Made by a program: the position numbers and the translations under genes. Shown one piece after another: positions 1 to 64,000 of a DNA stretch of 64,000 nt (position 1 is its first letter; every line of letters starts with the position of its first letter). The stretch is taken from NCBI GenBank assembly GCA_947184155.2, contig CAMXCT020002668.1:1287714-1351713 (forward strand), in the 5' to 3' direction. This DNA comes from Cladocopium goreaui. Lineage: Eukaryota; Sar; Dinophyceae; Suessiales; Symbiodiniaceae. The notes below the pieces were generated by a model. That model saw nothing but the letters and a program-made list of their open reading frames with translations, had not been told where the DNA came from and did not search any database.

Positions 1-472
1 ATATCAATATACGTGTATTTCTGTGTTTTCCATCATGAATCAATCAATTAACCTAACTTGGGATATTTCGTCCATTGATCTACCTGGGGATTATATATAT
101 ATATATATATATCTGTGTATACGTATATGTGTATATATATATATATGTGTATACACACATATATATATATTATTATATATATATTATTATTTATATATAT
201 ATGCATATATATATGTGTATATATATATATACTAGATAATATAAACTATAATAATAACGAGATGTATCTATATATATATACACATTGTGGCCTCTGTGCG
301 GGTACCACTGTTCCACCCGAAGACGACAAGTAATATGTATATTTTTGTAAAAATATAATTATACACAAGTATTCGCATAATTATATTTATAATTATAAAG
401 AATGTTAGAGTTATATTTACATAACATAACTGCAACTGGTGGTTTTCAGCCGTTTTTTTTTCTTCGGGTCAG
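1..472. repeat. AT-rich noncoding stretch with TA microsatellites
   Basis: Bases 84-240 are mostly alternating TA/TG dinucleotide repeats, and 330-430 are AT-rich without repeats. Apparent reading frames here encode only Tyr/Ile runs and are artefacts of the microsatellite. It reads as intron or intergenic sequence before the first exon-like island at 473. No gene is seen. Confidence 0.7.
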
Positions 473-554
473 GACCATGCGCAGCGAGTACTGAGCCTAC
501 AGAACTGTTTGCTGAACTGCGAAGGCCTGGATGATACACAGAAGCTGGGACCAG
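473..554 (+). CDS. Putative internal coding exon (function unknown)
   Basis: An AG acceptor (cgggtcag) is followed by 27 open codons reading DHAQRVLSLQNCLLNCEGLD..., ending at a GT donor (CCAG|gtcagg). Base composition is richer in GC than the surroundings and the peptide has normal complexity. Not recognised as any family. It is probably one exon of a plus-strand gene. Start and end are inferred from splice-like borders only. Confidence 0.5.
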
Positions 555-976
555 GTCAGGGCGGAGCAGCATGGCTTACCAAAAAAACTAAGGGAAAACA
601 ATGGTTGGGAATTTCAGGATCCTAAAATGGAGGTACTGTACCATATAAGACCATATTTTATGGGGATATTCCCTTACATATGGTAGGTACCTCGGATTTA
701 GGTTCCTGAAATGGCCATTGAAACAATGGTAGGAACGGGGGTTTGCTTGACACAAGTAGGGCATTAACATATGTGTATATATATATATATATATCTGTTG
801 TAGTACCCACACACACATATATATATATATCAAACTGGGTGGTGTCAAATTGGAAAAAACAACAAACAACATGATTTAAGCCGCAAAACTGGGTAGCAGA
901 TCCTAACAGCACGTATTGCTGGTGGTTTCATGTTTGATCAGCCATAGCTGGGAGGATGGAAGATTTGGGCTTTGTG

Positions 977-1099
977 ATACTGTGGATGGGCCAGCGAACT
1001 CCGTTCATCACCAGTTGATAGATGGTAAACATCCCATTATTTATAAAGTTTCAACCATCCTTTTGGTGGTGCAGGATTTCGCTGGCCCGTCCACGGTAT
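977..1099. mobile_element. Foldback TIR element (single copy here)
   Basis: The left end ATACTGTGGATGGGCCAGCG and the right end CGCTGGCCCGTCCACGGTAT form an imperfect inverted repeat of about 26 bp around a roughly 70-bp centre. It is built like the other short TIR elements in the window but shares no sequence with families A-F. Non-autonomous; no coding capacity. Confidence 0.55.
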
Positions 1100-1314
1100 G
1101 TTGTGATTGTCTCTCAAACAATGTGCTTAATTCTTGAGGCACAGAAACCTTGGAGAAATCACTGAGATTTGGAAGTGGTAAAATGCTGCCATGTGAAATG
1201 AATCTAAGCGAGGCTGGCCGTGTATCCTTGTTTGCTCATGTGTTAAAACCTCCCAGCTTTGGGGTTCTTTGAGAGCTATGCCGCCTTAGAAATGGCATAA
1301 ATGGCATGCGCCAG

Positions 1315-1382
1315 CGTTTTCTCCTATGGCTAGTGATGTTGAATCTGTAAGTACGTGCATGGTTTCATTGATCTACCCTCTG
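1315..1382 (+). CDS. Putative exon ending inside a family A TIR
   Basis: After an AG acceptor (gcgccag) the frame is open as FSPMASDVESVSTCMVSL and continues into the element TIR, whose TAC CCT CTG encodes YPL immediately before GTAAAC. It ends in phase 0, as needed to join the open frame starting at 1480. Function unknown. The exon is supported mainly by the frame match across the element. Confidence 0.4.
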
Positions 1383-1485
1383 GTAAACATACAAAAAACT
1401 ATTGAAAATGGCCCAGTCGAAATAGTTGATTTACCCATTGAAAATGGTGATCTTTAATAGTTATGTTAGTCATTACCAGAGGGTA
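1374..1485 (+). mobile_element. Family A TIR element A1 (candidate introner)
   Basis: The left end TACCCTCTGGTAAACATAC and right end CATTACCAGAGGGTA are inverted repeats. The centre has the family A hallmark of AAAATGGCCC and an inverted AAAATGGTGAT half. GT lies at 1383-1384 and AG at 1478-1479, both inside the TIRs, so a 97-nt GT-AG intron would consist almost wholly of the element. Open phase-0 frames flank it on both sides. Confidence 0.7.
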
Positions 1486-1543
1486 AGAATTTGGAAACAC
1501 CCAATGACAGCCGATGTTTTTTTCCGATGGGGGAGTTCTCCTG
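1480..1543 (+). CDS. Putative exon starting inside a family A TIR
   Basis: It begins right after TTACCAG of element A1. AGG GTA from the TIR is read as RV and the frame continues RVRIWKHPMTADVFFRW... to a GT donor at 1544. The same frame stays open for 37 codons. Phase 0 at its start matches the phase-0 end of 1315-1382. Protein family not recognised. Confidence 0.4.
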
Positions 1544-1814
1544 GTATATTTTCGTTGGAATGGCGCTGCAAGCCCAACAGAAACCCATGAACCAGCAAGC
1601 ATTGATGATTATATAGTAAATGGAATTCAAATTATATACATTATAACCATCTGTAAGTATACTTTTAATATATACTGATATAATATACAACCCATTTATA
1701 AGAAAAACAAATATATATATATATATATGTAGATATCCTATGTACAACCCATAAAAAATGCAGCTGATTACTGGCTGAGTTCCTGCGAAGTGATCGTCCT
1801 ACCAACCAATCCAG

Positions 1815-1881
1815 CACTTCAGGAAAGGCTTTGCCGAGACCATCAAGCAGTGGGGCAAGCGGCTTTTTGAGCCCAAAGAAG
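1815..1881 (+). CDS. Putative internal coding exon
   Basis: An AG acceptor (aatccag) is followed by HFRKGFAETIKQWGKRLFEP, then a strong donor GAAG|gtgggt. Composition and complexity look coding and it stands out from AT-rich flanks. Family not recognised. It ends in phase 1, which matches the phase-1 start of the exon-like stretch at 2761, so the two may be consecutive exons of one gene. Confidence 0.5.
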
Positions 1882-1908
1882 GTGGGTTTCCGCGAAGAAA
1901 TCCAGAGT

Positions 1909-2014
1909 TAGCCTCTGGTAAACATAGAAACAGCTATGGCAAATCACCACTTTAAGAGGTCAATCAACCATAAATGAGCCGTTTTCCATGGCGATGTTAA
2001 ATGTCCGGAGGGTA
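1909..2014 (+). mobile_element. Degenerate family A element A2
   Basis: GCCTCTGGTAAACATAG at the left and GTCCGGAGGGTA at the right are diverged family A ends. The centre keeps CTATGGCAAATCACCA and CCATGGCGATGTTAAA. Both TIRs carry substitutions, so this is an older copy. Confidence 0.5.
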
Positions 2015-2173
2015 TCCAACGTTTGTACATCTTTGGTATGACTACAAGTAAATCACATCCTATGTTCATGTCATCACAACAATGGCGCCAGGGACATGGG
2101 GTTTGACTCTTGGAATCGGTAGGAAAACTGGGTTGACATGCAACAAACATCTACTATTTACATCAACCAGTGT

Positions 2174-2268
2174 CCATAGGATCCGTGTATGCTATATATA
2201 TGGTAACATGGATCCCATCAATATACCCCAAATGCTAGCATATATACCAGCACCATGGATCCTATGGT
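2174..2268. mobile_element. Family D palindromic TIR element D1
   Basis: The ends CCATAGGATCC... and ...CACCATGGATCCTATGG are inverted repeats. The centre contains TATGGTAACATGGATCC and CTAGCATATATACCAG as in D2 and D3. About 95 bp, noncoding. Confidence 0.6.
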
Positions 2269-2760
2269 GTGTGGATGGAGGAATCATCGTTTGCTCTGTA
2301 TTTCCAGAGTGGATGCGCGGATATGAGGGGTTTGTACTGCAAACTAGCAGCAACAGATGTGCGAATTGCAGCCACAATTCATTGCAATTGAAGATCCAAT
2401 TTCAAAATGATGAAATACATATGTATAAGTATATATATAATATAATATATATATATAATATATATATATATATTATACATGGAACACAGAGAAGAAAAGA
2501 AGATCATGTCTGAAAGATGTCAAACTTGGATGAACATGTGGGGGTCCCCCCTGGAGATACATCTGTGGGTTGCTACGCTGCTACAGCCCTGAATTTGGTG
2601 GGTCGATCATTGGACCTTTTTCTAAGACATACAGAATTAACACATTTGATGAGAACAAAACTATGGATTTCTTTCTGAGTTGTTGCATGGTTCCATATTC
2701 CAATGAGCCTACAGTAACTCTGAAAAAGATCAGAACCATTTCCCGGAAACATTCTGCCAG

Positions 2761-2800
2761 GTGGGTCGTACAAGGTCTTCCAAGATCGTCGCTCGGCGAT
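2761..2800 (+). CDS. Putative short exon
   Basis: After ctgccag the sequence reads, in phase 1, GSYKVFQDRRSA and reaches a possible GT donor (GCGAT|gtatct). The phase fits the end of exon 1815-1881. It is only 40 nt, so support is weak and alternative frames are also open. Confidence 0.35.
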
Positions 2801-2866
2801 GTATCTGGGATGAGGGCACTAAGCATATTTTGGAATGATCGGAATGAGGCATCATCATGGCAGTAT

Positions 2867-2991
2867 CTGGTTGGTGCTTTTGAACCATGGAATTTTATGA
2901 CTTTCCATTCAGTTGGGAATATTTGGGAATGTCATCATCCCAACTGACGAACTCCATCATTTTTCAGAGGGGTAGGTCAACCACTAACCAG
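2867..2991 (+). mobile_element. Family C TIR element C1
   Basis: The left end is CTGGTTGGTGCTTTTGAAC and the right end is CAACCACTAACCAG. It holds the family C core: GACTTTCCATTCAGTTGGGA, a stem partner ATCATCCCAACTGACGA, and the conserved TTTTTCAGAGGGGTAGG near the 3' end. One of nine copies in the window. Confidence 0.7.
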
Positions 2992-3094
2992 GTATTTTTT
3001 GGAGAAAACTTGCTTGACCCTAGAGGGGCTGATCGAAAAAAGTGCGTTGCTCGAAATCTAAGGTATGGCCGTTTGTGCGCTGATCGTATCTATA

Positions 3095-3255
3095 AATATG
3101 TATATACAGTTGTTATATATACATATATATATATGTATACTGTATACTGTAAAGTTACCAATATCTATCTATACGTATGCATAAGATATACATACATATA
3201 TACATATACATATAAATATATACACGTAAATATCATATGTTATAAGTATCTGCAT
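3095..3255. repeat. TA/TG-rich microsatellite
   Basis: Alternating TATATA/TACATA tracts with one TATACTGTATACTG palindrome. No coding potential. It lies in a probable intron between exon-like stretches at 2761 and 3544. Confidence 0.6.
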
Positions 3256-3543
3256 ACATATGTTTTTTGCCAACTTTTGAAGGCGTTCACCATCTCAATG
3301 ATTCCGAACTGGGGCACTGCCTTAGAACCAACAGTTTACCTAGTTATATTCCGAAGTATAGAAACTATTAAATGCATAAACACTGGTGAAATTCAAACGG
3401 TTTATAGTTCCCCAATTTTCAAGTTCCACCCTCAACCACTTTGAAATCTTCACCTTTAACCCAACAGTTCGCCTATAAAATGTTAGGTCGACCCTTTGAT
3501 TCATCTGAAATGACGAAAAGCCTGAAAACATCAAGTTCTCCAG

Positions 3544-3637
3544 GTCCTCTTCGAGATGAGATCCTCATCTACGCAGCTCATGACTCCAGGCAGGATGCCG
3601 GCCGGAGATGGGTCCTGGGAGGTGCCCCGTTGTGAAG
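3544..3637 (+). CDS. Putative internal coding exon
   Basis: An acceptor (tctccag) starts an open frame, VLFEMRSSSTQLMTPGRM..., that ends at TGTGAAG|gttagt, a consensus-like donor. GC content is well above the flanks. 94 nt, phase 0 to phase 1. The product is Ser/Met-rich and not recognised. Confidence 0.6.
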
Positions 3638-4292
3638 GTTAGTGTGGGTTCCGATAACTCCAATAACGTTGCTTGTTTATGGATGTTTATGGTAGATATC
3701 GAACTAGTTCATGGGAGTTGTTTGAACCAACTTAGAACTGGGGGCACATAGCACATAGCATACTTATGGCTCATAAATGATAAACCAGCTTAGTTGGCTA
3801 TTGTAATTTGGGTTGGTAAGTCGGTATAGAACGAACTGAAGGTGAATTGGGATTTGCTATAAACCAACAAAAAAAACACTGGGAAACACCACCTTACAGT
3901 GACGAAAAAGAAGCTAAAACCATGGTAGAAGAGGCACCAGTTATGCAACAAACGTGTAAATCTGTATCAACAAACATTGCTGCATCAACAACGATTATAG
4001 GGTTATACCGTTGTACTGGTACCTCTTAACCATGACAATGTTCGCACGAGTTCATTTGGAGAGGAGAAAAAATGCTGGGAATACTGGAGCCTCAGAGTGA
4101 CCAGCGAAATTGGGTGAAACCAAGAGTGGCAACACAACCAACATGGTAGAGTAGTGGTTGCTTGGAGAAAAAAAAACGGGTTAAACTTTTTTTTCTGGTT
4201 TATCGCGGGTACATGCTGAGTCTGGGGGCACCACATATCCATTTCTGTAGACTTATTGTCATATGGGTCGCACTCTGGTGATTTATGTTCAG

Positions 4293-4419
4293 GTACATGC
4301 GAGTTCTCTACGATTGCTATCGCAGCAAGTTGGACCTTTGCAATCCTGCTTGGTCCATGTGGGTGGCACAACACAGTACCGAACGCAGTCTCTGGTACAG
4401 CAACTTGGACCGGTATCCG
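4293..4419 (+). CDS. Putative internal coding exon (Tyr/Trp/Cys-rich)
   Basis: The acceptor tatgttcag is followed by 127 nt of coding-like sequence ending at TATCCG|gtgaag. The most protein-like frame reads YMRVLYDCYRSKLDLCNPAW and continues with several Trp. A second frame is also open and would give a hydrophobic stretch, so the frame is not certain. Family not recognised. Confidence 0.5.
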
Positions 4420-4894
4420 GTGAAGGAAGGACCCCAATGTTGTCAATATCAACGGTTTTATAAAACTGTGTTACTAAAGGGATTTTCATAAATGGTGGTA
4501 CCCCAAAATTGTTGGTTTATAAAGGAAATTCCTATTAAAATTGATGATTTAGGGGTACCCATTTTAGGAAACCCCTACATATACAATTGTGCAGTAATAT
4601 GTTCTTCAAAATTGTATATATGCAATACATATTCTGCAAACATATCTCAATGGGCTGTGGTTCAAAGCTGCTTCGTTCAACGCTAACAAGCTGCAAACTT
4701 CAAGATGTGGAAAGCGAAAATCCATGATGAAAGCCATGGAAAATAATCCACATGAACATGGTATCATAATGGTATCAAGTGGCACATCTATGTAAGTTTA
4801 CAGGCGGGTAGTTTGATCCTCAGGTTTGATGGGAAATTCCTCAGGTTTTATGTCTCCAATATTGCCGGTTCCTTGGTACTTATAAATTCCATAT

Positions 4895-4990
4895 CCCATA
4901 GGATCCATGGTGCTGCTATGTATGGTAACAGTTACCATCACTATACCCCAGTCATGATAGCATATATACCAGCACCATGGATCCTATGGG
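4895..4990. mobile_element. Family D TIR element D2
   Basis: CCCATAGGATCCATGGTGCT and AGCACCATGGATCCTATGGG are near-perfect inverted ends of a 96-bp element with a GGTAACAGTTACC mini-palindrome in the centre. It is followed within 3 bp by family C element C2. Confidence 0.75.
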
Positions 4991-4993
4991 TAT

Positions 4994-5097
4994 CTGGTTG
5001 GTGGTTTGGAACATGAATTTTATTTTCCCCAATAGCTGGGATGATTATCCAATCTGACTTTCATATTTTTCAGAGGGATAGGTATACCACCAACTAG
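4994..5097 (+). mobile_element. Family C TIR element C2
   Basis: It begins CTGGTTGGTGGTTTGGAACA and ends ATACCACCAACTAG, with the conserved TTTTTCAGAGGGATAGG. The central stem is altered relative to C8. It sits directly against D2, so one inserted next to the other. Confidence 0.65.
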
Positions 5098-5675
5098 GTA
5101 TAGATGGTCGCTAAGTCCGCTAAGTTGTCAAAAAGGCCCTGGTCATTGGTGATTGCAGTCTCTCAGTGCTTCGGATATTTAGGGCTGGAAGAAGCTACAG
5201 GATGGTTCCCACCAGTTACAAGTTGTTTTATAAGCCCCATGAACTATAGTTATATCTACCATGAACCATAGTTAAGTCACTTATATCTCTACCACTTATA
5301 TCTTATATAGTTAAGCCAGTTATAACCCATACTACCATAAACCATAGAATTCAGCAACTTTTCTGTTCGGCAACTTAGCCACGCTGCCACGCTCGACTGG
5401 GGGCCCCATCATGGATCCCGATGGATCTGACCGGCCAAAAGAAAGGATGCAATATGATGGGGGAAGGGATGTTTCTGAACTCTCCGGAATATGATGAAAA
5501 GGATTCAAAATATATTTAAAAGAATGTAGATAAACCTGCAAAATTGCATTGAAATACATGTTAAATATGGTTTTTCATACCGTTGATGATGTTGAAAAAC
5601 GGCGGAATCCTCCCCTACAATTGGCGGCCCCCAAACTTCCTATTTTTGGATGCCTTTTTGGATGTCCAGCGCTCA

Positions 5676-5832
5676 GGAAGTCAGGAGTACGTGCGCCCCT
5701 CAGCAGAGGCTCCCATCATGAGCTTGCACATGCAGTGAAAAAGACACGAGCTGCGCGAGCTGCGTATGGTGCGATGACCGGGTGTTTGTCAAAGGGGCGG
5801 ACTGGACAAGACGTGGAAAGTTTACATGGCTT
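5676..5832 (+). CDS. Possible coding exon, frame uncertain
   Basis: A GC-rich island in AT-rich sequence. Two frames are open for 25-60 codons. One reads VQRSGSQEYVRPSAEAPIMS to a stop; the other runs through GSHHELAHAVKKTRAARAAY. No donor is decisive. It is kept as a probable exon because of composition only. Confidence 0.3.
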
Positions 5833-6157
5833 GTGACTGGTTGGTCAATGGATGTTAATTCTTCAATCTGTCTCTCCTATATATATATATGTATAAATTA
5901 TTACATGTATATATATATATATAGATATAATCATGTAATGCTGAGCGTTAACTAGCATTGTTTTAGCCGTAAAAGCGGAGGAATTGAACATATTACCTAC
6001 CGTTTGACGTCTTGTTTGTATCGAAGATTTGCCATTGAACAGAGTCACAAGTGACAACTGATGTTGCTTCTCTGGTGCTCATTTGCTCAACAACTGCCTG
6101 CTGAACCACCTTTAAAATCTAGAAATTCTGGTGTTGTATAATATACAGTTCATATAT

Positions 6158-6235
6158 CATGTCATGTCATGTCATGTCATATCATACCATACCATACCAT
6201 ACCATATCATATCATATCATATATATATATATACA
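6158..6235. repeat. Pentanucleotide microsatellite (CATGT/CATAC/CATAT)
   Basis: Four CATGT-type units pass into CCATA-type and then ATCAT-type units, ending in TA repeats. This is a mosaic of related 5-bp repeats, typical of slippage with point mutation. No gene. Confidence 0.8.
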
Positions 6236-6664
6236 TGATATATTTCGCAGAGGTGGGCACAAACATTCTTGAAATACCCGCTATATCCCTCTATCGTCAT
6301 TGAGTGCATTAGAACCACCCTGAACTGTTCATCGTTGCCGGTGATGCAACCATGTTGATTGTTTTGGCCCAACTCAAATAATAGGAACATCAAGGAAAAT
6401 TCAATCAAACATTCACCGTTTTTAGTCAGCAGAGGAAGAGATTTCCGCACTGATGCTTGGAGAATTCTAACTGTTCAGCCACACCTTGTCATGAAATACA
6501 AAGCTGTCCAACAAAAAAAACAATGGATGATGTTTTCTTGTTTGGAAAATCTGGGTTGAAACCATGGTCACTTTACCTCAACTTGGCTGAGGTTTCCTTT
6601 CCCATCATCCACTTCTGGGAGAATAGAATCTCTTAAGATACGATACGCAACGTGCTTTTGTGCC

Positions 6665-7921
6665 ATGAAGCACAAAGCTGCGGACGGTCAGGTGACCCAG
6701 GTGTCTGAGAATTTCATCAAATTTGACGTGTCCTTGCCAAGTGGACGGCGCGAAACCGTTGCGGTCTCGCAGTGTGGTACCGTCGCCGACTTGAAAACAG
6801 CAGCGCAAGAGTCTCTGGGGCAACGTTTCTTGAGGCTTGCTGCGCCTGACGGGCACATTTTCGACCCAGCAGACTCTCTTCGACTTTCTGGGCTTCAAGA
6901 TGGAGACAGCCTTACAGCTGTCGCCCAGCAGCCAAAGCTAGCTGCGACAAGGTTTGCCTTTGCTTTGTGGTATATTGGAGCTCACACGGTTGTCACCTGG
7001 GGCAATGAAGCTGCAGGCAGTTACAGCCCCACAGTCCAACAGCAGCTCAGGAATGTCCAGCAGATTTGTGGAACATACGGTGCTTTTGCCGCAATTTTGG
7101 CAGATGGAAATGTAGTGACATGGGGCAGTCCAGACTATGGTGGTGACAGCTCCAGAGTTCAACATCAGCTCAGAAATGTCCAGAAAATTTCTGGCACATA
7201 CCAAGCTTTTGCTGCGATTTTGGCAGATGGAAGCGTGGTCACTTGGGGCAATCCAGACTGCGGTGGTGACAGCTCCAGAGTTCAACAGCAGCTTAACAAT
7301 GTCCTGCAGATTTGTGGCACGTTGCGTGTTTTTTCTGCAATTTTGGCAGATGGAAGCGTAGTGACGTGGGGCTATCCACCCTATGGAGGTGACAGCTCCA
7401 GAGTTCAACAGCAGCTTAACAATGTCCAGCAGATTTGTGGCACGTCCCGGGCTTTTGCTGCAATTTTGGCAAATGGAAGCGTGGTGACGTGGGGCTATCC
7501 AGACTTCGGTGGTGACAGCTCCAGAGTTCAACAGCAGCTCAGGAACGTCCAGCAGATTTGTGGAACATACGGTGCTTTTGCCGCAATTTTGGCAGATGGA
7601 AATGTAGTGACATGGGGCAGTCCAGACTATGGTGGTGACAGCTCCAGAGTTCAACATCAGCTCAGAAATGTCCAGAAAATTTCTGGCACATACCAAGCTT
7701 TTGCTGCGATTTTGGCAGATGGAAATGTGGTCACTTGGGGCAATCCAGACTGCGGTGGTGACAGCTCCAGAGTACAACATCAGCTCAGGAATGTCCAGCA
7801 GATTTCTGGCGCAGGACATGCTTTTGCTGCGATTTTGGCAGATGGAAGCGTGGTGACATGGGGCTGTCCAGACTATGGTGGTGACAGCTCCAGAGTCCAA
7901 CATCAGCTTGACGACATTTAG
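6665..7921 (+). CDS. Ubiquitin-like plus RCC1-like repeat protein
   Basis: A 418-residue uninterrupted frame starting at the first in-frame ATG after an upstream stop. Residues about 20-88 look like a ubiquitin-like beta-grasp domain: the TVADLKTAAQESLG helix, then FDPADSLRLSGLQDGDSL. Residues 109-418 are eight repeats of 41 residues (starts 109, 150, 191, 232, 273, 314, 355, 396, the last partial), each beginning VVTWG and containing GGDSSRVQ and AFAAILADG. This is the RCC1-like propeller family that is abundant in Symbiodiniaceae and often labelled HERC- or UVR8-like. No HECT domain is present, so a ubiquitin-ligase label is not supported. A complete propeller normally has seven blades, which fits seven full repeats. 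The lack of introns contrasts with the exon-poor neighbourhood and could mean a retroposed copy or an intron-poor family. Binding partner unknown. Confidence 0.85.
   Translation: MKHKAADGQVTQVSENFIKFDVSLPSGRRETVAVSQCGTVADLKTAAQESLGQRFLRLAAPDGHIFDPADSLRLSGLQDGDSLTAVAQQPKLAATRFAFALWYIGAHTVVTWGNEAAGSYSPTVQQQLRNVQQICGTYGAFAAILADGNVVTWGSPDYGGDSSRVQHQLRNVQKISGTYQAFAAILADGSVVTWGNPDCGGDSSRVQQQLNNVLQICGTLRVFSAILADGSVVTWGYPPYGGDSSRVQQQLNNVQQICGTSRAFAAILANGSVVTWGYPDFGGDSSRVQQQLRNVQQICGTYGAFAAILADGNVVTWGSPDYGGDSSRVQHQLRNVQKISGTYQAFAAILADGNVVTWGNPDCGGDSSRVQHQLRNVQQISGAGHAFAAILADGSVVTWGCPDYGGDSSRVQHQLDDI
6989..7918 (+). repeat. 123-bp in-frame tandem array within the RCC1-like gene
   Basis: The 41-residue protein repeat corresponds to a 123-bp DNA repeat. 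Units 1-2 (about 7050-7240) and units 5-6 (about 7542-7732) are almost identical at the nucleotide level and lie 492 bp, or four units, apart. Other units are more diverged. This points to a recent duplication of a multi-unit block. Confidence 0.85.
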
Positions 7922-8039
7922 GCGCATTTGATGGGAAAAAGGAGTCTGGCCACTGGATTTGCAACAACTTGCCCATGCAACGCCCAAGGTGAGCCACTTG
8001 ACCATAAGAACCTTCCCAAGTAGATCAGTAGATCCAAAT

Positions 8040-9245
8040 CGAGGGTTAGCAGGTGTTTATATAATACATATATATATATAGAGAATTATTTGATATTATT
8101 TGGAATAATAATTAGATTATTAAAAAAATAACTGGTACAGAGTATATAGAACTGGTTGCTGGTTTACGGCTGATCGTTGCAATTTCTCCCAGCTGGGTTG
8201 CCCACATTGTTTATGCGATTTGTTGAAAGCCAACCAGCCCAGCGTAGTTGTTGGTCTTGCGGAACTCAATAGATAACAATAGTAGTATACATATATATAT
8301 ATACATATATAGAACACGATGTACTCAATAGAACATATATATATATATATTTATTTATACATAGTATAATATGATATGATTTAATGTAATATGATATAAT
8401 GTAATGTAATATAACATAATACAATATTTAATATAATATAATATAATTTAATATAATATAATTTAATATAATTTAATATAATATAATATAATTTAATGTA
8501 CCATAATATAATATAATATAAGTTTATATAATATAATATAATTATATCATGTGATATAATATAATAATATAAATACAATATAACGTTGTATAGTATGCTA
8601 TAATATAATCTAGTTTAATCTAATATTATACAATAACACATATGCTATTTATATATAGATATAGTATAATATGATATGATATGATATGATTTGATATCAT
8701 GTAATATAATGTAATATAATACGATATATTATAATATAATAAGATATGATATGATTTAATACAATATCATTTCATATTATACAATATCATTTAATATAAT
8801 ATGATTTTACATTAAATGATATATGTTATGATTTGATTTAATGTAATATAACGTAATACAATACAAATACAAAATAATATAATATATGTTAATGTAATAT
8901 AATATAATGCACCATTGTATTTATTGTATAATATAATATGTTTCAGTATAGCATCATAGAATATATATTATAGAAAATAATATTGTTATATATATGTATA
9001 CTTCAATATAATATAACATCATTGAATACACTATATACTTCACAATATGATGTGTATATATATATACACGATATATACACATAATATCATATATATATAC
9101 ATATACATATAATATAATATATATTATCATAGATTCTATTTAATTTTAATAACATAATTCAAGATAATATAATATGACATATTATAAACTAACAATTTTA
9201 TATGATATATGATATATATATATATACACGTTATTTACAACATAC
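8040..9245. repeat. Long AT minisatellite (TAATATAA-type)
   Basis: About 1.2 kb, with only a short unique stretch (8130-8280). From 8340 to 9240 it is a degenerate array of ATAATATAAT, ATGATATGAT and TTAATATAAT-like 5-10-bp units. No coding capacity; reading frames here are low complexity. Confidence 0.8.
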
Positions 9246-9314
9246 AACTATGATGTAAAAAAGAAACAAACAAACACAAACACCATGAATAGTGGCGTCT
9301 TATATCATCTCCAG

Positions 9315-9478
9315 GCCATCTCCCCCCTATGGCCATCGGCCTTTGGCGATTCGCCAGGTTTTGACGGCAACTTCACTCCACTGCGCGAGGATCATCTGAG
9401 TTGTCGAGAGACCTTGCCCCAGAAGAAGCAGGCGCGGAGCTACTCGGAGCCGGGGAGCCGGGGCCGGGAAGATATTAT
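9315..9478 (+). CDS. Putative coding exon
   Basis: From an AG acceptor (tctccag) the frame is open as AISPLWPSAFGDSPGFDGNF..., continuing TPLREDHLSCRETLPQKK and a basic/Gly-rich end, with a possible donor ATTAT|gtgtat. A second acceptor inside (cgccag at 9357) could shorten it. A GC-rich island between AT repeats. Family unknown. Confidence 0.5.
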
Positions 9479-10389
9479 GTGTATATATAGTGTAATATAT
9501 ATATATAAAACATATACACACCAACATATGTATAACATATATATATATTATATATATACATAGGTAAACTGATGGGGCTTGCGGAAGGATTCGGCTGTTG
9601 GTTTTGAATGTGGGTAATGATGGGTAATGTGATGGTAAGACTCCACTCACTGAGAAGTACAAAGCCTGAGTAGTACTCAGACTTAGCGGCTAAACCAATT
9701 TAACAAGAAAGCTGCTGTTGTATACCGACCCTCTAATATATAACAAGCTTAAATTTACATGTTTTGAGTCATATATTTTGTATATTTCTCTATGCTCCCT
9801 TATAGCTGTAGATGTGTCTACTGAATTGATCCTTGTGTCTACCAAGTATGGTTGTGGGCGATCTTCCTATGGTGCATTTGATCTCTGCTCTCTCCGCATC
9901 CCTACTCTAAGTTCATGTTTAAACCACCAACAGTGTGGCGCTGAAAATTGTTTGCTCCCAAAAACAGGATGCTACAAAGCGACACATGGCCCATTGTGGG
10001 TCCATTCACATCAGTATTCAGTCGCAATGGTCATTTGCCTTTTTAGGCCCAACATATCCCAAAACGGTTATATATTTATATATCTTGTTTGCGGAAAAAA
10101 TGGTGATAATCCATGATAATCCACTGAAATTGGGGTTACCATGGGTTACCATATTTTCAGACAACACCTCATTTATGTTTGACTTCAATTCCCTTTTCTG
10201 AGCCAGGACTTCGAAAGTTGCCACAAGATCCGTGCCAGTTTGGTGGCACAGGAGCCCCGGGCTGTTCACAACATATCATTTAGTGTATATCATATTTAGT
10301 ATTTGGTCCAATCTTAATATCCACATCCACATATATACTAAACATGTGATTTGAGTGCTTGACAAAGCTGTACACTTTCTATATTGACC

Positions 10390-10494
10390 ATGTCCTCAGC
10401 CGTTGCTAGACAGGAGCAGGTCCTCTTGGACTCCTTTCGATCAGTGAATGTCTTCCAGAGTCCCGATGAGTGCCTCGTCATTTTTTCGTGGGAG
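10390..10494 (+). CDS. Putative exon, possibly the first exon of a gene
   Basis: ATG followed by 35 open codons, MSSAVARQEQVLLDSFRS, then NVFQSPDECLVIFSW, ending at GAG|gtaatc, a good donor. No acceptor lies directly before the ATG, so this may be an initiator exon. It ends in phase 0, matching the phase-0 acceptor at 10762. Family not recognised. Confidence 0.55.
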
Positions 10495-10761
10495 GTAATC
10501 CCCATTATCCCTATATTAATACTATCTCAGAGAACATAAGGTAAATTTTATCAATAATTTGTATAATTCTGTGTATATATATATATGTGTATATTGCCAT
10601 AATATATACATATATATATATAATCAAACTTTCGACGATCATAGGAATTCACAAATATATCATAATGTACTTGAAGAAGCATCCCAAAGTCAACCTGGAT
10701 GATTTTCAAAAACTTTACCACAACCCCTTGGGGACGCTTCTGGTCGACTGTTGCAGCTCAG

Positions 10762-10830
10762 ACCAGCAGGATCCGGCCAGACGCAGAAACATGCGACATC
10801 GTTCTGTGTCTGGAGTTTTTTCAGCTTGAC
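10762..10830 (+). CDS. Putative second exon after 10390-10494
   Basis: Acceptor gcagctcag, then phase 0: TSRIRPDAETCDIVLCLEFF. The join to the preceding exon keeps the frame. The donor is not clear; the frame stays open beyond 10830. Protein family unknown. Confidence 0.45.
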
Positions 10831-11733
10831 CGTTGCGATTGGCCAAAAACCAGTGGTTTCAAGTTTTCAAGATTCTTGATTTTATATCTGAAAAAAACAA
10901 CTATAGTTATCTCCATTTACGGTTAGATACACCCGAATTTTATGGGCCAAATTGTGCCATGTAGACGTCCGGACGTCCACCTCTCTGACCACATAGATTC
11001 GCCCCGGTTTTTGGTCGACCGGAAGGGTTCTTTCAAATATAAACATATGGGTGTGTCTGAAAATGTCGTGTACCCCTAAACCCAATGGTTTTGCTGATCA
11101 TTATCCCTATTAAATGGCGATTTCATTGGGAATATATACCCTATTTTCAGACAAACCCATATTTTCTTTGTTTGGCATTAGGATATAATCCAATTGTTGG
11201 TAGTTTCACTCGAATATCTCCCACTTATCGATCTTATCTTCTGGTTTTAAGTTGCTGGTTTCGTGGTTCTTATTTTCAACCAGTGATGATGATCCTGAGT
11301 GACTGACCGAGACATTTCGTAGTGACATTCAGACGGGAGTGGCTCAACCACCAGCGTTGCATTTTCTATCCAGAGATGAGAGTTGCAACAAGTTAAGCGG
11401 GTGTAAATCATCGTTGCAAACCCCCTAAATTGGCACTATAACATATTATAACCCCTATAACTATGGTTTAATATCTACTTCGCATAACTGGAACTGCACT
11501 TTCAAGTAATAAGTTGGGAATTTTGAGAATACAATAAATCTAGCAGCCTAGTTTCATTGTTTTAGTGAAATTGTCCTTTTGTATGTCAAACAAGGTTGAC
11601 ATCAGACGAAACTGGGTAAACCTTGGTGAATGGCGGTGGAATGTGCTTTGCCATAAATGGGGTTACAATACATACCACGCAGTTATTTTGTGTAGGGTAC
11701 GGCTCCTTTGATCAAACGTAGCACTAGATTCAG

Positions 11734-11805
11734 GTGACACAAGACCCAACAACAGCCATCGTCATGCAGTGTGTGGGTGCGAAACCAACTGAAGCCATTC
11801 GGAGT
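11734..11805 (+). CDS. Putative coding exon
   Basis: Acceptor agattcag, then VTQDPTTAIVMQCVGAKPTE and AIRS before an in-frame TGA. It could be a terminal exon (24 codons plus stop) or splice out just before the stop. Composition is coding-like. Family unknown. Confidence 0.45.
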
Positions 11806-11956
11806 TGAGTCTCCTCTAAAATTGGATGTTGGATAAGTTTTTTTCTGCCTTTCCTTGTTGACTGGGTCAATCTTGGATTGATACTGTAATACTTACGTAG
11901 ATATTTTGCTATGGCTATAAGGAATATTTACTGACTAACCAAGAAAGAAATTGCAG

Positions 11957-12030
11957 CGTATGAAAGGTTGGCCATGCTGAGTACACAGCCTATCCCAATG
12001 CATTCCTGTTTGATGAAATCACACACTTAC
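11957..12030 (+). CDS. Possible short exon
   Basis: After aattgcag an open frame reads YERLAMLSTQPIPMHSCLMK. It ends in a stop just before element B1. Weak support, from acceptor and frame only. Confidence 0.3.
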
Positions 12031-12049
12031 TACTGTAACCACAATTAGT

Positions 12050-12154
12050 TACCCTCTGGTAAATTAACATAGACCCTGAAAATCACCAATTTTTAATGGA
12101 AACTAATCTTCCAACCCCTATCTGCCAGGGTCTATGTTAATTTACCAGAGGGTA
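12050..12154 (+). mobile_element. Family B TIR element B1
   Basis: The ends TACCCTCTGGTAAATTAACA and TGTTAATTTACCAGAGGGTA are perfect inverted repeats, and the stem extends through TAGACCCTG / CAGGGTCTA. Core: AATGGAAACTAATCTTCCAA. It shares its outer 13 bp with family A but has a different interior. 105 bp. GT and AG lie inside the TIRs. Confidence 0.8.
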
Positions 12155-12688
12155 TATCATATTTTGCTGGTTGCATAGCACATTACCAGGAGCTTCTGAG
12201 TCTTTTTTTTGAGAGACCTTGCTTGCAATCAGGGAAAGTTAAGCCTCCATGGAGGATTATGATTGACGAATATTGATAATGCACACAGTAATGTATACAT
12301 TCATTTTTAAATATACACACACATACATAACATTCAATGAATTATGGAATGTAAATATGTAGATATATATAATATGTGTATATATATATATATTATGCAT
12401 ATATATATATATGAGCTACAGCCAAAATTTAGGTTAATGGAGAGTAGTATTCGAGACATCTCTATTTTTTAGAAATTGAGCTGGGGCTTGGAATCCCGAA
12501 AACGACAATGCAATCTTCAAAAAACGATAACATTTGCTCTTATACCAAAACCTGAAAAAACGATAATACACTCTTCAAAAATTGATGACTTGGAGCTATA
12601 TATACCAAATATTGACCGTGGCCCATCTAAAGCATTAGCCACCATGTTAACCACTTGTGATGACCATCACGAGCGTTGTCACGCCGAG

Positions 12689-12751
12689 GTGCTTGGTCAC
12701 TGGCACCGATGTCCTGGCCTATCTGAAGGCCATTCCAACCACGGGGACACG
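12689..12751 (+). CDS. Putative short coding exon
   Basis: Acceptor acgccgag, then CLVTGTDVLAYLKAIPTTGT in phase 2 and a donor ACACG|gtagga. 63 nt. Normal-complexity peptide in a GC-richer patch. Family not recognised. Confidence 0.45.
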
Positions 12752-13390
12752 GTAGGACAGGGTGGGAGAGGCATTCCAGCAATGTTTGTTGGGGAGTTGG
12801 ATGATGATGATATGTTTTTCTATGGCAAATATTTTAGTGATCACTATTATATATGTGTTTCTGATGATGATGGTTTTGATCCTGATCTTGAGCTGGATCA
12901 ATTGATGTTCGTGCTTGTCTGAATGATCTTCATGATTTTGATGTGGATTAAAATGATTAAAGGCACTCACCATGACAATGATTGGCCATCAACATCAGTA
13001 TTGTGTGGATGGTATCATCATGATGCCTTTTTTGGACGCATGTTTTGGACAATCTGAAATCATCTTAAAGCTTTCTGACATTTTTCAATGGAATTGCAAT
13101 GAATTGAATAGACATTGAAAATTGATAAATCACGGTAAATTAAATTATATCATATCAAGTCATATTGTACAAGTCATATTGAATGGATCTAACTAGTTCA
13201 TTCCTAAATGGAGTTTAACTAACTGTCAATTTATTCATAAACGGAGTTTAACCAACTGTCATTAGGTCATGATTAAATCATCCAGTCATATTAAAATCAT
13301 ATCTAATATGGATCCACGTTTATCGCCTCGCACTCGCCACGGTCATTGTGTGTTCGGGTTTCGGCTTTCGCCGATGGCCATCGTCGGCAG

Positions 13391-13475
13391 GCCATGCGTG
13401 ATCACTTTGGAAACAAAAAGATCGCCTGGTGGGCGGACTACTACAAGCTGGAGTTGCTTGGAGCTGAACACTATG
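13391..13475 (+). CDS. Putative coding exon
   Basis: Acceptor gtcggcag, then AMRDHFGNKKIAWWADYYKL and ELLGAEHY, donor CTATG|gtggat. The frame is also open upstream (VRVSAFADGHRRQ), so the exon could start earlier. Trp/Tyr-rich and protein-like, but not recognised. Confidence 0.55.
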
Positions 13476-13849
13476 GTGGATAGTAACCGATAGTTACCAT
13501 GTAAGCATTGTTCATAAATGTTCATGTTTTTTTTTAATCTCAAAAAATCCATGAACATCATGAACATGAATAGATTTTTCGAGACTTAACAATTCATGAA
13601 AATCCATTGACATTCATGAACATCAACATTAACATGATTTAATCATGACATGAACATTAATCCTTGGACATTATTCATGATTGTTGAATTTTACACATGG
13701 TTTAACCATCAAAAATTGAGACTTCACAATCGTGTCAGGTCACCACACCTTTAGGATGGTGGATTTCACCAAAATTTCCCACAAAATCGTGGTTGGAATC
13801 ACAACTGGCTGGCTGGATGAACGGGGGCATATAACATGCAACGTGAAAA

Positions 13850-13924
13850 TTCGATATATATATATATATCATCTTATATATATATCATCTTATATATATA
13901 TATATATTATATATATATCATCTT

Positions 13925-13955
<31 letters not shown>

Positions 13956-14042
13956 CTATTTATATTTATATGATTTACATTATATATATATTATATGTAC
14001 AAATATCCAATATATACATCATATACATATATATATATATAG
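13850..14042. repeat. TA/ATATC microsatellite
   Basis: Several TATATATATCATCTTA units followed by pure TA runs and TATACATATATA. Frames through it give only Ile/Tyr. No gene. Confidence 0.75.
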
Positions 14043-14493
14043 AGATTGTATCAGACCAACCGTTTGGACCGTTTGGGGGATTTAGAAAAAATCGAGTTAA
14101 AAGTAACATGGATGGATGGTTTAGGCTCAGGTTTACAGAGAAAACGTAATTCGATTTGATACGGGTTGTGGAGCAGGCTTGGGGATTTTTGGGTAGTGGT
14201 GCTAATTTCCAGGAACCTTGAGATAAAGTAAGCTATTGTCATTGGTATTTCCTATTATTATTGTTTGGATATGCAGATGGGTACTTACGTACATGTGTAT
14301 ATATATATATATATTTATATTGTATACTTGAGACCATCGAATGCAACCCATGATGCTAGATTTGCTAGCCTCTTCTATTAATTCTGCATACTCAGACTGG
14401 TACATAGCTGGATTTCAAACAATTACCACAGACAGGGACCCCGAATCCACCACGTCCCTTGTTGCTTTCATTTCCTTGTTAAAAAAATGGTAG

Positions 14494-14597
14494 TACCCTC
14501 TTGTTATTTAACATGGCCATGGCAAATCACCATTTTTAATGGGTAAACCCAGCTATTTTCCCTACCATGGCGAACTGTTAGTCATAACCAGATGGTA
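14494..14597 (+). mobile_element. Family A element A3 (degenerate left half)
   Basis: TACCCTCTTGTTATTTAACA at the left and CATAACCAGATGGTA at the right. Core: AAATCACCATTTTTAATGGG. The 3' TIR is followed directly by AGT, making ATG|GTAAGT, a consensus donor. Confidence 0.6.
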
Positions 14598-14860
14598 AGT
14601 AGCCCAAAGTCTCATGGTCAATCGACACTTTCCTTCTGAACGTTGTAGAGTGACCATTCTGGGTGTCCATGATTTTCGGACAAACTCGCATAGGCAGAGG
14701 CATCATTTTATGTGAAGATGGCCTCAAAACCTATCAAGATTGCCATATTTGGGGGTAAAACCATCCATTAATCAGCTATTTTATAGGGTACCGTTTGGGT
14801 ACCAGGGTCTTGACCATAACCATGTCATTTCTGTTTTGGGTATCCAGATCTGGTTGCGCT

Positions 14861-14900
14861 TTCCTTTCGGATCCTTTCGGATCCTTTCGGATCCTTTCGG
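14861..14900. repeat. Four perfect 10-bp repeats (ATCCTTTCGG)
   Basis: Four head-to-tail copies of a 10-bp unit containing a GGATCC junction. The array lies immediately upstream of an exon-like stretch. Unknown significance. Confidence 0.85.
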
Positions 14901-14906
14901 CCCGAG

Positions 14907-14952
14907 GAACGTGACGAAAAACATCACGCAATGGAATTGCACCGAGATGGAG
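14907..14952 (+). CDS. Possible short exon
   Basis: Acceptor cccgag, then NVTKNITQWNCTEME and donor GGAG|gtccca. Only 46 nt and not recognised. The frame stays open past the donor. Confidence 0.35.
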
Positions 14953-15761
14953 GTCCCATCACTTGATCTTCTTGTACAGACATGTGATCGATATGATATG
15001 TATAGAAGATAAATAATATACATATAGACAATATATACATGTAACATGATATGATATGATATGATATGATATGATTACTTAATATAGACATGTATATATA
15101 TACAGTGTTACATGTAATGATTCAAACATGCTAAGTTGTAATCACACTATGATACATGTATGACTATATGTACAATGTACTTCCTTGACTTCACAAAACA
15201 TTTTTGTTTTGGATCAACAATCTTGGAGTCTCCATGTTTGTCAAGATTGGGTGTCCTGGGACTGGCAACAATCTCGCCAGCCGTGACTTTGAATGATGCT
15301 TTGGATTGCAGCATTGAATGATTGCTGATTAAGCAAGAAGCTCCAGATAGTGATATTACATGATATTACCATCATTATTCTAGTATTATTCTAGTCTTGA
15401 ATCAAAGCATTGTTGAGAATATGATTGCCTGTCATGCTACACGAAGATAGTGATAATTATTGTTGAAAATGATATATATATAATCGTTCGAGCCAACATT
15501 TTAGGTTGCTGATTCATAATGATTCAGCCATTAACAGGTATTAACCCTTCACCATCATTTTACATATCCCCCTGTCATTGTTTGGCCCCCAACATGAATC
15601 GATCCAAGATATCCAAGACTCTTGTCTTTGGATTTCTAAATTCAGAATTAAAAAATGCCCCTTGAATTTGTCAATTCCCATTTATTGTATTTTATTGTCA
15701 TGATTTTCCATTTCTGGTCATTGATTCCCATGCAATTCCTCATCCCATCCTTTCTCCCCAG

Positions 15762-15842
15762 GTGTCTTACTATGATCAGATGACGGCCTGCGAGAACAAG
15801 CAGGAGAAGCTCGAGCAGATCGCCTGCGAAGTCCATGAGAGG
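15762..15842 (+). CDS. Putative coding exon (charged, helical)
   Basis: A strong pyrimidine-rich acceptor (tttctccccag) is followed by VSYYDQMTACENKQEKLEQI and ACEVHE. A GC donor (CATGAGAG|gcgtgt) is the likely end; the frame stays open beyond. The Lys/Glu/Gln pattern suggests an amphipathic helix. Family not recognised. One of the clearer exon calls. Confidence 0.6.
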
Positions 15843-15892
15843 CGTGTCCTGTTTGTGGTGCTCCGGGGGGGTTGGAGAGGCGCACAAAAGAG

Positions 15893-15984
15893 ATAGCTAT
15901 TGAAAATGGCCCAGTCGAAATAGTTGATTTACCCATTAATAGCATGGCGATTTTCCATAGTTATGTAAACGTTTACCAGGGGGT
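15893..15984 (+). mobile_element. Family A element A4, left TIR missing
   Basis: It starts within the stem (ATAGCTATTGAAAATGGCCC) and ends normally with GTTTACCAGGGGGTA. The outer left TIR is absent, so this copy is truncated. It shares GTCGAAATAGTTGATTTACC with A1, defining a subfamily. Confidence 0.6.
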
Positions 15985-16442
15985 AGCCATGAAAAAATGT
16001 GTCTTGATGGAATTGAATATATATATATATTATGTCATTAACTCTAATCAACAAGAAATGGCCATATGATGAGAACATAAATGGGAGCTAAATTGGTGCA
16101 AGTAACTAGCTTAACGATTGAGTTTATGGTGCGTATGCCGAGTCAGACTCAAAAAAAAAACTTATAACTAGGGTAGGGGGCACCACCTTGTGTGATATGA
16201 TGTGATAAAGAAGCAACAATGTGGATTTAACCACCAAACCGGTGGGATTTAACTGGTTGAGGATAGAACATATCAGCAACCAAAAAGGTGATGTAATGGA
16301 GGTATCATGGGATAGTTTTCCAACAAATACCAATAGAAATATATAAATATATATCAGAGGTATTTAAGGCTTATTATAAATTATTACTATTGATTCTCGT
16401 CTCTTTGGATTTTTGGAGTGAACCATCCAGCCAGCCATTCAG

Positions 16443-16548
16443 TTCCAGTATCGGGGGATGCAATCCGTAGAATCCATGGTCTATCGTCCCTTCCAACGCT
16501 GCCGCAGCCGAGGGCTGGACAAGATGGACTTGTTCAGATGCACAAAGC
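16443..16548 (+). CDS. Putative coding exon
   Basis: Acceptor gccattcag, then FQYRGMQSVESMVYRPFQRC and a basic continuation (RSRGLDKMDLFRCTK), donor AAAGC|gttagt. 106 nt, phase 0 to 1. Coding-like; family unknown. Confidence 0.5.
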
Positions 16549-16579
16549 GTTAGTTATATCTACCATAGAATTCTGTAGT

Positions 16580-16688
16580 TACCCTCTGGTAAATTAACAG
16601 TTGGACCCTGAAAATAACCCATTCTTAGTGGAAACTAATCTTCCAACCCCGACAACTGCCAGGGTCTATGTTAATTTACTGGAAGGTA
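16580..16688 (+). mobile_element. Family B TIR element B2
   Basis: Left end TACCCTCTGGTAAATTAACA, right end TGTTAATTTACTGGAAGGTA, core GTGGAAACTAATCTTCCAAC. The right TIR has two substitutions that remove the AG of TTACCAG. Confidence 0.7.
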
Positions 16689-16789
16689 TATCTAACAAAA
16701 ACATACCAATTTTCAGATCCACTGGTTTCGCCAGTGCCAATGCATGCCAATGCTCTCAGAAAACATTTCTTTACAAGCACAGATACAGT

Positions 16790-16872
16790 GCATGCGTCAT
16801 GGACAACAAGAATAGAGCGCTGCAGAATGTATTCAGGGCCAGCGGCCTGGAAAATTGGATCCGTGACAAACT
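16790..16872 (+). CDS. Possible coding exon, two frames open
   Basis: A coding-like island. One frame reads MDNKNRALQNVFRASGLENW, another HASWTTRIERCRMYSGPAAW. AG acceptors lie at several places before it and no donor is decisive. Family unknown. Confidence 0.35.
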
Positions 16873-17047
16873 CCTATTGCTGATTAAGTATGATATGTTG
16901 TTGAAATGCTCATATAAATGTGATATTTGAATAATGGGTATGATGGTATACAAAATATCTCGGTAGCTCGGTATAATATGTTCTTTCAAATCAGTTCCTC
17001 ACTCTCGTAACTTTTCCATACCATTCCAACAACCCCCTGGTCGTTAG

Positions 17048-17140
17048 GGATGTTTGTCGCCAGCTGCAGGACCAACGAATCGTGCACCACTATGCCTGCA
17101 TGTGGCTAGGCGGCACATGCAGATGGAAATTGGTGCAAGT
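17048..17140 (+). CDS. Putative coding exon
   Basis: After gtcgttag the frame reads DVCRQLQDQRIVHHYACMWL and continues with GGTCRWKL. An alternative Cys-rich frame, MFVASCRTNESCTTMPAC, is also open up to a stop. GC-rich patch; family unknown. Confidence 0.4.
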
Positions 17141-17739
17141 TCATATACCTGTTTAAGGAGTTGATGGAGACAGCCTCCACCATGGCAATATCCGGCATCG
17201 CTGGGCCCGGGAACTAGGCATGAGCATTTTGAGATGGGAACATCCATCTATAAACCAATGTTTTTTCATTGAGGGTCAGAGTTCGTAGCAGTTCTATTGC
17301 TCGACTTCATGTGGCATATGTCCTCATAGGAACACTCAGCCAATGATAAGAACAATGATACTGTGTACCAACAGGACATGATTTAGAGATTGACATTCAG
17401 CCAATTCAGGGGAAGTCTATGTCCTCATCAACTCAAGGATGCAATGATAACTATGATAACTGACGGTTTCTTAGCATTGCACACTTATAAGTTTTGTGTA
17501 AACGCATATGCTCGACTTGATTCTGAGGTACATGCAACATTGTTCACGCAACATGAAGACATGTATGTTCATAGTTATTAATTATATGTCATTATCAAGT
17601 GTTATTGATACTGTATATCTATACATATGTATATATATATTAAACATATAAATAAAATATATTTTCACAAATATAATACACATATCTATACACATCACAT
17701 ATATCTATATCTTGAATGATCGGATTTTCAAAACCTGAG

Positions 17740-17828
17740 GCTTTGAGGGCAAGTGGTCAACGTACCTGACCGAAGTGCAAAGTGCCAACAGCACCATCCA
17801 GGCAGTGAATCCGCGGCAAACATACCGG
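17740..17828 (+). CDS. Putative coding exon
   Basis: Acceptor acctgag, then phase 1: FEGKWSTYLTEVQSANSTIQ and AVNPRQTYR, donor TACCGG|gtggtg. 89 nt, ending in phase 0. One of the more convincing micro-exons, with clean borders and a protein-like, non-repetitive sequence. Family not recognised. Confidence 0.6.
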
Positions 17829-17869
17829 GTGGTGCCCCATAGTTAGCTAAGTTGGTTTAGTTTATAATC

Positions 17870-17966
17870 TTTATTTAACATAGCCATGGAAAATGGCCCA
17901 TTTATAGATGGTTTACCTATTAAACATGGTGATTTTCCATGGCTAGAATAAATAACCAGATGGTAA
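17870..17966. mobile_element. Family A-like element A17, inverted relative to A6
   Basis: It contains TTTAACATAGCCATGGAAAA, a central GGCCCATTTATAGATGG, and a right end AACCAGATGGTA. Together with the following 40 bp (TCTAATAACTATGGTTTATA...) it matches the reverse complement of 19017-19140. Confidence 0.55.
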
Positions 17967-18538
17967 GTCTAATAACTATGGTTTATAGATGTTTATAGGT
18001 GATATACCGAACTAGTTCATTGGATTTTGCCACCTATTTAGAACTGGGGGGCAGCAGCTTGTAGGGGGTTGATGAATACACGTGGGGATTGAATCAGGAT
18101 CCCCATGTTCCCCAATGGTGGAAATTGAATCACATTGACATAGTGATGAAATAGTGGTGAAGCCATTTTTTCTTGTTGATAGAGGAAATGTAATGTGAAC
18201 CATGAAAAAACATTTTGCAGGCATCAGCACAATATATACTTTTCTTATTGAACGGTTCGCAAACTGGAAAATCACATGTTTTAAGTTCGGCAAATCAGCA
18301 TGTTTATCATCCATTTGTATGGGCCGTGGCTTCCATAGTCCATAGCTATGTTGAAGAACCGGAGCCTACATGTATAATATATATATATATATATACAATA
18401 ATGGTTCATATATCCTGATATATAAACCCATCATGGATGATAACATTTACACAATCACTTAGTGGCACTGAAGATACTGCACATCATGGGAAAGCATCAG
18501 ATCCCGAAGATGCACCAAAATCTACTGATTAAGCATAA

Positions 18539-18632
18539 CCCATAGGATCCATGGTGCTGGTATATATGCTAACATGACTGGGGTATATTGATGGTAAATG
18601 TTACCATATATAGCATACATGGATCCTATGGG
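18539..18632. mobile_element. Family D TIR element D3
   Basis: Ends CCCATAGGATCCATGGTGCT and ACATGGATCCTATGGG. The interior TATATATGCTAACATGACTG matches D2 in inverse order. 94 bp. Noncoding. Confidence 0.7.
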
Positions 18633-18713
18633 TAATGTTTCCTATCAACTTTCCTCTAAAAGTGTTACTTTGTATGAAAAGACAGGCCCCTACTCTCCGG
18701 TATGTTTTCACAG

Positions 18714-18757
18714 TTTGCGAAGTGGAAGGAATGGCTAGTTCGATGATTTACCCCCTG
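18714..18757 (+). CDS. Possible exon running into element A5
   Basis: Acceptor tttcacag, then phase 1: CEVEGMASSMIYPL, where YPL is encoded by the element TIR just before GTAATT. 44 nt. An overlapping frame ends in a stop, so this is tentative. Confidence 0.35.
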
Positions 18758-18853
18758 GTAATTTAACATAATTGAAACTTGCCCAGTAGTTGATTTACCT
18801 ATTTAACATAGTGATTTTCCATAGCTATTTGATGCTATTTCTATGTTTACAAG
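18749..18853 (+). mobile_element. Family A element A5, right end eroded (candidate introner)
   Basis: Left end TACCCCCTGGTAATTTAACA, stem AACATAGTGATTTTCCATAG. The right TIR is no longer recognisable, but the segment ends at TTTACAAG next to a coding-like stretch. A GT-AG intron at 18758-18853 (96 nt) is possible. Confidence 0.5.
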
Positions 18854-18984
18854 GCCGGGGACCTCTTCAAAAATGGTGCTTCTCGGCGCCACTTGGGGCT
18901 CATCCTGCCAGGACTTGAAGTACGAGTACCGCGCCATCAAGCGTGCCTTGGTCGCAGCACAGACGTGTGAAACTCTTAAAAATG
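18854..18984 (+). CDS. Putative coding exon, frame ambiguous
   Basis: A GC-rich island after tttacaag. Two frames are open. One reads MVLLGATWGSSCQDLKYEYR and AIKRALVAAQTCETLK and continues to 19016. The other reads AGDLFKNGASRRHLGLILPG. The first also continues in the duplicated flank after element A6, which favours it. Family unknown. Confidence 0.45.
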
Positions 18985-19016
18985 GTTCTTTGAATAACTC
19001 CAACATCCAAATTTGT

Positions 19017-19155
19017 ATATCACCTATAAACATCTATAAACCATAGTTATTAGACTTACCATCTGGTAATTTAACATAGCCATGGAAAATCACCCTTTTT
19101 AATAGGTAAACCATCTATAAATGGGCCATTGTCCATGGCTATGTTACCAGAGGGT
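19017..19155 (+). mobile_element. Composite insertion with element A6 and long target duplication
   Basis: A family A element (TTACCATCTGGTAATTTAAC ... TTACCAGAGGGTA) preceded by TATCACCTATAAACATCTAT. The whole 139-bp block is flanked by a 21-bp direct repeat, AACTCCAACATCCAAATTTG+T, at 18996-19016 and 19156-19176. An open frame spans the site if the block and one repeat are removed. Confidence 0.65.
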
Positions 19156-19853
19156 AACTCCAACATCCAAATTTGTCGCTTGGTGATACGCAAAGAACAT
19201 CTAACTATAGTTAGGGTTCATAAACCAACCAATAACTGGGGGCCCCAGATCGTTTCTGAACAGTTGAAAAGCAAAAAAACTGCTATTCCAACAGAATCCT
19301 GATCTTAGATTCTTTGTTCTTGGGTCATGTTCAGTAACCCAATTTCCCGATCACATTTTTCATCCCCCCTAAGGTTTGGGCCAATGTTAGATGAATAGAT
19401 CGAATAGTAAACACATGTTTCGATTGGGAATATGAAAAAAAGGGGAGGTAGACATGTGACCCATGCCATTCTTTTAGGTTTGACATGTGATTTCATTTAA
19501 GTAGATCATCCCAAAGTCTTGTCTTGTTTTTAGAATGTCACGAAATGGGTATGGGTCAAAGTTGAAGAAACCGAAGCTACACACCTTGGGCACATTTGAT
19601 ACTCCAAGCATCCCATCGTGGAAGTACCCAATTTGATCGATACCCAAACAACTAGAAGCTTGAAGTATGGCATCAAATCCATTTTCTCTATCTGAACAAA
19701 GGGTTAGCGTTTGCTGTTTAGCGTCCTCATGTTCATAGCTGAAATATTAATGTTTTGGTGGTTGGTGGAAGCCATACGTATATTTTGGATACGATTTTAT
19801 GTTCATCCAGCAGAATCCGCAGATTTGTCGCTTAGGAATTCTTTGCCTCTTAG

Positions 19854-19945
19854 AGGCGTTTGTGGCAGAGGATCTGGATGCCAAGATTGAAGAGTGCATG
19901 GCAGCCAGGCAGCCAAAAACGGACCCGTGCAATCTTTGCGGCTTG
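19854..19945 (+). CDS. Putative coding exon (C-x2-C motif)
   Basis: Acceptor ctcttag, then AFVAEDLDAKIEECMAARQP and KTDPCNLCGL, donor GGCTTG|gtattg. The CNLC pair is suggestive of metal or disulfide binding but not diagnostic. GC-rich relative to flanks. Good exon candidate; family unknown. Confidence 0.55.
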
Positions 19946-20459
19946 GTATTGGGTGCGTAAAAAATGTTTTTTTTAGTGGGGGATATCCCCATAAAATAGC
20001 TATGTTCATTCCGGGAAGATAAAGCCCGGGGTTTTGGCGTAGATTATTCTCAGACAAACCCGGGTCGGCACTCCCTCCAATACTTCCCAAATATTCCCAA
20101 ACAAGTGCTTGATGGTGTTTTATTCTTCTTTTCATCTTGACAATTGGTTAAACACCCACCTCAGAACCATGGAATACGGTGGATGCTTTCGTTTTGGTTT
20201 GCCAAATAGGCAGTTTATTGTCGGTTGGATGGGGGGATTTTATTATGATCCTAAACTTGAGAGCCTCAGACATAGCTGGTCTGATGTAGCTTGACACCAC
20301 CAACACTTGGGAGTAAACCACTAAGCGAATGATCATCTAAGTGTCTAAGTGCTAACCACGCTGATATATGATGATATATGTACATGCCGTGTTTCTATAT
20401 ATATATGGAAAAGGCTTCCCTGGGTCTTTCTTTTCTTGATGCTTTTTTCGGTGTGACAG

Positions 20460-20526
20460 GTTTAGCGCTTCGGCTGTGCACAGCCAGTGTGTCTTGGTCG
20501 ATGAGAAATGGACGGCGTTGGAGTTG
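20460..20526 (+). CDS. Putative coding exon
   Basis: Acceptor tgtgacag, then FSASAVHSQCVLVDEKWTAL and EL, donor GAGTTG|gttggt. 67 nt. Protein-like; family not recognised. Confidence 0.45.
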
Positions 20527-20592
20527 GTTGGTTGATGGCGCGGCTACGGCTATGGGATAAGCAACAAAAAAGATGTAGCTTCACAAGCATTT

Positions 20593-20705
20593 CTGGTTGG
20601 TGGTTTGGAAGATGAATTGTATGACTTTCCATATATTGGAAAGTTCATCATCCCAACTGACGAAGTCATATTTTTCAGAGGGGTAGGTTGTCAACCACCA
20701 AGCAG
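20593..20705 (+). mobile_element. Family C TIR element C3
   Basis: Left end CTGGTTGGTGGTTTGGAAGA, right end TCAACCACCAAGCAG. It holds the conserved CATCATCCCAACTGACGA and TTTTTCAGAGGGGTAGG blocks. Confidence 0.7.
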
Positions 20706-20812
20706 ATTTGATCGTTTTTGCTCGTTTTTGTTTTTTTTAATGGTGAATAATGTGACCAACATGATCTATTTTTCCCCACCTGCCAGGTGAGGGTTGTTAG
20801 ATTTTATGTCAG

Positions 20813-20918
20813 TTGCCTCCTCCTCCTGCCGCCTCCTGCCTCCTGCCTCCTCCTCGTCCTCCTTGTCGTCCTTGTCGTCCTCGTCGTCCTCGTCGTCCTC
20901 GTCGTCCTCGTCCAACTG
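20813..20918 (+). repeat. Polypyrimidine tract, (CTCCTGC)n then (TCGTCC)n
   Basis: CTCCTGCC-type units give way to about eleven TCGTCC/TTGTCC hexamers. Strong strand asymmetry (pyrimidine on plus). All frames are open because of low complexity, so no gene is called. Confidence 0.8.
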
Positions 20919-20931
20919 CGACCCGCGATCC

Positions 20932-21233
20932 ACAGTGTTCGCTGCCGGACCTCAACCACGACCATCCACGCCAGTGTTCCCTGCCGGACCTCAACCACGA
21001 CCATCCACGCCCAGTGTTCCCTGCCGGACCTCAACCACGACCATCCCGCCCAGTGTTCCCTGCCGGACCTCAACCGCGAGTATCCACGCCCAGTGTTCCC
21101 TGCCGGACCTCAACCACGACCATCCACGCCCAGTGTTCCCTGCCGGACCTCAACTACGACCATCCACGCCCAGTGTTCCCTGCCGGACCTCAACCGCGAG
21201 TATCCACGCCAAGTGTTCCCTGCCGGACCTCAT
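20932..21233 (+). repeat. 40-bp minisatellite, about 7.5 copies
   Basis: The unit begins AGTGTTCCCTGCCGGACCTC and continues AACCACGACCATCCACGCCC. Copies differ by a few substitutions and one single-base deletion. 40 is not a multiple of three, and all three forward frames stay open, so the reading frames are a by-product of the repeat. Confidence 0.85.
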
Positions 21234-21239
21234 GTAGGA

Positions 21240-21598
21240 AGATAAAATGTCAGATAGAGTGCCAGAAGATTTTGCCAGGTAGAATGCCAGAAAATATGCC
21301 AGAAGATATGCCAGATAGATATGCCAGAAGATATTCCAGAAGATATGCCAGATAGAATGCCAGATAGAATGCCAAATAGAATGCCAGAAGATATGTCAGA
21401 ATATATGCCAGAAGATATGCCAGATAGAATGCCAGAGATATGTCAGATAGAATGCCAGAAGATATGCCAGATAGAATGCCAGAAGATTTGCCAGATAGAA
21501 TGCCAGAAGATATGCCAGAAGATATGCCAGATAGAATGCCAAATAGAATGTCAGAAGATATGTCAGATAGAATGCCAGAAGATGTGCCAGTAAGAACA
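21240..21598 (+). repeat. ATGCCAGAAGAT/ATGCCAGATAGA minisatellite
   Basis: A roughly 360-bp mosaic of 12-bp and related units (ATGCCAGAAGAT, ATGCCAGATAGA, ATGTCAGAAGAT). The frame would read MPEDMPDR repeats; open frames exist on both strands. It abuts the 40-bp array, so three different tandem repeats sit end to end. No clear gene. Confidence 0.8.
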
Positions 21599-21639
21599 TG
21601 GATAAATGTCATGGTGGGGATCACACGAAGTAAAGTAAT

Positions 21640-22360
21640 TTGAGAGAAATGATCTATTCAATGAGTATCAGTTATCTAAGATTTATCTAAGGTATGGTTT
21701 CATATGGTTGTTGTTGCCATGAAATGTGGGCGCCTAATAGAGCATTGTTCTTGAATTTTAGATAAAGTATAAGTATCATCATCATCCGGAAAAAATGAGG
21801 AAAACATGAGGCAATGAGGCCATGAGGTTAATGGGGTTGGAAACCTCAGGTGATGGCTATTGAGCTATTGAGCTTTGATTTCTTTGGTGATCCATGGTTA
21901 GCTATGAGACATGGTGATTTAATAGCAACAAACATGGGACAGTTGCAAACCAAATTGGACGACTAAACTCAATAAGTTTGTGGTTGCACAAACAAGATGT
22001 TTTGAGTTGTACTAACTAGTCTCATGGGGATTATTGTAGTGCAATATGGAAATGACTAGTGGGCTCAGTGACCACCGTCAATGATGCTTCATGCATTTCG
22101 GAAAAACCATCAAAGGTTTGGGACGCGCGATGTATTCTGCCAATCGATAAGCCCGAATTGTTGGTTGCATGTAAGTTCCGAATAGCATCCCTCAGAATAA
22201 CTCAGGGCCATCATAGACCCCATGGATAACTGGAAGTCGTCCAACACCCAAGTTATGACAGGGATGATGTTTTAGGGGATGGTCGTTGTTTTTTTGAGAT
22301 AGCCGAATCCAGAGATTTTGTCAGCTATTTAATACCAAATTTCTCCATAGTTACGTAAAC
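21640..22360. other. Noncoding stretch without recognised features
   Basis: About 700 bases of moderately AT-rich unique sequence with no convincing exon, TIR element or tandem repeat. Probably intron. Confidence 0.4.
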
Positions 22361-22363
22361 GTT

Positions 22364-22463
22364 TACCCTCTGGTAATTTAACGTAGCTATTGAAAATGGC
22401 CATTTATAGTGAGTTTTCCCATTAAAAATAGTGATTTTCCATAGTTATGTAAACGTTTACCAC
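22364..22463 (+). mobile_element. Family A element A7
   Basis: Left end TACCCTCTGGTAATTTAACG, right part CATAGTTATGTAAACGTTTACC. The distal AGAGGGTA is missing. A CCATAGTTACGTAAACGTTT just before the left end matches the right part, suggesting two overlapping or nested copies. Confidence 0.6.
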
Positions 22464-22811
22464 CACACTTCTTATAGTAGAAACATACTATCAACAAGAG
22501 GATGCAGTGCTCGATTGGTTCTCTTTCTTTGCCAGGTTCATTGGGTTTAGCATCATCTTTCCAATTGCCATTTGGGGGAAAACATCCCATTTTTAGACAC
22601 ACCCATTTTGTTTGGTGAAACTAGTTCTGGCACTCCTTGAAACCACGAAATCAATATGAAGAAGTTCTCTTCAGAAGTGTTAGTGGCCTTGGAGATTTTT
22701 CTTTACAGCGCCCCAGCATTGGCCTCCAGCCACAATTTCTGAGGATCGTTTGGGTGTGTCTGAAAATAGAAGATAGCCATAGATAGCCTCAAAATGGTTG
22801 TTCTTCAACAG

Positions 22812-22896
22812 GGAGCATGATCATGAACCATCCAACATTGGGAGCTGCCCGAGCTGTTTCAACCTAGCCTCCGGGAAACAAACGTGGCAACAGAGA
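22812..22896 (+). CDS. Putative coding exon
   Basis: Acceptor cttcaacag, then EHDHEPSNIGSCPSCFNLAS and GKQTWQQ. CPSC could be a metal-binding or redox pair. The donor is not obvious. Family unknown. Confidence 0.4.
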
Positions 22897-23106
22897 CTCC
22901 ACCATTTATAGATGACGTTTCATTAAAACGTCCTTTTAGTTCAGGGATTTCCCAGCGATCGCCACGTTTGATGACACCGGAGGGTAACCAAAATTAGAAG
23001 CGCATGTTTGAGGCAGTTTGAGGCAGTTTGAGGCATGGGGCAAATGTCAGCTGTCACTTCTGACGCCCTCCATTGAGGTGTAGATAATCATGCCAATGTC
23101 CCTAAG

Positions 23107-23199
23107 CCAGCCTACACCGTCCCGGGCATCTGCGACACAGGACACATTTCGATCACCGAGTTGAGTCGAATGGCGAATGTTGTCGTCTTCGTCACCTAA
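23107..23199 (+). CDS. Putative coding exon, possibly terminal
   Basis: After ccctaag the frame reads PAYTVPGICDTGHISITELS and RMANVVVFVT, then TAA. If used as read, it is a last exon. The segment is GC-richer than its flanks. Family not recognised. Confidence 0.45.
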   Translation, partial: PAYTVPGICDTGHISITELSRMANVVVFVT

Positions 23200-23247
23200 G
23201 AGTTGGGTGTAGAACACAATAGAGTAACCCCAAGCATTGTGTTTTTC

Positions 23248-23363
23248 ACAGTTATGGGCCGAAACACAAGCTATAAGTACTAAGTCAATCTAAGTCACCC
23301 CATGTATAGAATGTATAATCTCATTGAAATAATCAGTTATAACTAATCGTCATGGCCATGCAG
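23248..23363 (-). mobile_element. Family E TIR element E6 (inverted copy)
   Basis: It begins CAGTTATGGGCCGAA and contains AGAATGTATAATCTCATT and CAGTTATAACTAATCGTC, the reverse complement of the family E consensus in diverged form. Confidence 0.5.
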
Positions 23364-23707
23364 ATCTCTTCAGATCTCTTATTCTCAGGAGAATCTCAGG
23401 ACCTAACGCCACCATGGATGTGCTGCCAGTTCCGCGATTTCGGTTGTGTCCCAGTGAAATTCCAAACTCACCAAATGGGGGTTTCCGAAGTCATGGGGGT
23501 ACCCCCAAATCATCCAATAAAAATCAATTATAGATGGGATTTTCCATTAATTGTAAACATTCCATTTGGTCCAGGAAACCCCTAAATCTGAACATATAGT
23601 CACACAGCTGTCATTTATGTTGGGTAAACCATGGCTTTTGGCCTCCACATCTTCAGAACAACCGCCCATATTGTTTGGGTACGGAATCCGCTATAGCCAT
23701 CCCACAG

Positions 23708-23770
23708 GAGTGACGGCCATTTTGCATCCAGATCATGAAAATTTCAACGAGACCGAGTACGCCTCCAAAG
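23708..23770 (+). CDS. Putative coding exon
   Basis: Acceptor tcccacag, then phase 1: VTAILHPDHENFNETEYASK, donor CAAAG|gtgcca. 63 nt with clean borders. Family not recognised. Confidence 0.55.
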
Positions 23771-23828
23771 GTGCCACTTGTTGGGGCTGGGTGTCGCACA
23801 TCTGTGTTCATGGATACATAAAATTAGA

Positions 23829-23932
23829 TACCCTCTGGTGAACTAACATAGCAATGGAAAATGGCTATTTATAGTGGATTTTCCCATTAAGAATGGTGAT
23901 TTTCCATTGCTATGTTAGTTCACCAGAGGGTA
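23829..23932 (+). mobile_element. Family A TIR element A8, near-perfect palindrome
   Basis: TACCCTCTGGTGAACTAACA and TGTTAGTTCACCAGAGGGTA are exact inverted repeats, and the stem continues through TAGCAATGGAAAA / TTTTCCATTGCTA. 104 bp. The preserved symmetry suggests a young copy. Confidence 0.8.
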
Positions 23933-23934
23933 AC

Positions 23935-23982
23935 TAGTCATACCCCTAGTCATACCCCTAGTCATACCCCTAGTCATACCCC
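23935..23982. repeat. Four 12-bp repeats (TAGTCATACCCC)
   Basis: Four head-to-tail 12-bp units lie exactly between elements A8 and B3. The unit resembles the start of a family A/B TIR (TACCC), so it may have arisen from slippage at an element end. Confidence 0.8.
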
Positions 23983-24086
23983 TCTAGTAAATTAGCAGTT
24001 TCACCCTGAAGTTTAAACCTTTTTTTAGTGGAAACGAATCTTCCAAGCCCTATCTGGCAGGGTCTATGTTAATTTACTGGAGGGTA
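23977..24086 (+). mobile_element. Family B TIR element B3
   Basis: Left end TACCCCTCTAGTAAATTAGC, right end TGTTAATTTACTGGAGGGTA, core AGTGGAAACGAATCTTCCAA. Diverged TIRs. Confidence 0.65.
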
Positions 24087-24099
24087 GATATTGTATGAT

Positions 24100-24990
24100 A
24101 ATGATAACATGAGGCTCATACATTGCACGATTTTAATCACAGATACATACACTTAGCTTCCACACCTACAATTTCTTGGGTGTAAACTACGTAAAACCCT
24201 GGGTGTAGCTCTCATGCTCGAAACCTTGGAGTTGTCACAAGAAACATTGGTTTTATAAACTGTCCGAGTTTGAGATAATGTTTGCGTCCAACAGTGCTCC
24301 TGCTTTATTCCATGTGATATGTGTCTTGGGTTTTCCACTATTAACCTGACATGTCAGGACTTCACATCTACACAGACATCTGAAGGAGAGAGACATGCAT
24401 GCCAAACATGGCATCAGTCGGGTTCGGAGTTTAAACCTCTAGCAACCTGTGTGCAACCTGGGTGCCACCCGTGTTTCTCAGGAAGTACCTTGGTATCTAC
24501 AGAATGCCTTCGGCATTAAAACAAAATCCTGGTTTTCCCTAAATCATGTGCAGCCCGTGTCTATCCCGCGTGCACCTGTAATTACAACCTAAGTTTGAAG
24601 CCCTTCGTGGAACCCGTGATAAACTAGAATAGGTATGATTTCGGTATATGTTAGTTTTTGACATCATGTTGCATTGTGCACATTGGGTGGGGTGGGGTGG
24701 GCCTATTTTGCGTGCACACATTCTTGTTGCTAGGTTGGACCTTTCACCATAGATATATCTATCATAAAGATCCATGACGCCTAGTTAGCCTACTTCTAAA
24801 GCAACTAATTAAGCTATCATGAACTAGCTATAAACCAAACATCATCAAATTAAATCACAATCATGATTTCCGTTTTGTACCTATGGCCAATGGGAATTCC
24901 AGATACAAAACCACATTTTTGGGGCATATCTGAAATTTCACCCTTAGAATAGACCGATAGGCCTTATGGCCTTATGTTAGGTATCAACCT
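24100..24990. other. Noncoding stretch, no confident feature
   Basis: AT-rich unique sequence with short open frames only. A GTGGGGTGGGGTGG run occurs near 24690. No clear exon or TIR element recognised; probably intron. Confidence 0.35.
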
Positions 24991-24995
24991 CGCAG

Positions 24996-25088
24996 GCATC
25001 CATGCCTCCCGCTGCTTGGCTTCCTGTTGCACGGTGGATTGGTACAGCTGGACGCTCTACGGTGGGGAAGCCCCGGAGTTGGGAAATG
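24996..25088 (+). CDS. Putative Cys/Trp-rich coding exon
   Basis: Acceptor aacctcgcag, then IHASRCLASCCTVDWYSWTL and YGGEAPELGNG. A second frame is open. The Cys/Trp content suggests an extracellular or secreted protein region, which is inference only. The donor is uncertain. Confidence 0.45.
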
Positions 25089-25949
25089 GGGGTGTGCTCA
25101 AAAACTGGTGATTGATGGTGAAGAATTTGGGTTGAAACATCATAAGGATATAATACAGGACATTTAACCCTAGTATACCCTAGTAAACCAATGAACAAAC
25201 ATGGTTATTATATATGTTATTATACCCCCGCCCAAGAGATTTTTGACGGTATAGACCGTATACTATTTTCATCTATTTTCAGACAGACGAATTCAGTGCA
25301 AGTTTCTTTCATGGCGGAACATGATGATAGACCATGAGAGTAGGTTCCACATACCTTGGATACTGTCATTCCTTAGCTCTATTGATGACTGATTGATACA
25401 AACTGTTGTGTTTTTAAGATGTTTTAACTATGTGTTACGTTTTATTGTTTTACCATACTCATCAGGATAATCTGGGAGGAACATTGAAACTACATGAAAC
25501 TACCATTGCCAAATGTATTGAATTAATTAAATAAATAAATATATATATATATATTAATAAACTGTATATAAGGTGTGGTGTGAGATTCCGTCAAAATTTG
25601 CGCTGATTAAGTGTGTACTGGGGTGTGCATCGGATGTTGGCTGTTGCATGAAACCTGCTAAAACGATAGGGGACTCACAAAAAAACGATATGTTTTTTGA
25701 TTGCGTATGCTTGCACGTTTTGTGGTGTGGGCATAGTGTTGCTTAGGCAGGGTTGTTTTTTCACGGTTGGATCCACTTCACCATGAGTGCCCATGCAGTG
25801 GGTTGACTTTACATGACTTTACATGTAAATATACATATTATACATTCATGGCACAGTAGTCCTGGTACTGTACCCAAATTCAACACCGTGTGGAGGACAC
25901 ATAACGGAAATCCTAAAACGGAAATCACATATGGTGTGGCACTGCTAAG

Positions 25950-26031
25950 GCAACGTCTACGTGCCTGCCAGCCACATCATGATTGATCAGGATCGGTTCC
26001 AGTGCGATTTGACGCGACCTAAGATGGATGG
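25950..26031 (+). CDS. Putative coding exon
   Basis: Acceptor actgctaag, then phase 1: NVYVPASHIMIDQDRFQCDL and TRPKMD, with a possible donor GATGG|gtagag. Protein-like, family unknown. Confidence 0.45.
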
Positions 26032-26114
26032 GTAGAGCTATGGCCATCTATTAGTTTTAACTGGTCATTTCATGCCAAAAATGCGATTTCAATAGTCATG
26101 AGTATAAGCAGGGA

Positions 26115-26231
26115 TGCAGTTACGGCCATTGATCAAGTATACAACTAGTTATAACTGGTTGTAAATGGGATTATACATTCTATAAATGAGGTTATAAGTA
26201 CTTATAACTGGTATTTCGGGCCATAACTGTA
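26115..26231 (+). mobile_element. Family E TIR element E1
   Basis: Left CAGTTACGGCCATTGATC, right TTTCGGGCCATAACTGT. Internal AACTGGTTGTAAATGGGATT and TACATTCTATAAATGAGG. The 35 bp before the left end are also shared with E2, so the true left boundary may lie further out. Confidence 0.65.
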
Positions 26232-26278
26232 CAGTAGACGTTGTCATCAAAATTTGAATTTGTTGTTTTTGTTTGCAG

Positions 26279-26346
26279 ATATTCATGGTTATGTCTGCCC
26301 TGCAGAGGAGTGGAAGGTGTGGAGAATCCGTTGCTCTCCTGTTTAA
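26279..26346 (+). CDS. Putative coding exon, possibly terminal
   Basis: A strong acceptor (tttttgtttgcag), then IHGYVCPAEEWKVWRIRCSP and V before TAA. Family unknown. Confidence 0.4.
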
Positions 26347-26751
26347 AGATGAGATAGTCCCGGTCAGAGGGGGTTACTACCACAGCCCATGTGTTCTAGT
26401 CACTTGTGACTTGTGATTGGTGGGGTGATCATCAAGCTGAACAACCTGATCATCAATCTGATATCAGACTTTCGCAGGTCACTTCCATTTTTCTTGGTAT
26501 TCAATTCGTTACACGATGTTATGCCCACACATTCATTTTTTTGTCTCCCACCAAGCTCCCCATTTTATCTTCCAGTTTGCCGTCTAAAAAAAACCTAATC
26601 ATTCAATTTATAGATATTTATAGAAAACTACTTGGTTCAAGAAAAGTCACCCCCCAGGACCTGTTTCAAGAAAAAAAGCTATAAATACTTACTGGTTCTT
26701 AGTAGGGTGGGAATGGGGGGAATGGGGTGATTATTACTAGTGCTTATGGAT

Positions 26752-26865
26752 CTGGGTAAATTATAACGACCTCACTGTTCTCCCTCACTGGAATCATGGT
26801 TAGTAAGGGAAATCATCCCCAAACGGCCGCAAGATTCAGGTTAGTGAAATATTGTAATTTACCCC
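26752..26865 (+). mobile_element. Family F TIR element F1
   Basis: Left CTGGGTAAATTATAACGACC, right GAAATATTGTAATTTACCC. Internal CACTGGAATCATGGTTAGTA and ATCATCCCCAAACGGCCGCA. The TIR again places GGTAA at one end and TTACC at the other. Confidence 0.7.
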
Positions 26866-27028
26866 TTTATATATATATATATATGTGTACACCTCCTTAA
26901 ACAGCTTGTCTTTGGATTGGAACACATATTTCTTCAACCATCCTTTTTTTTGCCATCCTTTTGATGGATCATTCCCGAAAATTCCCTGCATTTAGCGCCA
27001 GTAAGACTATCCTCATTCAAAGCCCCAG

Positions 27029-27143
27029 GACCTGACGGAGGGTCAGAACAAAGCCAGCTACGGCAGCGTGGAGGCTGCCAAGGCGGCGTGCGAGGCACTG
27101 GGCTCCGTGCAGTGCCGGGGGCCCAAGGGGAACGCTCCGAATG
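27029..27143 (+). CDS. Putative coding exon with an EA..AC..C motif
   Basis: Acceptor aagccccag, then DLTEGQNKASYGSVEAAKAA, CEALGSVQCRG and more, donor CGAATG|gtagtc (or a GC donor earlier at CGGGG|gccc). Strongly GC-rich. The pattern Y-x-[ST]-x-x-E-A-x-x-A-C-x(5-7)-C-x-G resembles the exon pair 32722/33541, suggesting repeats of one Cys-bearing domain. I cannot name the domain with certainty; secreted or extracellular is plausible. Confidence 0.6.
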
Positions 27144-27149
27144 GTAGTC

Positions 27150-27995
27150 CTTTTTTTCGTTTTTCACGGGAAATATATGGGAAGTTCAGCCTGAAAAGTG
27201 AAATATATCTGACATAACTATGGAAAATTAGAGGATTTAACATGATTTCACCATCAACATATGGAGATTCGACGGAATTTAGGGAATTCAGTGAGGTATC
27301 CATGGGATAATTAATGGGATTCCAAGGAATTGAATCAATAAAAATGAGGCTGATAAGCTCCAGTAATCTAGCTAGCATAAATATACAATACTACAGCAAC
27401 CCCCAAAAAATAGGAAAGTGAATCACAAAGAACATAGTGTTTTGGTTTCAATGTTCGATCTTTTTGGGGATTACTATATCCCAATGAAAAAACATGGTTA
27501 AGGTATCACACTTGTTGGAATTGTGTATATTTCTAGCCGGGATATAATTTTGATATAATGTTATGTATCTTGAACTAGTCATGGAAGTGTCTGAAATTGG
27601 GATATGATATATCCCAAATGGCTAGTGCCATTTGAACGCCGATGGTGGCCAGAATTAGAATTGAATTCTGGGTGCCTTGACATTCCATCTACTGTAACCA
27701 GACAAAAATTGTTATGTTAATGTATTTTCCCACATGTGTTTAACATGTTTACCACTGTTCATGGGTACTTTGAGTTTTTTTGGTACTGCATCCTTAATCC
27801 CTGATCCATGACGAAAGGGGAGTGCCTACTTGCAACATGAACAAATACTGTAATAGCGATGGAACATGTCCGGCTTTGGGGTCGAACATCGACCTAGTAT
27901 ATGCAATGTGTATATATATATATACATATAATTATATTATATATATATATATATGTTATATGATACATATATATATATATTATACAGAGCATATA
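27150..27995. other. Noncoding stretch ending in TA microsatellite
   Basis: AT-rich, probably intron. TA dinucleotide repeats occupy 27908-27995 up to the assembly gap. No exon supported. Confidence 0.5.
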
Positions 27996-28095
27996 NNNNN
28001 NNNNNNNNNNNNNNNNNNNNNNNNNNNNNNNNNNNNNNNNNNNNNNNNNNNNNNNNNNNNNNNNNNNNNNNNNNNNNNNNNNNNNNNNNNNNNNN
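27996..28095. other. Assembly gap (100 N)
   Basis: Exactly 100 undetermined bases, the usual placeholder for a scaffold join of unknown length. It lies between a TA microsatellite and a 10-bp tandem array, both hard to assemble, so the true array is probably longer. Confidence 0.95.
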
Positions 28096-28503
28096 TGGTT
28101 AATAGTGGTTAATAGTGGGTAAGAGTGGTTAATAGTGGTTAGTTAGTGTTAGTAGTGGTTAATAGTGGTTAATAGTGGTTAAATGGTTAATAGTGGTTAA
28201 AGTGGTTAATAGTGTTATAGTGGTTAATAGTGGTTATAGTGGTTAATAGTGGTTAATAGTGGTTAATAGTGGTTAGTAGTGGTTAATAGTGGTTAGTAGT
28301 GGTTAATAGTGGTTAATAGTGGTTAATAGTGGTTAATAGTGGTTAATAGTGGTTAATAGTGGTTAATAGTGGTTAGTAGTGGTTAATAGTGGTTAATAGT
28401 GGTTGATAGTGGTTAATAGTGGTTAGTAGTGGTTAATAGTGGTTAATAGTGGTTAATAGTGGTTAATAGTGGTTAATAGTGGTTAATAGTCAATAGTGGT
28501 TAA
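28096..28503 (+). repeat. 10-bp tandem array (TGGTTAATAG)n
   Basis: About 40 copies of TGGTTAATAG, with TGGTTAGTAG variants and a few indels near the gap. The left edge is cut by the gap. No coding potential. Confidence 0.9.
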
Positions 28504-28511
28504 TGAAATAT

Positions 28512-28633
28512 CTGGTTGGTGGTGACTGGAACATGAATGGATTATGACTTTCCATTCAGGTGGGAATTTCATCATCCCAACTGACGAGTTGTCATGTTTT
28601 TTTTCAGAGGGGTAGGTTGAAACCACCAACCAG
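28512..28633 (+). mobile_element. Family C TIR element C4
   Basis: Left CTGGTTGGTGGTGACTGGAA, right TTGAAACCACCAACCAG. The core GACTTTCCATTCAGGTGGGA and CATCATCCCAACTGACGA are intact. Confidence 0.75.
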
Positions 28634-29132
28634 TAAACCATTGGCAAATCTAGAATCTAGCAGGTTCCGATGGAAGCCATGGTCCATGTGTAGATTATCA
28701 TAGCTATGGACGACATGGTTCATTTAGTTTGATGATGTACCATTGTATAGAAATGGTGATGTTCGATAGTTATGTGAATGTGCCAAAAAATGCCAGAGTG
28801 TAAACCTTCATTATGTTCATTGGGTGAATGGGTGCTTCTTCTTTCTAAACCAGTCATTGGAGAATACAGCAAAGCAGCAGAGAACAAACTTTGTTTGCAG
28901 AATAGAAACTGAACATTTAAGATTGGACATAGCTTGATTTGCTTGATGAAACACATTTGAAGGATATTTACTTGGATATCTAGGGTTGGACCTCTTTTTA
29001 GTCTTCAAACTTGGCTGTTCAACTGTCAACTTACTTTCAATCCTCACCTGTTTTGTTCGCCACCATTCGTTCCACTATTGAATGCTACTGGAAATTGTCA
29101 AGTGGTTGGAATGGGCTAAAACCACGAACCAG

Positions 29133-29282
29133 ACCTGCAGTGTAGTTCGTGGGACACCTGGCCTGGGCGTCCAGGCTGCGACAATGCGGAGCTTCCCGAA
29201 GCATCCTACTGCCTGGGAATGGGCACGGAGAACGGCGTCCGCGTCTTGAAGAACAGGCGCCGGTGGATTTCTGAACTTGAAG
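29133..29282 (+). CDS. Putative Cys-rich coding exon
   Basis: Acceptor gaaccag, then phase 1: LQCSSWDTWPGRPGCDNAEL and PEASYCLGMGTENGVRVLKN, donor CTTGAAG|gtgcac. 150 nt and the most GC-rich exon of this stretch. Phase 1 would accept the phase-1 end of exon 27029-27143. The Cys spacing suggests a disulfide-rich extracellular segment, but no family is recognised. Confidence 0.55.
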
Positions 29283-29529
29283 GTGCACTTCGAAGATGGC
29301 CATTTTTACACGAATATCATGGAATGTCATCTAAACCTTCTAAACCTATCATTTGTTTCATTTGCTTGAAGGTTCATGAGATATTTTCAGCTAATTACAT
29401 AGATGGTGGAGAGCTGCAACTTTAGAAACGTTGGACACCTCGGATTTTCATGAAAACCAAAGTGAGGTAGCTTCCATGCCAAACATGCGATTTCAATATT
29501 CATGAGATTTCATGAGTATAAGCAGGGAT

Positions 29530-29643
29530 ACAGTTACGGCCATTTATCAATTATATAGCCAGTTATAACTGGTTGTAAATGGGATTATACATTCTATAGA
29601 TGGGGTTATAAGTACTTATAACTGGTAAAGGGCCATAACTGTA
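29530..29643 (+). mobile_element. Family E TIR element E2
   Basis: CAGTTACGGCCATTTATC ... AAGGGCCATAACTGTA, with AACTGGTTGTAAATGGGATT and TATAGATGGGGTTATAAGTA inside. It shares a 5' flank of about 35 bp (GAGTATAAGCAGGGAT and upstream) with E1. Confidence 0.7.
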
Positions 29644-29836
29644 GGAAATCACACGAACGGATTATGAACGGGCACCTGATATCACCTGATCAACTCAACT
29701 GTGATATTGACCAACAGCAATGCTTTGCTTTTGGTGTGACGTCGATGAGATATTGAGAAGTCATCGAGTTGATTTGAATTATCTTAAACCAGTTTCTAAG
29801 TTTCTCGCAAAACATCCAGATGCCAAAGGGATTTCT

Positions 29837-30070
29837 ACAGTTATGGCCATTTGTTAGTGATAACTGGTTATAAAGATGTTATAAATGGGATTATACATTC
29901 TATAAATCTGGGTAAATTATAACGACTTCACTGCGACCTCACTGGAATCATGGTTAGTAAGGGGAATCATCCCCAAATGGCCTTAATTCAGGTTAGTGAA
30001 ATATTATAATTTACCCAGATAAATTGGATTTTGTTAGTACTTATAACTGGTATTTCGGGCCATAACTGTG
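29837..30070 (+). mobile_element. Family E element E3 interrupted by an F element
   Basis: The left half (ACAGTTATGGCCATTTGTTA to ATTCTATAAAT) and right half (GTTAGTACTTATAACTGGTA to CCATAACTGT) of family E are separated by a complete family F element. Without the insert the E copy would be about 120 bp. Confidence 0.8.
29908..30018 (+). mobile_element. Family F TIR element F2, nested in E3
   Basis: CTGGGTAAATTATAACGACT ... ATTATAATTTACCCAG, flanked by ATAAAT on both sides, a likely target duplication. It shows that family F was active after this family E copy inserted. Confidence 0.8.
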
Positions 30071-30089
30071 GTCAACGGTCAACGGTGGT

Positions 30090-30175
30090 TGCAAGCCGCT
30101 TGCTCAGGGAGGGCCATGGCGTCGGCACTGGCTCTTGCTGCGATAGCACCACCAACAAGGTGCCGAACCAACTTG
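30090..30175 (+). CDS. Possible coding exon, frame ambiguous
   Basis: A GC-rich patch. One frame reads LLREGHGVGTGSCCDSTTNK, with a CC pair. Another reads RAMASALALAAIAPPTRCRT. Acceptors tgcaag and gctcag are available; a GT donor at AACAAG|gtgccg. Family unknown. Confidence 0.35.
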
Positions 30176-30605
30176 GACTGGAGCCGAGATGGCTTTGTTA
30201 AGGGCAGATGGGGTGGTCAAACGTTACGTTTAGGCGCAAAGAGATGAAGGTGGATAAGTAACGTTGCGTTTTGGGGGTATATGAAGAGAAATCATGAGAT
30301 ATAATTGAATGTAATGAGAAATGATTGGAGGATATAGTGAGATCAAACCCCGGAGGAGTTGTACCCCTATTGCAATTGGAATTGGGAGACAGCTAGGGAT
30401 TTTCCCCTTCGTAGAGAAACTCCAAATGGTCCCCAGAGCCAAGGGACTAAGGGAAGGATGGAATGCAGATTGAAGCTGGGATCTACTAGTGTATCATAAT
30501 TTTCCCCTTAAAATTGCAAGAAATTGGAGGTCCATCCAGTTTTTGGACAAACCTGGATCCATCGTTCAATTGTCCAAGTGTGATTAAATCATATTAAATT
30601 CTTAT

Positions 30606-30705
30606 CTGGTTGGTGGTTTCAAACATTTTTTATGTTCCATAATATATGGCATAATCCTTCCCATTGACTTTCATATGTTTCAAGATGGTTAAAACCACCA
30701 ACCAG
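30606..30705 (+). mobile_element. Family C TIR element C5, abutting an exon
   Basis: CTGGTTGGTGGTTTCAAACA ... AAAACCACCAACCAG. The interior is shortened and the stem is altered (CATTGACTTTCATATGTTTC). The terminal CCAG is immediately followed by an open coding frame at 30706. Confidence 0.7.
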
Positions 30706-30848
30706 TCATGTTCAAATGCCGCGAATGCCGCGCAGGTCATCGGTGAGAAGCGAATCTCCTGTGATGGCTACCTGGACCGGGGGGAAATGGAATTCCTCAA
30801 GTTTTTTACATGGTGGAAGACATTACACAGGATGCGAAACGGGTTATA
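30706..30848 (+). CDS. Putative exon starting at a family C element end
   Basis: Phase 0 directly after ACCAACCAG: SCSNAANAAQVIGEKRISCD and GYLDRGEMEFLKFF, open to a stop at 30847. The real 3' end is probably an internal donor. RISCDGYLDRGE loosely fits an EF-hand loop (positions 5, 6, 8 and 12) but lacks the Asp at position 1, so a calcium-binding role is doubtful. Confidence 0.5.
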
Positions 30849-31087
30849 AGTATATATAATATATGTACATATATATATATATCAGTGTATATGTATGTAT
30901 AGTATATATATATGTTTATATACTGATGATTTCCAGGTTTCCAACGTTTTCTCAATTTGTAGTTATGCCGTACATGCACCAGATGGTATATCATGGTATG
31001 ATTTACTGGTGTGTGCCCTTTATGGTGAAATTACTTGAACGATCTGGAAGCAGAAGCCTATTGTAGATACTTTTCCAGCTCCAATTC

Positions 31088-31163
31088 AAGAAGGCTAGCA
31101 AGGAGCCTTCATGCTGCGGAGGTCCCTGCCGGACGGGACCTTCTGATGACGGGACCTTACCAT
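31088..31163 (+). CDS. Putative Cys-rich exon, possibly terminal
   Basis: Acceptor caattcaag, then KASKEPSCCGGPCRTGPSDD and GTLP, stop TAA. The CC-x(3)-C cluster is like other Cys-rich exons of this stretch. Family unknown. Confidence 0.4.
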
Positions 31164-31641
31164 AAGCGAAGAACCCAAAGGTCCTGAGACAACACAAGGG
31201 CTTGAGGGAGACAAAGGTGTTAGAACTGGCTTACAGGGGAGAGATAGTGGAGCAGTTTTTGAAACCAGGGTGCAATTCTCAGCCTACTTACTCCAAAATG
31301 AACATATATATATATATATCAGTATAAAATTCTTTAGCCGAGCAAATTCGACTGGTAGATAACCGGAGTGATTTCAGTCTATTTCTATAGATGTGCATCC
31401 CAAACAGTAAGTGGTCTGTTTTAACCTAATATAGAACAGTATATAACTCACTAGGCAATATATTAGTAACCAGATACTATAACCACTAGGCACTTTGGAG
31501 ATCATCTCCAGCGGGATGTAGCCTCCAGTTTCTATTGAAATACCCCAGCACTGAAACATGGCTAGCTTGGAAATTTGGAATTTCCCTAGAAATGTCGAGG
31601 CTTATTTGATGGTTTATAGGTTTAGTTCGCTGAAAAGCAGA

Positions 31642-31734
31642 ATGGTTGATTTCCAGAAAACCAGATTATAATGGTTTATAGGCCTATAAACCTATAAACC
31701 ATTATAAACCAATGGTTGATTTCCCAGAAAACCA
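31642..31734. repeat. Small palindrome flanked by 22-bp direct repeats
   Basis: ATGGTTGATTTCCAGAAAAC occurs at 31642 and again, with one extra C, at 31712. Between them lies a short palindrome, ATAATGGTTTATAGG / CCTATAAACCATTAT. This looks like a small foldback insertion with a long target duplication. Confidence 0.6.
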
Positions 31735-31774
31735 TGATGATACCCTTTAGGCCATCCCTCAGCAAACATGTGAA

Positions 31775-31828
31775 CGGTCTGCAGGACGAGTACACGAAGC
31801 ACAGCAAGAAGTACCTGACCTCCACGTG
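31775..31828 (+). CDS. Possible short terminal exon
   Basis: The frame KHVNGLQDEYTKHSKKYLTS followed by T and TGA. It is preceded by ccctcag. Coding-like but short; family unknown. Confidence 0.35.
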
Positions 31829-32231
31829 ACTTTGCGGAGTAGACAATCTGCATAAAGATCCAAACATATCTAAGAAGAACAGGTTCATAAGAATCAACAT
31901 GTGTTGATGTATATATATGTATATGATTATATATGAATACTCATCTATAATTTCTGTTAATATTAATCCATAATTCTATAAGCTAAAACGGACTTGGGTT
32001 GATTAAGGCACCATTTATGAATTGATTGCATATGTATATGTATATATATATATATATACATAATTACTGCAAGCTATAACACAAGTGGCTTCATGTGAGG
32101 GTACGTGAGAAGGGTCAGTTGGAGACATCCGGAGACCATGAGTGCCTGACTTCCCATGTTTCCGGATGTTTCCGGCTTCTCATTGTCGCAACACTTCCCT
32201 CAAGAAAACATAGTATCATTACTGTTATATA

Positions 32232-32458
32232 TCAGTATCATCATCATCATAATAATAATCATCATCATCGTTAGCATCATCATCATCATCATCATCATCA
32301 TCGTTATCATTATCATCACTATTATTGTCATCATAATTATCATATATTATCATCAATATGGTCATCATTGTTATCAGCTTTATCATCATCGTTGTTGTAA
32401 TCGTTATTATCGTCATCGTCATCATCATCATCATCATCATCAACATTGTTATCATGAT
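32232..32458. repeat. ATC/ATT trinucleotide microsatellite
   Basis: A 220-bp run dominated by CAT/TCA/ATT triplets with interruptions. Frames give Ile or Asp/Met runs. Not called as coding. Confidence 0.9.
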
Positions 32459-32721
32459 TTAACCCAAGACCATGAAGTGAACCAACCAACCTAATCTCCG
32501 TCTTAGATTCTTACCATGTTTGATGCTGAACAAAGCGAACATCTCCATGTTGAATTCCTGTTGTTCATGGATATACTAGTAGCATCTAGTAGCATGATAT
32601 ATACAATATTGTAATGTATAACCATGAAACCAAATAATTCAACTGTAGTTTGTGGACTCTATCCCCATGTTTTTTTCGTGGGAAAAAAACACGTCGTTTT
32701 CACCCCCTTTACTGGGCACAG

Positions 32722-32786
32722 GAAGCTGTTGCGTGGCACCACCTACACCACAATGGCAGAAGCACGTGAGGCATGTCTCAGGCGGG
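32722..32786 (+). CDS. Putative exon with EA..AC motif (GA donor)
   Basis: Acceptor tgggcacag, then KLLRGTTYTTMAEAREACLR and R. Ending the exon at CGGG before gaggga (a GA donor) and joining to 33541 gives R-G-T-K-C-W-G-I-Y-D-D-K-C, completing the same Y-x-T..EA..AC..C-x-G pattern as exon 27029-27143. GA donors are used in dinoflagellates. The exon also stays open past this point. Confidence 0.5.
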
Positions 32787-32952
32787 GAGGGAACCCGATG
32801 GTGTCGCACTTTGGAGCTATGGCAGGGTTACCGTGTCGTACGGTGGTTCCCAAGGGCCCCCCGTCTGAACAATAGCGAAGTTGGTTCACGATCGGCGAAC
32901 AGATGGATGGTTTGTGGTGGATTAATATATGTTTATGATTGTTTATGGATAT

Positions 32953-33070
32953 CTGATTATGGTGGTTTGAAAATGTGAAAGGAACATGAACGGATTATGA
33001 CTTTCCATTCAGTTGGGAATAATACTCCCAACTGACTCATATTTTTAAGAGGGGTTGAAACCACCAACCA
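32953..33070 (+). mobile_element. Family C TIR element C6
   Basis: Degenerate left end CTGATTATGGTGGTTTGA, right GAAACCACCAACCA, core GACTTTCCATTCAGTTGGGA. The TTTTTCAG block has mutated to TTTTTAAG. Confidence 0.65.
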
Positions 33071-33540
33071 TACATATATATATATACAACTAATTCGAAC
33101 TAGTTAAAGATAAGTGGGAAGCCTTTCTTGTAGCAGTGTAGTTGCTGAAACCCAGCCACGCTGTTTGGCCGAGAAATGAATTATATAGAAGGGACCTGCA
33201 AACATGGATTCAAGCAGAAGACACAATGATAGCATCAGAAAAAAAAAACAAAAAAACAGAATTTCATCAATAAACATGGAGGGGAAACATGGGCGATGAA
33301 ATGACAATTGGTGAGGAATATCATCCCCCAAAACATGTATCTTTTCTTCGAATTTCGGAAGTATGGCGTCATTTGTTTGATTGCATTCTGCTATAAAGAT
33401 CTGTAACTAATGGCTCAAGCAATGGTGGGCATGAAACTTGCAGAAGTCTTGGGGGGTCCCAGGCTACCATGTGGATCATACTGAGACTATCGGGGAGCTC
33501 CTTCATGCTCCCCTTGCGGTCACGTGTGCCGTCAGGAAAG

Positions 33541-33587
33541 GTACTAAGTGCTGGGGCATCTACGATGACAAGTGTCGGGATCTCAGG
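33541..33587 (+). CDS. Putative exon completing a Cys motif
   Basis: After the acceptor aggaaag the phase-1 frame reads TKCWGIYDDKCRDLR, donor CTCAGG|gtataa. C-W-G-I-Y-D-D-K-C is the expected second half of the Cys motif begun in exon 32722-32786. Phases match if a GA donor is used there. Name of the domain not certain. Confidence 0.55.
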
Positions 33588-34199
33588 GTATAAGATGGCT
33601 GGTGATGGCTTGATTAATATGAATCGTGTTTGACATTTTTTGGGGATGTACTAGCCACTGAATATATTAGAAATCGGAATTGGTTGAAAGATGTTGAAAG
33701 GAACATTTACCGGCTAAGATCCATCATGTCCATCAAATTCCTATTTTTAATGTTGTGGAGAGGCAACGCTTTTATCAAGAACATGGCAAGAACATGGGAA
33801 TGTTGCGAAATGGGAATGTATGAACAAAGATATGGGGTTCAATACCTATGAAACTGTTGATAGTGTGATGCCAGCTTGGAGCTTCTAGCGGGGCTGAAGT
33901 GAATCAACAGCACTTCATTCATATTATTCATTTGGATCTGAGTTTTCTCCTAGAAAATGAGGGACCACGTGAGTTCTCATCCAAGTGATTGATCGACAAT
34001 CCGGGAATCTCCGGGAATCTCTGGGAGATGTGTAGCATATCTTAGCTTGATAGTAGACTAAAAGGCAGATCCTGCTTGACTGATCTGACTGTTTTCCGTA
34101 CGTTTTCCCGAAATCCTTTGAAGCTTCAAAAACTCTCTGAAACGAAGTAGCTGGACTTTGCCGATTTGGCCTTCCTTGAAAATTTTTGTTTTTTTGGTC

Positions 34200-34303
34200 T
34201 CCCGGTGGAGTCAAACTGAGCCAAGGCGACTCGGTGAAGTTTCTGCTGGTCGACTCTCAGTTCAACATCACCTCTGAGAAGATGATGGAGTATCCTGGAG
34301 AGA
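34200..34303 (+). CDS. Putative coding exon
   Basis: The open frame GGVKLSQGDSVKFLLVDSQF and NITSEKMMEYPGE is GC-richer than its flanks. NIT is a potential N-glycosylation site. Borders are unclear (possible acceptor tctcccggtggag). Family unknown. Confidence 0.45.
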
Positions 34304-34559
34304 AAATCGTCCGGAAAATCCTCAGAATATTGATAGAATTGTCTATACCTGGAACCCGTAAGTGGTGCATAATTTCAGTATACTTTGAGCTAGTGACTGT
34401 TTTCCAAGTAATTATCTATAAATATTGTTCTAATTCTCCCAGAATATTAGTATGTATACCAATTGATGGATTTTTTGATGGATATGTTGATGGATATTGG
34501 TATGCAACATACTAATCATCTATGGATATTTATTGGGAAAATTTGGATAATGATATTGG

Positions 34560-35640
34560 TACATACATCATTTATAAATATTGATGGATTTGTTGATGGA
34601 TATTGGTATACATATATATATATATATATTAATCATCTATAGACATTGTCATAGGCCAAAAAAGGGTGATATTGGGAATTGATAAGCTTTGTTTTTGCAA
34701 CTTGACAACTTTATTCAGCTACGTAGGGGTGATATTGCACTGCCAGGTCTGACTATTGGAGGGTACCATTTCAGAACCATGTATATAAATGGCTGGCACC
34801 CGTGGTTGAGCTCATATGCCTTTCATTTCACTTGTATCTCGTTCTGGCTGGACAATTTTGGGCTTTGATAGTTCATGCACTTGAATCATTTTGAGCCAAA
34901 TGGCTTTACATACAGTATCATACAGTATTTTCAAAGTTAACGGTTTTTGAAACGGGGTCTGATGGTTTAGTTTGATCGTAGGTTTCTGTTCTTGGTTGGT
35001 TGAAACTATTTCTTGCATTCAGATAATTACTGCATGGCTGAGTCTCAAGCTACTTCGCAAATATATAGTCGCAGCTGAAGTCTGATCTTCATAATAATTG
35101 GTCTTGCCGGTCTTGCAATCAAAGACCAGCTCAGACCTATGTGTTGAGGGCCCAACAAACATTGGATGATCATTATGTACAAAACCCATGTTCATGAGTT
35201 ACACACCAATTTCAACTTCTGTTGATTGTCAGTATTTGGCGATGAACATGATTGAACACATGGTTCTCAAGAAACCAACAACCCAGTTCAACTTGATCAT
35301 TGTTTTGTTTGCCTTGTAGATACAGTACTAATTTATACTAATTTGTACAAAGTAGAAATAGGAGCACAAGCTCACAAGTTGCATTCGAAGCAAGCCTGGT
35401 ATTGCAGATGTTGCACTTGTTAGTTAGCCTATTTGTTGTTACCATTGACTCAAGCAGCAGCTCCATTTAAGCCTACGTAACCCATATCAGGATGATTTGC
35501 CATGAAAGTTCATCAACATTTGTTCATTTCATACACGTTTGAAAATTGCATGCCACTTAAACTGAACCAACGATAATATGTACAACAACTGTTTTTTTGG
35601 TTTGTTTTCCAACCATGGATCTTTTGCTAATCCTCATATG
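34560..35640. other. Noncoding stretch, nothing recognised
   Basis: About 1 kb of AT-rich unique sequence with a short TA run at 34612-34630. No convincing exon, TIR element or RNA gene. Probably intron. Confidence 0.45.
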
Positions 35641-35929
35641 GTGGTTTCCTAAGTCATGGGGGCACCCCTAGTTATCCATTTAGATAGGATTTTCCGTGAA
35701 ATAAACCATCCAGCGAGCTTGGGGTATCCCCTGGTAAACGTCTACATAACGAACTGGAAAGATCCACCATTTTATAGCTGGGTAATTCAACTATTTCGAC
35801 TGGGCCATGGCTTGGATATGCTTGATGGACATTTTGTTTTCGGGTATCCCCATTTATGGAAATCCCATTATTAGCCATATATTAACCATATATTAACCAT
35901 ATAATAACCATATAACAACCATATCTTGA

Positions 35930-36093
35930 ATCTGCTTGGATCTGGCCATGGCTACCCGACACTGACTGAGGTCGGTGCAAGGCTCGTGCGTCTACGAGAA
36001 GAAGGCGGTCTAACTGCATGGCGCGCTGAACGGCGGTCTTCGGCGAACGGCCGGGGCCCGGGATGGCGGCAGTTTTCCCTTGAGAAATAGTGG
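35930..36093 (+). CDS. Possible coding exon, frame ambiguous
   Basis: A strongly GC-rich island. One frame reads GYPTLTEVGARLVRLREEGG and further to TAG. A second, after actgag, reads SVQGSCVYEKKA and meets a GT donor (AAGGCG|gtctaa). The minus strand is also open, which is common in GC-rich exons. An exon is likely; its frame is not settled. Confidence 0.4.
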
Positions 36094-36442
36094 CGAAACA
36101 CATGGTAAGACACCAGAGTTTACCTTGAAAAATGCTGGGTTTACCAGGTTTGACCATGTTTTGTTCTGGTGTTAACCAGGGTTTATTAGCATAAAAAATG
36201 GTGATATGAAGGCTTCGGCTAAGGGCAGATCTGTACCAGCCAATCAGCCATGAAACCTGTGGAGGAACAGCTACTCTCATGCGAGCAACATGTCCATGTC
36301 TCCTCTGGTATTTCTCGTTTCTGTTTTTCACACTGTACAGGCTAAGATGCTGCCGGAATGAAGGGATAAGCCTGTTTCAAGTCATCACTTTCATACGCTG
36401 TGGAGCTCTTGTGAGGTTCAATCCCTGAAGTTTTTTCTTTAA

Positions 36443-36542
36443 CTGGTTGGTGATTCGTAACATGTTTTATTTTCCATTTCAAATATGGGATAATCCTTCC
36501 CATTGACTCATATTTTTCAGGGGGGTTGAAACCACCAACCAG
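36443..36542 (+). mobile_element. Family C TIR element C7
   Basis: CTGGTTGGTGATTCGTAACA ... GAAACCACCAACCAG. The interior resembles C5 (AATCCTTCCCATTGACT), so C5 and C7 form a shortened subfamily. Element A9 begins 2 bp later. Confidence 0.75.
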
Positions 36543-36544
36543 TT

Positions 36545-36638
36545 TACCCTCTGGTAAACTAACATAGCTATGGAAAATCACCATTTTGAATGGGTAAATC
36601 CACTATAAATGGCCATTTTCAATAGCTATGTTAAATTA
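36545..36638 (+). mobile_element. Family A TIR element A9, abutting an exon
   Basis: TACCCTCTGGTAAACTAACA ... TGTTAAATTACCAGATGGTA. Core AAAATCACCATTTTGAATGG. Its terminal TTACCAG is followed by an open frame with a consensus GC donor downstream. Confidence 0.75.
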
Positions 36639-36721
36639 CCAGATGGTAAAGTTTCGACAGCAGATCTGATTTCGGATCATCTGAATTTGAGGTGCTTCGA
36701 CACAACGAATCTTCTCAAAAG
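36633..36721 (+). CDS. Putative exon with TIR-derived acceptor and GC donor
   Basis: Starts right after the TTACCAG of element A9. The phase-1 frame reads GKVSTADLISDHLNLRCFDT and TNLLK, ending CTCAAAAG|gcaagt, which matches the GC-AG donor consensus closely. 89 nt. Family unknown. Confidence 0.55.
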
Positions 36722-37439
36722 GCAAGTAGTCACCACCAACCATGCATACAGGCTTGAATGGAGTTTAATTACAATGTGTAATATTTAATAATAAATAAAT
36801 AATAATGACAATAATAATATATATATATATGTATTGTATGTATATATATATATACTATTATATATATATATATAATGTCAAGTCAGGATTAATCAACATC
36901 CCGTTATTAATCAACCTCCTGCTCCCATTTTTTTGCAATTTAAAAACAAGTGGTCCCCCAGGATTAATAAACCGTTTGGCTAGGACATGATCAATCAACC
37001 CCCTGTGCTGAAATCCATTTTGTTTATCCAAAATTCTTTATAAAAATCATTACCCTGGACAGGACACCAAACCCTGCATGATGGTTTCCCCACTCGTCTT
37101 TCCCCATAGGAATCTGAAGAATACAAGTCAACTTCTTCCAATAACCATGAGCCCATGCCCCCCAGAATGAGCCAAATGGCTGCAGACGATCATCACATGC
37201 ACGCATGCACACACGCCTTCCATCTGATGGGATTCATGAGGTTTTAAGACTGAAATCTTATCAAATCCAATGGAATCTTATGGGTTCCATGAGATTTTAC
37301 AATTCAAATCTTATCAAATCTCATCATATCTAAAATGTTATGGCTCAATGGTTCAGAAGGTGCTCATTATTAAGGGGTAAAACAGGAAAGACCTTGCAAG
37401 GTCTACCCTGACCTATAGGGGGGGTTAGTAATCCGGTGT

Positions 37440-37712
37440 TGGCATTATATTAAATTATACATTATGAATCTATATATATATATTGTTATTTGATATGACT
37501 ATATATATATATTATAATACATATTATAATATATATATATAATATTATATTAATATATAATATCACTATAATATAATATATAATATATAATATATAATTT
37601 ATAATATATAATATATAATATAATATATATATATAATATATATATATAATATATAATATAAAATAATATATATATAATAGTTAGAAGTCATACATATATA
37701 TATATACATATT
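37440..37712. repeat. TA-rich array (ATATAATAT)
   Basis: About 270 bp of ATATAATATATAAT-type repeats. No coding capacity. Confidence 0.8.
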
Positions 37713-37746
37713 GTCAAGAAAACCCCAGGTTTGAACCATGTTTTCT

Positions 37747-37890
37747 CAGCTTTTTTGTTGCCGCCAATTCCAAGTCCACCAGACAGGTCAAAGGAAGCAA
37801 ACGCTGCAGCAAACGAAGCAAAATCTCGTGGGCCCTGGGTGCGGTTGCGCCAATAAAACGCGGTCCCAATGGCGAAGAGATCAGAGGTCC
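37747..37890 (+). CDS. Possible coding exon (basic)
   Basis: The frame FFVAANSKSTRQVKGSKRCS and KRSKISWALGAVAPIKRGPN is open and Lys/Arg-rich; other frames are also open. Acceptor tttctcag. The peptide could be a nuclear or nucleic-acid-binding tail, but that is only composition. Confidence 0.35.
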
Positions 37891-37989
37891 CAATTGGAAA
37901 TTCCGTTTCTTAGGGTTGTTTGTTTCGAATATGGGTATGGGTCAAAATTAGGTACCCCAACAATTGGATGGTTAATACTAAACTAGACT

Positions 37990-38860
37990 AATATCTGTGG
38001 TCCCCTAGGTCTTCCATTTTGACCCACATCCATATGTGTGAACAACTAACTAATATTTATTCTTTCACATGAAATAAGTCAGCATCAGACCGACCATTGT
38101 AGTTGACATCCCCTTCACCGCCATTTCTGTAAGCTGCAATATGAAAGGCACATAGAGCAGTGGATTCCTGTCAACCCTGGATTCATAAACCCCCAAACGC
38201 CTCTTTAATTGGGGTGCCATTTAAGTATCAGATCATTACTGTGGAGGACCCCCCTAATAGACCATTGTTTATTCATCCGGGTTTGACAGTATCCATTGAA
38301 CAATTCCAATTTTGACACCTTCGAACTGGTCCAGATGTCTAGAGAATACCGGTGTTGAAACGGCTGCAACTGCGGAAATAACTGGGGAATTCACGGTGTC
38401 GTCCTGCGAGCTGCCAAATGAAATCTCTTAGATCACCGTAAATTCTACCGTGAAGCATTGCTTGGCGCGTGGAAGTTTTGCTTTACAGTATTGTTCCGAA
38501 TGCCATTTTAACCAACTATTGAAATCCTTTGCAGGCTAGGATTTGTTCATATTGTTTGTTTGGTTTTTACTCCTATATAGTGTAGATGATAAAATGTCAA
38601 ATTCCTATATTGCACTTGTCCATATGATATGTGTGCATGCTGTGTATAATGTACATTCCAGCCATTGCGTGGTCTCTTCCTCATTCTCTTTTGGAGACGT
38701 ACCCTATCATTCCATCCATGTCATGTTTTTTGTACCGCATATGCCATACATACACATGAACATGTGTAGTGTATGAATGAACACAGACCAAATTGTATGA
38801 ACGTAACAAGCCGCAACTAGTGAAAAACAATGCTTAAAGACACTGCATGACACTGGACCC
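37990..38860. other. Noncoding stretch, nothing recognised
   Basis: Unique AT-rich sequence with short open frames only. Probably intron or intergenic. No exon supported. Confidence 0.4.
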
Positions 38861-38886
38861 AGTCGCAGTTCATGGCAGCTCTGCAG

Positions 38887-38939
38887 TGGCATGGTTCGAT
38901 TCGCTGCGATTTTCGCGCTTTTGTCGCGAAGACAAAAAG
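38887..38939 (+). CDS. Putative short exon
   Basis: Acceptor gctctgcag and a strong donor AAAAAG|gtgggt bracket 53 nt. One frame reads WHGSIRCDFRAFVAKTK. Another starts MVRFAAIFALLSRRQK and would look like a signal anchor. Frame not settled. Confidence 0.45.
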
Positions 38940-39101
38940 GTGGGTGCGGCTGACCGCCTGTGCATATGAAATCTTAATGAAATCCTAAATCGGTTCGAAA
39001 GGGATTGGATTTGCAGGGTATAATTGATGATTTCTGACAGCTAATCATACTGAGCTCCAGCCATTCATTTCTGGGCTGGGAACTCCCCAGGCTTTCCGAA
39101 G

Positions 39102-39200
39102 TGGATGACCGTCATGGCATGTCATGGCGGTTTTCATGATCCCGGCACATCCCGACTGTATGATATCAATGGCCAAGCCAGGAACCGATTGAGGACGGAG
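39102..39200 (+). CDS. Putative coding exon
   Basis: Acceptor tttccgaag, then WMTVMACHGGFHDPGTSRLY and DINGQARNRLRTE, donor CGGAG|gtaccg. 99 nt, phase 0 at both ends, and it joins in frame with 39363-39471. Among the best micro-exon pairs in the window. Protein family not recognised. Confidence 0.6.
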
Positions 39201-39362
39201 GTACCGATTCCATATAAGGTCGATTTTTCAGGCCTAAATTTCAGGGAATATCCCCCCAAAATATGGCCAGAAATATGGTACGTTTACGTACCTCCATCTG
39301 TTGGATCCTGAAGATCTCCCATTGATGATATGTTCATGATATTTTCATGGCAGGATTTCCAG

Positions 39363-39471
39363 CCCCAAAAAGTGGGCGATTTTCCACTTCCAACTGGCTC
39401 GAAAGTCAAGACATCAATGGAATTGTTCAAGTCCTGGATCTCACCTTCGGGGCATGATGGGACCAACCAAG
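39363..39471 (+). CDS. Putative coding exon following 39102-39200
   Basis: Acceptor ggatttccag, then phase 0: PQKVGDFPLPTGSKVKTSME and LFKSWISPSGHDGTNQ, donor CCAAG|gttctg. The 162-nt intron between this and the previous exon is short and clean. Family not recognised. Confidence 0.6.
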
Positions 39472-39588
39472 GTTCTGCCGAAGAACCCCATTTTTCGTTT
39501 CAATGGGTTATTAACTCTAACATAGACTATGTTTCCATTGTGTTTCTAATATAGATTTTATGAAACAGGGTCTAGGTTATATATAGAC

Positions 39589-39693
39589 TACACTACAGTG
39601 AATTAACATAGACCCTGCCAGTTGTCGGGGACGATGAGTTTCCACTCAAAATGGTTGATTTTCAGGGTCCATGGAAAAAAATACCAGAGGGTA
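39589..39693 (-). mobile_element. Family B TIR element B4, inverted and partly decayed
   Basis: ATTAACATAGACCCTGCCAG at the left and TTTTCAGGGTCC...TACCAGAGGGTA at the right; the centre GATGAGTTTCCACTCAAAAT is reversed relative to B1. The left TIR is degraded. Confidence 0.6.
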
Positions 39694-39822
39694 AGTTATG
39701 ACCACGTACTTACCGATTTTTGGTGAAACACATGTTAATTAATTGATGTCCAGGTTTTATACTAGTTCTACCCACATTTGGTACATCATAGTTAAGTTAA
39801 TATATATATATATATAAAATAT

Positions 39823-39923
39823 CCCTATGGATCCAAGTACCTTCTTAGGAAGTATGACTGTGGTATGATGATGACTAGGGGGGTTCTTGTACCTTCTCAG
39901 ACAGTGGCCATGGATCCATAGGG
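39823..39923. mobile_element. Family D-like TIR element D4
   Basis: CCCTATGGATCCAAGTACCT and GGCCATGGATCCATAGGG are inverted ends. The interior differs from D1-D3, with its own repeat, GTACCTTCTTAGGA / GTACCTTCTCAGAC. Confidence 0.5.
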
Positions 39924-40089
39924 TAATATATTTATATATATAATATAATTTACCATATTATATTTTATATATTATAGATTATATTTTATATTATATATTA
40001 TATTTTATATATTATATCTTTTATATGTTATATTATATCTTATATATTAAATATTATATTTTATATATTATATTATATATTTTTTTCAC
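39924..40089. repeat. TATAT/TTATA array flanking the retroelement 3' end
   Basis: Degenerate TATATTATATTTTATATATT repeats run right up to a T7 tract that, on the minus strand, reads as A7 after the element 3' UTR. It is either a pre-existing microsatellite target or the element's own AT-rich tail. Confidence 0.75.
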
Positions 40090-40158
40090 TCCCAGCCCAC
40101 TGAAGCGTCTCGCTGCGGCCAAGCTCCTGAATTCACGCTCCCTTGAGCGCCCACCCGA

Positions 40159-43100
40159 TCAGGAAAAAGCATAATCGGCACCAATTTCATCACCATATGA
40201 AGTCATCACCATGTCATGGCACCTATCAAGAAATTCCTTCATCGGGTCTTTGGCCTGAGAAGCGACCGGTGTCTGGTCAAAAGCTTCCATCAGGGCCACA
40301 GCCATGCACCTACAGAGCGCAGGAGGATACTCCTTCAAGGCGGTCGTGCGCCAAACTCCAGTTTCAGTACGCCCTATCGCAACTGAAGTTGGCAGCTCTT
40401 TACAGATCCTACCTTGGTGCAGATGAAAAAGCATACGTGGCAAATTGACAGTGAGTAAGTTGGTCGGTTTGGGAGTCTTAGCTCCTAAAAGACCCTGTGC
40501 AAATCTTACACACTGTACCTGGGGAAAGGCCATCAGAGCTCTCACTAGCGCGGTGCGCCAAATCGATGCCGCCTCCTCCTTGGTCGGCTCCGCCGGGTGC
40601 TCCATGATGGCAAAACCCTCAACCTCGATCAAGGCAATGATGCAAAGGATGGAAAAGAAGAGCAGGTCATTCCCTACACAGAGCTGACGCAGCTCTTTCA
40701 GGGAGACACTGTCCATTCCCCAAAGTTCAAGGATTGTTCTGATGATCCGAGGGCCATGTTTCGGTGCAGGGGTCGCCGCAATGTCAGCCTCCTCATGTCC
40801 AAGCTGCTGGCCCCTGGCTTGAGACCAGGTTTCGCATGGCGGTCCCCCGATGAAGGCGATCACATGTCGCAGCTGGATCGCCCTCCACCAGAATTCACAT
40901 GTGGTAGGACATGTTGCGTCTCCCCATTCTTTGTTGACGATCACGTCCATCGATACAACGTGCAGAATATACTTGTCCTGCTTCTCGGCGAGCAGGTCCA
41001 TGAAAAACTGCACATCCCCTCGGCGTCTGCGACCTGAAAACGCATGTAGGACAACTCGATGTCGCCCGAATTCACGAGGGACTTGGACAACTCGATCAGG
41101 GTTGCGTTCAGTGAAATCCTCTAACAATCTGCACTCTTCCTCCAGAAACTGCAGACTGGGTAGAGGCGCTTCTTGTGTCTGGCTGTACTTCAAAAAGGGC
41201 CATGAAACCGGGTTTCTCAGCTCCAGAAGGACAGCTCGCAATTGGCTCAAGTCATAACCAAAGAAGTCCGCATCCTGCTGTTCAAAGTGGTCCAAGACAT
41301 ACTGGATGGTGCCCGTGAAACGTGTCCAAGACAAGGCAAGGCCCCGCACATGGTCACGGATCCTCGAGGACAATTCTTCCAGGGTGCTGTGCTCTTCCAG
41401 CGCGGCCACAACGAAATCATGTACTCCTTCGTCAATATCCAGGAAATGTCTCTGTAAACCAGACTCCACTTTTGGACCTTGTCCTTGGAGAGGTGGAAGA
41501 AGGCGGTCATGATCTGCAGCACGCTCACAATCTTCACGCGACCCTGCTCCTGGTACTAGTCCACATTGAATACCACAAGAGCGCAGTTGATCTCGACATG
41601 CTGCACTGTAGTACAAATGTGCCTTCATCTTGCGCATGGTGTGATAATGGCGCAGACATGCTGGGCAGGTCGGCTCATCAAAAAGCGGTCTCAGGGTGGA
41701 TGGCTGTCCATGCACCTTGTACATGTGCGCAGCTTCCCCTGCTTTGTTGACACAGTGAAGGCCACATCCCAAGCATCCAAAAGCCTCCGTCTCCACCTCC
41801 TCAATCTCGTGAGACTTCTGCAAGCTTGGTGCCTCAATCAGCATCCTGCGCAAACGTTCCAGGGCGCTCTTGTGCGTCAATCTCACTCTATATTGTCGGG
41901 ATTGTTGAAGAACTGCATGTTGGATTGCTCTCTTGATGAGACGTTTCCAATACCCTGGACTATGGAGAACCAAGTTTCGCCAATATCCAAAGTTTTCTCT
42001 GGGATCAGGTAGCCCGGAGGAGTTGCGCAATTGCATCCACATCCATAAGATATCCTGTTCCAGCAGTCCCATCCATTCAGTGTCTCTGGCTAGCAGAGCC
42101 CAGATGTCAGCTTGTCTCATTTGTACCAGCGTGCAAAAATATCGAAGACGTGCACGACGTAAGAGATCTGTTGGGCATGGCATACGGAGCTGGTCAAGCA
42201 CTTCCTTATCCGAGAGGTGCCATGAAGCTTGCCGTTGCAAGAGTCTCCGGTACAGTTTGAAGATGGAGGCCTGGAAACGCGTCATGGTGCGAGTGTCCAT
42301 GGCAATCCAGGTGTCTGCTCCATACAGAAACTTGCTGAGCACCAGCATCTCGAACAGTTCACAACGTTTTTTGATGTCAATCTTGATGTTTTGGAATACG
42401 ACTTTGCGGTTCTGGTTGAAAGCCTGGTGGGCTATACCTGTACGCCGTTTGATCTCTGCATGTTGGTCACCCGTGTGGTGCAATATACCGCCCAAATGGC
42501 GATAGGCAGAGACCAGTTGTACTTGATGAAGACCATGTTCGCCCAAGACTGGCAAAGTGCCAGAGGAGTGTGGACCATAATAGTCCACCTTCGCCTTTCT
42601 GGACCCCGGTCCACGGAACATCATCATGATCTCTGTTTTTCCTTTGGCCAAGTTCGGTGTCATGCAGTGATATTGACACAGGTCAATGAGCTTGCTCGTG
42701 ACATGTCCTGTCATGGACACCAGGCTAGTGGGCAGGTCAGATTGGAGGCACACCGCCAAATCATCCATCCACGTCGGGCCTAGGAAAGGCGCCCAGAGGC
42801 CATCGTTGCATGCTTGGCCAAACAAAGGAAGGTCTGTTTGCCCTTCGAAGTGGACCAATGCATGGGTCTCCTGCATGTAAGCTTCCAGTTTCTTGAGCAC
42901 ACAGGACCATGCAAAACTGAAGATGAAGTCCGCAAAACAGTCTCCCGGTCGGGTACCTGCACAGGTGCGAACCACGTCACTCTGGTGCTTCAGCCAGAAG
43001 TGGGTTCCAGTGTGTAGTGCCCGTACACATCTTCGGTCCATTTCTCCCATGCCTGCCTGTTCTAAAGCTGGCGTTTCAGCAAGCAATTCCTGGATTTGAT

Positions 43101-46100
43101 GCAATGCATCAGGCGGCATGCGGAGCTTGGTCATAATGTGCGCGACCAGTTCATCGGAAGGACAGCCACCCATCGGAACTTCACGGATGATCCTGTAGAA
43201 TGCTTCAGTCAAATCGAGGTATATGATGCTGGCTGAACGTCCCGCTTGCTTGGCTTGTCGTACAAAGGCTCTAGTTTGGTGCATCGCCAACTGCACAGGG
43301 GTCTTTTGGCGACCTCCTTTTTGTTGTGTCTGGAGAAATTGTTCGTACAGTGGCGCATGCTTCTGCCGAATCGATCTATGAATGGCTTTGCTCAGGTGGT
43401 TCGATACTACAATGGATCTGTAAGACGAACATCGATCGATGGGTCCACGGCCTTTGTAAATCGGTGCAACAATGCCACCCTTCGCAGAGAGATCTTCTTG
43501 TCCATGAAGTGTCAGTTTGACCAGCTGCGGAAACAAAATTTTTGCCACGGAGCTGGGAAAGAAATGACAAAGCTCCCCCGGGATTCCATCAGGTCCACAT
43601 GCTTTGCCTCGTGGGACCCTTCTCAATGCTAACTCCAGTTCAGTCAATGAGGGAAGGGCGTCAAAGTGCTCCAAGAGCGAAGATTGGGCAAATTGTTGGA
43701 GCTCTGTAATCCATTGCTGGCGAAGTCGTGGCATGGACATTCTCTCACCTGCTTCCATGTCTTGAAAATAGCGTACCCATACTGCAAGTGCATCATTGGG
43801 CAGGCTACAAGGTGTGCTCTGCTCATCCGACACAATCGGCAGATTGGCTCTCTTCTGCTTCTTTGGATTTGTAGGTCCTGTAAAGCGACGTAGCGTTCTC
43901 AAGACTGATGATGCCGGCATGGATGGGTCAATGTTGTGCAAGACCTCATTGAGCTCCGCATGCTTGGCCTTAATCAGTTTGTCTTTGAGTCTTTTGCAAA
44001 CGCTCTTATACAGGACATATGTGTGAAAATTGTAGCAAAGAATCGTAGTTTCGTGATTGAAGAAAAGATCAGCTTGGGCATCTTCTCGTCGCATCTTCCA
44101 TGCTCTGAAACACCTCGTCAAGAGCTGGAACTTGAGATGATGCCTCTGGTCTTTAAGCTTCTTTCGATGTAGAATCTTCTCCTCACGAATGCGCCAGATT
44201 TCATCTGAAACATAGGCCTTCTTGCTGTGGGAGGTTGATTCTTGTGTCTTCTCAAGCTCTTGCCGAAGATAGTACATGGCATGGTTGGCTTGACTCTCAA
44301 TGTCAGTCTCCCATGGCTGATGTACAAAATCTTGAATGGCCCGATGGAGCTCCCAAGTTGGGCTCTTTGGGGCTGAAAGTCTTTTCCTGGACTTCGATTT
44401 CTTCGGTTGCCATATCGATCCAGACCATTGAAGTTGTACTGCAATCAGAGAATGATCTTCATGAGCATTTCCAAGGTCGAAGTCAGCTACCACGCAGGAA
44501 TGTGTGCAACGATCGGTCCATTCCCTAGGAATCGCAATGTGGTCAATGCAGTGTTTCTGAGTGCCTGAAAGATTCATCCACGTACCATTCTCACCCGTGT
44601 GAGCCTTACCAGTTGCAGGTAGGTGAAGATCAAGATGATGTAGTAGGCGACGAAAATCAGGGGTATTCACTGATGATGAAAACCCATCACTGCACACAAT
44701 GCGATCATCCGCAGGTCCGGGCGCTGCATTGGCATCTCCCGCAATGAAAATCACATCTCCATCGTAGTGCTGGTCGATAATCTCAATGGTTTCATTCCAC
44801 CAAGCAGTTCGAGATTGAGCCGCATGTCCACTGTGTGGGGCATGAAATGCAAGTAGCCAAAACGACCAATCGCCGGTATCACATCGAAGAAGAAGTCTTC
44901 TGGGATCTTGATGCACAATCACAAAATGTTGAGGCTGAAACGAAGAACACTGGCCCTTGTGCAAGTGTGCATAGGGTGCTTGTAAGTCAATCCAGATCTC
45001 GATACCCAGATGCCCATCTTGGTGACCAGAACAGAATCTCAATATACCTCCATTTTGCGAGAATCCCTGTTCAGACCTGGTCTCCTGCAGTGCAAGGCAA
45101 TTGAATCCATAATATCGCATCTGGGATTGCAAGTACTGCAATTTCCCCGCGTGTCCAATGGGGCCCTTGTACAGAGACTGGACATTTGCGGAGCCAATGC
45201 TAAAACCAAATTGTGCTGTTTGGTGTTGCCAATGATGGGGTGTCCAATGGATTTCTTCCTGTTGCCATGCTGGTAGAAGAGGAGCTGAGACATCTAGCCC
45301 TCCATCACTCCAGGCCGGCAAGCCAAAGCGGCTTCCAAAGAATACCCATAGGTGGTCAAACTTCCTTTTCCAAATGCCCAGATCAAGTTGTTGGCGCTTG
45401 TGATTGAAGGACTTCCTAGCCTCCATCCCAGCTGCTGTATCGGCTATTTCATTGAATATCTCCCCCGCATGCGCTCTGGTGTGAACAACTTGAAGCGCAC
45501 CTGGTTCGAGGGCTGCATCTAGAGTCTGAAAGAGCGCCCGGAGAAGAAAATAGGACTCATCCGGACACGCCGTGCCTAGAGAACCGTCTGCTTGTCCCCC
45601 TCCAGTTGCAGAATCAGTACAAAAGGTGGTCGGGATGCCATGATTCACGGCGACACGCCACATCGCCGCGGCAATGAGTCCAGTTCTTTCGGCAACATCT
45701 GACCCGATGCGCTGGGCTCCTAGAAAGGCAGAGCCTGTTGGTTCATAAGTCACCGGTTGCGTGGTCCAGCCAAGTAGGTGTTTGGTTGATGTGTCCTGAT
45801 CAACATAGCTCTCACCCACAACAACCATAGCCCACGTGTCGGGATGCCCGAGAGCGTCGGCATGTTGTGGGGCCAATCTGCGCATTGCCGGTATTGATGA
45901 ACCGTCAGTGAAAATGAGTAGTCGATCATATTGATTGAGTTCCTCCACATTCTTGAACGGCCGAATGTCAAGTTCCTGTGCTTGGGCTTGACAAGCCTCT
46001 GGCAAGTGCAATCCAGTCAGGTCAGTGCACAGTACTCCTTCTGTTGATGCAAAGAGCTCCTTGAAGTCTTCTACTGCAAAGGCTGTGCGCAGTTGACATT

Positions 46101-46221
46101 TGGAGTCAAGTGGAGGTATTGCGTCCAGGTTGAAGAGCGGCCTGTTCGTCCTGGAGTGTGGGCCTCGCTTCGGCCACTCACTTTGATGCGTGTCCGGCCC
46201 TGTCGTGGTGGCACTTGAGGT
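40159..46221 (-). CDS. Retroelement ORF3: RNase H - endonuclease - RT - Zn finger - C5-MTase-like
   Basis: The open frame runs 2,020 codons from after a stop at 46222-46224. It has no ATG near its start and overlaps the end of ORF2 by about 150 nt in the -1 frame. Numbering from the TTG codon at 46011 (1,950 residues): RNase H-like about 30-200 (D36 in FTDGSS, E108, D133 in CTDSATGG, D191); AP-like endonuclease/phosphatase fold about 270-520 (SANVQSL, LQETR, GDANAAPG with D426, IDHI, EDHSLI); reverse transcriptase about 790-1120 (YLDLTEAF with D933, GTRPGDCFAD, WMDDLAV with Asp1083-1084); Cys/His zinc-finger-like motifs about 1410-1475; methyltransferase-like about 1650-1830 (HAFSGRRRRGD, GGPPCETWS with Cys1726, EHP with E1804). 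Placing RNase H before the endonuclease is unusual, since it normally follows the RT. No inactivating change is seen in the motifs listed. EHP replaces the usual ENV of C5-methyltransferases, so activity is not assured. Confidence 0.9.
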   Translation of the reverse strand, partial: TSSATTTGPDTHQSEWPKRGPHSRTNRPLFNLDAIPPLDSKCQLRTAFAVEDFKELFASTEGVLCTDLTGLHLPEACQAQAQELDIRPFKNVEELNQYDRLLIFTDGSSIPAMRRLAPQHADALGHPDTWAMVVVGESYVDQDTSTKHLLGWTTQPVTYEPTGSAFLGAQRIGSDVAERTGLIAAAMWRVAVNHGIPTTFCTDSATGGGQADGSLGTACPDESYFLLRALFQTLDAALEPGALQVVHTRAHAGEIFNEIADTAAGMEARKSFNHKRQQLDLGIWKRKFDHLWVFFGSRFGLPAWSDGGLDVSAPLLPAWQQEEIHWTPHHWQHQTAQFGFSIGSANVQSLYKGPIGHAGKLQYLQSQMRYYGFNCLALQETRSEQGFSQNGGILRFCSGHQDGHLGIEIWIDLQAPYAHLHKGQCSSFQPQHFVIVHQDPRRLLLRCDTGDWSFWLLAFHAPHSGHAAQSRTAWWNETIEIIDQHYDGDVIFIAGDANAAPGPADDRIVCSDGFSSSVNTPDFRRLLHHLDLHLPATGKAHTGENGTWMNLSGTQKHCIDHIAIPREWTDRCTHSCVVADFDLGNAHEDHSLIAVQLQWSGSIWQPKKSKSRKRLSAPKSPTWELHRAIQDFVHQPWETDIESQANHAMYYLRQELEKTQESTSHSKKAYVSDEIWRIREEKILHRKKLKDQRHHLKFQLLTRCFRAWKMRREDAQADLFFNHETTILCYNFHTYVLYKSVCKRLKDKLIKAKHAELNEVLHNIDPSMPASSVLRTLRRFTGPTNPKKQKRANLPIVSDEQSTPCSLPNDALAVWVRYFQDMEAGERMSMPRLRQQWITELQQFAQSSLLEHFDALPSLTELELALRRVPRGKACGPDGIPGELCHFFPSSVAKILFPQLVKLTLHGQEDLSAKGGIVAPIYKGRGPIDRCSSYRSIVVSNHLSKAIHRSIRQKHAPLYEQFLQTQQKGGRQKTPVQLAMHQTRAFVRQAKQAGRSASIIYLDLTEAFYRIIREVPMGGCPSDELVAHIMTKLRMPPDALHQIQELLAETPALEQAGMGEMDRRCVRALHTGTHFWLKHQSDVVRTCAGTRPGDCFADFIFSFAWSCVLKKLEAYMQETHALVHFEGQTDLPLFGQACNDGLWAPFLGPTWMDDLAVCLQSDLPTSLVSMTGHVTSKLIDLCQYHCMTPNLAKGKTEIMMMFRGPGSRKAKVDYYGPHSSGTLPVLGEHGLHQVQLVSAYRHLGGILHHTGDQHAEIKRRTGIAHQAFNQNRKVVFQNIKIDIKKRCELFEMLVLSKFLYGADTWIAMDTRTMTRFQASIFKLYRRLLQRQASWHLSDKEVLDQLRMPCPTDLLRRARLRYFCTLVQMRQADIWALLARDTEWMGLLEQDILWMWMQLRNSSGLPDPRENFGYWRNLVLHSPGYWKRLIKRAIQHAVLQQSRQYRVRLTHKSALERLRRMLIEAPSLQKSHEIEEVETEAFGCLGCGLHCVNKAGEAAHMYKVHGQPSTLRPLFDEPTCPACLRHYHTMRKMKAHLYYSAACRDQLRSCGIQCGLVPGAGSREDCERAADHDRLLPPLQGQGPKVESGLQRHFLDIDEGVHDFVVAALEEHSTLEELSSRIRDHVRGLALSWTRFTGTIQYVLDHFEQQDADFFGYDLSQLRAVLLELRNPVSWPFLKYSQTQEAPLPSLQFLEEECRLLEDFTERNPDRVVQVPREFGRHRVVLHAFSGRRRRGDVQFFMDLLAEKQDKYILHVVSMDVIVNKEWGDATCPTTCEFWWRAIQLRHVIAFIGGPPCETWSQARGQQLGHEEADIAATPAPKHGPRIIRTILELWGMDSVSLKELRQLCVGNDLLFFSILCIIALIEVEGFAIMEHPAEPTKEEAASIWRTALVRALMAFPQVQCVRFAQGLLGAKTPKPTNLLTVNLPRMLFHLHQGRICKELPTSVAIGRTETGVWRTTALKEYPPALCRCMAVALMEAFDQTPVASQAKDPMKEFLDRCHDMVMTSYGDEIGADYAFS

Positions 46222-48701
46222 TCACGATGATGAAAGATAACTTTTGTCCAATGCGATGTCAAACTTTCAAGCTGTAGAATGACCGCTCTTTGGTAACCAA
46301 CGCTATAAAGCAGGACCATGAGCTGTGTCTCGTCAAGCATCGTGGTGGAGCTGTGGGCAAAGCACCCTTCTGCATCGCCAAGATCATCATGACAGAAGAG
46401 ATAGTGGTGCCAAGAATGATCAAACTTTTCATCACTGCTTTCCTGGTCAATGCACAGCATCACATTGTGCTCATGACATGGGAAAACACGGCATTGATAT
46501 CCCCACGCAATCAGTTCAGTGCGTACTTGGTCAGCAGTGCCAGGCAATGGTATTTCCAAAGGATTGGGAAGACCTCGGCTGGCCGTGCAGTCAAGCAGTC
46601 TCACTGCAGTAGTCGCTGGAATGAGATCATCAAGGTAGATGGTCTGCTTCAGGCTGCCGATCTGTAATAGGCTGCTTTCCTCGTCTTCATCCCAGACAGA
46701 GCTACCCAGAGGGTCATGTGCTTCTGGATGGAGATGTGGTAGACGTTCAATGATGATCACAAAGCCTACACCATTTCGGTTGCGCAATGCTACTCTACCT
46801 GCGATTTGAAGGTCGCCATGCCATACCATGCACTGTAGAGAGGATAGCTCAGGGTAGCAATCATCCGCTATGCCAGCAAAACCAATGACTTGTGGTTTCG
46901 TGACTTGTCTAGGTGCAAAGCGTGCTGTATGTCGGACAGGTTGTTCATTTGGACCTGTCCTGATGATGGTGAACAAATTGGCAACGCCGTCATGTGGAAG
47001 TCTTTGCACAACGATAACCTGGAGCCTTCTCGTTCTTTGTGTAGCCGTTGCGGGTGGCGTAGGTCGCACAACATGCAAATCAATGGGCCACATTGGATCA
47101 AGAACATCATTCCAGGCGCCAGCAAAAGCCTGAAACCACGCTACAAAATTTTGCTGCAGGGCGACTGATCTGGGCCTGTCGCAACTGAGATAGCGAGGCA
47201 TGTCCAAATACCATGAGTCCACATGCAGGATAGGTTCTTCACCACCTTGTACTGCTTCTTCTCCAGTAAGATGTGCCAACCAATGCATGTAGAGCTCTTG
47301 GATAACCGCTGGCTCTGCCTCAATGCCTGGGAGAAAGCCCAGTGCCGTTGTTTGGATGGGATCTGGGTCTCCACATCTGTATGGCGGTTCTTCAGGCAGA
47401 CGTTCGTTGGGCTCCTCGGCATAAAGAAAGTCAGGCACATCCAAAGCTGGTACTTGTACCCTATGGATTTGAAGAAAAAGAGCACCATCACCATCCTCTT
47501 GCCTTTGAAATCTTCGATTCCGTGGCACATGTGGTGGTCCTACTATTTCCTCATGCCATCCAAGACGATATAGTGTGTGCCTCATGGAGATGTCCTCAGC
47601 GTTCATGCCCTGGTGAAAAGCTGTTGCCAGGCATCGCGTGTCGATGTGGTCAATGTTGGGTCCCCCAGGAGGAACTGCAATCCTCACGTAGTCCCCGTCA
47701 CGAAGGTGAACTCGTGGAGTTTTGAAGGAGATCAACTCGTCATTGACCCAAATCAAGCACCTGTTGTCTTCATGCCTGCAGAAAGGCTGGAGACCCAGCC
47801 CTCGGAGTATTTGCTCTCGGCTGATAGCATCAGGTATCAGCCGCGCCTTGCGAACAACTTCAGGCATGACAAATAGGACTGCTGAATGGAACTCTACATC
47901 AAGAAGTACGAAGCGCTCTGTAGACCCTGTAGGCAGGTCACCCCTTCGATTCGCAATGACCACGCCAGAGTGAGCTCTATCTACATCTTGTGGTGGCGTC
48001 TCCACAATGTGCATGTTGAAGAGATCCTCAGGGCCAATGCGAAGCGCTCTGGCTACCTTCTGATGCATGTCCATGTAGTCATTCCAGTTGAGCCACAAAT
48101 TGCCTGGTCCTCCTTCTAGAGTGAATACCAGTGTTGTATACCAATCGTCAGGGCCAACCGCTTCAGGTTCTGAGCTAGTTGAATGAGCCGGTGACGAAAC
48201 TGTGGAAACTGGAGAGATATCATCAAAGTCTCTCGCTATGTCACGATTGTTCATGATAGCATCAGTTGGCCCCTCACAGGGCAATTCAATGTTGGCTCCC
48301 CCTGCCGTGACATGAGCAGCAAGAAGCGAAAAGTCATCCGTCTCATCGATGCGTTCAGCGGACGTGCATGAAGTAGCAAGATGATTCGGAGAGGGATGTT
48401 GAGGGCAAAGGACGTACGCTTGCTGGTGTGGAACTCCAACACTGTGCGTCCAATGTACCATGTCCAAGTCTTCCTCTGCACCCACATAGAGGTCAACTCT
48501 GGAGTGAAACTGTACCTTGAGCTTCAAAAGTTTCTTTGCACACTCCACAAGGGTGTAGTTCGAAGGCATGTCTCCTGTCCCAACTTCGTGAGCCAAATCG
48601 ACAGCATCTATACTAGCCTCCCAAGGAGTGACAAAGTCATCATCATCCACAAAACTATGGTTCCAGATAAGGGTCTGATCATGGAAACATAGTGGTCTCA
48701 T
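46071..48701 (-). CDS. Retroelement ORF2, function unknown
   Basis: 876 codons from an ATG 26 nt downstream of the ORF1 stop to TAG. The same frame is open further upstream (to about 49973), but that part overlaps ORF1 and has artefactual composition (Gly/Arg/Ser-rich), so it is unlikely to be expressed. The product is acidic to neutral with many Asp/Trp/Pro and no motif I can name. A segment ILRGLGLQPFC...LRDGDYVRIAVPP reads like a small beta-grasp or ubiquitin-like fold, which is only an impression. Its frame is -1 relative to ORF1. Translation could be by frameshift at 48743-48749 or by reinitiation at this ATG. Confidence 0.75.
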   Translation of the reverse strand: MRPLCFHDQTLIWNHSFVDDDDFVTPWEASIDAVDLAHEVGTGDMPSNYTLVECAKKLLKLKVQFHSRVDLYVGAEEDLDMVHWTHSVGVPHQQAYVLCPQHPSPNHLATSCTSAERIDETDDFSLLAAHVTAGGANIELPCEGPTDAIMNNRDIARDFDDISPVSTVSSPAHSTSSEPEAVGPDDWYTTLVFTLEGGPGNLWLNWNDYMDMHQKVARALRIGPEDLFNMHIVETPPQDVDRAHSGVVIANRRGDLPTGSTERFVLLDVEFHSAVLFVMPEVVRKARLIPDAISREQILRGLGLQPFCRHEDNRCLIWVNDELISFKTPRVHLRDGDYVRIAVPPGGPNIDHIDTRCLATAFHQGMNAEDISMRHTLYRLGWHEEIVGPPHVPRNRRFQRQEDGDGALFLQIHRVQVPALDVPDFLYAEEPNERLPEEPPYRCGDPDPIQTTALGFLPGIEAEPAVIQELYMHWLAHLTGEEAVQGGEEPILHVDSWYLDMPRYLSCDRPRSVALQQNFVAWFQAFAGAWNDVLDPMWPIDLHVVRPTPPATATQRTRRLQVIVVQRLPHDGVANLFTIIRTGPNEQPVRHTARFAPRQVTKPQVIGFAGIADDCYPELSSLQCMVWHGDLQIAGRVALRNRNGVGFVIIIERLPHLHPEAHDPLGSSVWDEDEESSLLQIGSLKQTIYLDDLIPATTAVRLLDCTASRGLPNPLEIPLPGTADQVRTELIAWGYQCRVFPCHEHNVMLCIDQESSDEKFDHSWHHYLFCHDDLGDAEGCFAHSSTTMLDETQLMVLLYSVGYQRAVILQLESLTSHWTKVIFHHREPQVPPRQGRTRIKVSGRSEAHTPGRTGRSSTWTQYLHLTPNVNCAQPLQ

Positions 48702-48727
48702 CGGCCTAGGGCAAACCTCTGCATAGT

Positions 48728-49705
48728 CTATTTGCCCGGCCCTGGGAAAGGCGAGAGCGCACGCGATCCCCGCCCACCATCTTCTGTTCTTGGCTTTTTG
48801 GCCGCCGGAACTTCTTCTGATGCTTCGTCGACTGGATGGACGTTCAATTGCTTCAAGTTGTCCACCACAGTGTGTATACTTTTCTGTATAGCTTCTGCGG
48901 TGTCCTCCTTCATGGTGTCGTCCTCCAGCTCTCCATCCGAGATGACTTCCGTGCCCAAGACATCTGCGTCCATCTTGGAATGGATCTCTTTCACTTCGTC
49001 GAGGTGACTTCTTGCCTCCTGAAGGCAATCTCGTGCAGCATTGACCTCCTTGTCCAAAGCTGCATCCTTCTTTGCGAAGTCCTCTGCAAAAGACTGCCAT
49101 CTCTTGATGCTCTCTTCCACATAGTTCTGCCAAGACTTGTGCAGCTTCCTTCGAGCCGCCATCGCTGCCTTGAACTTGTCCCTGGCTTGATCGACCCTCC
49201 GAACTGCCTGGTGCATACTCTTTGATGTAACTGGCTTGTTCGTGGTCTCCGCGATGATCTGCTGAATCTCCTGTGGTGAGAGCGGTTGCTCGTTGGTCTG
49301 CAACTTTTGGACCAGCGTTTGCAATTGTTGTGCAGCAGCAGCATTCTCTGCGTTCCCCGTCGCTGACGCCGTCGAGGGTGTGATGGGCTGCTGCTTGGTA
49401 CTCCATGGTGGATCCAGAGGTGGTACCAAATCCTCCTCTTTGGCTTTGCGTCGACTGGCTCGCGGCGTAGATCCTCTTCTGATCTTGCGTGGCGATTTGG
49501 ACGCCTTTCTTTCTGATGACCATGCCCGGTCGCCTGCGTCCCAGCTTGAATAAGTCCAATCCTCCTTCTTGGACTTGGCGCCATGGACGTAGGATGTATC
49601 CAAGCATTGATGCCACATGGTGTCGCACTTTCCACATCTCAGAGCGTTCATCTTGTTGAGTCTCATACAGTAACCACATCTCCATGGTTCTTTGTACTCC
49701 GTCAT
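48728..49705 (-). CDS. Retroelement ORF1: zinc-finger, coiled-coil (gag-like) protein
   Basis: 325 residues from ATG at 49705. Residues 8-27 are W-x-C-x2-C-x10-C-x2-C (Cys 10, 13, 24, 27), the spacing of a RanBP2-type zinc finger. Residues about 50-90 are Ser/Lys/Arg-rich and could bind nucleic acid. About 165-265 is Lys/Glu/Gln/Ala-rich and likely coiled coil (AALDKEVNAARDCLQEARSH). An acidic stretch (about 265-285) and a basic tail with KKPR follow. It occupies the position of ORF1/gag in a LINE-like element and probably packages element RNA, which is inferred from position. It ends SPFPGPGK then TAG. Confidence 0.8.
   Translation of the reverse strand: MTEYKEPWRCGYCMRLNKMNALRCGKCDTMWHQCLDTSYVHGAKSKKEDWTYSSWDAGDRAWSSERKASKSPRKIRRGSTPRASRRKAKEEDLVPPLDPPWSTKQQPITPSTASATGNAENAAAAQQLQTLVQKLQTNEQPLSPQEIQQIIAETTNKPVTSKSMHQAVRRVDQARDKFKAAMAARRKLHKSWQNYVEESIKRWQSFAEDFAKKDAALDKEVNAARDCLQEARSHLDEVKEIHSKMDADVLGTEVISDGELEDDTMKEDTAEAIQKSIHTVVDNLKQLNVHPVDEASEEVPAAKKPRTEDGGRGSRALSPFPGPGK
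48743..48749 (-). promoter_or_regulatory. Candidate -1 frameshift heptamer T TTC CCA at the ORF1 end
   Basis: On the minus strand the ORF1 codons CCT TTC CCA contain U UUC CCA, which fits X XXY YYZ in the zero frame, 12 nt before the ORF1 stop. Slipping back one base would read UUU CCC and enter the ORF2 frame (FPRAGQIDYAEV). The Y position is C, unlike the usual A or U, so efficiency is doubtful. Confidence 0.3.
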
Positions 49706-50275
49706 CTCGACTGTGACGTAGTCCAGGAAGCTCTCGTCCTTGGAGTGATGGTTCTTGAGAATTGCAAATATTGAAGCAAGACGTTGACGGCTTAGCCTGT
49801 AGAGCCCTTTCCTGTGGCAATGCCACCAAAACCTGGCTAAAGCCCTTTGCCGCCTTGTTCTTCTCCTCTTTGATGGAGTAATGATTCACAAAATCCCCAA
49901 AGAAGACCAACGTAGAGATGACAAAAAGGTGAAAGAAGACAATGCCCATGAAAAAGCCAGGTCCCCTTGGCAATTCAAATAGACGAAGTTCACCTTCAGA
50001 GAAAAGTGCAAATAAAGGCCCCCAGGCGGTTTAACGTGGCTGGGACCACGGCAGTGCAAAAGGTGTTGCTTGAGTGGCCTAGGCTCAAGCAGAGCACAAG
50101 GATTGTCGTGACCAAATACCCAGGGCTGCGCCAGTTCAGGTAGATAGCCACGTCAAAAACCCAAAAGGCCAGAGCAGGGGACTGCGATATGGCCCGGGGG
50201 CAGGTTGGAACAATGCCCCCTAAGATTGAGGATGGACGTGTGCGTGTGGGCGCCCTTGCTGTCCAGCCAAAACCT
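49706..50275 (-). promoter_or_regulatory. Retroelement 5' UTR / probable promoter region
   Basis: About 570 nt of GC-richer sequence upstream of the ORF1 ATG, bounded on the outside by TA repeats. It contains an inverted repeat, CTTGAG...CTCAAG (50071-50091). LINE-like elements normally carry an internal promoter here, but no specific motif is recognised. Confidence 0.4.
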
Positions 50276-50640
50276 TATATTATATATTATATATATATAT
50301 ATTATATTATATTATATATATATTATATTATATATATATATATATTATATTATATATATATTATATGTTATATATATATATATTATATGTTATATATATA
50401 TTATATGTTATATATATATATATATTATATATATATATCATATAATATAATCTATATCATCACATCTGATAATATGATATATTATAATATAATTTGGTAT
50501 AATATAATATGATATTATATTATACTATATTATATTATATTATATTATACTACAATATATTATATTATATTATATTTTATTATATTATATTTATATGATG
50601 CATAAACGCTGTCTGAAGGATACTAACATCATATGATATA
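50276..50640. repeat. TATATTATA array flanking the retroelement 5' end
   Basis: About 360 bp of TATATTATATATA-type units, later ATAATATGATAT. With the similar array at 39924-40089 it brackets the element, suggesting insertion into one AT microsatellite. Confidence 0.8.
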
Positions 50641-50727
50641 TATGTATACTGTAACTCTGTGTATATATATATACATCATACATAGTGTTGGGGTATATAT
50701 AACATCACCAACAATTCATGAGATTTG

Positions 50728-50830
50728 ATGGCGAATCCCAAGGCCCCAAGCCCGCAGCATGCCGAAGAATTGGTGGCGCGGAAGTGTCCTGCGGATGGCA
50801 TGGCACCTGGGACACCACACTTCAAAAAGG
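50728..50830 (+). CDS. Putative first exon
   Basis: ATG, then MANPKAPSPQHAEELVARKC, PADGMAPGTPHFKK, open to a stop further on. A GC-rich island beginning with ATG, so it may be an initiator exon. The donor is not clear. Family unknown. It lies upstream of exons 51761 and 54324. Confidence 0.5.
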
Positions 50831-50869
50831 AAATCAGCAAAAACATAGGGAAATCAGGTGATTTAACCA

Positions 50870-51530
50870 TGATTTACTGTAACATGATTGAACCTTGATT
50901 TAAGATGATTTAACATGATTTGACCATCATTGTATTGTATATTGAAAATATGTATGAACAAATGGGATGAAATTTATTGAATCATGAAACATGGTGAGTG
51001 AAAAAAAACATGTTGAAACAATGAATATCCAATGAATCATGGATGTGTCTGGAAATGATGGGGAATATGATGGAATGGGATACCGTAAGCTCACAGAAAT
51101 GGCTGAAAGAGATCGTTTACAATTAACCCCCAAGTATTTTTTTTGGGGTTAGGGCAATGACAAGTGTTAAAAAATGGTTTCAACTGTACATGTTGCCTTG
51201 AACCAAGCCATTGGCAAGAAGATCGACTACTGATGTTGACTTTTTACTGTATACATCGGAATTTCACCACAAAAAAAACAACAGTGAATCCAACCAGTAA
51301 ATATATAGTTGTTAAGCAGCAATTCTAGCGATTGACATAAGAATTGATGATTCTGTTTCATTTTTCTTGCTGGTGGCTTCAAATCAACAGTTTCACTCTC
51401 TGTCCCCACTTGAGAAGATGACACCAGATTGACAACGTTTTGAGGGTTTCCAAGAACTGCTTTGGCGGAACCCCAAAAAAAAGGAGACCAATCCGGAAGT
51501 TTATGTCTTTGGAGATATTTGGAGTAATTA
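50870..51530. other. Noncoding stretch, nothing recognised
   Basis: AT-rich unique sequence with ATGATTTAAC-like short direct repeats around 50860-50930. No exon or TIR element supported. Confidence 0.4.
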
Positions 51531-51536
51531 GAACCA

Positions 51537-51644
51537 CTGGTTGGTTCGGAACATGAATTTTATGACCTTCCATTCAGTTGGGAATGTCATCATCCCAACT
51601 GACGAAATCACATTTTGCAGAGGGGTAGGTATACCACCAACCAG
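51537..51644 (+). mobile_element. Family C TIR element C8
   Basis: CTGGTTGGTTCGGAACATGA ... GTATACCACCAACCAG. Its interior stem (CATTCAGTTGGGAATGTCAT / CATCCCAACTGACGA) is intact, making it a good family reference. Confidence 0.8.
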
Positions 51645-51760
51645 CAATTAACCCCCACTTATAATATTTGTATATATACACCAATTGATGGATATGTTGA
51701 TGGATATTGGAGTAATTACAACCATGTTTTCAAACTAAAAAAACACAACGAGATCACCAG

Positions 51761-51864
51761 CGCTCGGCTGAGACCTTTGATGGTCCCGATGCCACGGATC
51801 TCAACCAGAAGTTCTTTGAGATCATGGCGCGAGAGGCTGGAAACCATGCAGAATGGGGCCCACT
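51761..51864 (+). CDS. Putative coding exon
   Basis: Acceptor gatcaccag, then phase 0: RSAETFDGPDATDLNQKFFE and IMAREAGNHAEWGPL, donor CCACTA|gtgatg. Clean borders and a well-balanced peptide. It ends in phase 0, which fits exon 54324. Family unknown. Confidence 0.6.
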
Positions 51865-52229
51865 AGTGATGTTTGTTCGTTTATAACCCCCATGAAGTTT
51901 AGTTTTCTATATCTATAGTAATTAATATCTACCATAAACCATAGGCAAGCATAGAATTCAGCCACTTCTACCTGAACTTAGCTATCTTGGGGGCCCCATC
52001 CTGTACTCAACTTGGATGTACTTGGAGTATATGGGATTAGCCTCCTATGTCATTTGGTGGCTTAGGCTGAAACAAATCCACCATTTAGTTCCGGGATTTC
52101 CCACCACCATCATTACGTTTGATTAGGATCTACAACGTAATAACTAGTTTGTAGTATTAGGATTAAGCCCCAGTAACTATGGTTATAAGATGTTATAAGT
52201 ACCAAAAACATCCATAAACCATATAATAT

Positions 52230-52305
52230 CTGGTTGGTGGTTGGGAATAAGGTGAACGACTGACGAACTCATATTTTTCAGAGGGGTAGGTATACCACCA
52301 ACCAG
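52230..52305 (+). mobile_element. Family C deletion derivative C9 (76 bp)
   Basis: CTGGTTGGTGGTTGGGAATA ... GTATACCACCAACCAG. It keeps both TIRs and GACTGACGAACTCATATTTT but has lost about 40 bp of the central stem. Confidence 0.75.
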
Positions 52306-52664
52306 AATAATGTGTTCTCCACATCTATGTTAGTTTACAGGAGGGTATAGATTTATTTCTATCGGTAAAAACATGTACGAAGAACTAAGCTGACAGATGG
52401 ATAAAAATGGTGGATCCCGGATAATTTTCATCCCTTTCTCGTAATGGAAACAACACATGGTGCACAGTTTTCGGGGAGGAAACCACACATCACCGGACAT
52501 CACCGGGACCGAAGGGACAGTTTAACATTCACCTTGTGGAGTTGGGCCAGTTTTGATCCACAAAATCCGCCAATGCTACGGGTCGGCATTAGCTGCGCCA
52601 CGTCGGCTTAAGCTGTGCTCGCGGCTTGGACAATCTGTGTGCGTTACATATTGAGGTGAGGTTG

Positions 52665-53834
52665 ACAGAGTTAAGGAGTTAGGGCGAACCAATCATATTG
52701 AAGGGCATGCTTTGATTCAATGGATCTTGTTGGTGTTGTGTCAACAGCAAGAGTCTATTTGCATGCCACAATGCAGATGTGGATTTCCGTTCGTTTGGGC
52801 TGGCTTTGACAAGCTCTGACGAATTCCTTCCGCGCAGCAATATGGTGCAAAGTGTGCATGTTGCGTTTCAAAAAGAACATGTCAGGTGGTCAAGAAATGT
52901 CAATACCGTCAAGAGAGGTCAGAAAATGTACAGAGTTAGGGAGTTAGGGCCAACCAATCATATTGAAGGGCATGCTTTGATTCAATGGATCTTGTTGGTG
53001 TTGTGTCAACAGCAAGAGTCTATTTGCATGCCAGGATGCAGATGTGGATTTCCGTTCGTTTGGGCTGGCTTTGACAAGCTCTGACGAATTCCTTCCGCGC
53101 AGCAATATGGTGCAAAGTGTGCATGTTGCGTTTCAAAAAGAACATGTCAGGTGGTCAAGAAATGTCAATACCGTCAAGAGAGGTCAGAAAATGTACAGAG
53201 TTAGGGAGTTAGGGCCAACCAATCATATTGAAGGGCATGCTTTGATTCAATGGATCTTGCTGGTGTTGTGTCAACAGCAAGAATCTATTTGCATGCCACA
53301 ATGCAGATGTGGATTTCCGTTCGTTTGGGCTGGCTTTGACAAGCTCTGACGAATTCCTTCCGCGCAGCAATATGGTGCAAAGTGTGCATGTTGCGTTTCA
53401 AAAAGAACATGTCAGGTGGTCAAGAAATGTCAATACCGTCAAGAGAGGTCAGAAGATGTACAGAGTTAGGGAGTTAGGGCCAACCAATCATATTGAAGGG
53501 CATGCTTTGATTCAATGGATCTTGTTGGTGTTGTGTCAACAGCAAGAGTCTGTTTGCATGCCAGAATGCAGATGTGGATTTCCGTTCGTTTGGGCTGGCT
53601 TTGACAAACTCTGACGAATTCCTTCCGCGCAGCAATATGGTGCAAAGTGTGCATGTTGCGTTTCAAAAAGAACATGTCAGGTGGTCAAGAAATGTCAATA
53701 CCGTCAAGAGAGGTCAGAAGATGTACAGAGTTAGGGAGTTAGGGCCAACCAATCATATTGAAGGGCATGCTTTGATTCAATGGATCTTGTTGGTGTTGTG
53801 TCAACAGCAAGAGTCTGTTTGCATGCCAGAACGC
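52665..53834 (+). repeat. 265-bp tandem array, about 4.4 copies
   Basis: Units start at 52665, 52930, 53195, 53460 and 53725 with ACAGAGTTAGGGAGTTAGGG (first copy variant). Copies differ at only a few positions, for example CCACAATGC, CCAGGATGC, CCAGAATGC. A 101-codon frame in each copy lacks an ATG start and crosses unit borders, so no protein is called. Function unknown. Confidence 0.9.
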
Positions 53835-54323
53835 AGCAGCTTTTTCTGTAGAGTCGCAGGTTGGTTGAATTTCAGGAAAGAGTGTTTTTTTTTTAAACAG
53901 TACGTTCCATCCTAGTCAGATGCTGGTCTATGTTTTGTTCCTTCCTATTCTAAAGTGTGCTGTTTTGTTCCCTTTGGTTTGTTGTTGTTTTTTATTCCTT
54001 TATTTGCAGTGCTGCAGTACAGGTATATTTTATTGTAAATATTGTCGATCTTTCTTTGCTTGTTGTCCTGCTGTTGGGGTGTTTGGTTGATGACAATTGT
54101 TCGGTTGATGACAATTGTTCTCACTTCTCAATGGTGAAATCACCATATTTCATGGTGAAATCCCAATGTTTGGTACTTAAATCGGCATCTTTCAATATCT
54201 TTCATGTTCAATGGATTTTAATGGTCAAACCATGTTGAATCCCTGTTTTTCATGGTAAAATCACCATTTCTCACCAGTGTCTGATGGTCAAATCATGTTA
54301 GATCTGTATGTTTCACCGTCCAG

Positions 54324-54380
54324 GCCCTAGCTGAGTACCAGCCCAGCTACGATCGCGCCAAGATGAAATGCCACGAGGAG
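54324..54380 (+). CDS. Putative coding exon
   Basis: Acceptor caccgtccag, then phase 0: ALAEYQPSYDRAKMKCHEE, donor GAGGAG|gtgcgc. 57 nt, phase 0 at both ends, compatible with 51761-51864. The frame also stays open past the donor (VRCW). Family unknown. Confidence 0.5.
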
Positions 54381-54479
54381 GTGCGCTGCTGGATGGTCGA
54401 TTTCATGGAAAATCCCAATCTAAAATGGATGATTGAGGGGTAGCCCTATTTTAGGGAACCTCTAAATGTATATATATGT

Positions 54480-55690
54480 ATATATATATATAATTTTATA
54501 TATATGGTATAATTAATGAGTATGAGTATATTATATGAGGTGGGTACAGTGTATTGATTGATATGTGACTGTGGTTCGTATAGATATATAGGGGGTTGTT
54601 ATAGTACTTATACCTAATGTATTGGGATTATAATATGGATTTGTGATAACCCATAGAAGGGATTGTGTATCAACCAACTATATAGCAGCATAAGATGGGA
54701 TAGAGGTATTGTTGAATGCCTCAAATGAGCAGTGTTCAAAGCCCGGGTCGGTTGGTGATTCGTTCCGGAATTACACTACCTAATGCACTGGGGATTATAT
54801 GGGCTTATCACGAGCCATGAGCAGGAAATCCCGTTCTGAAAATTAACCCTAATCTAAAGGGACGACTGGATGTTGAGCCGTGCTCGAATGGGTTTCAAGC
54901 ATGGAACATAAACATCATAAACGAAAATACTGGGAGTATTTTTATATATATAGTGTTTATAATGGCTTTATTTCAAAATGGATACCCCAATTTCTGTCCA
55001 TTTTGGGAAAACTCAAGTGTTAAATCCCATTTGTTTTGCCATAGAACCAATGCTTGAGTCAGATGTTTAGCCATAGCTGATGGTTAAATCCCAATGTTTC
55101 ACCTATGTCAACCCCCATGTGCAGTAAATCCCCATGTTTCACCATGATTCACAGTGAATTTCCACTGTTTTGTCGCAATGTTTGACGATTAAACATCGAG
55201 ATGTCAGGCCATGTGGCTCACTTTACACTGAGTGAATCAACCACGGGTGAAGCAAATTCGGGCCGGTTTTAAATGACTAGACCTGGCAACCTGGTGTAAA
55301 CATCAAAAAACTGTGGAAAACCATGGAACCACCCGTTGTTTTTCCAGGAAAATTATCTACAAATTGGAAATACTATATATATATATATATATATATACCT
55401 TGTAATATATATATATGATATAGAGACACTGGTGTTTTCCAATTTGGGTTTGTTTGAAATGATTAGGATACCTCAAATATCAGTTTTAATGAGGAAGATC
55501 AAAATCAACCATCAAGTTTGGGAGTAGCCTATTTCAATCACATCTATTTGCAATGTCGGAAATACACTTATCAACCAAATTACTTCTAATTTGTTTCAGA
55601 TACTTTGGGGTTAATTCAGCCAGAAGTACGGAAATTGTCATCCTGGGTTAGATACTAAAGTGGTGAGTCCTGTTCGTTTTTGGGATGATT
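54480..55690. other. Noncoding stretch with TA runs
   Basis: AT-rich sequence with TA microsatellites near 54465-54500 and 55375-55420. No exon or TIR element identified. Confidence 0.4.
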
Positions 55691-55873
55691 GGGATGCAAA
55701 CGCCCAACACCGCAGCTGTTCGTTGGCTTAGACTCCGTAACGTACGCGACGGTCGCTGTTCTGAGCTCCAGGTGTGCGGCTCAGGTGACGCGGTTCTGAC
55801 TAGGAACGAATGCTACCGGAAAATCCCGGAGCGAAATGGGATGTTTTTGTGGGACAAGCCACTTAAATGATCT

Positions 55874-55977
55874 TACCCTCTGGTAGTTTAACAGAGCTAT
55901 GGAAAATCACCATTTTTAATGGGAAAATCCACTATCAATGGCCATTTTCAATAGCTAAGTTAAATTACCAGAGGGTA
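55874..55977 (+). mobile_element. Family A TIR element A10 with 8-bp target duplication
   Basis: TACCCTCTGGTAGTTTAACA ... TTAAATTACCAGAGGGTA, flanked on both sides by AATGATCT (55866-55873 and 55978-55985). The clean duplication indicates a recent cut-and-paste-type insertion. The interior is typical of family A. Confidence 0.85.
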
Positions 55978-55985
55978 AATGATCT

Positions 55986-56100
55986 GGGTTCCAATGGAAT
56001 GAACAAATGCTGTTTCCGAAACTCTCGTGACGGAATCTCAAAGAACTTCTACTGCAGCTGCGATTTGTGCCATTTGATGCCTATGATTGCCTGGCACCAT
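55986..56100 (+). CDS. Possible Cys-rich exon interrupted by element A10
   Basis: After A10 the frame reads NDLGSNGMNKCCFRNSRDGI and SKNFYCSCDLC. Before A10 a frame (SEMGCFCGTSHLND) would be continuous with it if the element and one target copy are removed. Splicing at the TIR GT/AG would create a stop, so this copy may be disabling or lie outside a transcribed exon. Confidence 0.3.
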
Positions 56101-56231
56101 CACATTCTATGGTGTAAAAAAAGGAATGTTGGCCAAACAATAATTAATCACCTCCAATTTCACCAGCTATTTAGATAGGTGGTAGTTTACCATTCCCATT
56201 TTTATGGGTGGTTTGTGGTACTGTTTCTCCC

Positions 56232-56357
56232 CACAGTTGTGGCCCGAAATACCAGTTATAAGTACTAACAAAACCATACAAAACCCCATTTGGAGAATGT
56301 ATAATCCCGTTTATAGCCAGTTATAACTAGTTATAACTGATTAATGACCATACCCTG
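56232..56357 (-). mobile_element. Family E TIR element E4 (inverted copy)
   Basis: CAGTTGTGGCCCGAAATACC, then AGAATGTATAATCCCGTTTA and AACTGATTAATGACCATACC. It is the reverse complement of family E with eroded ends. Confidence 0.55.
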
Positions 56358-56875
56358 CACAGTATTCCGTATTGACCATAATGGCATAGTAATGGGATAC
56401 TATTTTAAGTCCCAGGATCAAACAAACCACATCATTAAATTACCGATGAAATTCCCACCAGTATATATACATATATAACATAGCATATATAGCAAACCTC
56501 AAAAGAAGATAGAACAATGATGAAGAACAAAATCCTACTAAAATAATGAGAACGTATAGTTTTTTCTTCATGTGTTGTTTGTTTTGTGCGGGGTTACTAT
56601 ATAATATAGTATTCAATAAACCCCTATGATCATGCGCAAAATCCCTAAGAAGCTTGGTTCGGCCATACATGCCATAGATTCTATCCTTGCATGCATATTA
56701 AATGTTGTTGACGACCCTGGCTAGTAATTAAGTTCACATTTGTACCCGGCTTATAATCACTACGAACACTTGCTGAGAAGGTCGTTAGAGGCTTACTGTC
56801 GGTGGTGCTCTCCAGTTTTTTTAGTTTTTGCTTGATAAACCCGGATAACTATAGAAACATAATATCCTACTTAGT

Positions 56876-56992
56876 TACCATCTGGTTATTTAACATAGCC
56901 ATGGAAAATGGCCCATTTATAGATGGTTTATGATGGTTTACCTATTAAAAATGGTGATTTTCCATGGCTATGTTAGTCATAACCAGATGGTA
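56876..56992 (+). mobile_element. Family A TIR element A12
   Basis: TACCATCTGGTTATTTAACA ... TAGTCATAACCAGATGGTA. The centre has a short direct duplication (GATGGTTTATGATGGTTTAC). It is related to A6/A17 by the CATCTGG TIR variant. Confidence 0.7.
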
Positions 56993-57031
56993 ATTAGTTC
57001 ATCTAATCTAACCCAACACGCAATGTCCTAG

Positions 57032-57110
57032 GCCAAGGCGCGCCATGGTGCTGGAAGAGCAGTTCATCCAGAAATGTCGGGAGGCATCCATGAAAGACGA
57101 AGAGGGCTAT
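57032..57110 (+). CDS. Putative coding exon upstream of the EF-hand exons
   Basis: Acceptor tgtcctag, then phase 2: PRRAMVLEEQFIQKCREASM and KDEEGY, donor GGGCTAT|gtggca. Charged and helical. It could belong to the EF-hand gene, but the phase link to 58201 is not shown. Family unknown. Confidence 0.5.
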
Positions 57111-57633
57111 GTGGCATTTTTAGATTAATATGTTTAGGGTTAACATCTAATGTGGGTAAAACAATGCCATAAACATATAAACCACCCATGACTGGGAATG
57201 GTTTAGGTTTATACTACCTATAAAAATGATGATTTGGGGGATTGTCTATTATTGTTTTACCCACATAATTTGTATAAGTATTGACTTGTATTGTATTTGT
57301 ATGAAGCATTCAATTTAGGGGTATCTACTTGACTTACTTTGGACCCATACCCATTTGAGCGGTGTTAACCACTCCTGTTCGTTGATTGTTATAGGATGTT
57401 ATATGGGTGCATACTATCAAATATATTGGGGAACATCGCAAACCATTTGGGTATGTGAAAAAATGGAAAGGTAGGGAACATGGTAAAGACATGTTTCTGG
57501 CAGATATGCACATTATTGGCATGTGCTTTTACTATGGTTGAACATCATAACAAATCATCCATCGGTATCTTAAACATGTCCTAATTGGATATGTTACGCA
57601 GACAGCAGACATCGTAATTTGTTATCCATTGGA

Positions 57634-57741
57634 TCCCATATGCTCCATGTATGGTATATTTACCTACAAAACTGGGTGATTTTGTTGGGGCAAATGTTGG
57701 GATTCATATTCCAGCACCATGGAGCAATGGAGCATATGGGG
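57634..57741. mobile_element. Family D-like TIR element D5
   Basis: CCCATATGCTCCATGTATGG at the left and CACCATGGAGCAATGGAGCATATGGGG at the right (inverted repeat CCCATATGCTCCAT). It has the TATTCCAGCACCATGG block seen in D1/D2, so it is a variant family D element. Confidence 0.55.
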
Positions 57742-57753
57742 ATGATTGGATGT

Positions 57754-57857
57754 TACCCTTTGGTAAACTAACATAGCTATTGAAAATGGCCATTTATAGT
57801 GGATATACCCATTAAAAATGGTGATTTTCCATAGTTACGTTAGTTTACCAGAGGGTA
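57754..57857 (+). mobile_element. Family A TIR element A13
   Basis: TACCCTTTGGTAAACTAACA ... CGTTAGTTTACCAGAGGGTA. Near-perfect palindrome. The frame following its TTACCAG is open for about 45 codons. Confidence 0.75.
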
Positions 57858-57985
57858 TCCATGTCCTTTTCGTGTTCAAGAGGAAATTGGCGGTTTTTCG
57901 GGTCGCCGGGTCGCTTTTTCAGCAGTCCTGGATGGCTGGAACCTCAAAGCCTCCGTGGTGAAAGCTGTACCAAATCGGTTGTCCC
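57852..57985 (+). CDS. Possible exon after element A13
   Basis: Directly after TTACCAG, phase 0 reads RVSMSFSCSRGNWRFFGSPG and continues to a stop at about 58000. Another frame from tcagcag reads VLDGWNLKASVVKAVPNRLS. Exon likely, frame unsettled. It precedes the first EF-hand exon by about 220 nt. Confidence 0.4.
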
Positions 57986-58200
57986 GACAAATGGGTGGGT
58001 CTGAAAGTAGAGTATACCTTTAAATCCCATGATCTATCTTAATTCTTCTGTATTAAAATGCCAGTTTTGGGGTATTCTTCGTTGTATGATAGTAATGGGT
58101 ATTATTCACAGTATGATTCACTGTTTGGGTATTCAAATGCCAATTTCTGGTCAGACCCATACCATTATTCATTGGCACGGCACAAGTTGTCGCTGGTCAG

Positions 58201-58248
58201 GCCTTCAATACCTTTGACCAAGATGGCAGCGGCACCATTGACACACAG
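58201..58248 (+). CDS. EF-hand protein, exon encoding the first EF-hand loop
   Basis: Acceptor cgctggtcag, then phase 0: AFNTFDQDGSGTIDTQ, 16 codons. D-Q-D-G-S-G-T-I-D-T-Q supplies loop positions 1-11. The position-12 Glu comes from the next exon (59776) if the exon ends at CAG before gacata, a GA donor. The preceding AFNTF matches the entering helix of calmodulin/centrin-type EF-hands. The intron to the next exon (58249-59775) contains elements E5, A14 and A15. Upstream exons of the gene are not securely identified. The product is a Ca2+-binding regulatory protein of the calmodulin/centrin superfamily, exact subfamily unknown. Confidence 0.85.
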
Positions 58249-58272
58249 GACATATTCAGACAGCGATGTCAT

Positions 58273-58397
58273 ACAGTTATGGCCATTTATCAGTTAAAAC
58301 TAGTTATAACTGGTTATAAACGGGATCATACATTCTATAAATGGCGTTATAAGTTATACTTATAACTACATATAACTGGTAAAGGGCCATAACTGTA
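58273..58397 (+). mobile_element. Family E TIR element E5
   Basis: ACAGTTATGGCCATTTATCA ... AAGGGCCATAACTGTA. Internal TAACTGGTTATAAACGGGAT and TACATTCTATAAATGGCG. It lies 25 bp inside the GA-AG intron that follows the first EF-hand exon. Confidence 0.75.
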
Positions 58398-58894
58398 TGG
58401 GTTTGTCTCGCACGTCATAATGGAACCTTAAGGGGAATAAACTGGGATTATGGATGATATCCATTAACATCAGAATGGAAGTTTGATAGAACCAAGCCGG
58501 GGTTTTATGAGACCATGGTGTTTTGCAACAGTGAACTATTAATTATATAATGCTTTGGTAAATTATGTCACTGCTGCGACCACTGGCCAACCACAGCCAT
58601 AGGTCGTCGAATCGGTGATAAGGATTACTGATGAATGGAATCCTTTCCAGCATGGCGCAGACTTCTACTCTAGAAATTGTTGAGATTTCTGCAGATGACA
58701 ACTGATAGGAATATCAGAGATGTTGAAGGGTTGCTTGAGTGCTCAAAGTGTCAGGCATCACAGGAGCCGGTGTTTTTTTTTATGTCAGGCATTATCATGA
58801 TAAATCATGAATAGCGGTTCCTTTTGTTTTTTCACACCACTGTGGTTCTTAAACATTACAGAAGGTGGTCATTATACATGGCCATGATGGCCAG

Positions 58895-58960
58895 TGGGGT
58901 GATTCCAGAGGAACTGGTGAGGATCAATGCCAATGGTGCCAATGGCTCGCAGGGCTTCAT
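58895..58960 (+). CDS. Possible exon, probably skipped
   Basis: After tgatggccag the frame GVIPEELVRINANGANGSQG is open. It lies inside the intron inferred between the EF-hand exons at 58201 and 59776, which join well without it. It may be chance or an alternative exon. Confidence 0.2.
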
Positions 58961-59005
58961 TTCATCCATGGGGATTTTCCAGCAAGGCCATCTTTGATTG
59001 GGGGT

Positions 59006-59128
59006 TTACCCGGCCTGGTAAACTTTTACCAAAAACTATGGAAAATCACCATGCGTTTTTAATGGGTAAATCCACTATTTCGACTGGGCCATGGCTTCAA
59101 TCGTTACGCAACAAATTACCAGAGGGTA
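59006..59128 (+). mobile_element. Family A TIR element A14
   Basis: TTTACCCGGCCTGGTAAACT ... ACAAATTACCAGAGGGTA, with TATTTCGACTGGGCCATGGC as in the A1/A4 subfamily. It carries an extra TTTTACC-type duplication at the left. Confidence 0.6.
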
Positions 59129-59515
59129 GATTTTTTGATTCAAATCTTTTTGCATTCTTCTGTTAAGCTACAAGTTTTCACCGCCTGAGATCAAGTCGAT
59201 CAAGTCTTGTCGGGCCGCGACCTCAGGTGTGAATCCTTCCCATTTTCCCCATCGATAGTCCAGACTCGTTGCGGTTTGAGGGTTTGTCCGTTGAAACAAT
59301 GACATATTAATGGACACCCAGCAATCTAACTTGACAAGGACAATTTTCATCAAATTCCCCATCAACACACTTGTCAATGATTGTGCAATTGAAGATGCGA
59401 AGATCCAAAAACTGAAGCTCCAAAACGACCTTTACTAATCTCAACCCCCGTGCAATAGTGAATTCAACTGAGATTCCTCGTGCCGCAAACTGACCCCCCC
59501 AGTTATAACCCCCAT

Positions 59516-59640
59516 TACCCTCTCGTAAACTTTTACATAGCTATGGAAAATCACCAACTTTAAATATCTTTAATAGGTAAATCAACTAATTACTTCTATG
59601 TGCCATGTTCAATAGTTATGTAACAAATTACCAGAGGGTA
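59516..59640 (+). mobile_element. Family A TIR element A15
   Basis: TACCCTCTCGTAAACTTTTA ... GTAACAAATTACCAGAGGGTA. An internal insertion (AAATATCTTTAATAGG) makes it 125 bp. The left TIR has CTCTCG instead of CTCTGG. Confidence 0.65.
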
Positions 59641-59670
59641 TAACATTAAATTTCACTACATCCCAATATA

Positions 59671-59718
59671 TAAATCCCATTAAATCCCATTAAATCCCAT
59701 TAAATCCCATTAAAGCTC
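59671..59718. repeat. 10-bp tandem repeat (TAAATCCCAT)
   Basis: Four exact TAAATCCCAT units then a diverging TAAAGCTCCAT/TAAACCTCCAT pair, within the intron before the second EF-hand exon. Confidence 0.8.
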
Positions 59719-59775
59719 CATTAAACCTCCATTAAACCAGAGGATACCTACCATAAAACCCAAGAGATCTGGCAG

Positions 59776-59808
59776 GAGATGAAGCTCTTGTTGGAAGCCA
59801 TTGGCGAG
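59776..59808 (+). CDS. EF-hand protein, 33-nt micro-exon (exiting helix)
   Basis: Acceptor gatctggcag, then phase 0: EMKLLLEAIGE, ending GGCGAG|gcacac, a GC donor. The first Glu completes position 12 of the EF-hand loop begun in exon 58201. KLLLEAIGE matches the exiting helix and linker of calmodulin/centrin proteins (compare the LG-Q/F-x-P linker). Read through, the frame hits a stop 24 nt later, so splicing at the GC donor is required. Confidence 0.8.
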
Positions 59809-59859
59809 GCACACGTCTTTGCTCAGTGGGCCTAACGGAATGGGAAAATCCATGGTTTT

Positions 59860-59978
59860 CTGGGTAAATTTGATCACGACCTCACTGTTCTCCCTCACTG
59901 GAATCATGGTTTATTTTAGGGAAATCATCCCCAAATGGCCGCAAGATTCAGGTTAGTGAAATATCATAATTTACCCAG
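59860..59978 (+). mobile_element. Family F TIR element F3
   Basis: CTGGGTAAATTTGATCACGA ... ATCATAATTTACCCAG, interior CACTGGAATCATGGTTTATT and CCCAAATGGCCGCAAGATTC. It lies in the GC-AG intron between EF-hand exons. Confidence 0.75.
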
Positions 59979-59989
59979 ATGTAATGTGA

Positions 59990-60800
59990 TAATGTGACCC
60001 ATGACTGGGAATGGGGGGCACCATAGCACCTATAAAAAAAATGGTGATGACTGGGGGGATGGGTGATGGCATTGTTTTAACCACATTAGAAATAGTGGAT
60101 TTTCGCCATGCTGATGATGCTGATGTCACCGAAATGGACATTCCCGAAGTAAATGGATGTTTTGATACTGTATACAAGGGGAAAATATGGGACAGTCATG
60201 AACCTTATTTTAATTTTGTTTTTTTTTTCGACCTTCACATGGATTTGCCTTCTGGATCACCAAGGATCTGGGAAAACCATGCAACCTTGACGAATACCAA
60301 CAAGGGCGAGACACGGCATATGATCTTGTAAAATCCCGTGAACCGTGGTGAAGCATGGTAAACCAACCAACCTGGAAGATTGATATAGGAATGTTTCACT
60401 CAATGGCGAACACATGTTTGACCAACAATGCGGTATGGGCACGAGTCATGCCATTAATCAGCCTGCATACATAATAATGTGTGTGTTATTTAATAAATCT
60501 ATAGACTGATAGACTGTGTACTATGTATACTGTAAAAACAAAGGTTCTACAAGTTTACATATCATAGATATACATAGATATACATGAATATAATATATAT
60601 ATATATATGATATTAATATATGTATTATATATAATAGATCTACCATGATCTGAAAATACTATATCTATATGTATATTGATGTAATAACAATGATATACTA
60701 TGATATCAAAAAACATATATATATAACATTATATAATACATTAACATAAATCTTTGTTATTACATGAAGTCAACTGCCTGATCCCTAATGGTCATCCCGT
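59990..60800. other. Intron sequence with AT repeats
   Basis: Part of the inferred intron 59809-60810. A frame at 60090-60180 (DFRHADDADVTEMDIPEVNG) is open but is skipped by the best EF-hand splice model. 60560-60760 is TA-rich. No separate gene supported. Confidence 0.45.
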
Positions 60801-60810
60801 CACACTGGAG

Positions 60811-60863
60811 GCGCCCAGTGAAGAAGAACTCTTTCGGTTCATGGCAGATGTCGATGAAGATGG
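60811..60863 (+). CDS. EF-hand protein, exon entering the second EF-hand
   Basis: Acceptor cacactggag, then phase 0: APSEEELFRFMADVDEDG, ending GAAGATGG|gtcggg (GT donor, phase 2). PSEEEL is the usual start of the helix before a second EF-hand. It joins 59776-59808 without changing frame, giving ...AIGE-APSEEEL.... The second loop begins at the DED and is finished in the next exon. Confidence 0.85.
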
Positions 60864-60999
60864 GTCGGGGCATCCCAGGTGCTGCGATCGTGAAAAAAAA
60901 ACGTGAAAAGGGAAATGGGTTTAGGGTTCTAAAAACTGTTTCAGGTTGAAACATGAAACATGTTGATTATTTGTTAATTTACATATAATATGAATTGAT

Positions 61000-62880
61000 A
61001 GGATGAATTTTCAAATTTTCTTGGGATTTCCATGGGGAAAATCATCAAAATCATCGAGCTTCATGGTGATTTCATGGGATGTTCATGGGGATATACAGAT
61101 ATAACTGACCAGCTCGGATTCATCTCATCCCCTACCTTCAACACGCCCCAGAAACCATGGTCTAATAGAGGATGAAACGACTCATTTTGGGATCAAACAA
61201 CGGGGGTGTTTCATATTGGGGGGATGGGATTAATCCTGAAAGCGTTCATTTCCTTTGTTTGTGCATTCTACAGTAATGTCCCAGTTTGATGGGGGGCAAA
61301 ACATGAACCATGGCCAATGTTCACCAAGAAACTCTGTATATTTTCACAAGCAAAGAGGGAAAACCTAAACATGCTGGCGGTTGGCTGAAGATTGCATTTT
61401 TGTATTCCCATGCTCAACCGATGCTTGATTTAATCAATAAGAATGGAGATTTCGTCCGTAGATAGGGGATGATAGGGGAAGGGGAGGAAACGTGCTTTGT
61501 ATCCACTTTCTAATGTTGGGCCAAGAAAGTAGAACCATTCAGAACCCAAAGATGATCAGTACATATCAGTAGCATTTTCAGAGGGAAGCTCGTCAAATCA
61601 TGTACAATTTGTCATGCATTTAGACATATTTAGACCCAAAGAACATATGTTTGCAGAATATATGGGTATGGATCAATACCTATTAATACCATTTTTAGTG
61701 GGATGAACATCCATAAATCCCAGCTATTTTGATGTGAACAAAAGGGGTACCAGGGTTTTGACACACTGCCATAGGGGTACAAGGTTTTGACCCATCCCCA
61801 TATGTTTGCAGATTATATTAACTACCTATGATTCTCTTGCAGGTCATCAGTCTCAAACATGGAAAGTCCTGGAAAGTCCCACCATTTTTTTCTGGGGGAT
61901 TTTCCAGCTGTTTCCACGTTTAAAACGAAACGTGGGTATCCACCCATAGAAACACCACCATCACCGTTCGCCAAGCCATCACCATCTGACGTGTTTGGTT
62001 GGATCAGTTCTCTTGAACAATATAACCCCTTCTTCCTACTAAAACTCCCCCAAATTAGAAAAAATGATTGGTGTGGCACTTCCATTTTTTTTTGGTTGGG
62101 CACTAAATTGGATTCTTAATTGTGGTATATAATTGAAAATCAATAGGAGAACAGGATGGTGAAACAATGGGTTCAACCCCCTACTGTATTAATCAAAATA
62201 GATTGCCACCTGGAAGTTTTTTATTAGGGTCCCATCTCGCACTTTTAGTTATTTATTTTTATCATTAAGGTTTTCATTGGAATATTAGGGGAAAGCTTCG
62301 AAATCCAGTTTCTGTCAAGATTCTATATATTATACTATATAGATTTTTTAATAAGGGATTTAATCAAATTTGAAATCAAGTTTTTGTATTTCTATTATTA
62401 TACAGGGTTTTTCATTGGAATGTTTGGGGCACCCTAATACAAAATACCCCCTAATAAGAAAAGTAGGTCACCGTGTTTACCATTTGGGGGGGTGATCTAG
62501 TAGTAGGGAGAGAGGATGATTAAGCTGGCTGAACCAAGTTGAATCATAAAATTGGTACCCAAAAAACACACGAACGCTGGTTTATCATCATATTAGGTGT
62601 CATATCGTTTCCCAGATTTCTAGGTTAATCTTAGATGGGTACTTTAATCCTTGAGTCTTTTGGTATCAATGGGAATATCTACTAACCAGCAAAGAATTTA
62701 TTTGTTTGCAGGGTATCTAAGATTGGCAATGATATATGTACTCTATGTTTTTAAGATGATTCAGAATTGGCCATGTAACTTGGATTAATAACACTAGATC
62801 TGATTTTTCATATGTGTGGTTTCTTCTAGATCAAACAATTTTTGCAGGTAGATCATGGATACTGCAGGGTAACTATCCAC
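61000..62880. other. Intron sequence without recognised features
   Basis: The bulk of the inferred intron 60864-63080. Unique AT-rich sequence; a duplicated AGGGGTACCAGGGTTTTGAC-like pair occurs at 61743-61792. No exon or RNA gene recognised. Confidence 0.5.
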
Positions 62881-62889
62881 TGGGATGAT

Positions 62890-63058
62890 GTAGATCCATG
62901 GTTTCTTCCCTTTTTTAACTCATCAACCATGGATCTACCCTCTGGTAAACATACAAAAAACTATGGAAAATCACTATTTTCAATGGGTAAATCCACTATA
63001 AATGGCCATGTTCAATAGCTATGTTAGTCATAACCAGAGGGTAAATCATCCCAGTGGG
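62890..63058 (+). mobile_element. Nested palindromes around family A element A16
   Basis: Element A16 is 62936-63043 (TACCCTCTGGTAAACATACA ... TAGTCATAACCAGAGGGTA). Just left of it, GTAGATCCATGGTT and AACCATGGATCTAC (62890-62938) form a separate 14-bp hairpin. Further out, CCACTGGGATGAT (about 62878) pairs with ATCATCCCAGTGG (about 63046). Three inverted repeats are thus nested or side by side. Confidence 0.7.
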
Positions 63059-63080
63059 ACCCGAGCTTCCCGTCCCCGAG

Positions 63081-63180
63081 GACCGGTGAGATCGAGTTCG
63101 CCGAGTTCCTGCGCGCCTTCGAAAAGCAGCGAGGCGGTGCACAGGACCGGCGACGGGGTGCGACGGGCTGCGAGGCGTGA
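63081..63180 (+). CDS. EF-hand protein, terminal exon
   Basis: Acceptor gtccccgag, then phase 2: TGEIEFAEFLRAFEKQRGGA and a basic tail ending GATGCEA, stop TGA at 63178-63180. Joined to 60811-60863, the second loop is D-E-D-G-T-G-E-I-E-F-A-E, canonical at positions 1, 3, 5, 6, 8 and 12. The Arg-rich tail is not typical of calmodulin. The intron before it (60864-63080) holds element A16. Confidence 0.85.
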
Positions 63181-63581
63181 CGCTTTGAGGTTGGCCCAAT
63201 CAAAAACGGGCGGAGATGGTACTTATAACATCTTAGAACCAAGAAAACTAGGGTGAGTGTATATATATATATATGTGTGTATAGATTATAGACTGTTACT
63301 CATAATATTCTATAACCGTTCAGAAAAATGGGGAATATCGTGGTTTCCATAAATTGGGAATCCCCAAAAATGGATGTTTTTTTTTAATCCTATTATTAAT
63401 TGGATGATTTAGGGGTACAGCGGAACCGTTGGATAAGAACCGATTCAGAATTTTCCAGCCTACCCTGGGATTCTTAAGTGCTATACGTGGAAAATATGGG
63501 AATTATGAACGAGGGTACCCTCAAGTTGTTAATGGGTTAGTTCTTAAGGGTTTCATATGGTGAGGGTTTTGCCAATTCATT

Positions 63582-63930
63582 TTGGCGTGGTATTAGGTTG
63601 CAAAGGAGGCGGCGGAGAGAAACAACTTTTTAGGCCCCAAAAAGTTTTTCAGGTGCAGGCATTCCAAACAGAGTATAGGCCAGATATTCCACCACGCCAG
63701 GGCTTGAAAGTTTATTTTGGCGTTAGGTTGCAAAGGTGGGTGGAAGAAAAACACTTTTTAGGTCCCGAAAAGTTTTTTCAGATGCATTCCAAACAAAGTA
63801 TAGGCCAGATATTCCACCATGCCAGGGCTTGAAAGTTTATTTAGGCGTGGTATTAGGTTGCAAAGGAGGCGGGGGGAAGAACAATACTTTTTAGGCTCCG
63901 AAAAGTTTCTCGGGGTTGGAGCGCCCGAAA
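63582..63930 (+). repeat. Tandem repeat of about 125-137 bp, 2.6 copies
   Basis: Units begin near 63582, 63719 and 63844 with GGCG(TGGTA)TTAGGTTGCAAA and include CTTTTTAGG...GAAAAGTTTTT and AGTATAGGCCAGATATTCCA. Copies are moderately diverged. Frames through it are open by repetition, so no gene is called. Confidence 0.8.
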
Positions 63931-64000
63931 CAATGCATCACAGGCAAGGCAAGCCAAGACAAGCCAAGGGCAGCCTCCGAGGTCAGATGACCTACAGTGT

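Follow-up and report, generated by a model that had tools for sequence, protein, structure and literature searches.

Retrotransposons that bear methyltransferases have been described before. SymbioLINE-Dnmt is a dinoflagellate LINE retrotransposon in which the DNMT, detected with PF00145, is mostly encoded by an ORF that precedes the reverse transcriptase (RT) ORF, whereas SymbioDIRS-Dnmt3 and KnitGypsy-Dnmt3 are DIRS or Gypsy elements that carry a Dnmt3-type enzyme and RT in one polyprotein (de Mendoza 2018, PMC5890265). Two SymbioDIRS copies methylated CG in yeast; a LINE DNMT gave no DNA methylation there, in a test that the authors call inconclusive, and RNA was raised as a possible substrate of LINE DNMTs (de Mendoza 2018, PMC5890265). 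The element analyzed here resembles SymbioLINE-Dnmt in being a dinoflagellate LINE that bears a C5-methyltransferase (C5-MTase) and resembles the DIRS and Gypsy elements in its single polyprotein, but here the methyltransferase domain comes after the RT, at the C-terminal end of one shared frame, and scores below the PF00145 cut-off. The precedent invoked by an earlier note holds insofar as such retrotransposons have been reported, but SymbioLINE-Dnmt differs in architecture. Among the open-licence PMC papers that our literature searches listed, none describes, by title and abstract opening, a methyltransferase placed C-terminally to a LINE RT. Since two DNMT surveys covering dinoflagellates begin with PF00145, they probably omit the present family, even though 101 of the 120 RT relatives sampled carry the tail domain.

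Organization of the element

In the window (the whole 64,000-nucleotide stretch that was analyzed), the minus strand of positions 40159 to 46221 holds 2,020 stop-free codons, the translation of which is called P0001; the single plus-strand frame translated over these positions contains many stops. The earlier note had placed methyltransferase motifs in an intact ORF3 frame without naming the strand, and the minus-strand translation contains them all, starting at residues 1726 (HAFSGRRRRGD), 1792 (GGPPCETWS), and 1874 (EHP). Counting from a TTG at 46011, 70 codons into P0001, reproduces its Cys1726 and Glu1804, so those residue numbers were right; in P0001 numbering, used below, the candidate catalytic residues are Cys1796 and Glu1874. 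The element comprises the following features.

48728..49705, minus strand: ORF1, an open frame of 325 aa with a CxxC...CxxC finger read by eye
46071..48758, minus strand: ORF2, an open frame of 895 aa
46182..46190 (near 46187), minus strand: reading-frame change in the present copy, from comparison with 11 hand-picked relatives
45412..45924, minus strand: RNase H-like domain, preceding the endonuclease (PF00075 E=0.06, below cut-off)
44452..45192, minus strand: EEP (Exo_endo_phos) endonuclease, P0001 residues 344-575 (PF03372 E=2.4e-7, above cut-off)
42517..43629, minus strand: RT core with motif C WMDD (RVT_1 E=0.028, below cut-off)
41596..41775, minus strand: a pair of zinc-finger-like motifs identified by eye, one C2H2 and one C2HC
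40261..41070, minus strand: C-terminal C5-methyltransferase-like domain, P0001 residues about 1718-1987

The presence of an EEP endonuclease and an RT within one ORF identifies a LINE (non-LTR) element, with RVT_1 itself below cut-off, and bears out the frame that the earlier note had described as shared with both domains. The catalytic residues of RT and endonuclease, the RT catalytic Asp among them, are conserved in 66-68 of 68 aligned rows, as are four acidic residues of the RNase H-like domain in 63-66 rows and the putative metal ligands of the zinc-finger-like motifs in 64-67. PF00075 passes its cut-off in the relative P0101 (E=4.5e-6). Although the ORF3 frame is intact, its separation from ORF2 needs a correction: in 10 of the 11 hand-picked relatives, ORF2 (the frame upstream of 46221) and ORF3 run uninterrupted as a single frame, and the eleventh, P0101, is uninformative there, as it begins past the frame-change point and lacks the ORF2 part.

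In Pfam, ORF1 had no family above cut-off and ORF2 no match, so the SymbioLINE-Dnmt layout with a PF00145-positive upstream ORF was not found. By eye, ORF1 probably contains a coiled coil, and a partly confident model suggests ubiquitin-like (beta-grasp) domains in ORF2. Both ends of the element adjoin (TA)n tracts, against which a target-site duplication would not stand out. The window contains no RNA family at the gathering threshold. A search for further element fragments in the window returned a single match, at E=0.092, which we disregarded.

Motifs and fold of the C-terminal domain

Canonical C5-MTases are recognized by motifs that include the FxGxG loop, ENV, RxR, and GN. These were seen in the canonical enzymes that we compared, save the GN of a cut Dcm row. 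The corresponding positions of the tail, in an alignment of 97 members, are given below.

41014..41046, minus strand: motif I-like cofactor loop HAFSGRRRRGD
40945..40947, minus strand: Asp ending the second strand, at the motif II position (97/97)
40822..40848, minus strand: motif IV GGPPCETWS, with the candidate catalytic Cys at 40834-40836 (97/97)
40594..40602, minus strand: motif VI variant EHP (Glu 96/97, His 97/97)
40462..40470, minus strand: motif VIII-like KPT (Lys 97/97), aligning with a KPT of phage proteins
40312..40338, minus strand: motif X-like LKEYPPALC (L, K, E, and Y each 97/97), ahead of the last long helix, which spans 318-333 in the predicted model

The tail shares its fold, the Pro-Cys nucleophile, and the motif VI Glu with M.HhaI, Dcm, and DNMT1/3/5, but these enzymes retain the canonical motifs and a recognition domain that it lacks. 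Instead of the glycine loop for SAM, the 97 members keep [FY][SA]G followed by RRRxGD (G81, R82, G86, and D87 each 97/97; R83 and R84 96/97), the canonical Asn of motif VI is His, and RxR and GN are absent, with KPT and LKEYPP in their place. There is no target-recognition domain: KPT and LKEYPP lie 48-50 residues apart, as counted on alignment columns, versus 130-188 in canonical enzymes.

Structure prediction, one of the tests that the earlier note had set for its proposal, gave a confident model with a C5-MTase fold and not an unrelated one. The best 50 PDB matches that VIA-align listed were all C5-MTases, and we draw conclusions from the listed families alone. Foldseek gave low TM-scores (0.18-0.30 on the query), and amidases were 6 of the 50 matches listed. 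In a viral fold library, the best match was an unnamed 210-aa protein (E=8.3e-7), and many phage cytosine methyltransferases were found, along with viral polymerases from an E of about 1e-3.

Profile searches linked the tail to canonical enzymes through small phage C5 methylases, which matched it over 133 columns (E=2.2e-6, prob 89) and themselves match PF00145; compared directly with canonical enzymes, the tail profile aligned over no more than 20 columns, those around motif IV (prob 14.6). No match to the window domain reached threshold in Pfam, NCBIfam, PHROGs, or PDB sequences. PF00145 scored it at 11 bits against a cut-off of 22 (E=0.28), aligning the PPC stretch alone, and, at E<=1, gave weak matches to 25 of the 97 members, the best of them at 0.004. 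Matches of NCBIfam dcm (2 of 97 members, best 0.09) and of two PHROGs "DNA methyltransferase" families (E=0.17-0.18) were also under threshold, and a PDB profile search returned just two unrelated designed coiled coils (E 2.9 and 6.9). The confident model, the best 50 PDB matches, the phage profile chain, and the conserved catalytic residues together uphold the earlier note's central claim of a C5-MTase-like domain fused to the RT frame, and the C5-MTase fold and homology of the tail are almost certain.

Relatives in phages and dinoflagellates

The phage set comprised 9 small, little-studied proteins annotated as methylases, of putative activity and target base, including those of Lactococcus phage P087 (gp15), Streptococcus Javan phages, and Enterococcus phage Pumpjack, as well as one (L003, phage PhiE1127) from a 936 phage. 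Tail and phage methylases have in common PPCE[ST][WF]S, a motif VI E-x-P, K[PR]T where motif VIII would be, and a long motif IV-VI stretch with no room for a recognition domain; motif spacings are close, not identical. The phage proteins are free-standing (212-266 aa as read, some cut at the locus end), whereas the tail is fused behind RT, and their LFDSGNGS-like motif I and ENP, which the tail family does not carry, contrast with its RRRxGD and EHP. The doubts that the earlier note attached to EHP and to the absent target-recognition landmarks were real, and both features are shared in kind by the phage subfamily (ENP and an equally short tail). Searches for a donor, with a reach of close or moderately distant relatives, gave 211 pattern matches in viral contigs and 11 in genome contigs, none confirmed by alignment, and a single tblastn match in phages (E=4).

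Searching with the C-terminal 331 residues recovered 208 proteins at E<=1e-3. Among the best 120 of these, GPPC was present in all and a subsequent EHP in 119 (P0043 being the exception). Identity to the window sequence spans 65% down to 36%; the 67 relatives on which identity figures rest were recruited through their tails, a choice that favors the tail. Distances in the tail correlated with those in other domains at 0.54-0.59, versus 0.67-0.72 among the other domains. We tentatively propose, at somewhat less than even odds, that the RT of a large family of dinoflagellate LINEs is followed by a fused, active C5-MTase of phage type. Retrotransposons of dinoflagellates would then have acquired a cytosine methyltransferase on one more, independent occasion, overlooked so far because it is invisible to PF00145.

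Proposed activity and substrate of the tail

Our best explanation, with a probability of roughly 60%, is a dinoflagellate LINE-type element whose polyprotein ends in a compact small-phage-type C5-pyrimidine methyltransferase. RNase H, EEP endonuclease, RT, and zinc fingers would be followed by a C5-MTase without a separate target-recognition domain, and the fusion would tether the tail at the insertion site. There, positioned by the polyprotein and its zinc fingers instead of a recognition domain, it would flip a cytosine and methylate it through Cys1796 and Glu1874. The tail is probably active; action in cis on the element's own nucleic acid (newly copied element DNA, the target, or element RNA) is somewhat less likely than not. 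SAM would be the presumed cofactor, and the tail may methylate new copies or the host genome, as put forward in the earlier note. Being physically joined to its element's endonuclease and RT, an active tail would allow a test of whether retrotransposons mark the copies that they make of themselves. Such a tail would also be a candidate source of element-directed, even genome-wide, methylation in dinoflagellates, of relevance to the CG methylation found across most of the Symbiodinium genome (de Mendoza 2018, PMC5890265).

Several other readings compete with this explanation. The resemblance could be a chance likeness of motifs within an unrelated fold, given that Pfam scores the PPC stretch alone and that Foldseek lists amidases; the confident model, its structural neighbors, and the profile chain make this scarcely credible, and we rejected it on the fold and on the family of 208 proteins, in whose best 120 members the motifs recur beyond chance. 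An enzyme of other chemistry, with an RRRxGD loop that does not take SAM or with another base as its target (e.g., adenine, as for xPPx amino-methyltransferases), is very improbable. R82 and D87 are invariant at glycine positions of SAM enzymes, and orphan methyltransferases of Lactococcus 936 phages, the source of L003, produce 6mA (PMC4190342); a passage of PMC4759559 says that 41 of 90 such phages encode a homologue of replication-region methyltransferases. However, the best 50 structural neighbors listed are C5 enzymes, the phage relatives match PF00145, and the terminal sequences of M.Phi145II, an enzyme of a 936 phage, as taken from printed primers, occur in 0 of the 9 phage proteins used, so M.Phi145II seems to be a different protein.

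DNMT3L is the model for a catalytically idle C5-MTase fold, and the tail could likewise be retained as a nucleic-acid-binding or base-flipping module that grips template or target during reverse transcription. Such a role would accord with the loss of the Gly-rich SAM loop, RxR, and GN, with the lack of room for a recognition domain, and with conserved R82, R176, and K269 (97/97) and R154 (96/97), which could grip the phosphate backbone. We nevertheless consider it unlikely, since Cys (97/97), Glu (96/97), and D110 (97/97) are kept despite identities of 65% to 36%, where an idle fold would be expected to lose them; were the tail inactive, it would represent a methyltransferase fold converted to a role in retrotransposition in which the catalytic Cys and Glu are, oddly, retained. 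LINE proteins bind their own RNA, which would suit a DNMT2-like RNA methyltransferase active on element RNA or tRNA. The suggestion of an RNA substrate for LINE DNMTs and the lack of DNA methylation from the tested enzyme (de Mendoza 2018) point the same way, but the closest profile match found leads to phage proteins that carry a DNA methylase annotation, and we regard this reading as improbable.

The observed/expected CpG ratio was 0.64 in the element versus 0.55-0.60 in three other stretches, showing no added depletion. TpG (1.41 versus 1.21-1.26) and CpA (1.36 versus 1.26-1.32) were somewhat raised in the element relative to the three other stretches.

Layout of ORF3 and of this copy of the element

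On the minus strand, positions 40159-46221 of the window form an uninterrupted run of 2,020 sense codons (product P0001), and the one plus-strand frame translated over the same stretch is interrupted by stops. P0001 has the following features, numbered by residue and all encoded on the minus strand.

About 95-275, RNase H-like (Pfam E=0.06, a hint only)
344-590, EEP endonuclease (Pfam E=2.4e-7)
About 865-1235, reverse transcriptase (RT), motif C being WMDD (Pfam E=0.028, a hint only)
1483-1542, two zinc-finger-like motifs
Between these motifs and the C-terminal domain, a weakly conserved linker
About 1718-1987, C-terminal domain (the tail)

The putative catalytic residues that the earlier note called Cys1726 and Glu1804 are residues 1796 and 1874 of P0001, since its numbering started at a TTG at 46011. 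In the relative P0101, RNase H scores above the Pfam cutoff at residues 50-200 and the endonuclease then follows at 281-504. The RNase H-like stretch of the window (45412-45924, minus strand) also precedes the endonuclease, so the parts run from RNase H through EEP, RT, and zinc to the methyltransferase (MTase). Most LINEs that have an RNase H carry it C-terminal to the RT.

ORF2, the frame upstream, forms a single frame with ORF3 in 10 of 11 hand-picked relatives, once as a 3,275-residue ORF, and the eleventh is without the ORF2 part. The window copy changes frame between ORF2 and ORF3 near 46187 (46182-46190, minus strand), which may reflect a mutation or an assembly error; programmed frameshifting is less likely. 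(TA)n tracts flank the element on both sides (39926-40081 and 50275-50596) and mask its ends and any target-site duplication. Further upstream (48728-49973, minus strand), ORF1 (325 aa) shows, on visual inspection, a CxxC finger and a probable coiled coil. It overlaps a long stretch that is open in a different frame and that likewise matches the predicted proteins of some relatives.

Affinity of the tail domain to small phage methylases

A protein search with P0001 1690-2020 matched 208 proteins at E<=1e-3, and among the best 120 of these, GPPC was present in all and a later EHP in 119. The domain alone matched 216 proteins, the best 120 of which contained no precomputed Pfam domain. The few names attached to relatives were Cladocopium goreaui and, for some gene models, 'Skav' (Symbiodinium kawagutii); they suggest that the window is dinoflagellate DNA. 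We aligned the window's domain with 96 of the 120 listed domain-alone matches (97 rows, all different). The catalytic Cys, the His that follows the motif VI Glu, G81, R82, G86, and D87 of the motif I loop, and D110, which closes the second strand, were each found in 97/97 rows; the Glu itself was found in 96, with Lys in the exception, P0182. Judging from this residue conservation, catalysis by the tail is likely, if by no means assured.

We compared the window family with P087 gp15, a Lactococcus phage protein, and eight relatives, which have PPCE[ST][WF]S in common, along with ENP and K[PR]T. In profile comparisons, whose E-values are pairwise and without database correction, the tail family matched this phage class over 133 columns, from motif IV to beyond KPT (probability 89, E=2.2e-6), and the phage class matched a canonical set of seven enzymes (a cut E. 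coli Dcm sequence plus six others of phage, prophage, or archaeal-virus origin; probability 95, E=1.9e-8). PF00145 also matched all nine phage-class proteins at E<=1 (no better than 0.022 for P087 gp15). Compared directly, the tail family and the canonical set matched over the motif IV stretch only (probability 14.6). With landmarks that differ slightly from class to class, motifs IV and VI of canonical enzymes are separated by 40-50 residues, those of the phage class by 73-86, and those of the window family by 67-80 (median, 72), and motifs VIII and X by 130-188 (7/8 rows), 35-38 (8/9 rows), and 48-50, respectively. By motif spacing, the tail is closer to the phage class than to canonical enzymes. 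The earlier note had left activity open on account of EHP at motif VI and of absent target-recognition landmarks; both observations hold, but the spacing and the phage-class comparison suggest that these features belong to the class and are not signs of decay. Even so, the family has RRRxGD in place of the SAM glycine loop of canonical C5-MTases. We consider the C5-MTase fold and ancestry of the tail close to settled (probability of about 95%).

According to two papers, orphan enzymes of 936 phages make 6mA, including one from the replication region with homologues said to be in 41 of 90 phages (PMC4759559, PMC4190342). The ends of this replication-region enzyme, taken from the primers printed in PMC4190342, were present in none of the nine phage-class proteins, so it seems, by sequence, to be a different protein. 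The accessible phage-methylase literature yielded no demonstrated activity for the nine.

The tail as a shared part of the element

An RT search returned 237 relatives. Among the best 120, the tail was present in 101, always C-terminal to the RT, and ended within 40 residues of the protein end in 89 of these carriers. The other 19 all end within 330 residues past the RT match, and about 530 are required to reach the far end of the tail (median gap of 254 plus 276 model positions); they are either cut short or truly tail-less. In 67 relatives over 1,850 aa, a set collected through tails and hence biased in their favor, the tail had a median identity to the window of 46.7% and the RT one of 45.8% (66/67 covered each); the zinc fingers reached 52.9%, the endonuclease 41.6%, and the linker 29.8%. 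The relatives' alignment likewise shows conservation of residues in the RNase H, EEP, RT, and zinc parts. RT and tail distances were correlated (rho of 0.592, 63/68 rows) beyond all 300 permutations (maximum, 0.159), at a level below the correlations among other domains (0.67-0.72).

Retrotransposon-borne cytosine methyltransferases are a known kind. De Mendoza et al. 2018 (PMC5890265), with PF00145 as their search model, describe SymbioLINE-Dnmt, whose DNMT mostly occupies a separate ORF ahead of the one for the RT, SymbioDIRS-Dnmt3, with the DNMT inside the pol ORF, and KnitGypsy-Dnmt3 as a third family. In yeast, two DNMTs of SymbioDIRS produced CG methylation; those of SymbioLINE and KnitGypsy produced none, a result that the authors judged inconclusive. 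PMC12344493 and PMC9998398 draw on these families, the latter likewise screening by PF00145, and PMC6338049 includes methylases among Gypsy and DIRS accessory domains. Judged by titles and abstract openings, none of the open-licence papers listed in the literature search had an MTase behind a LINE RT. The arrangement described here would be a variant among retrotransposon-borne cytosine methyltransferases. That the tail methylates new copies in cis is a reasonable guess, which we put forward tentatively.

Other features of the window

A 418-aa ORF (6665-7921, plus strand) rests on 123-nt tandem repeats; we liken its N-terminal stretch to ubiquitin and its 'GxVVTWG' repeats to RCC1. A 265-nt unit is repeated in tandem at 52665-53836 (4.4 copies, 98% matches). 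About 40 copies of the 10-nt repeat TGGTTAATAG occupy 28096-28490, with a strong GC skew around them (0.262 in 28001-30000).
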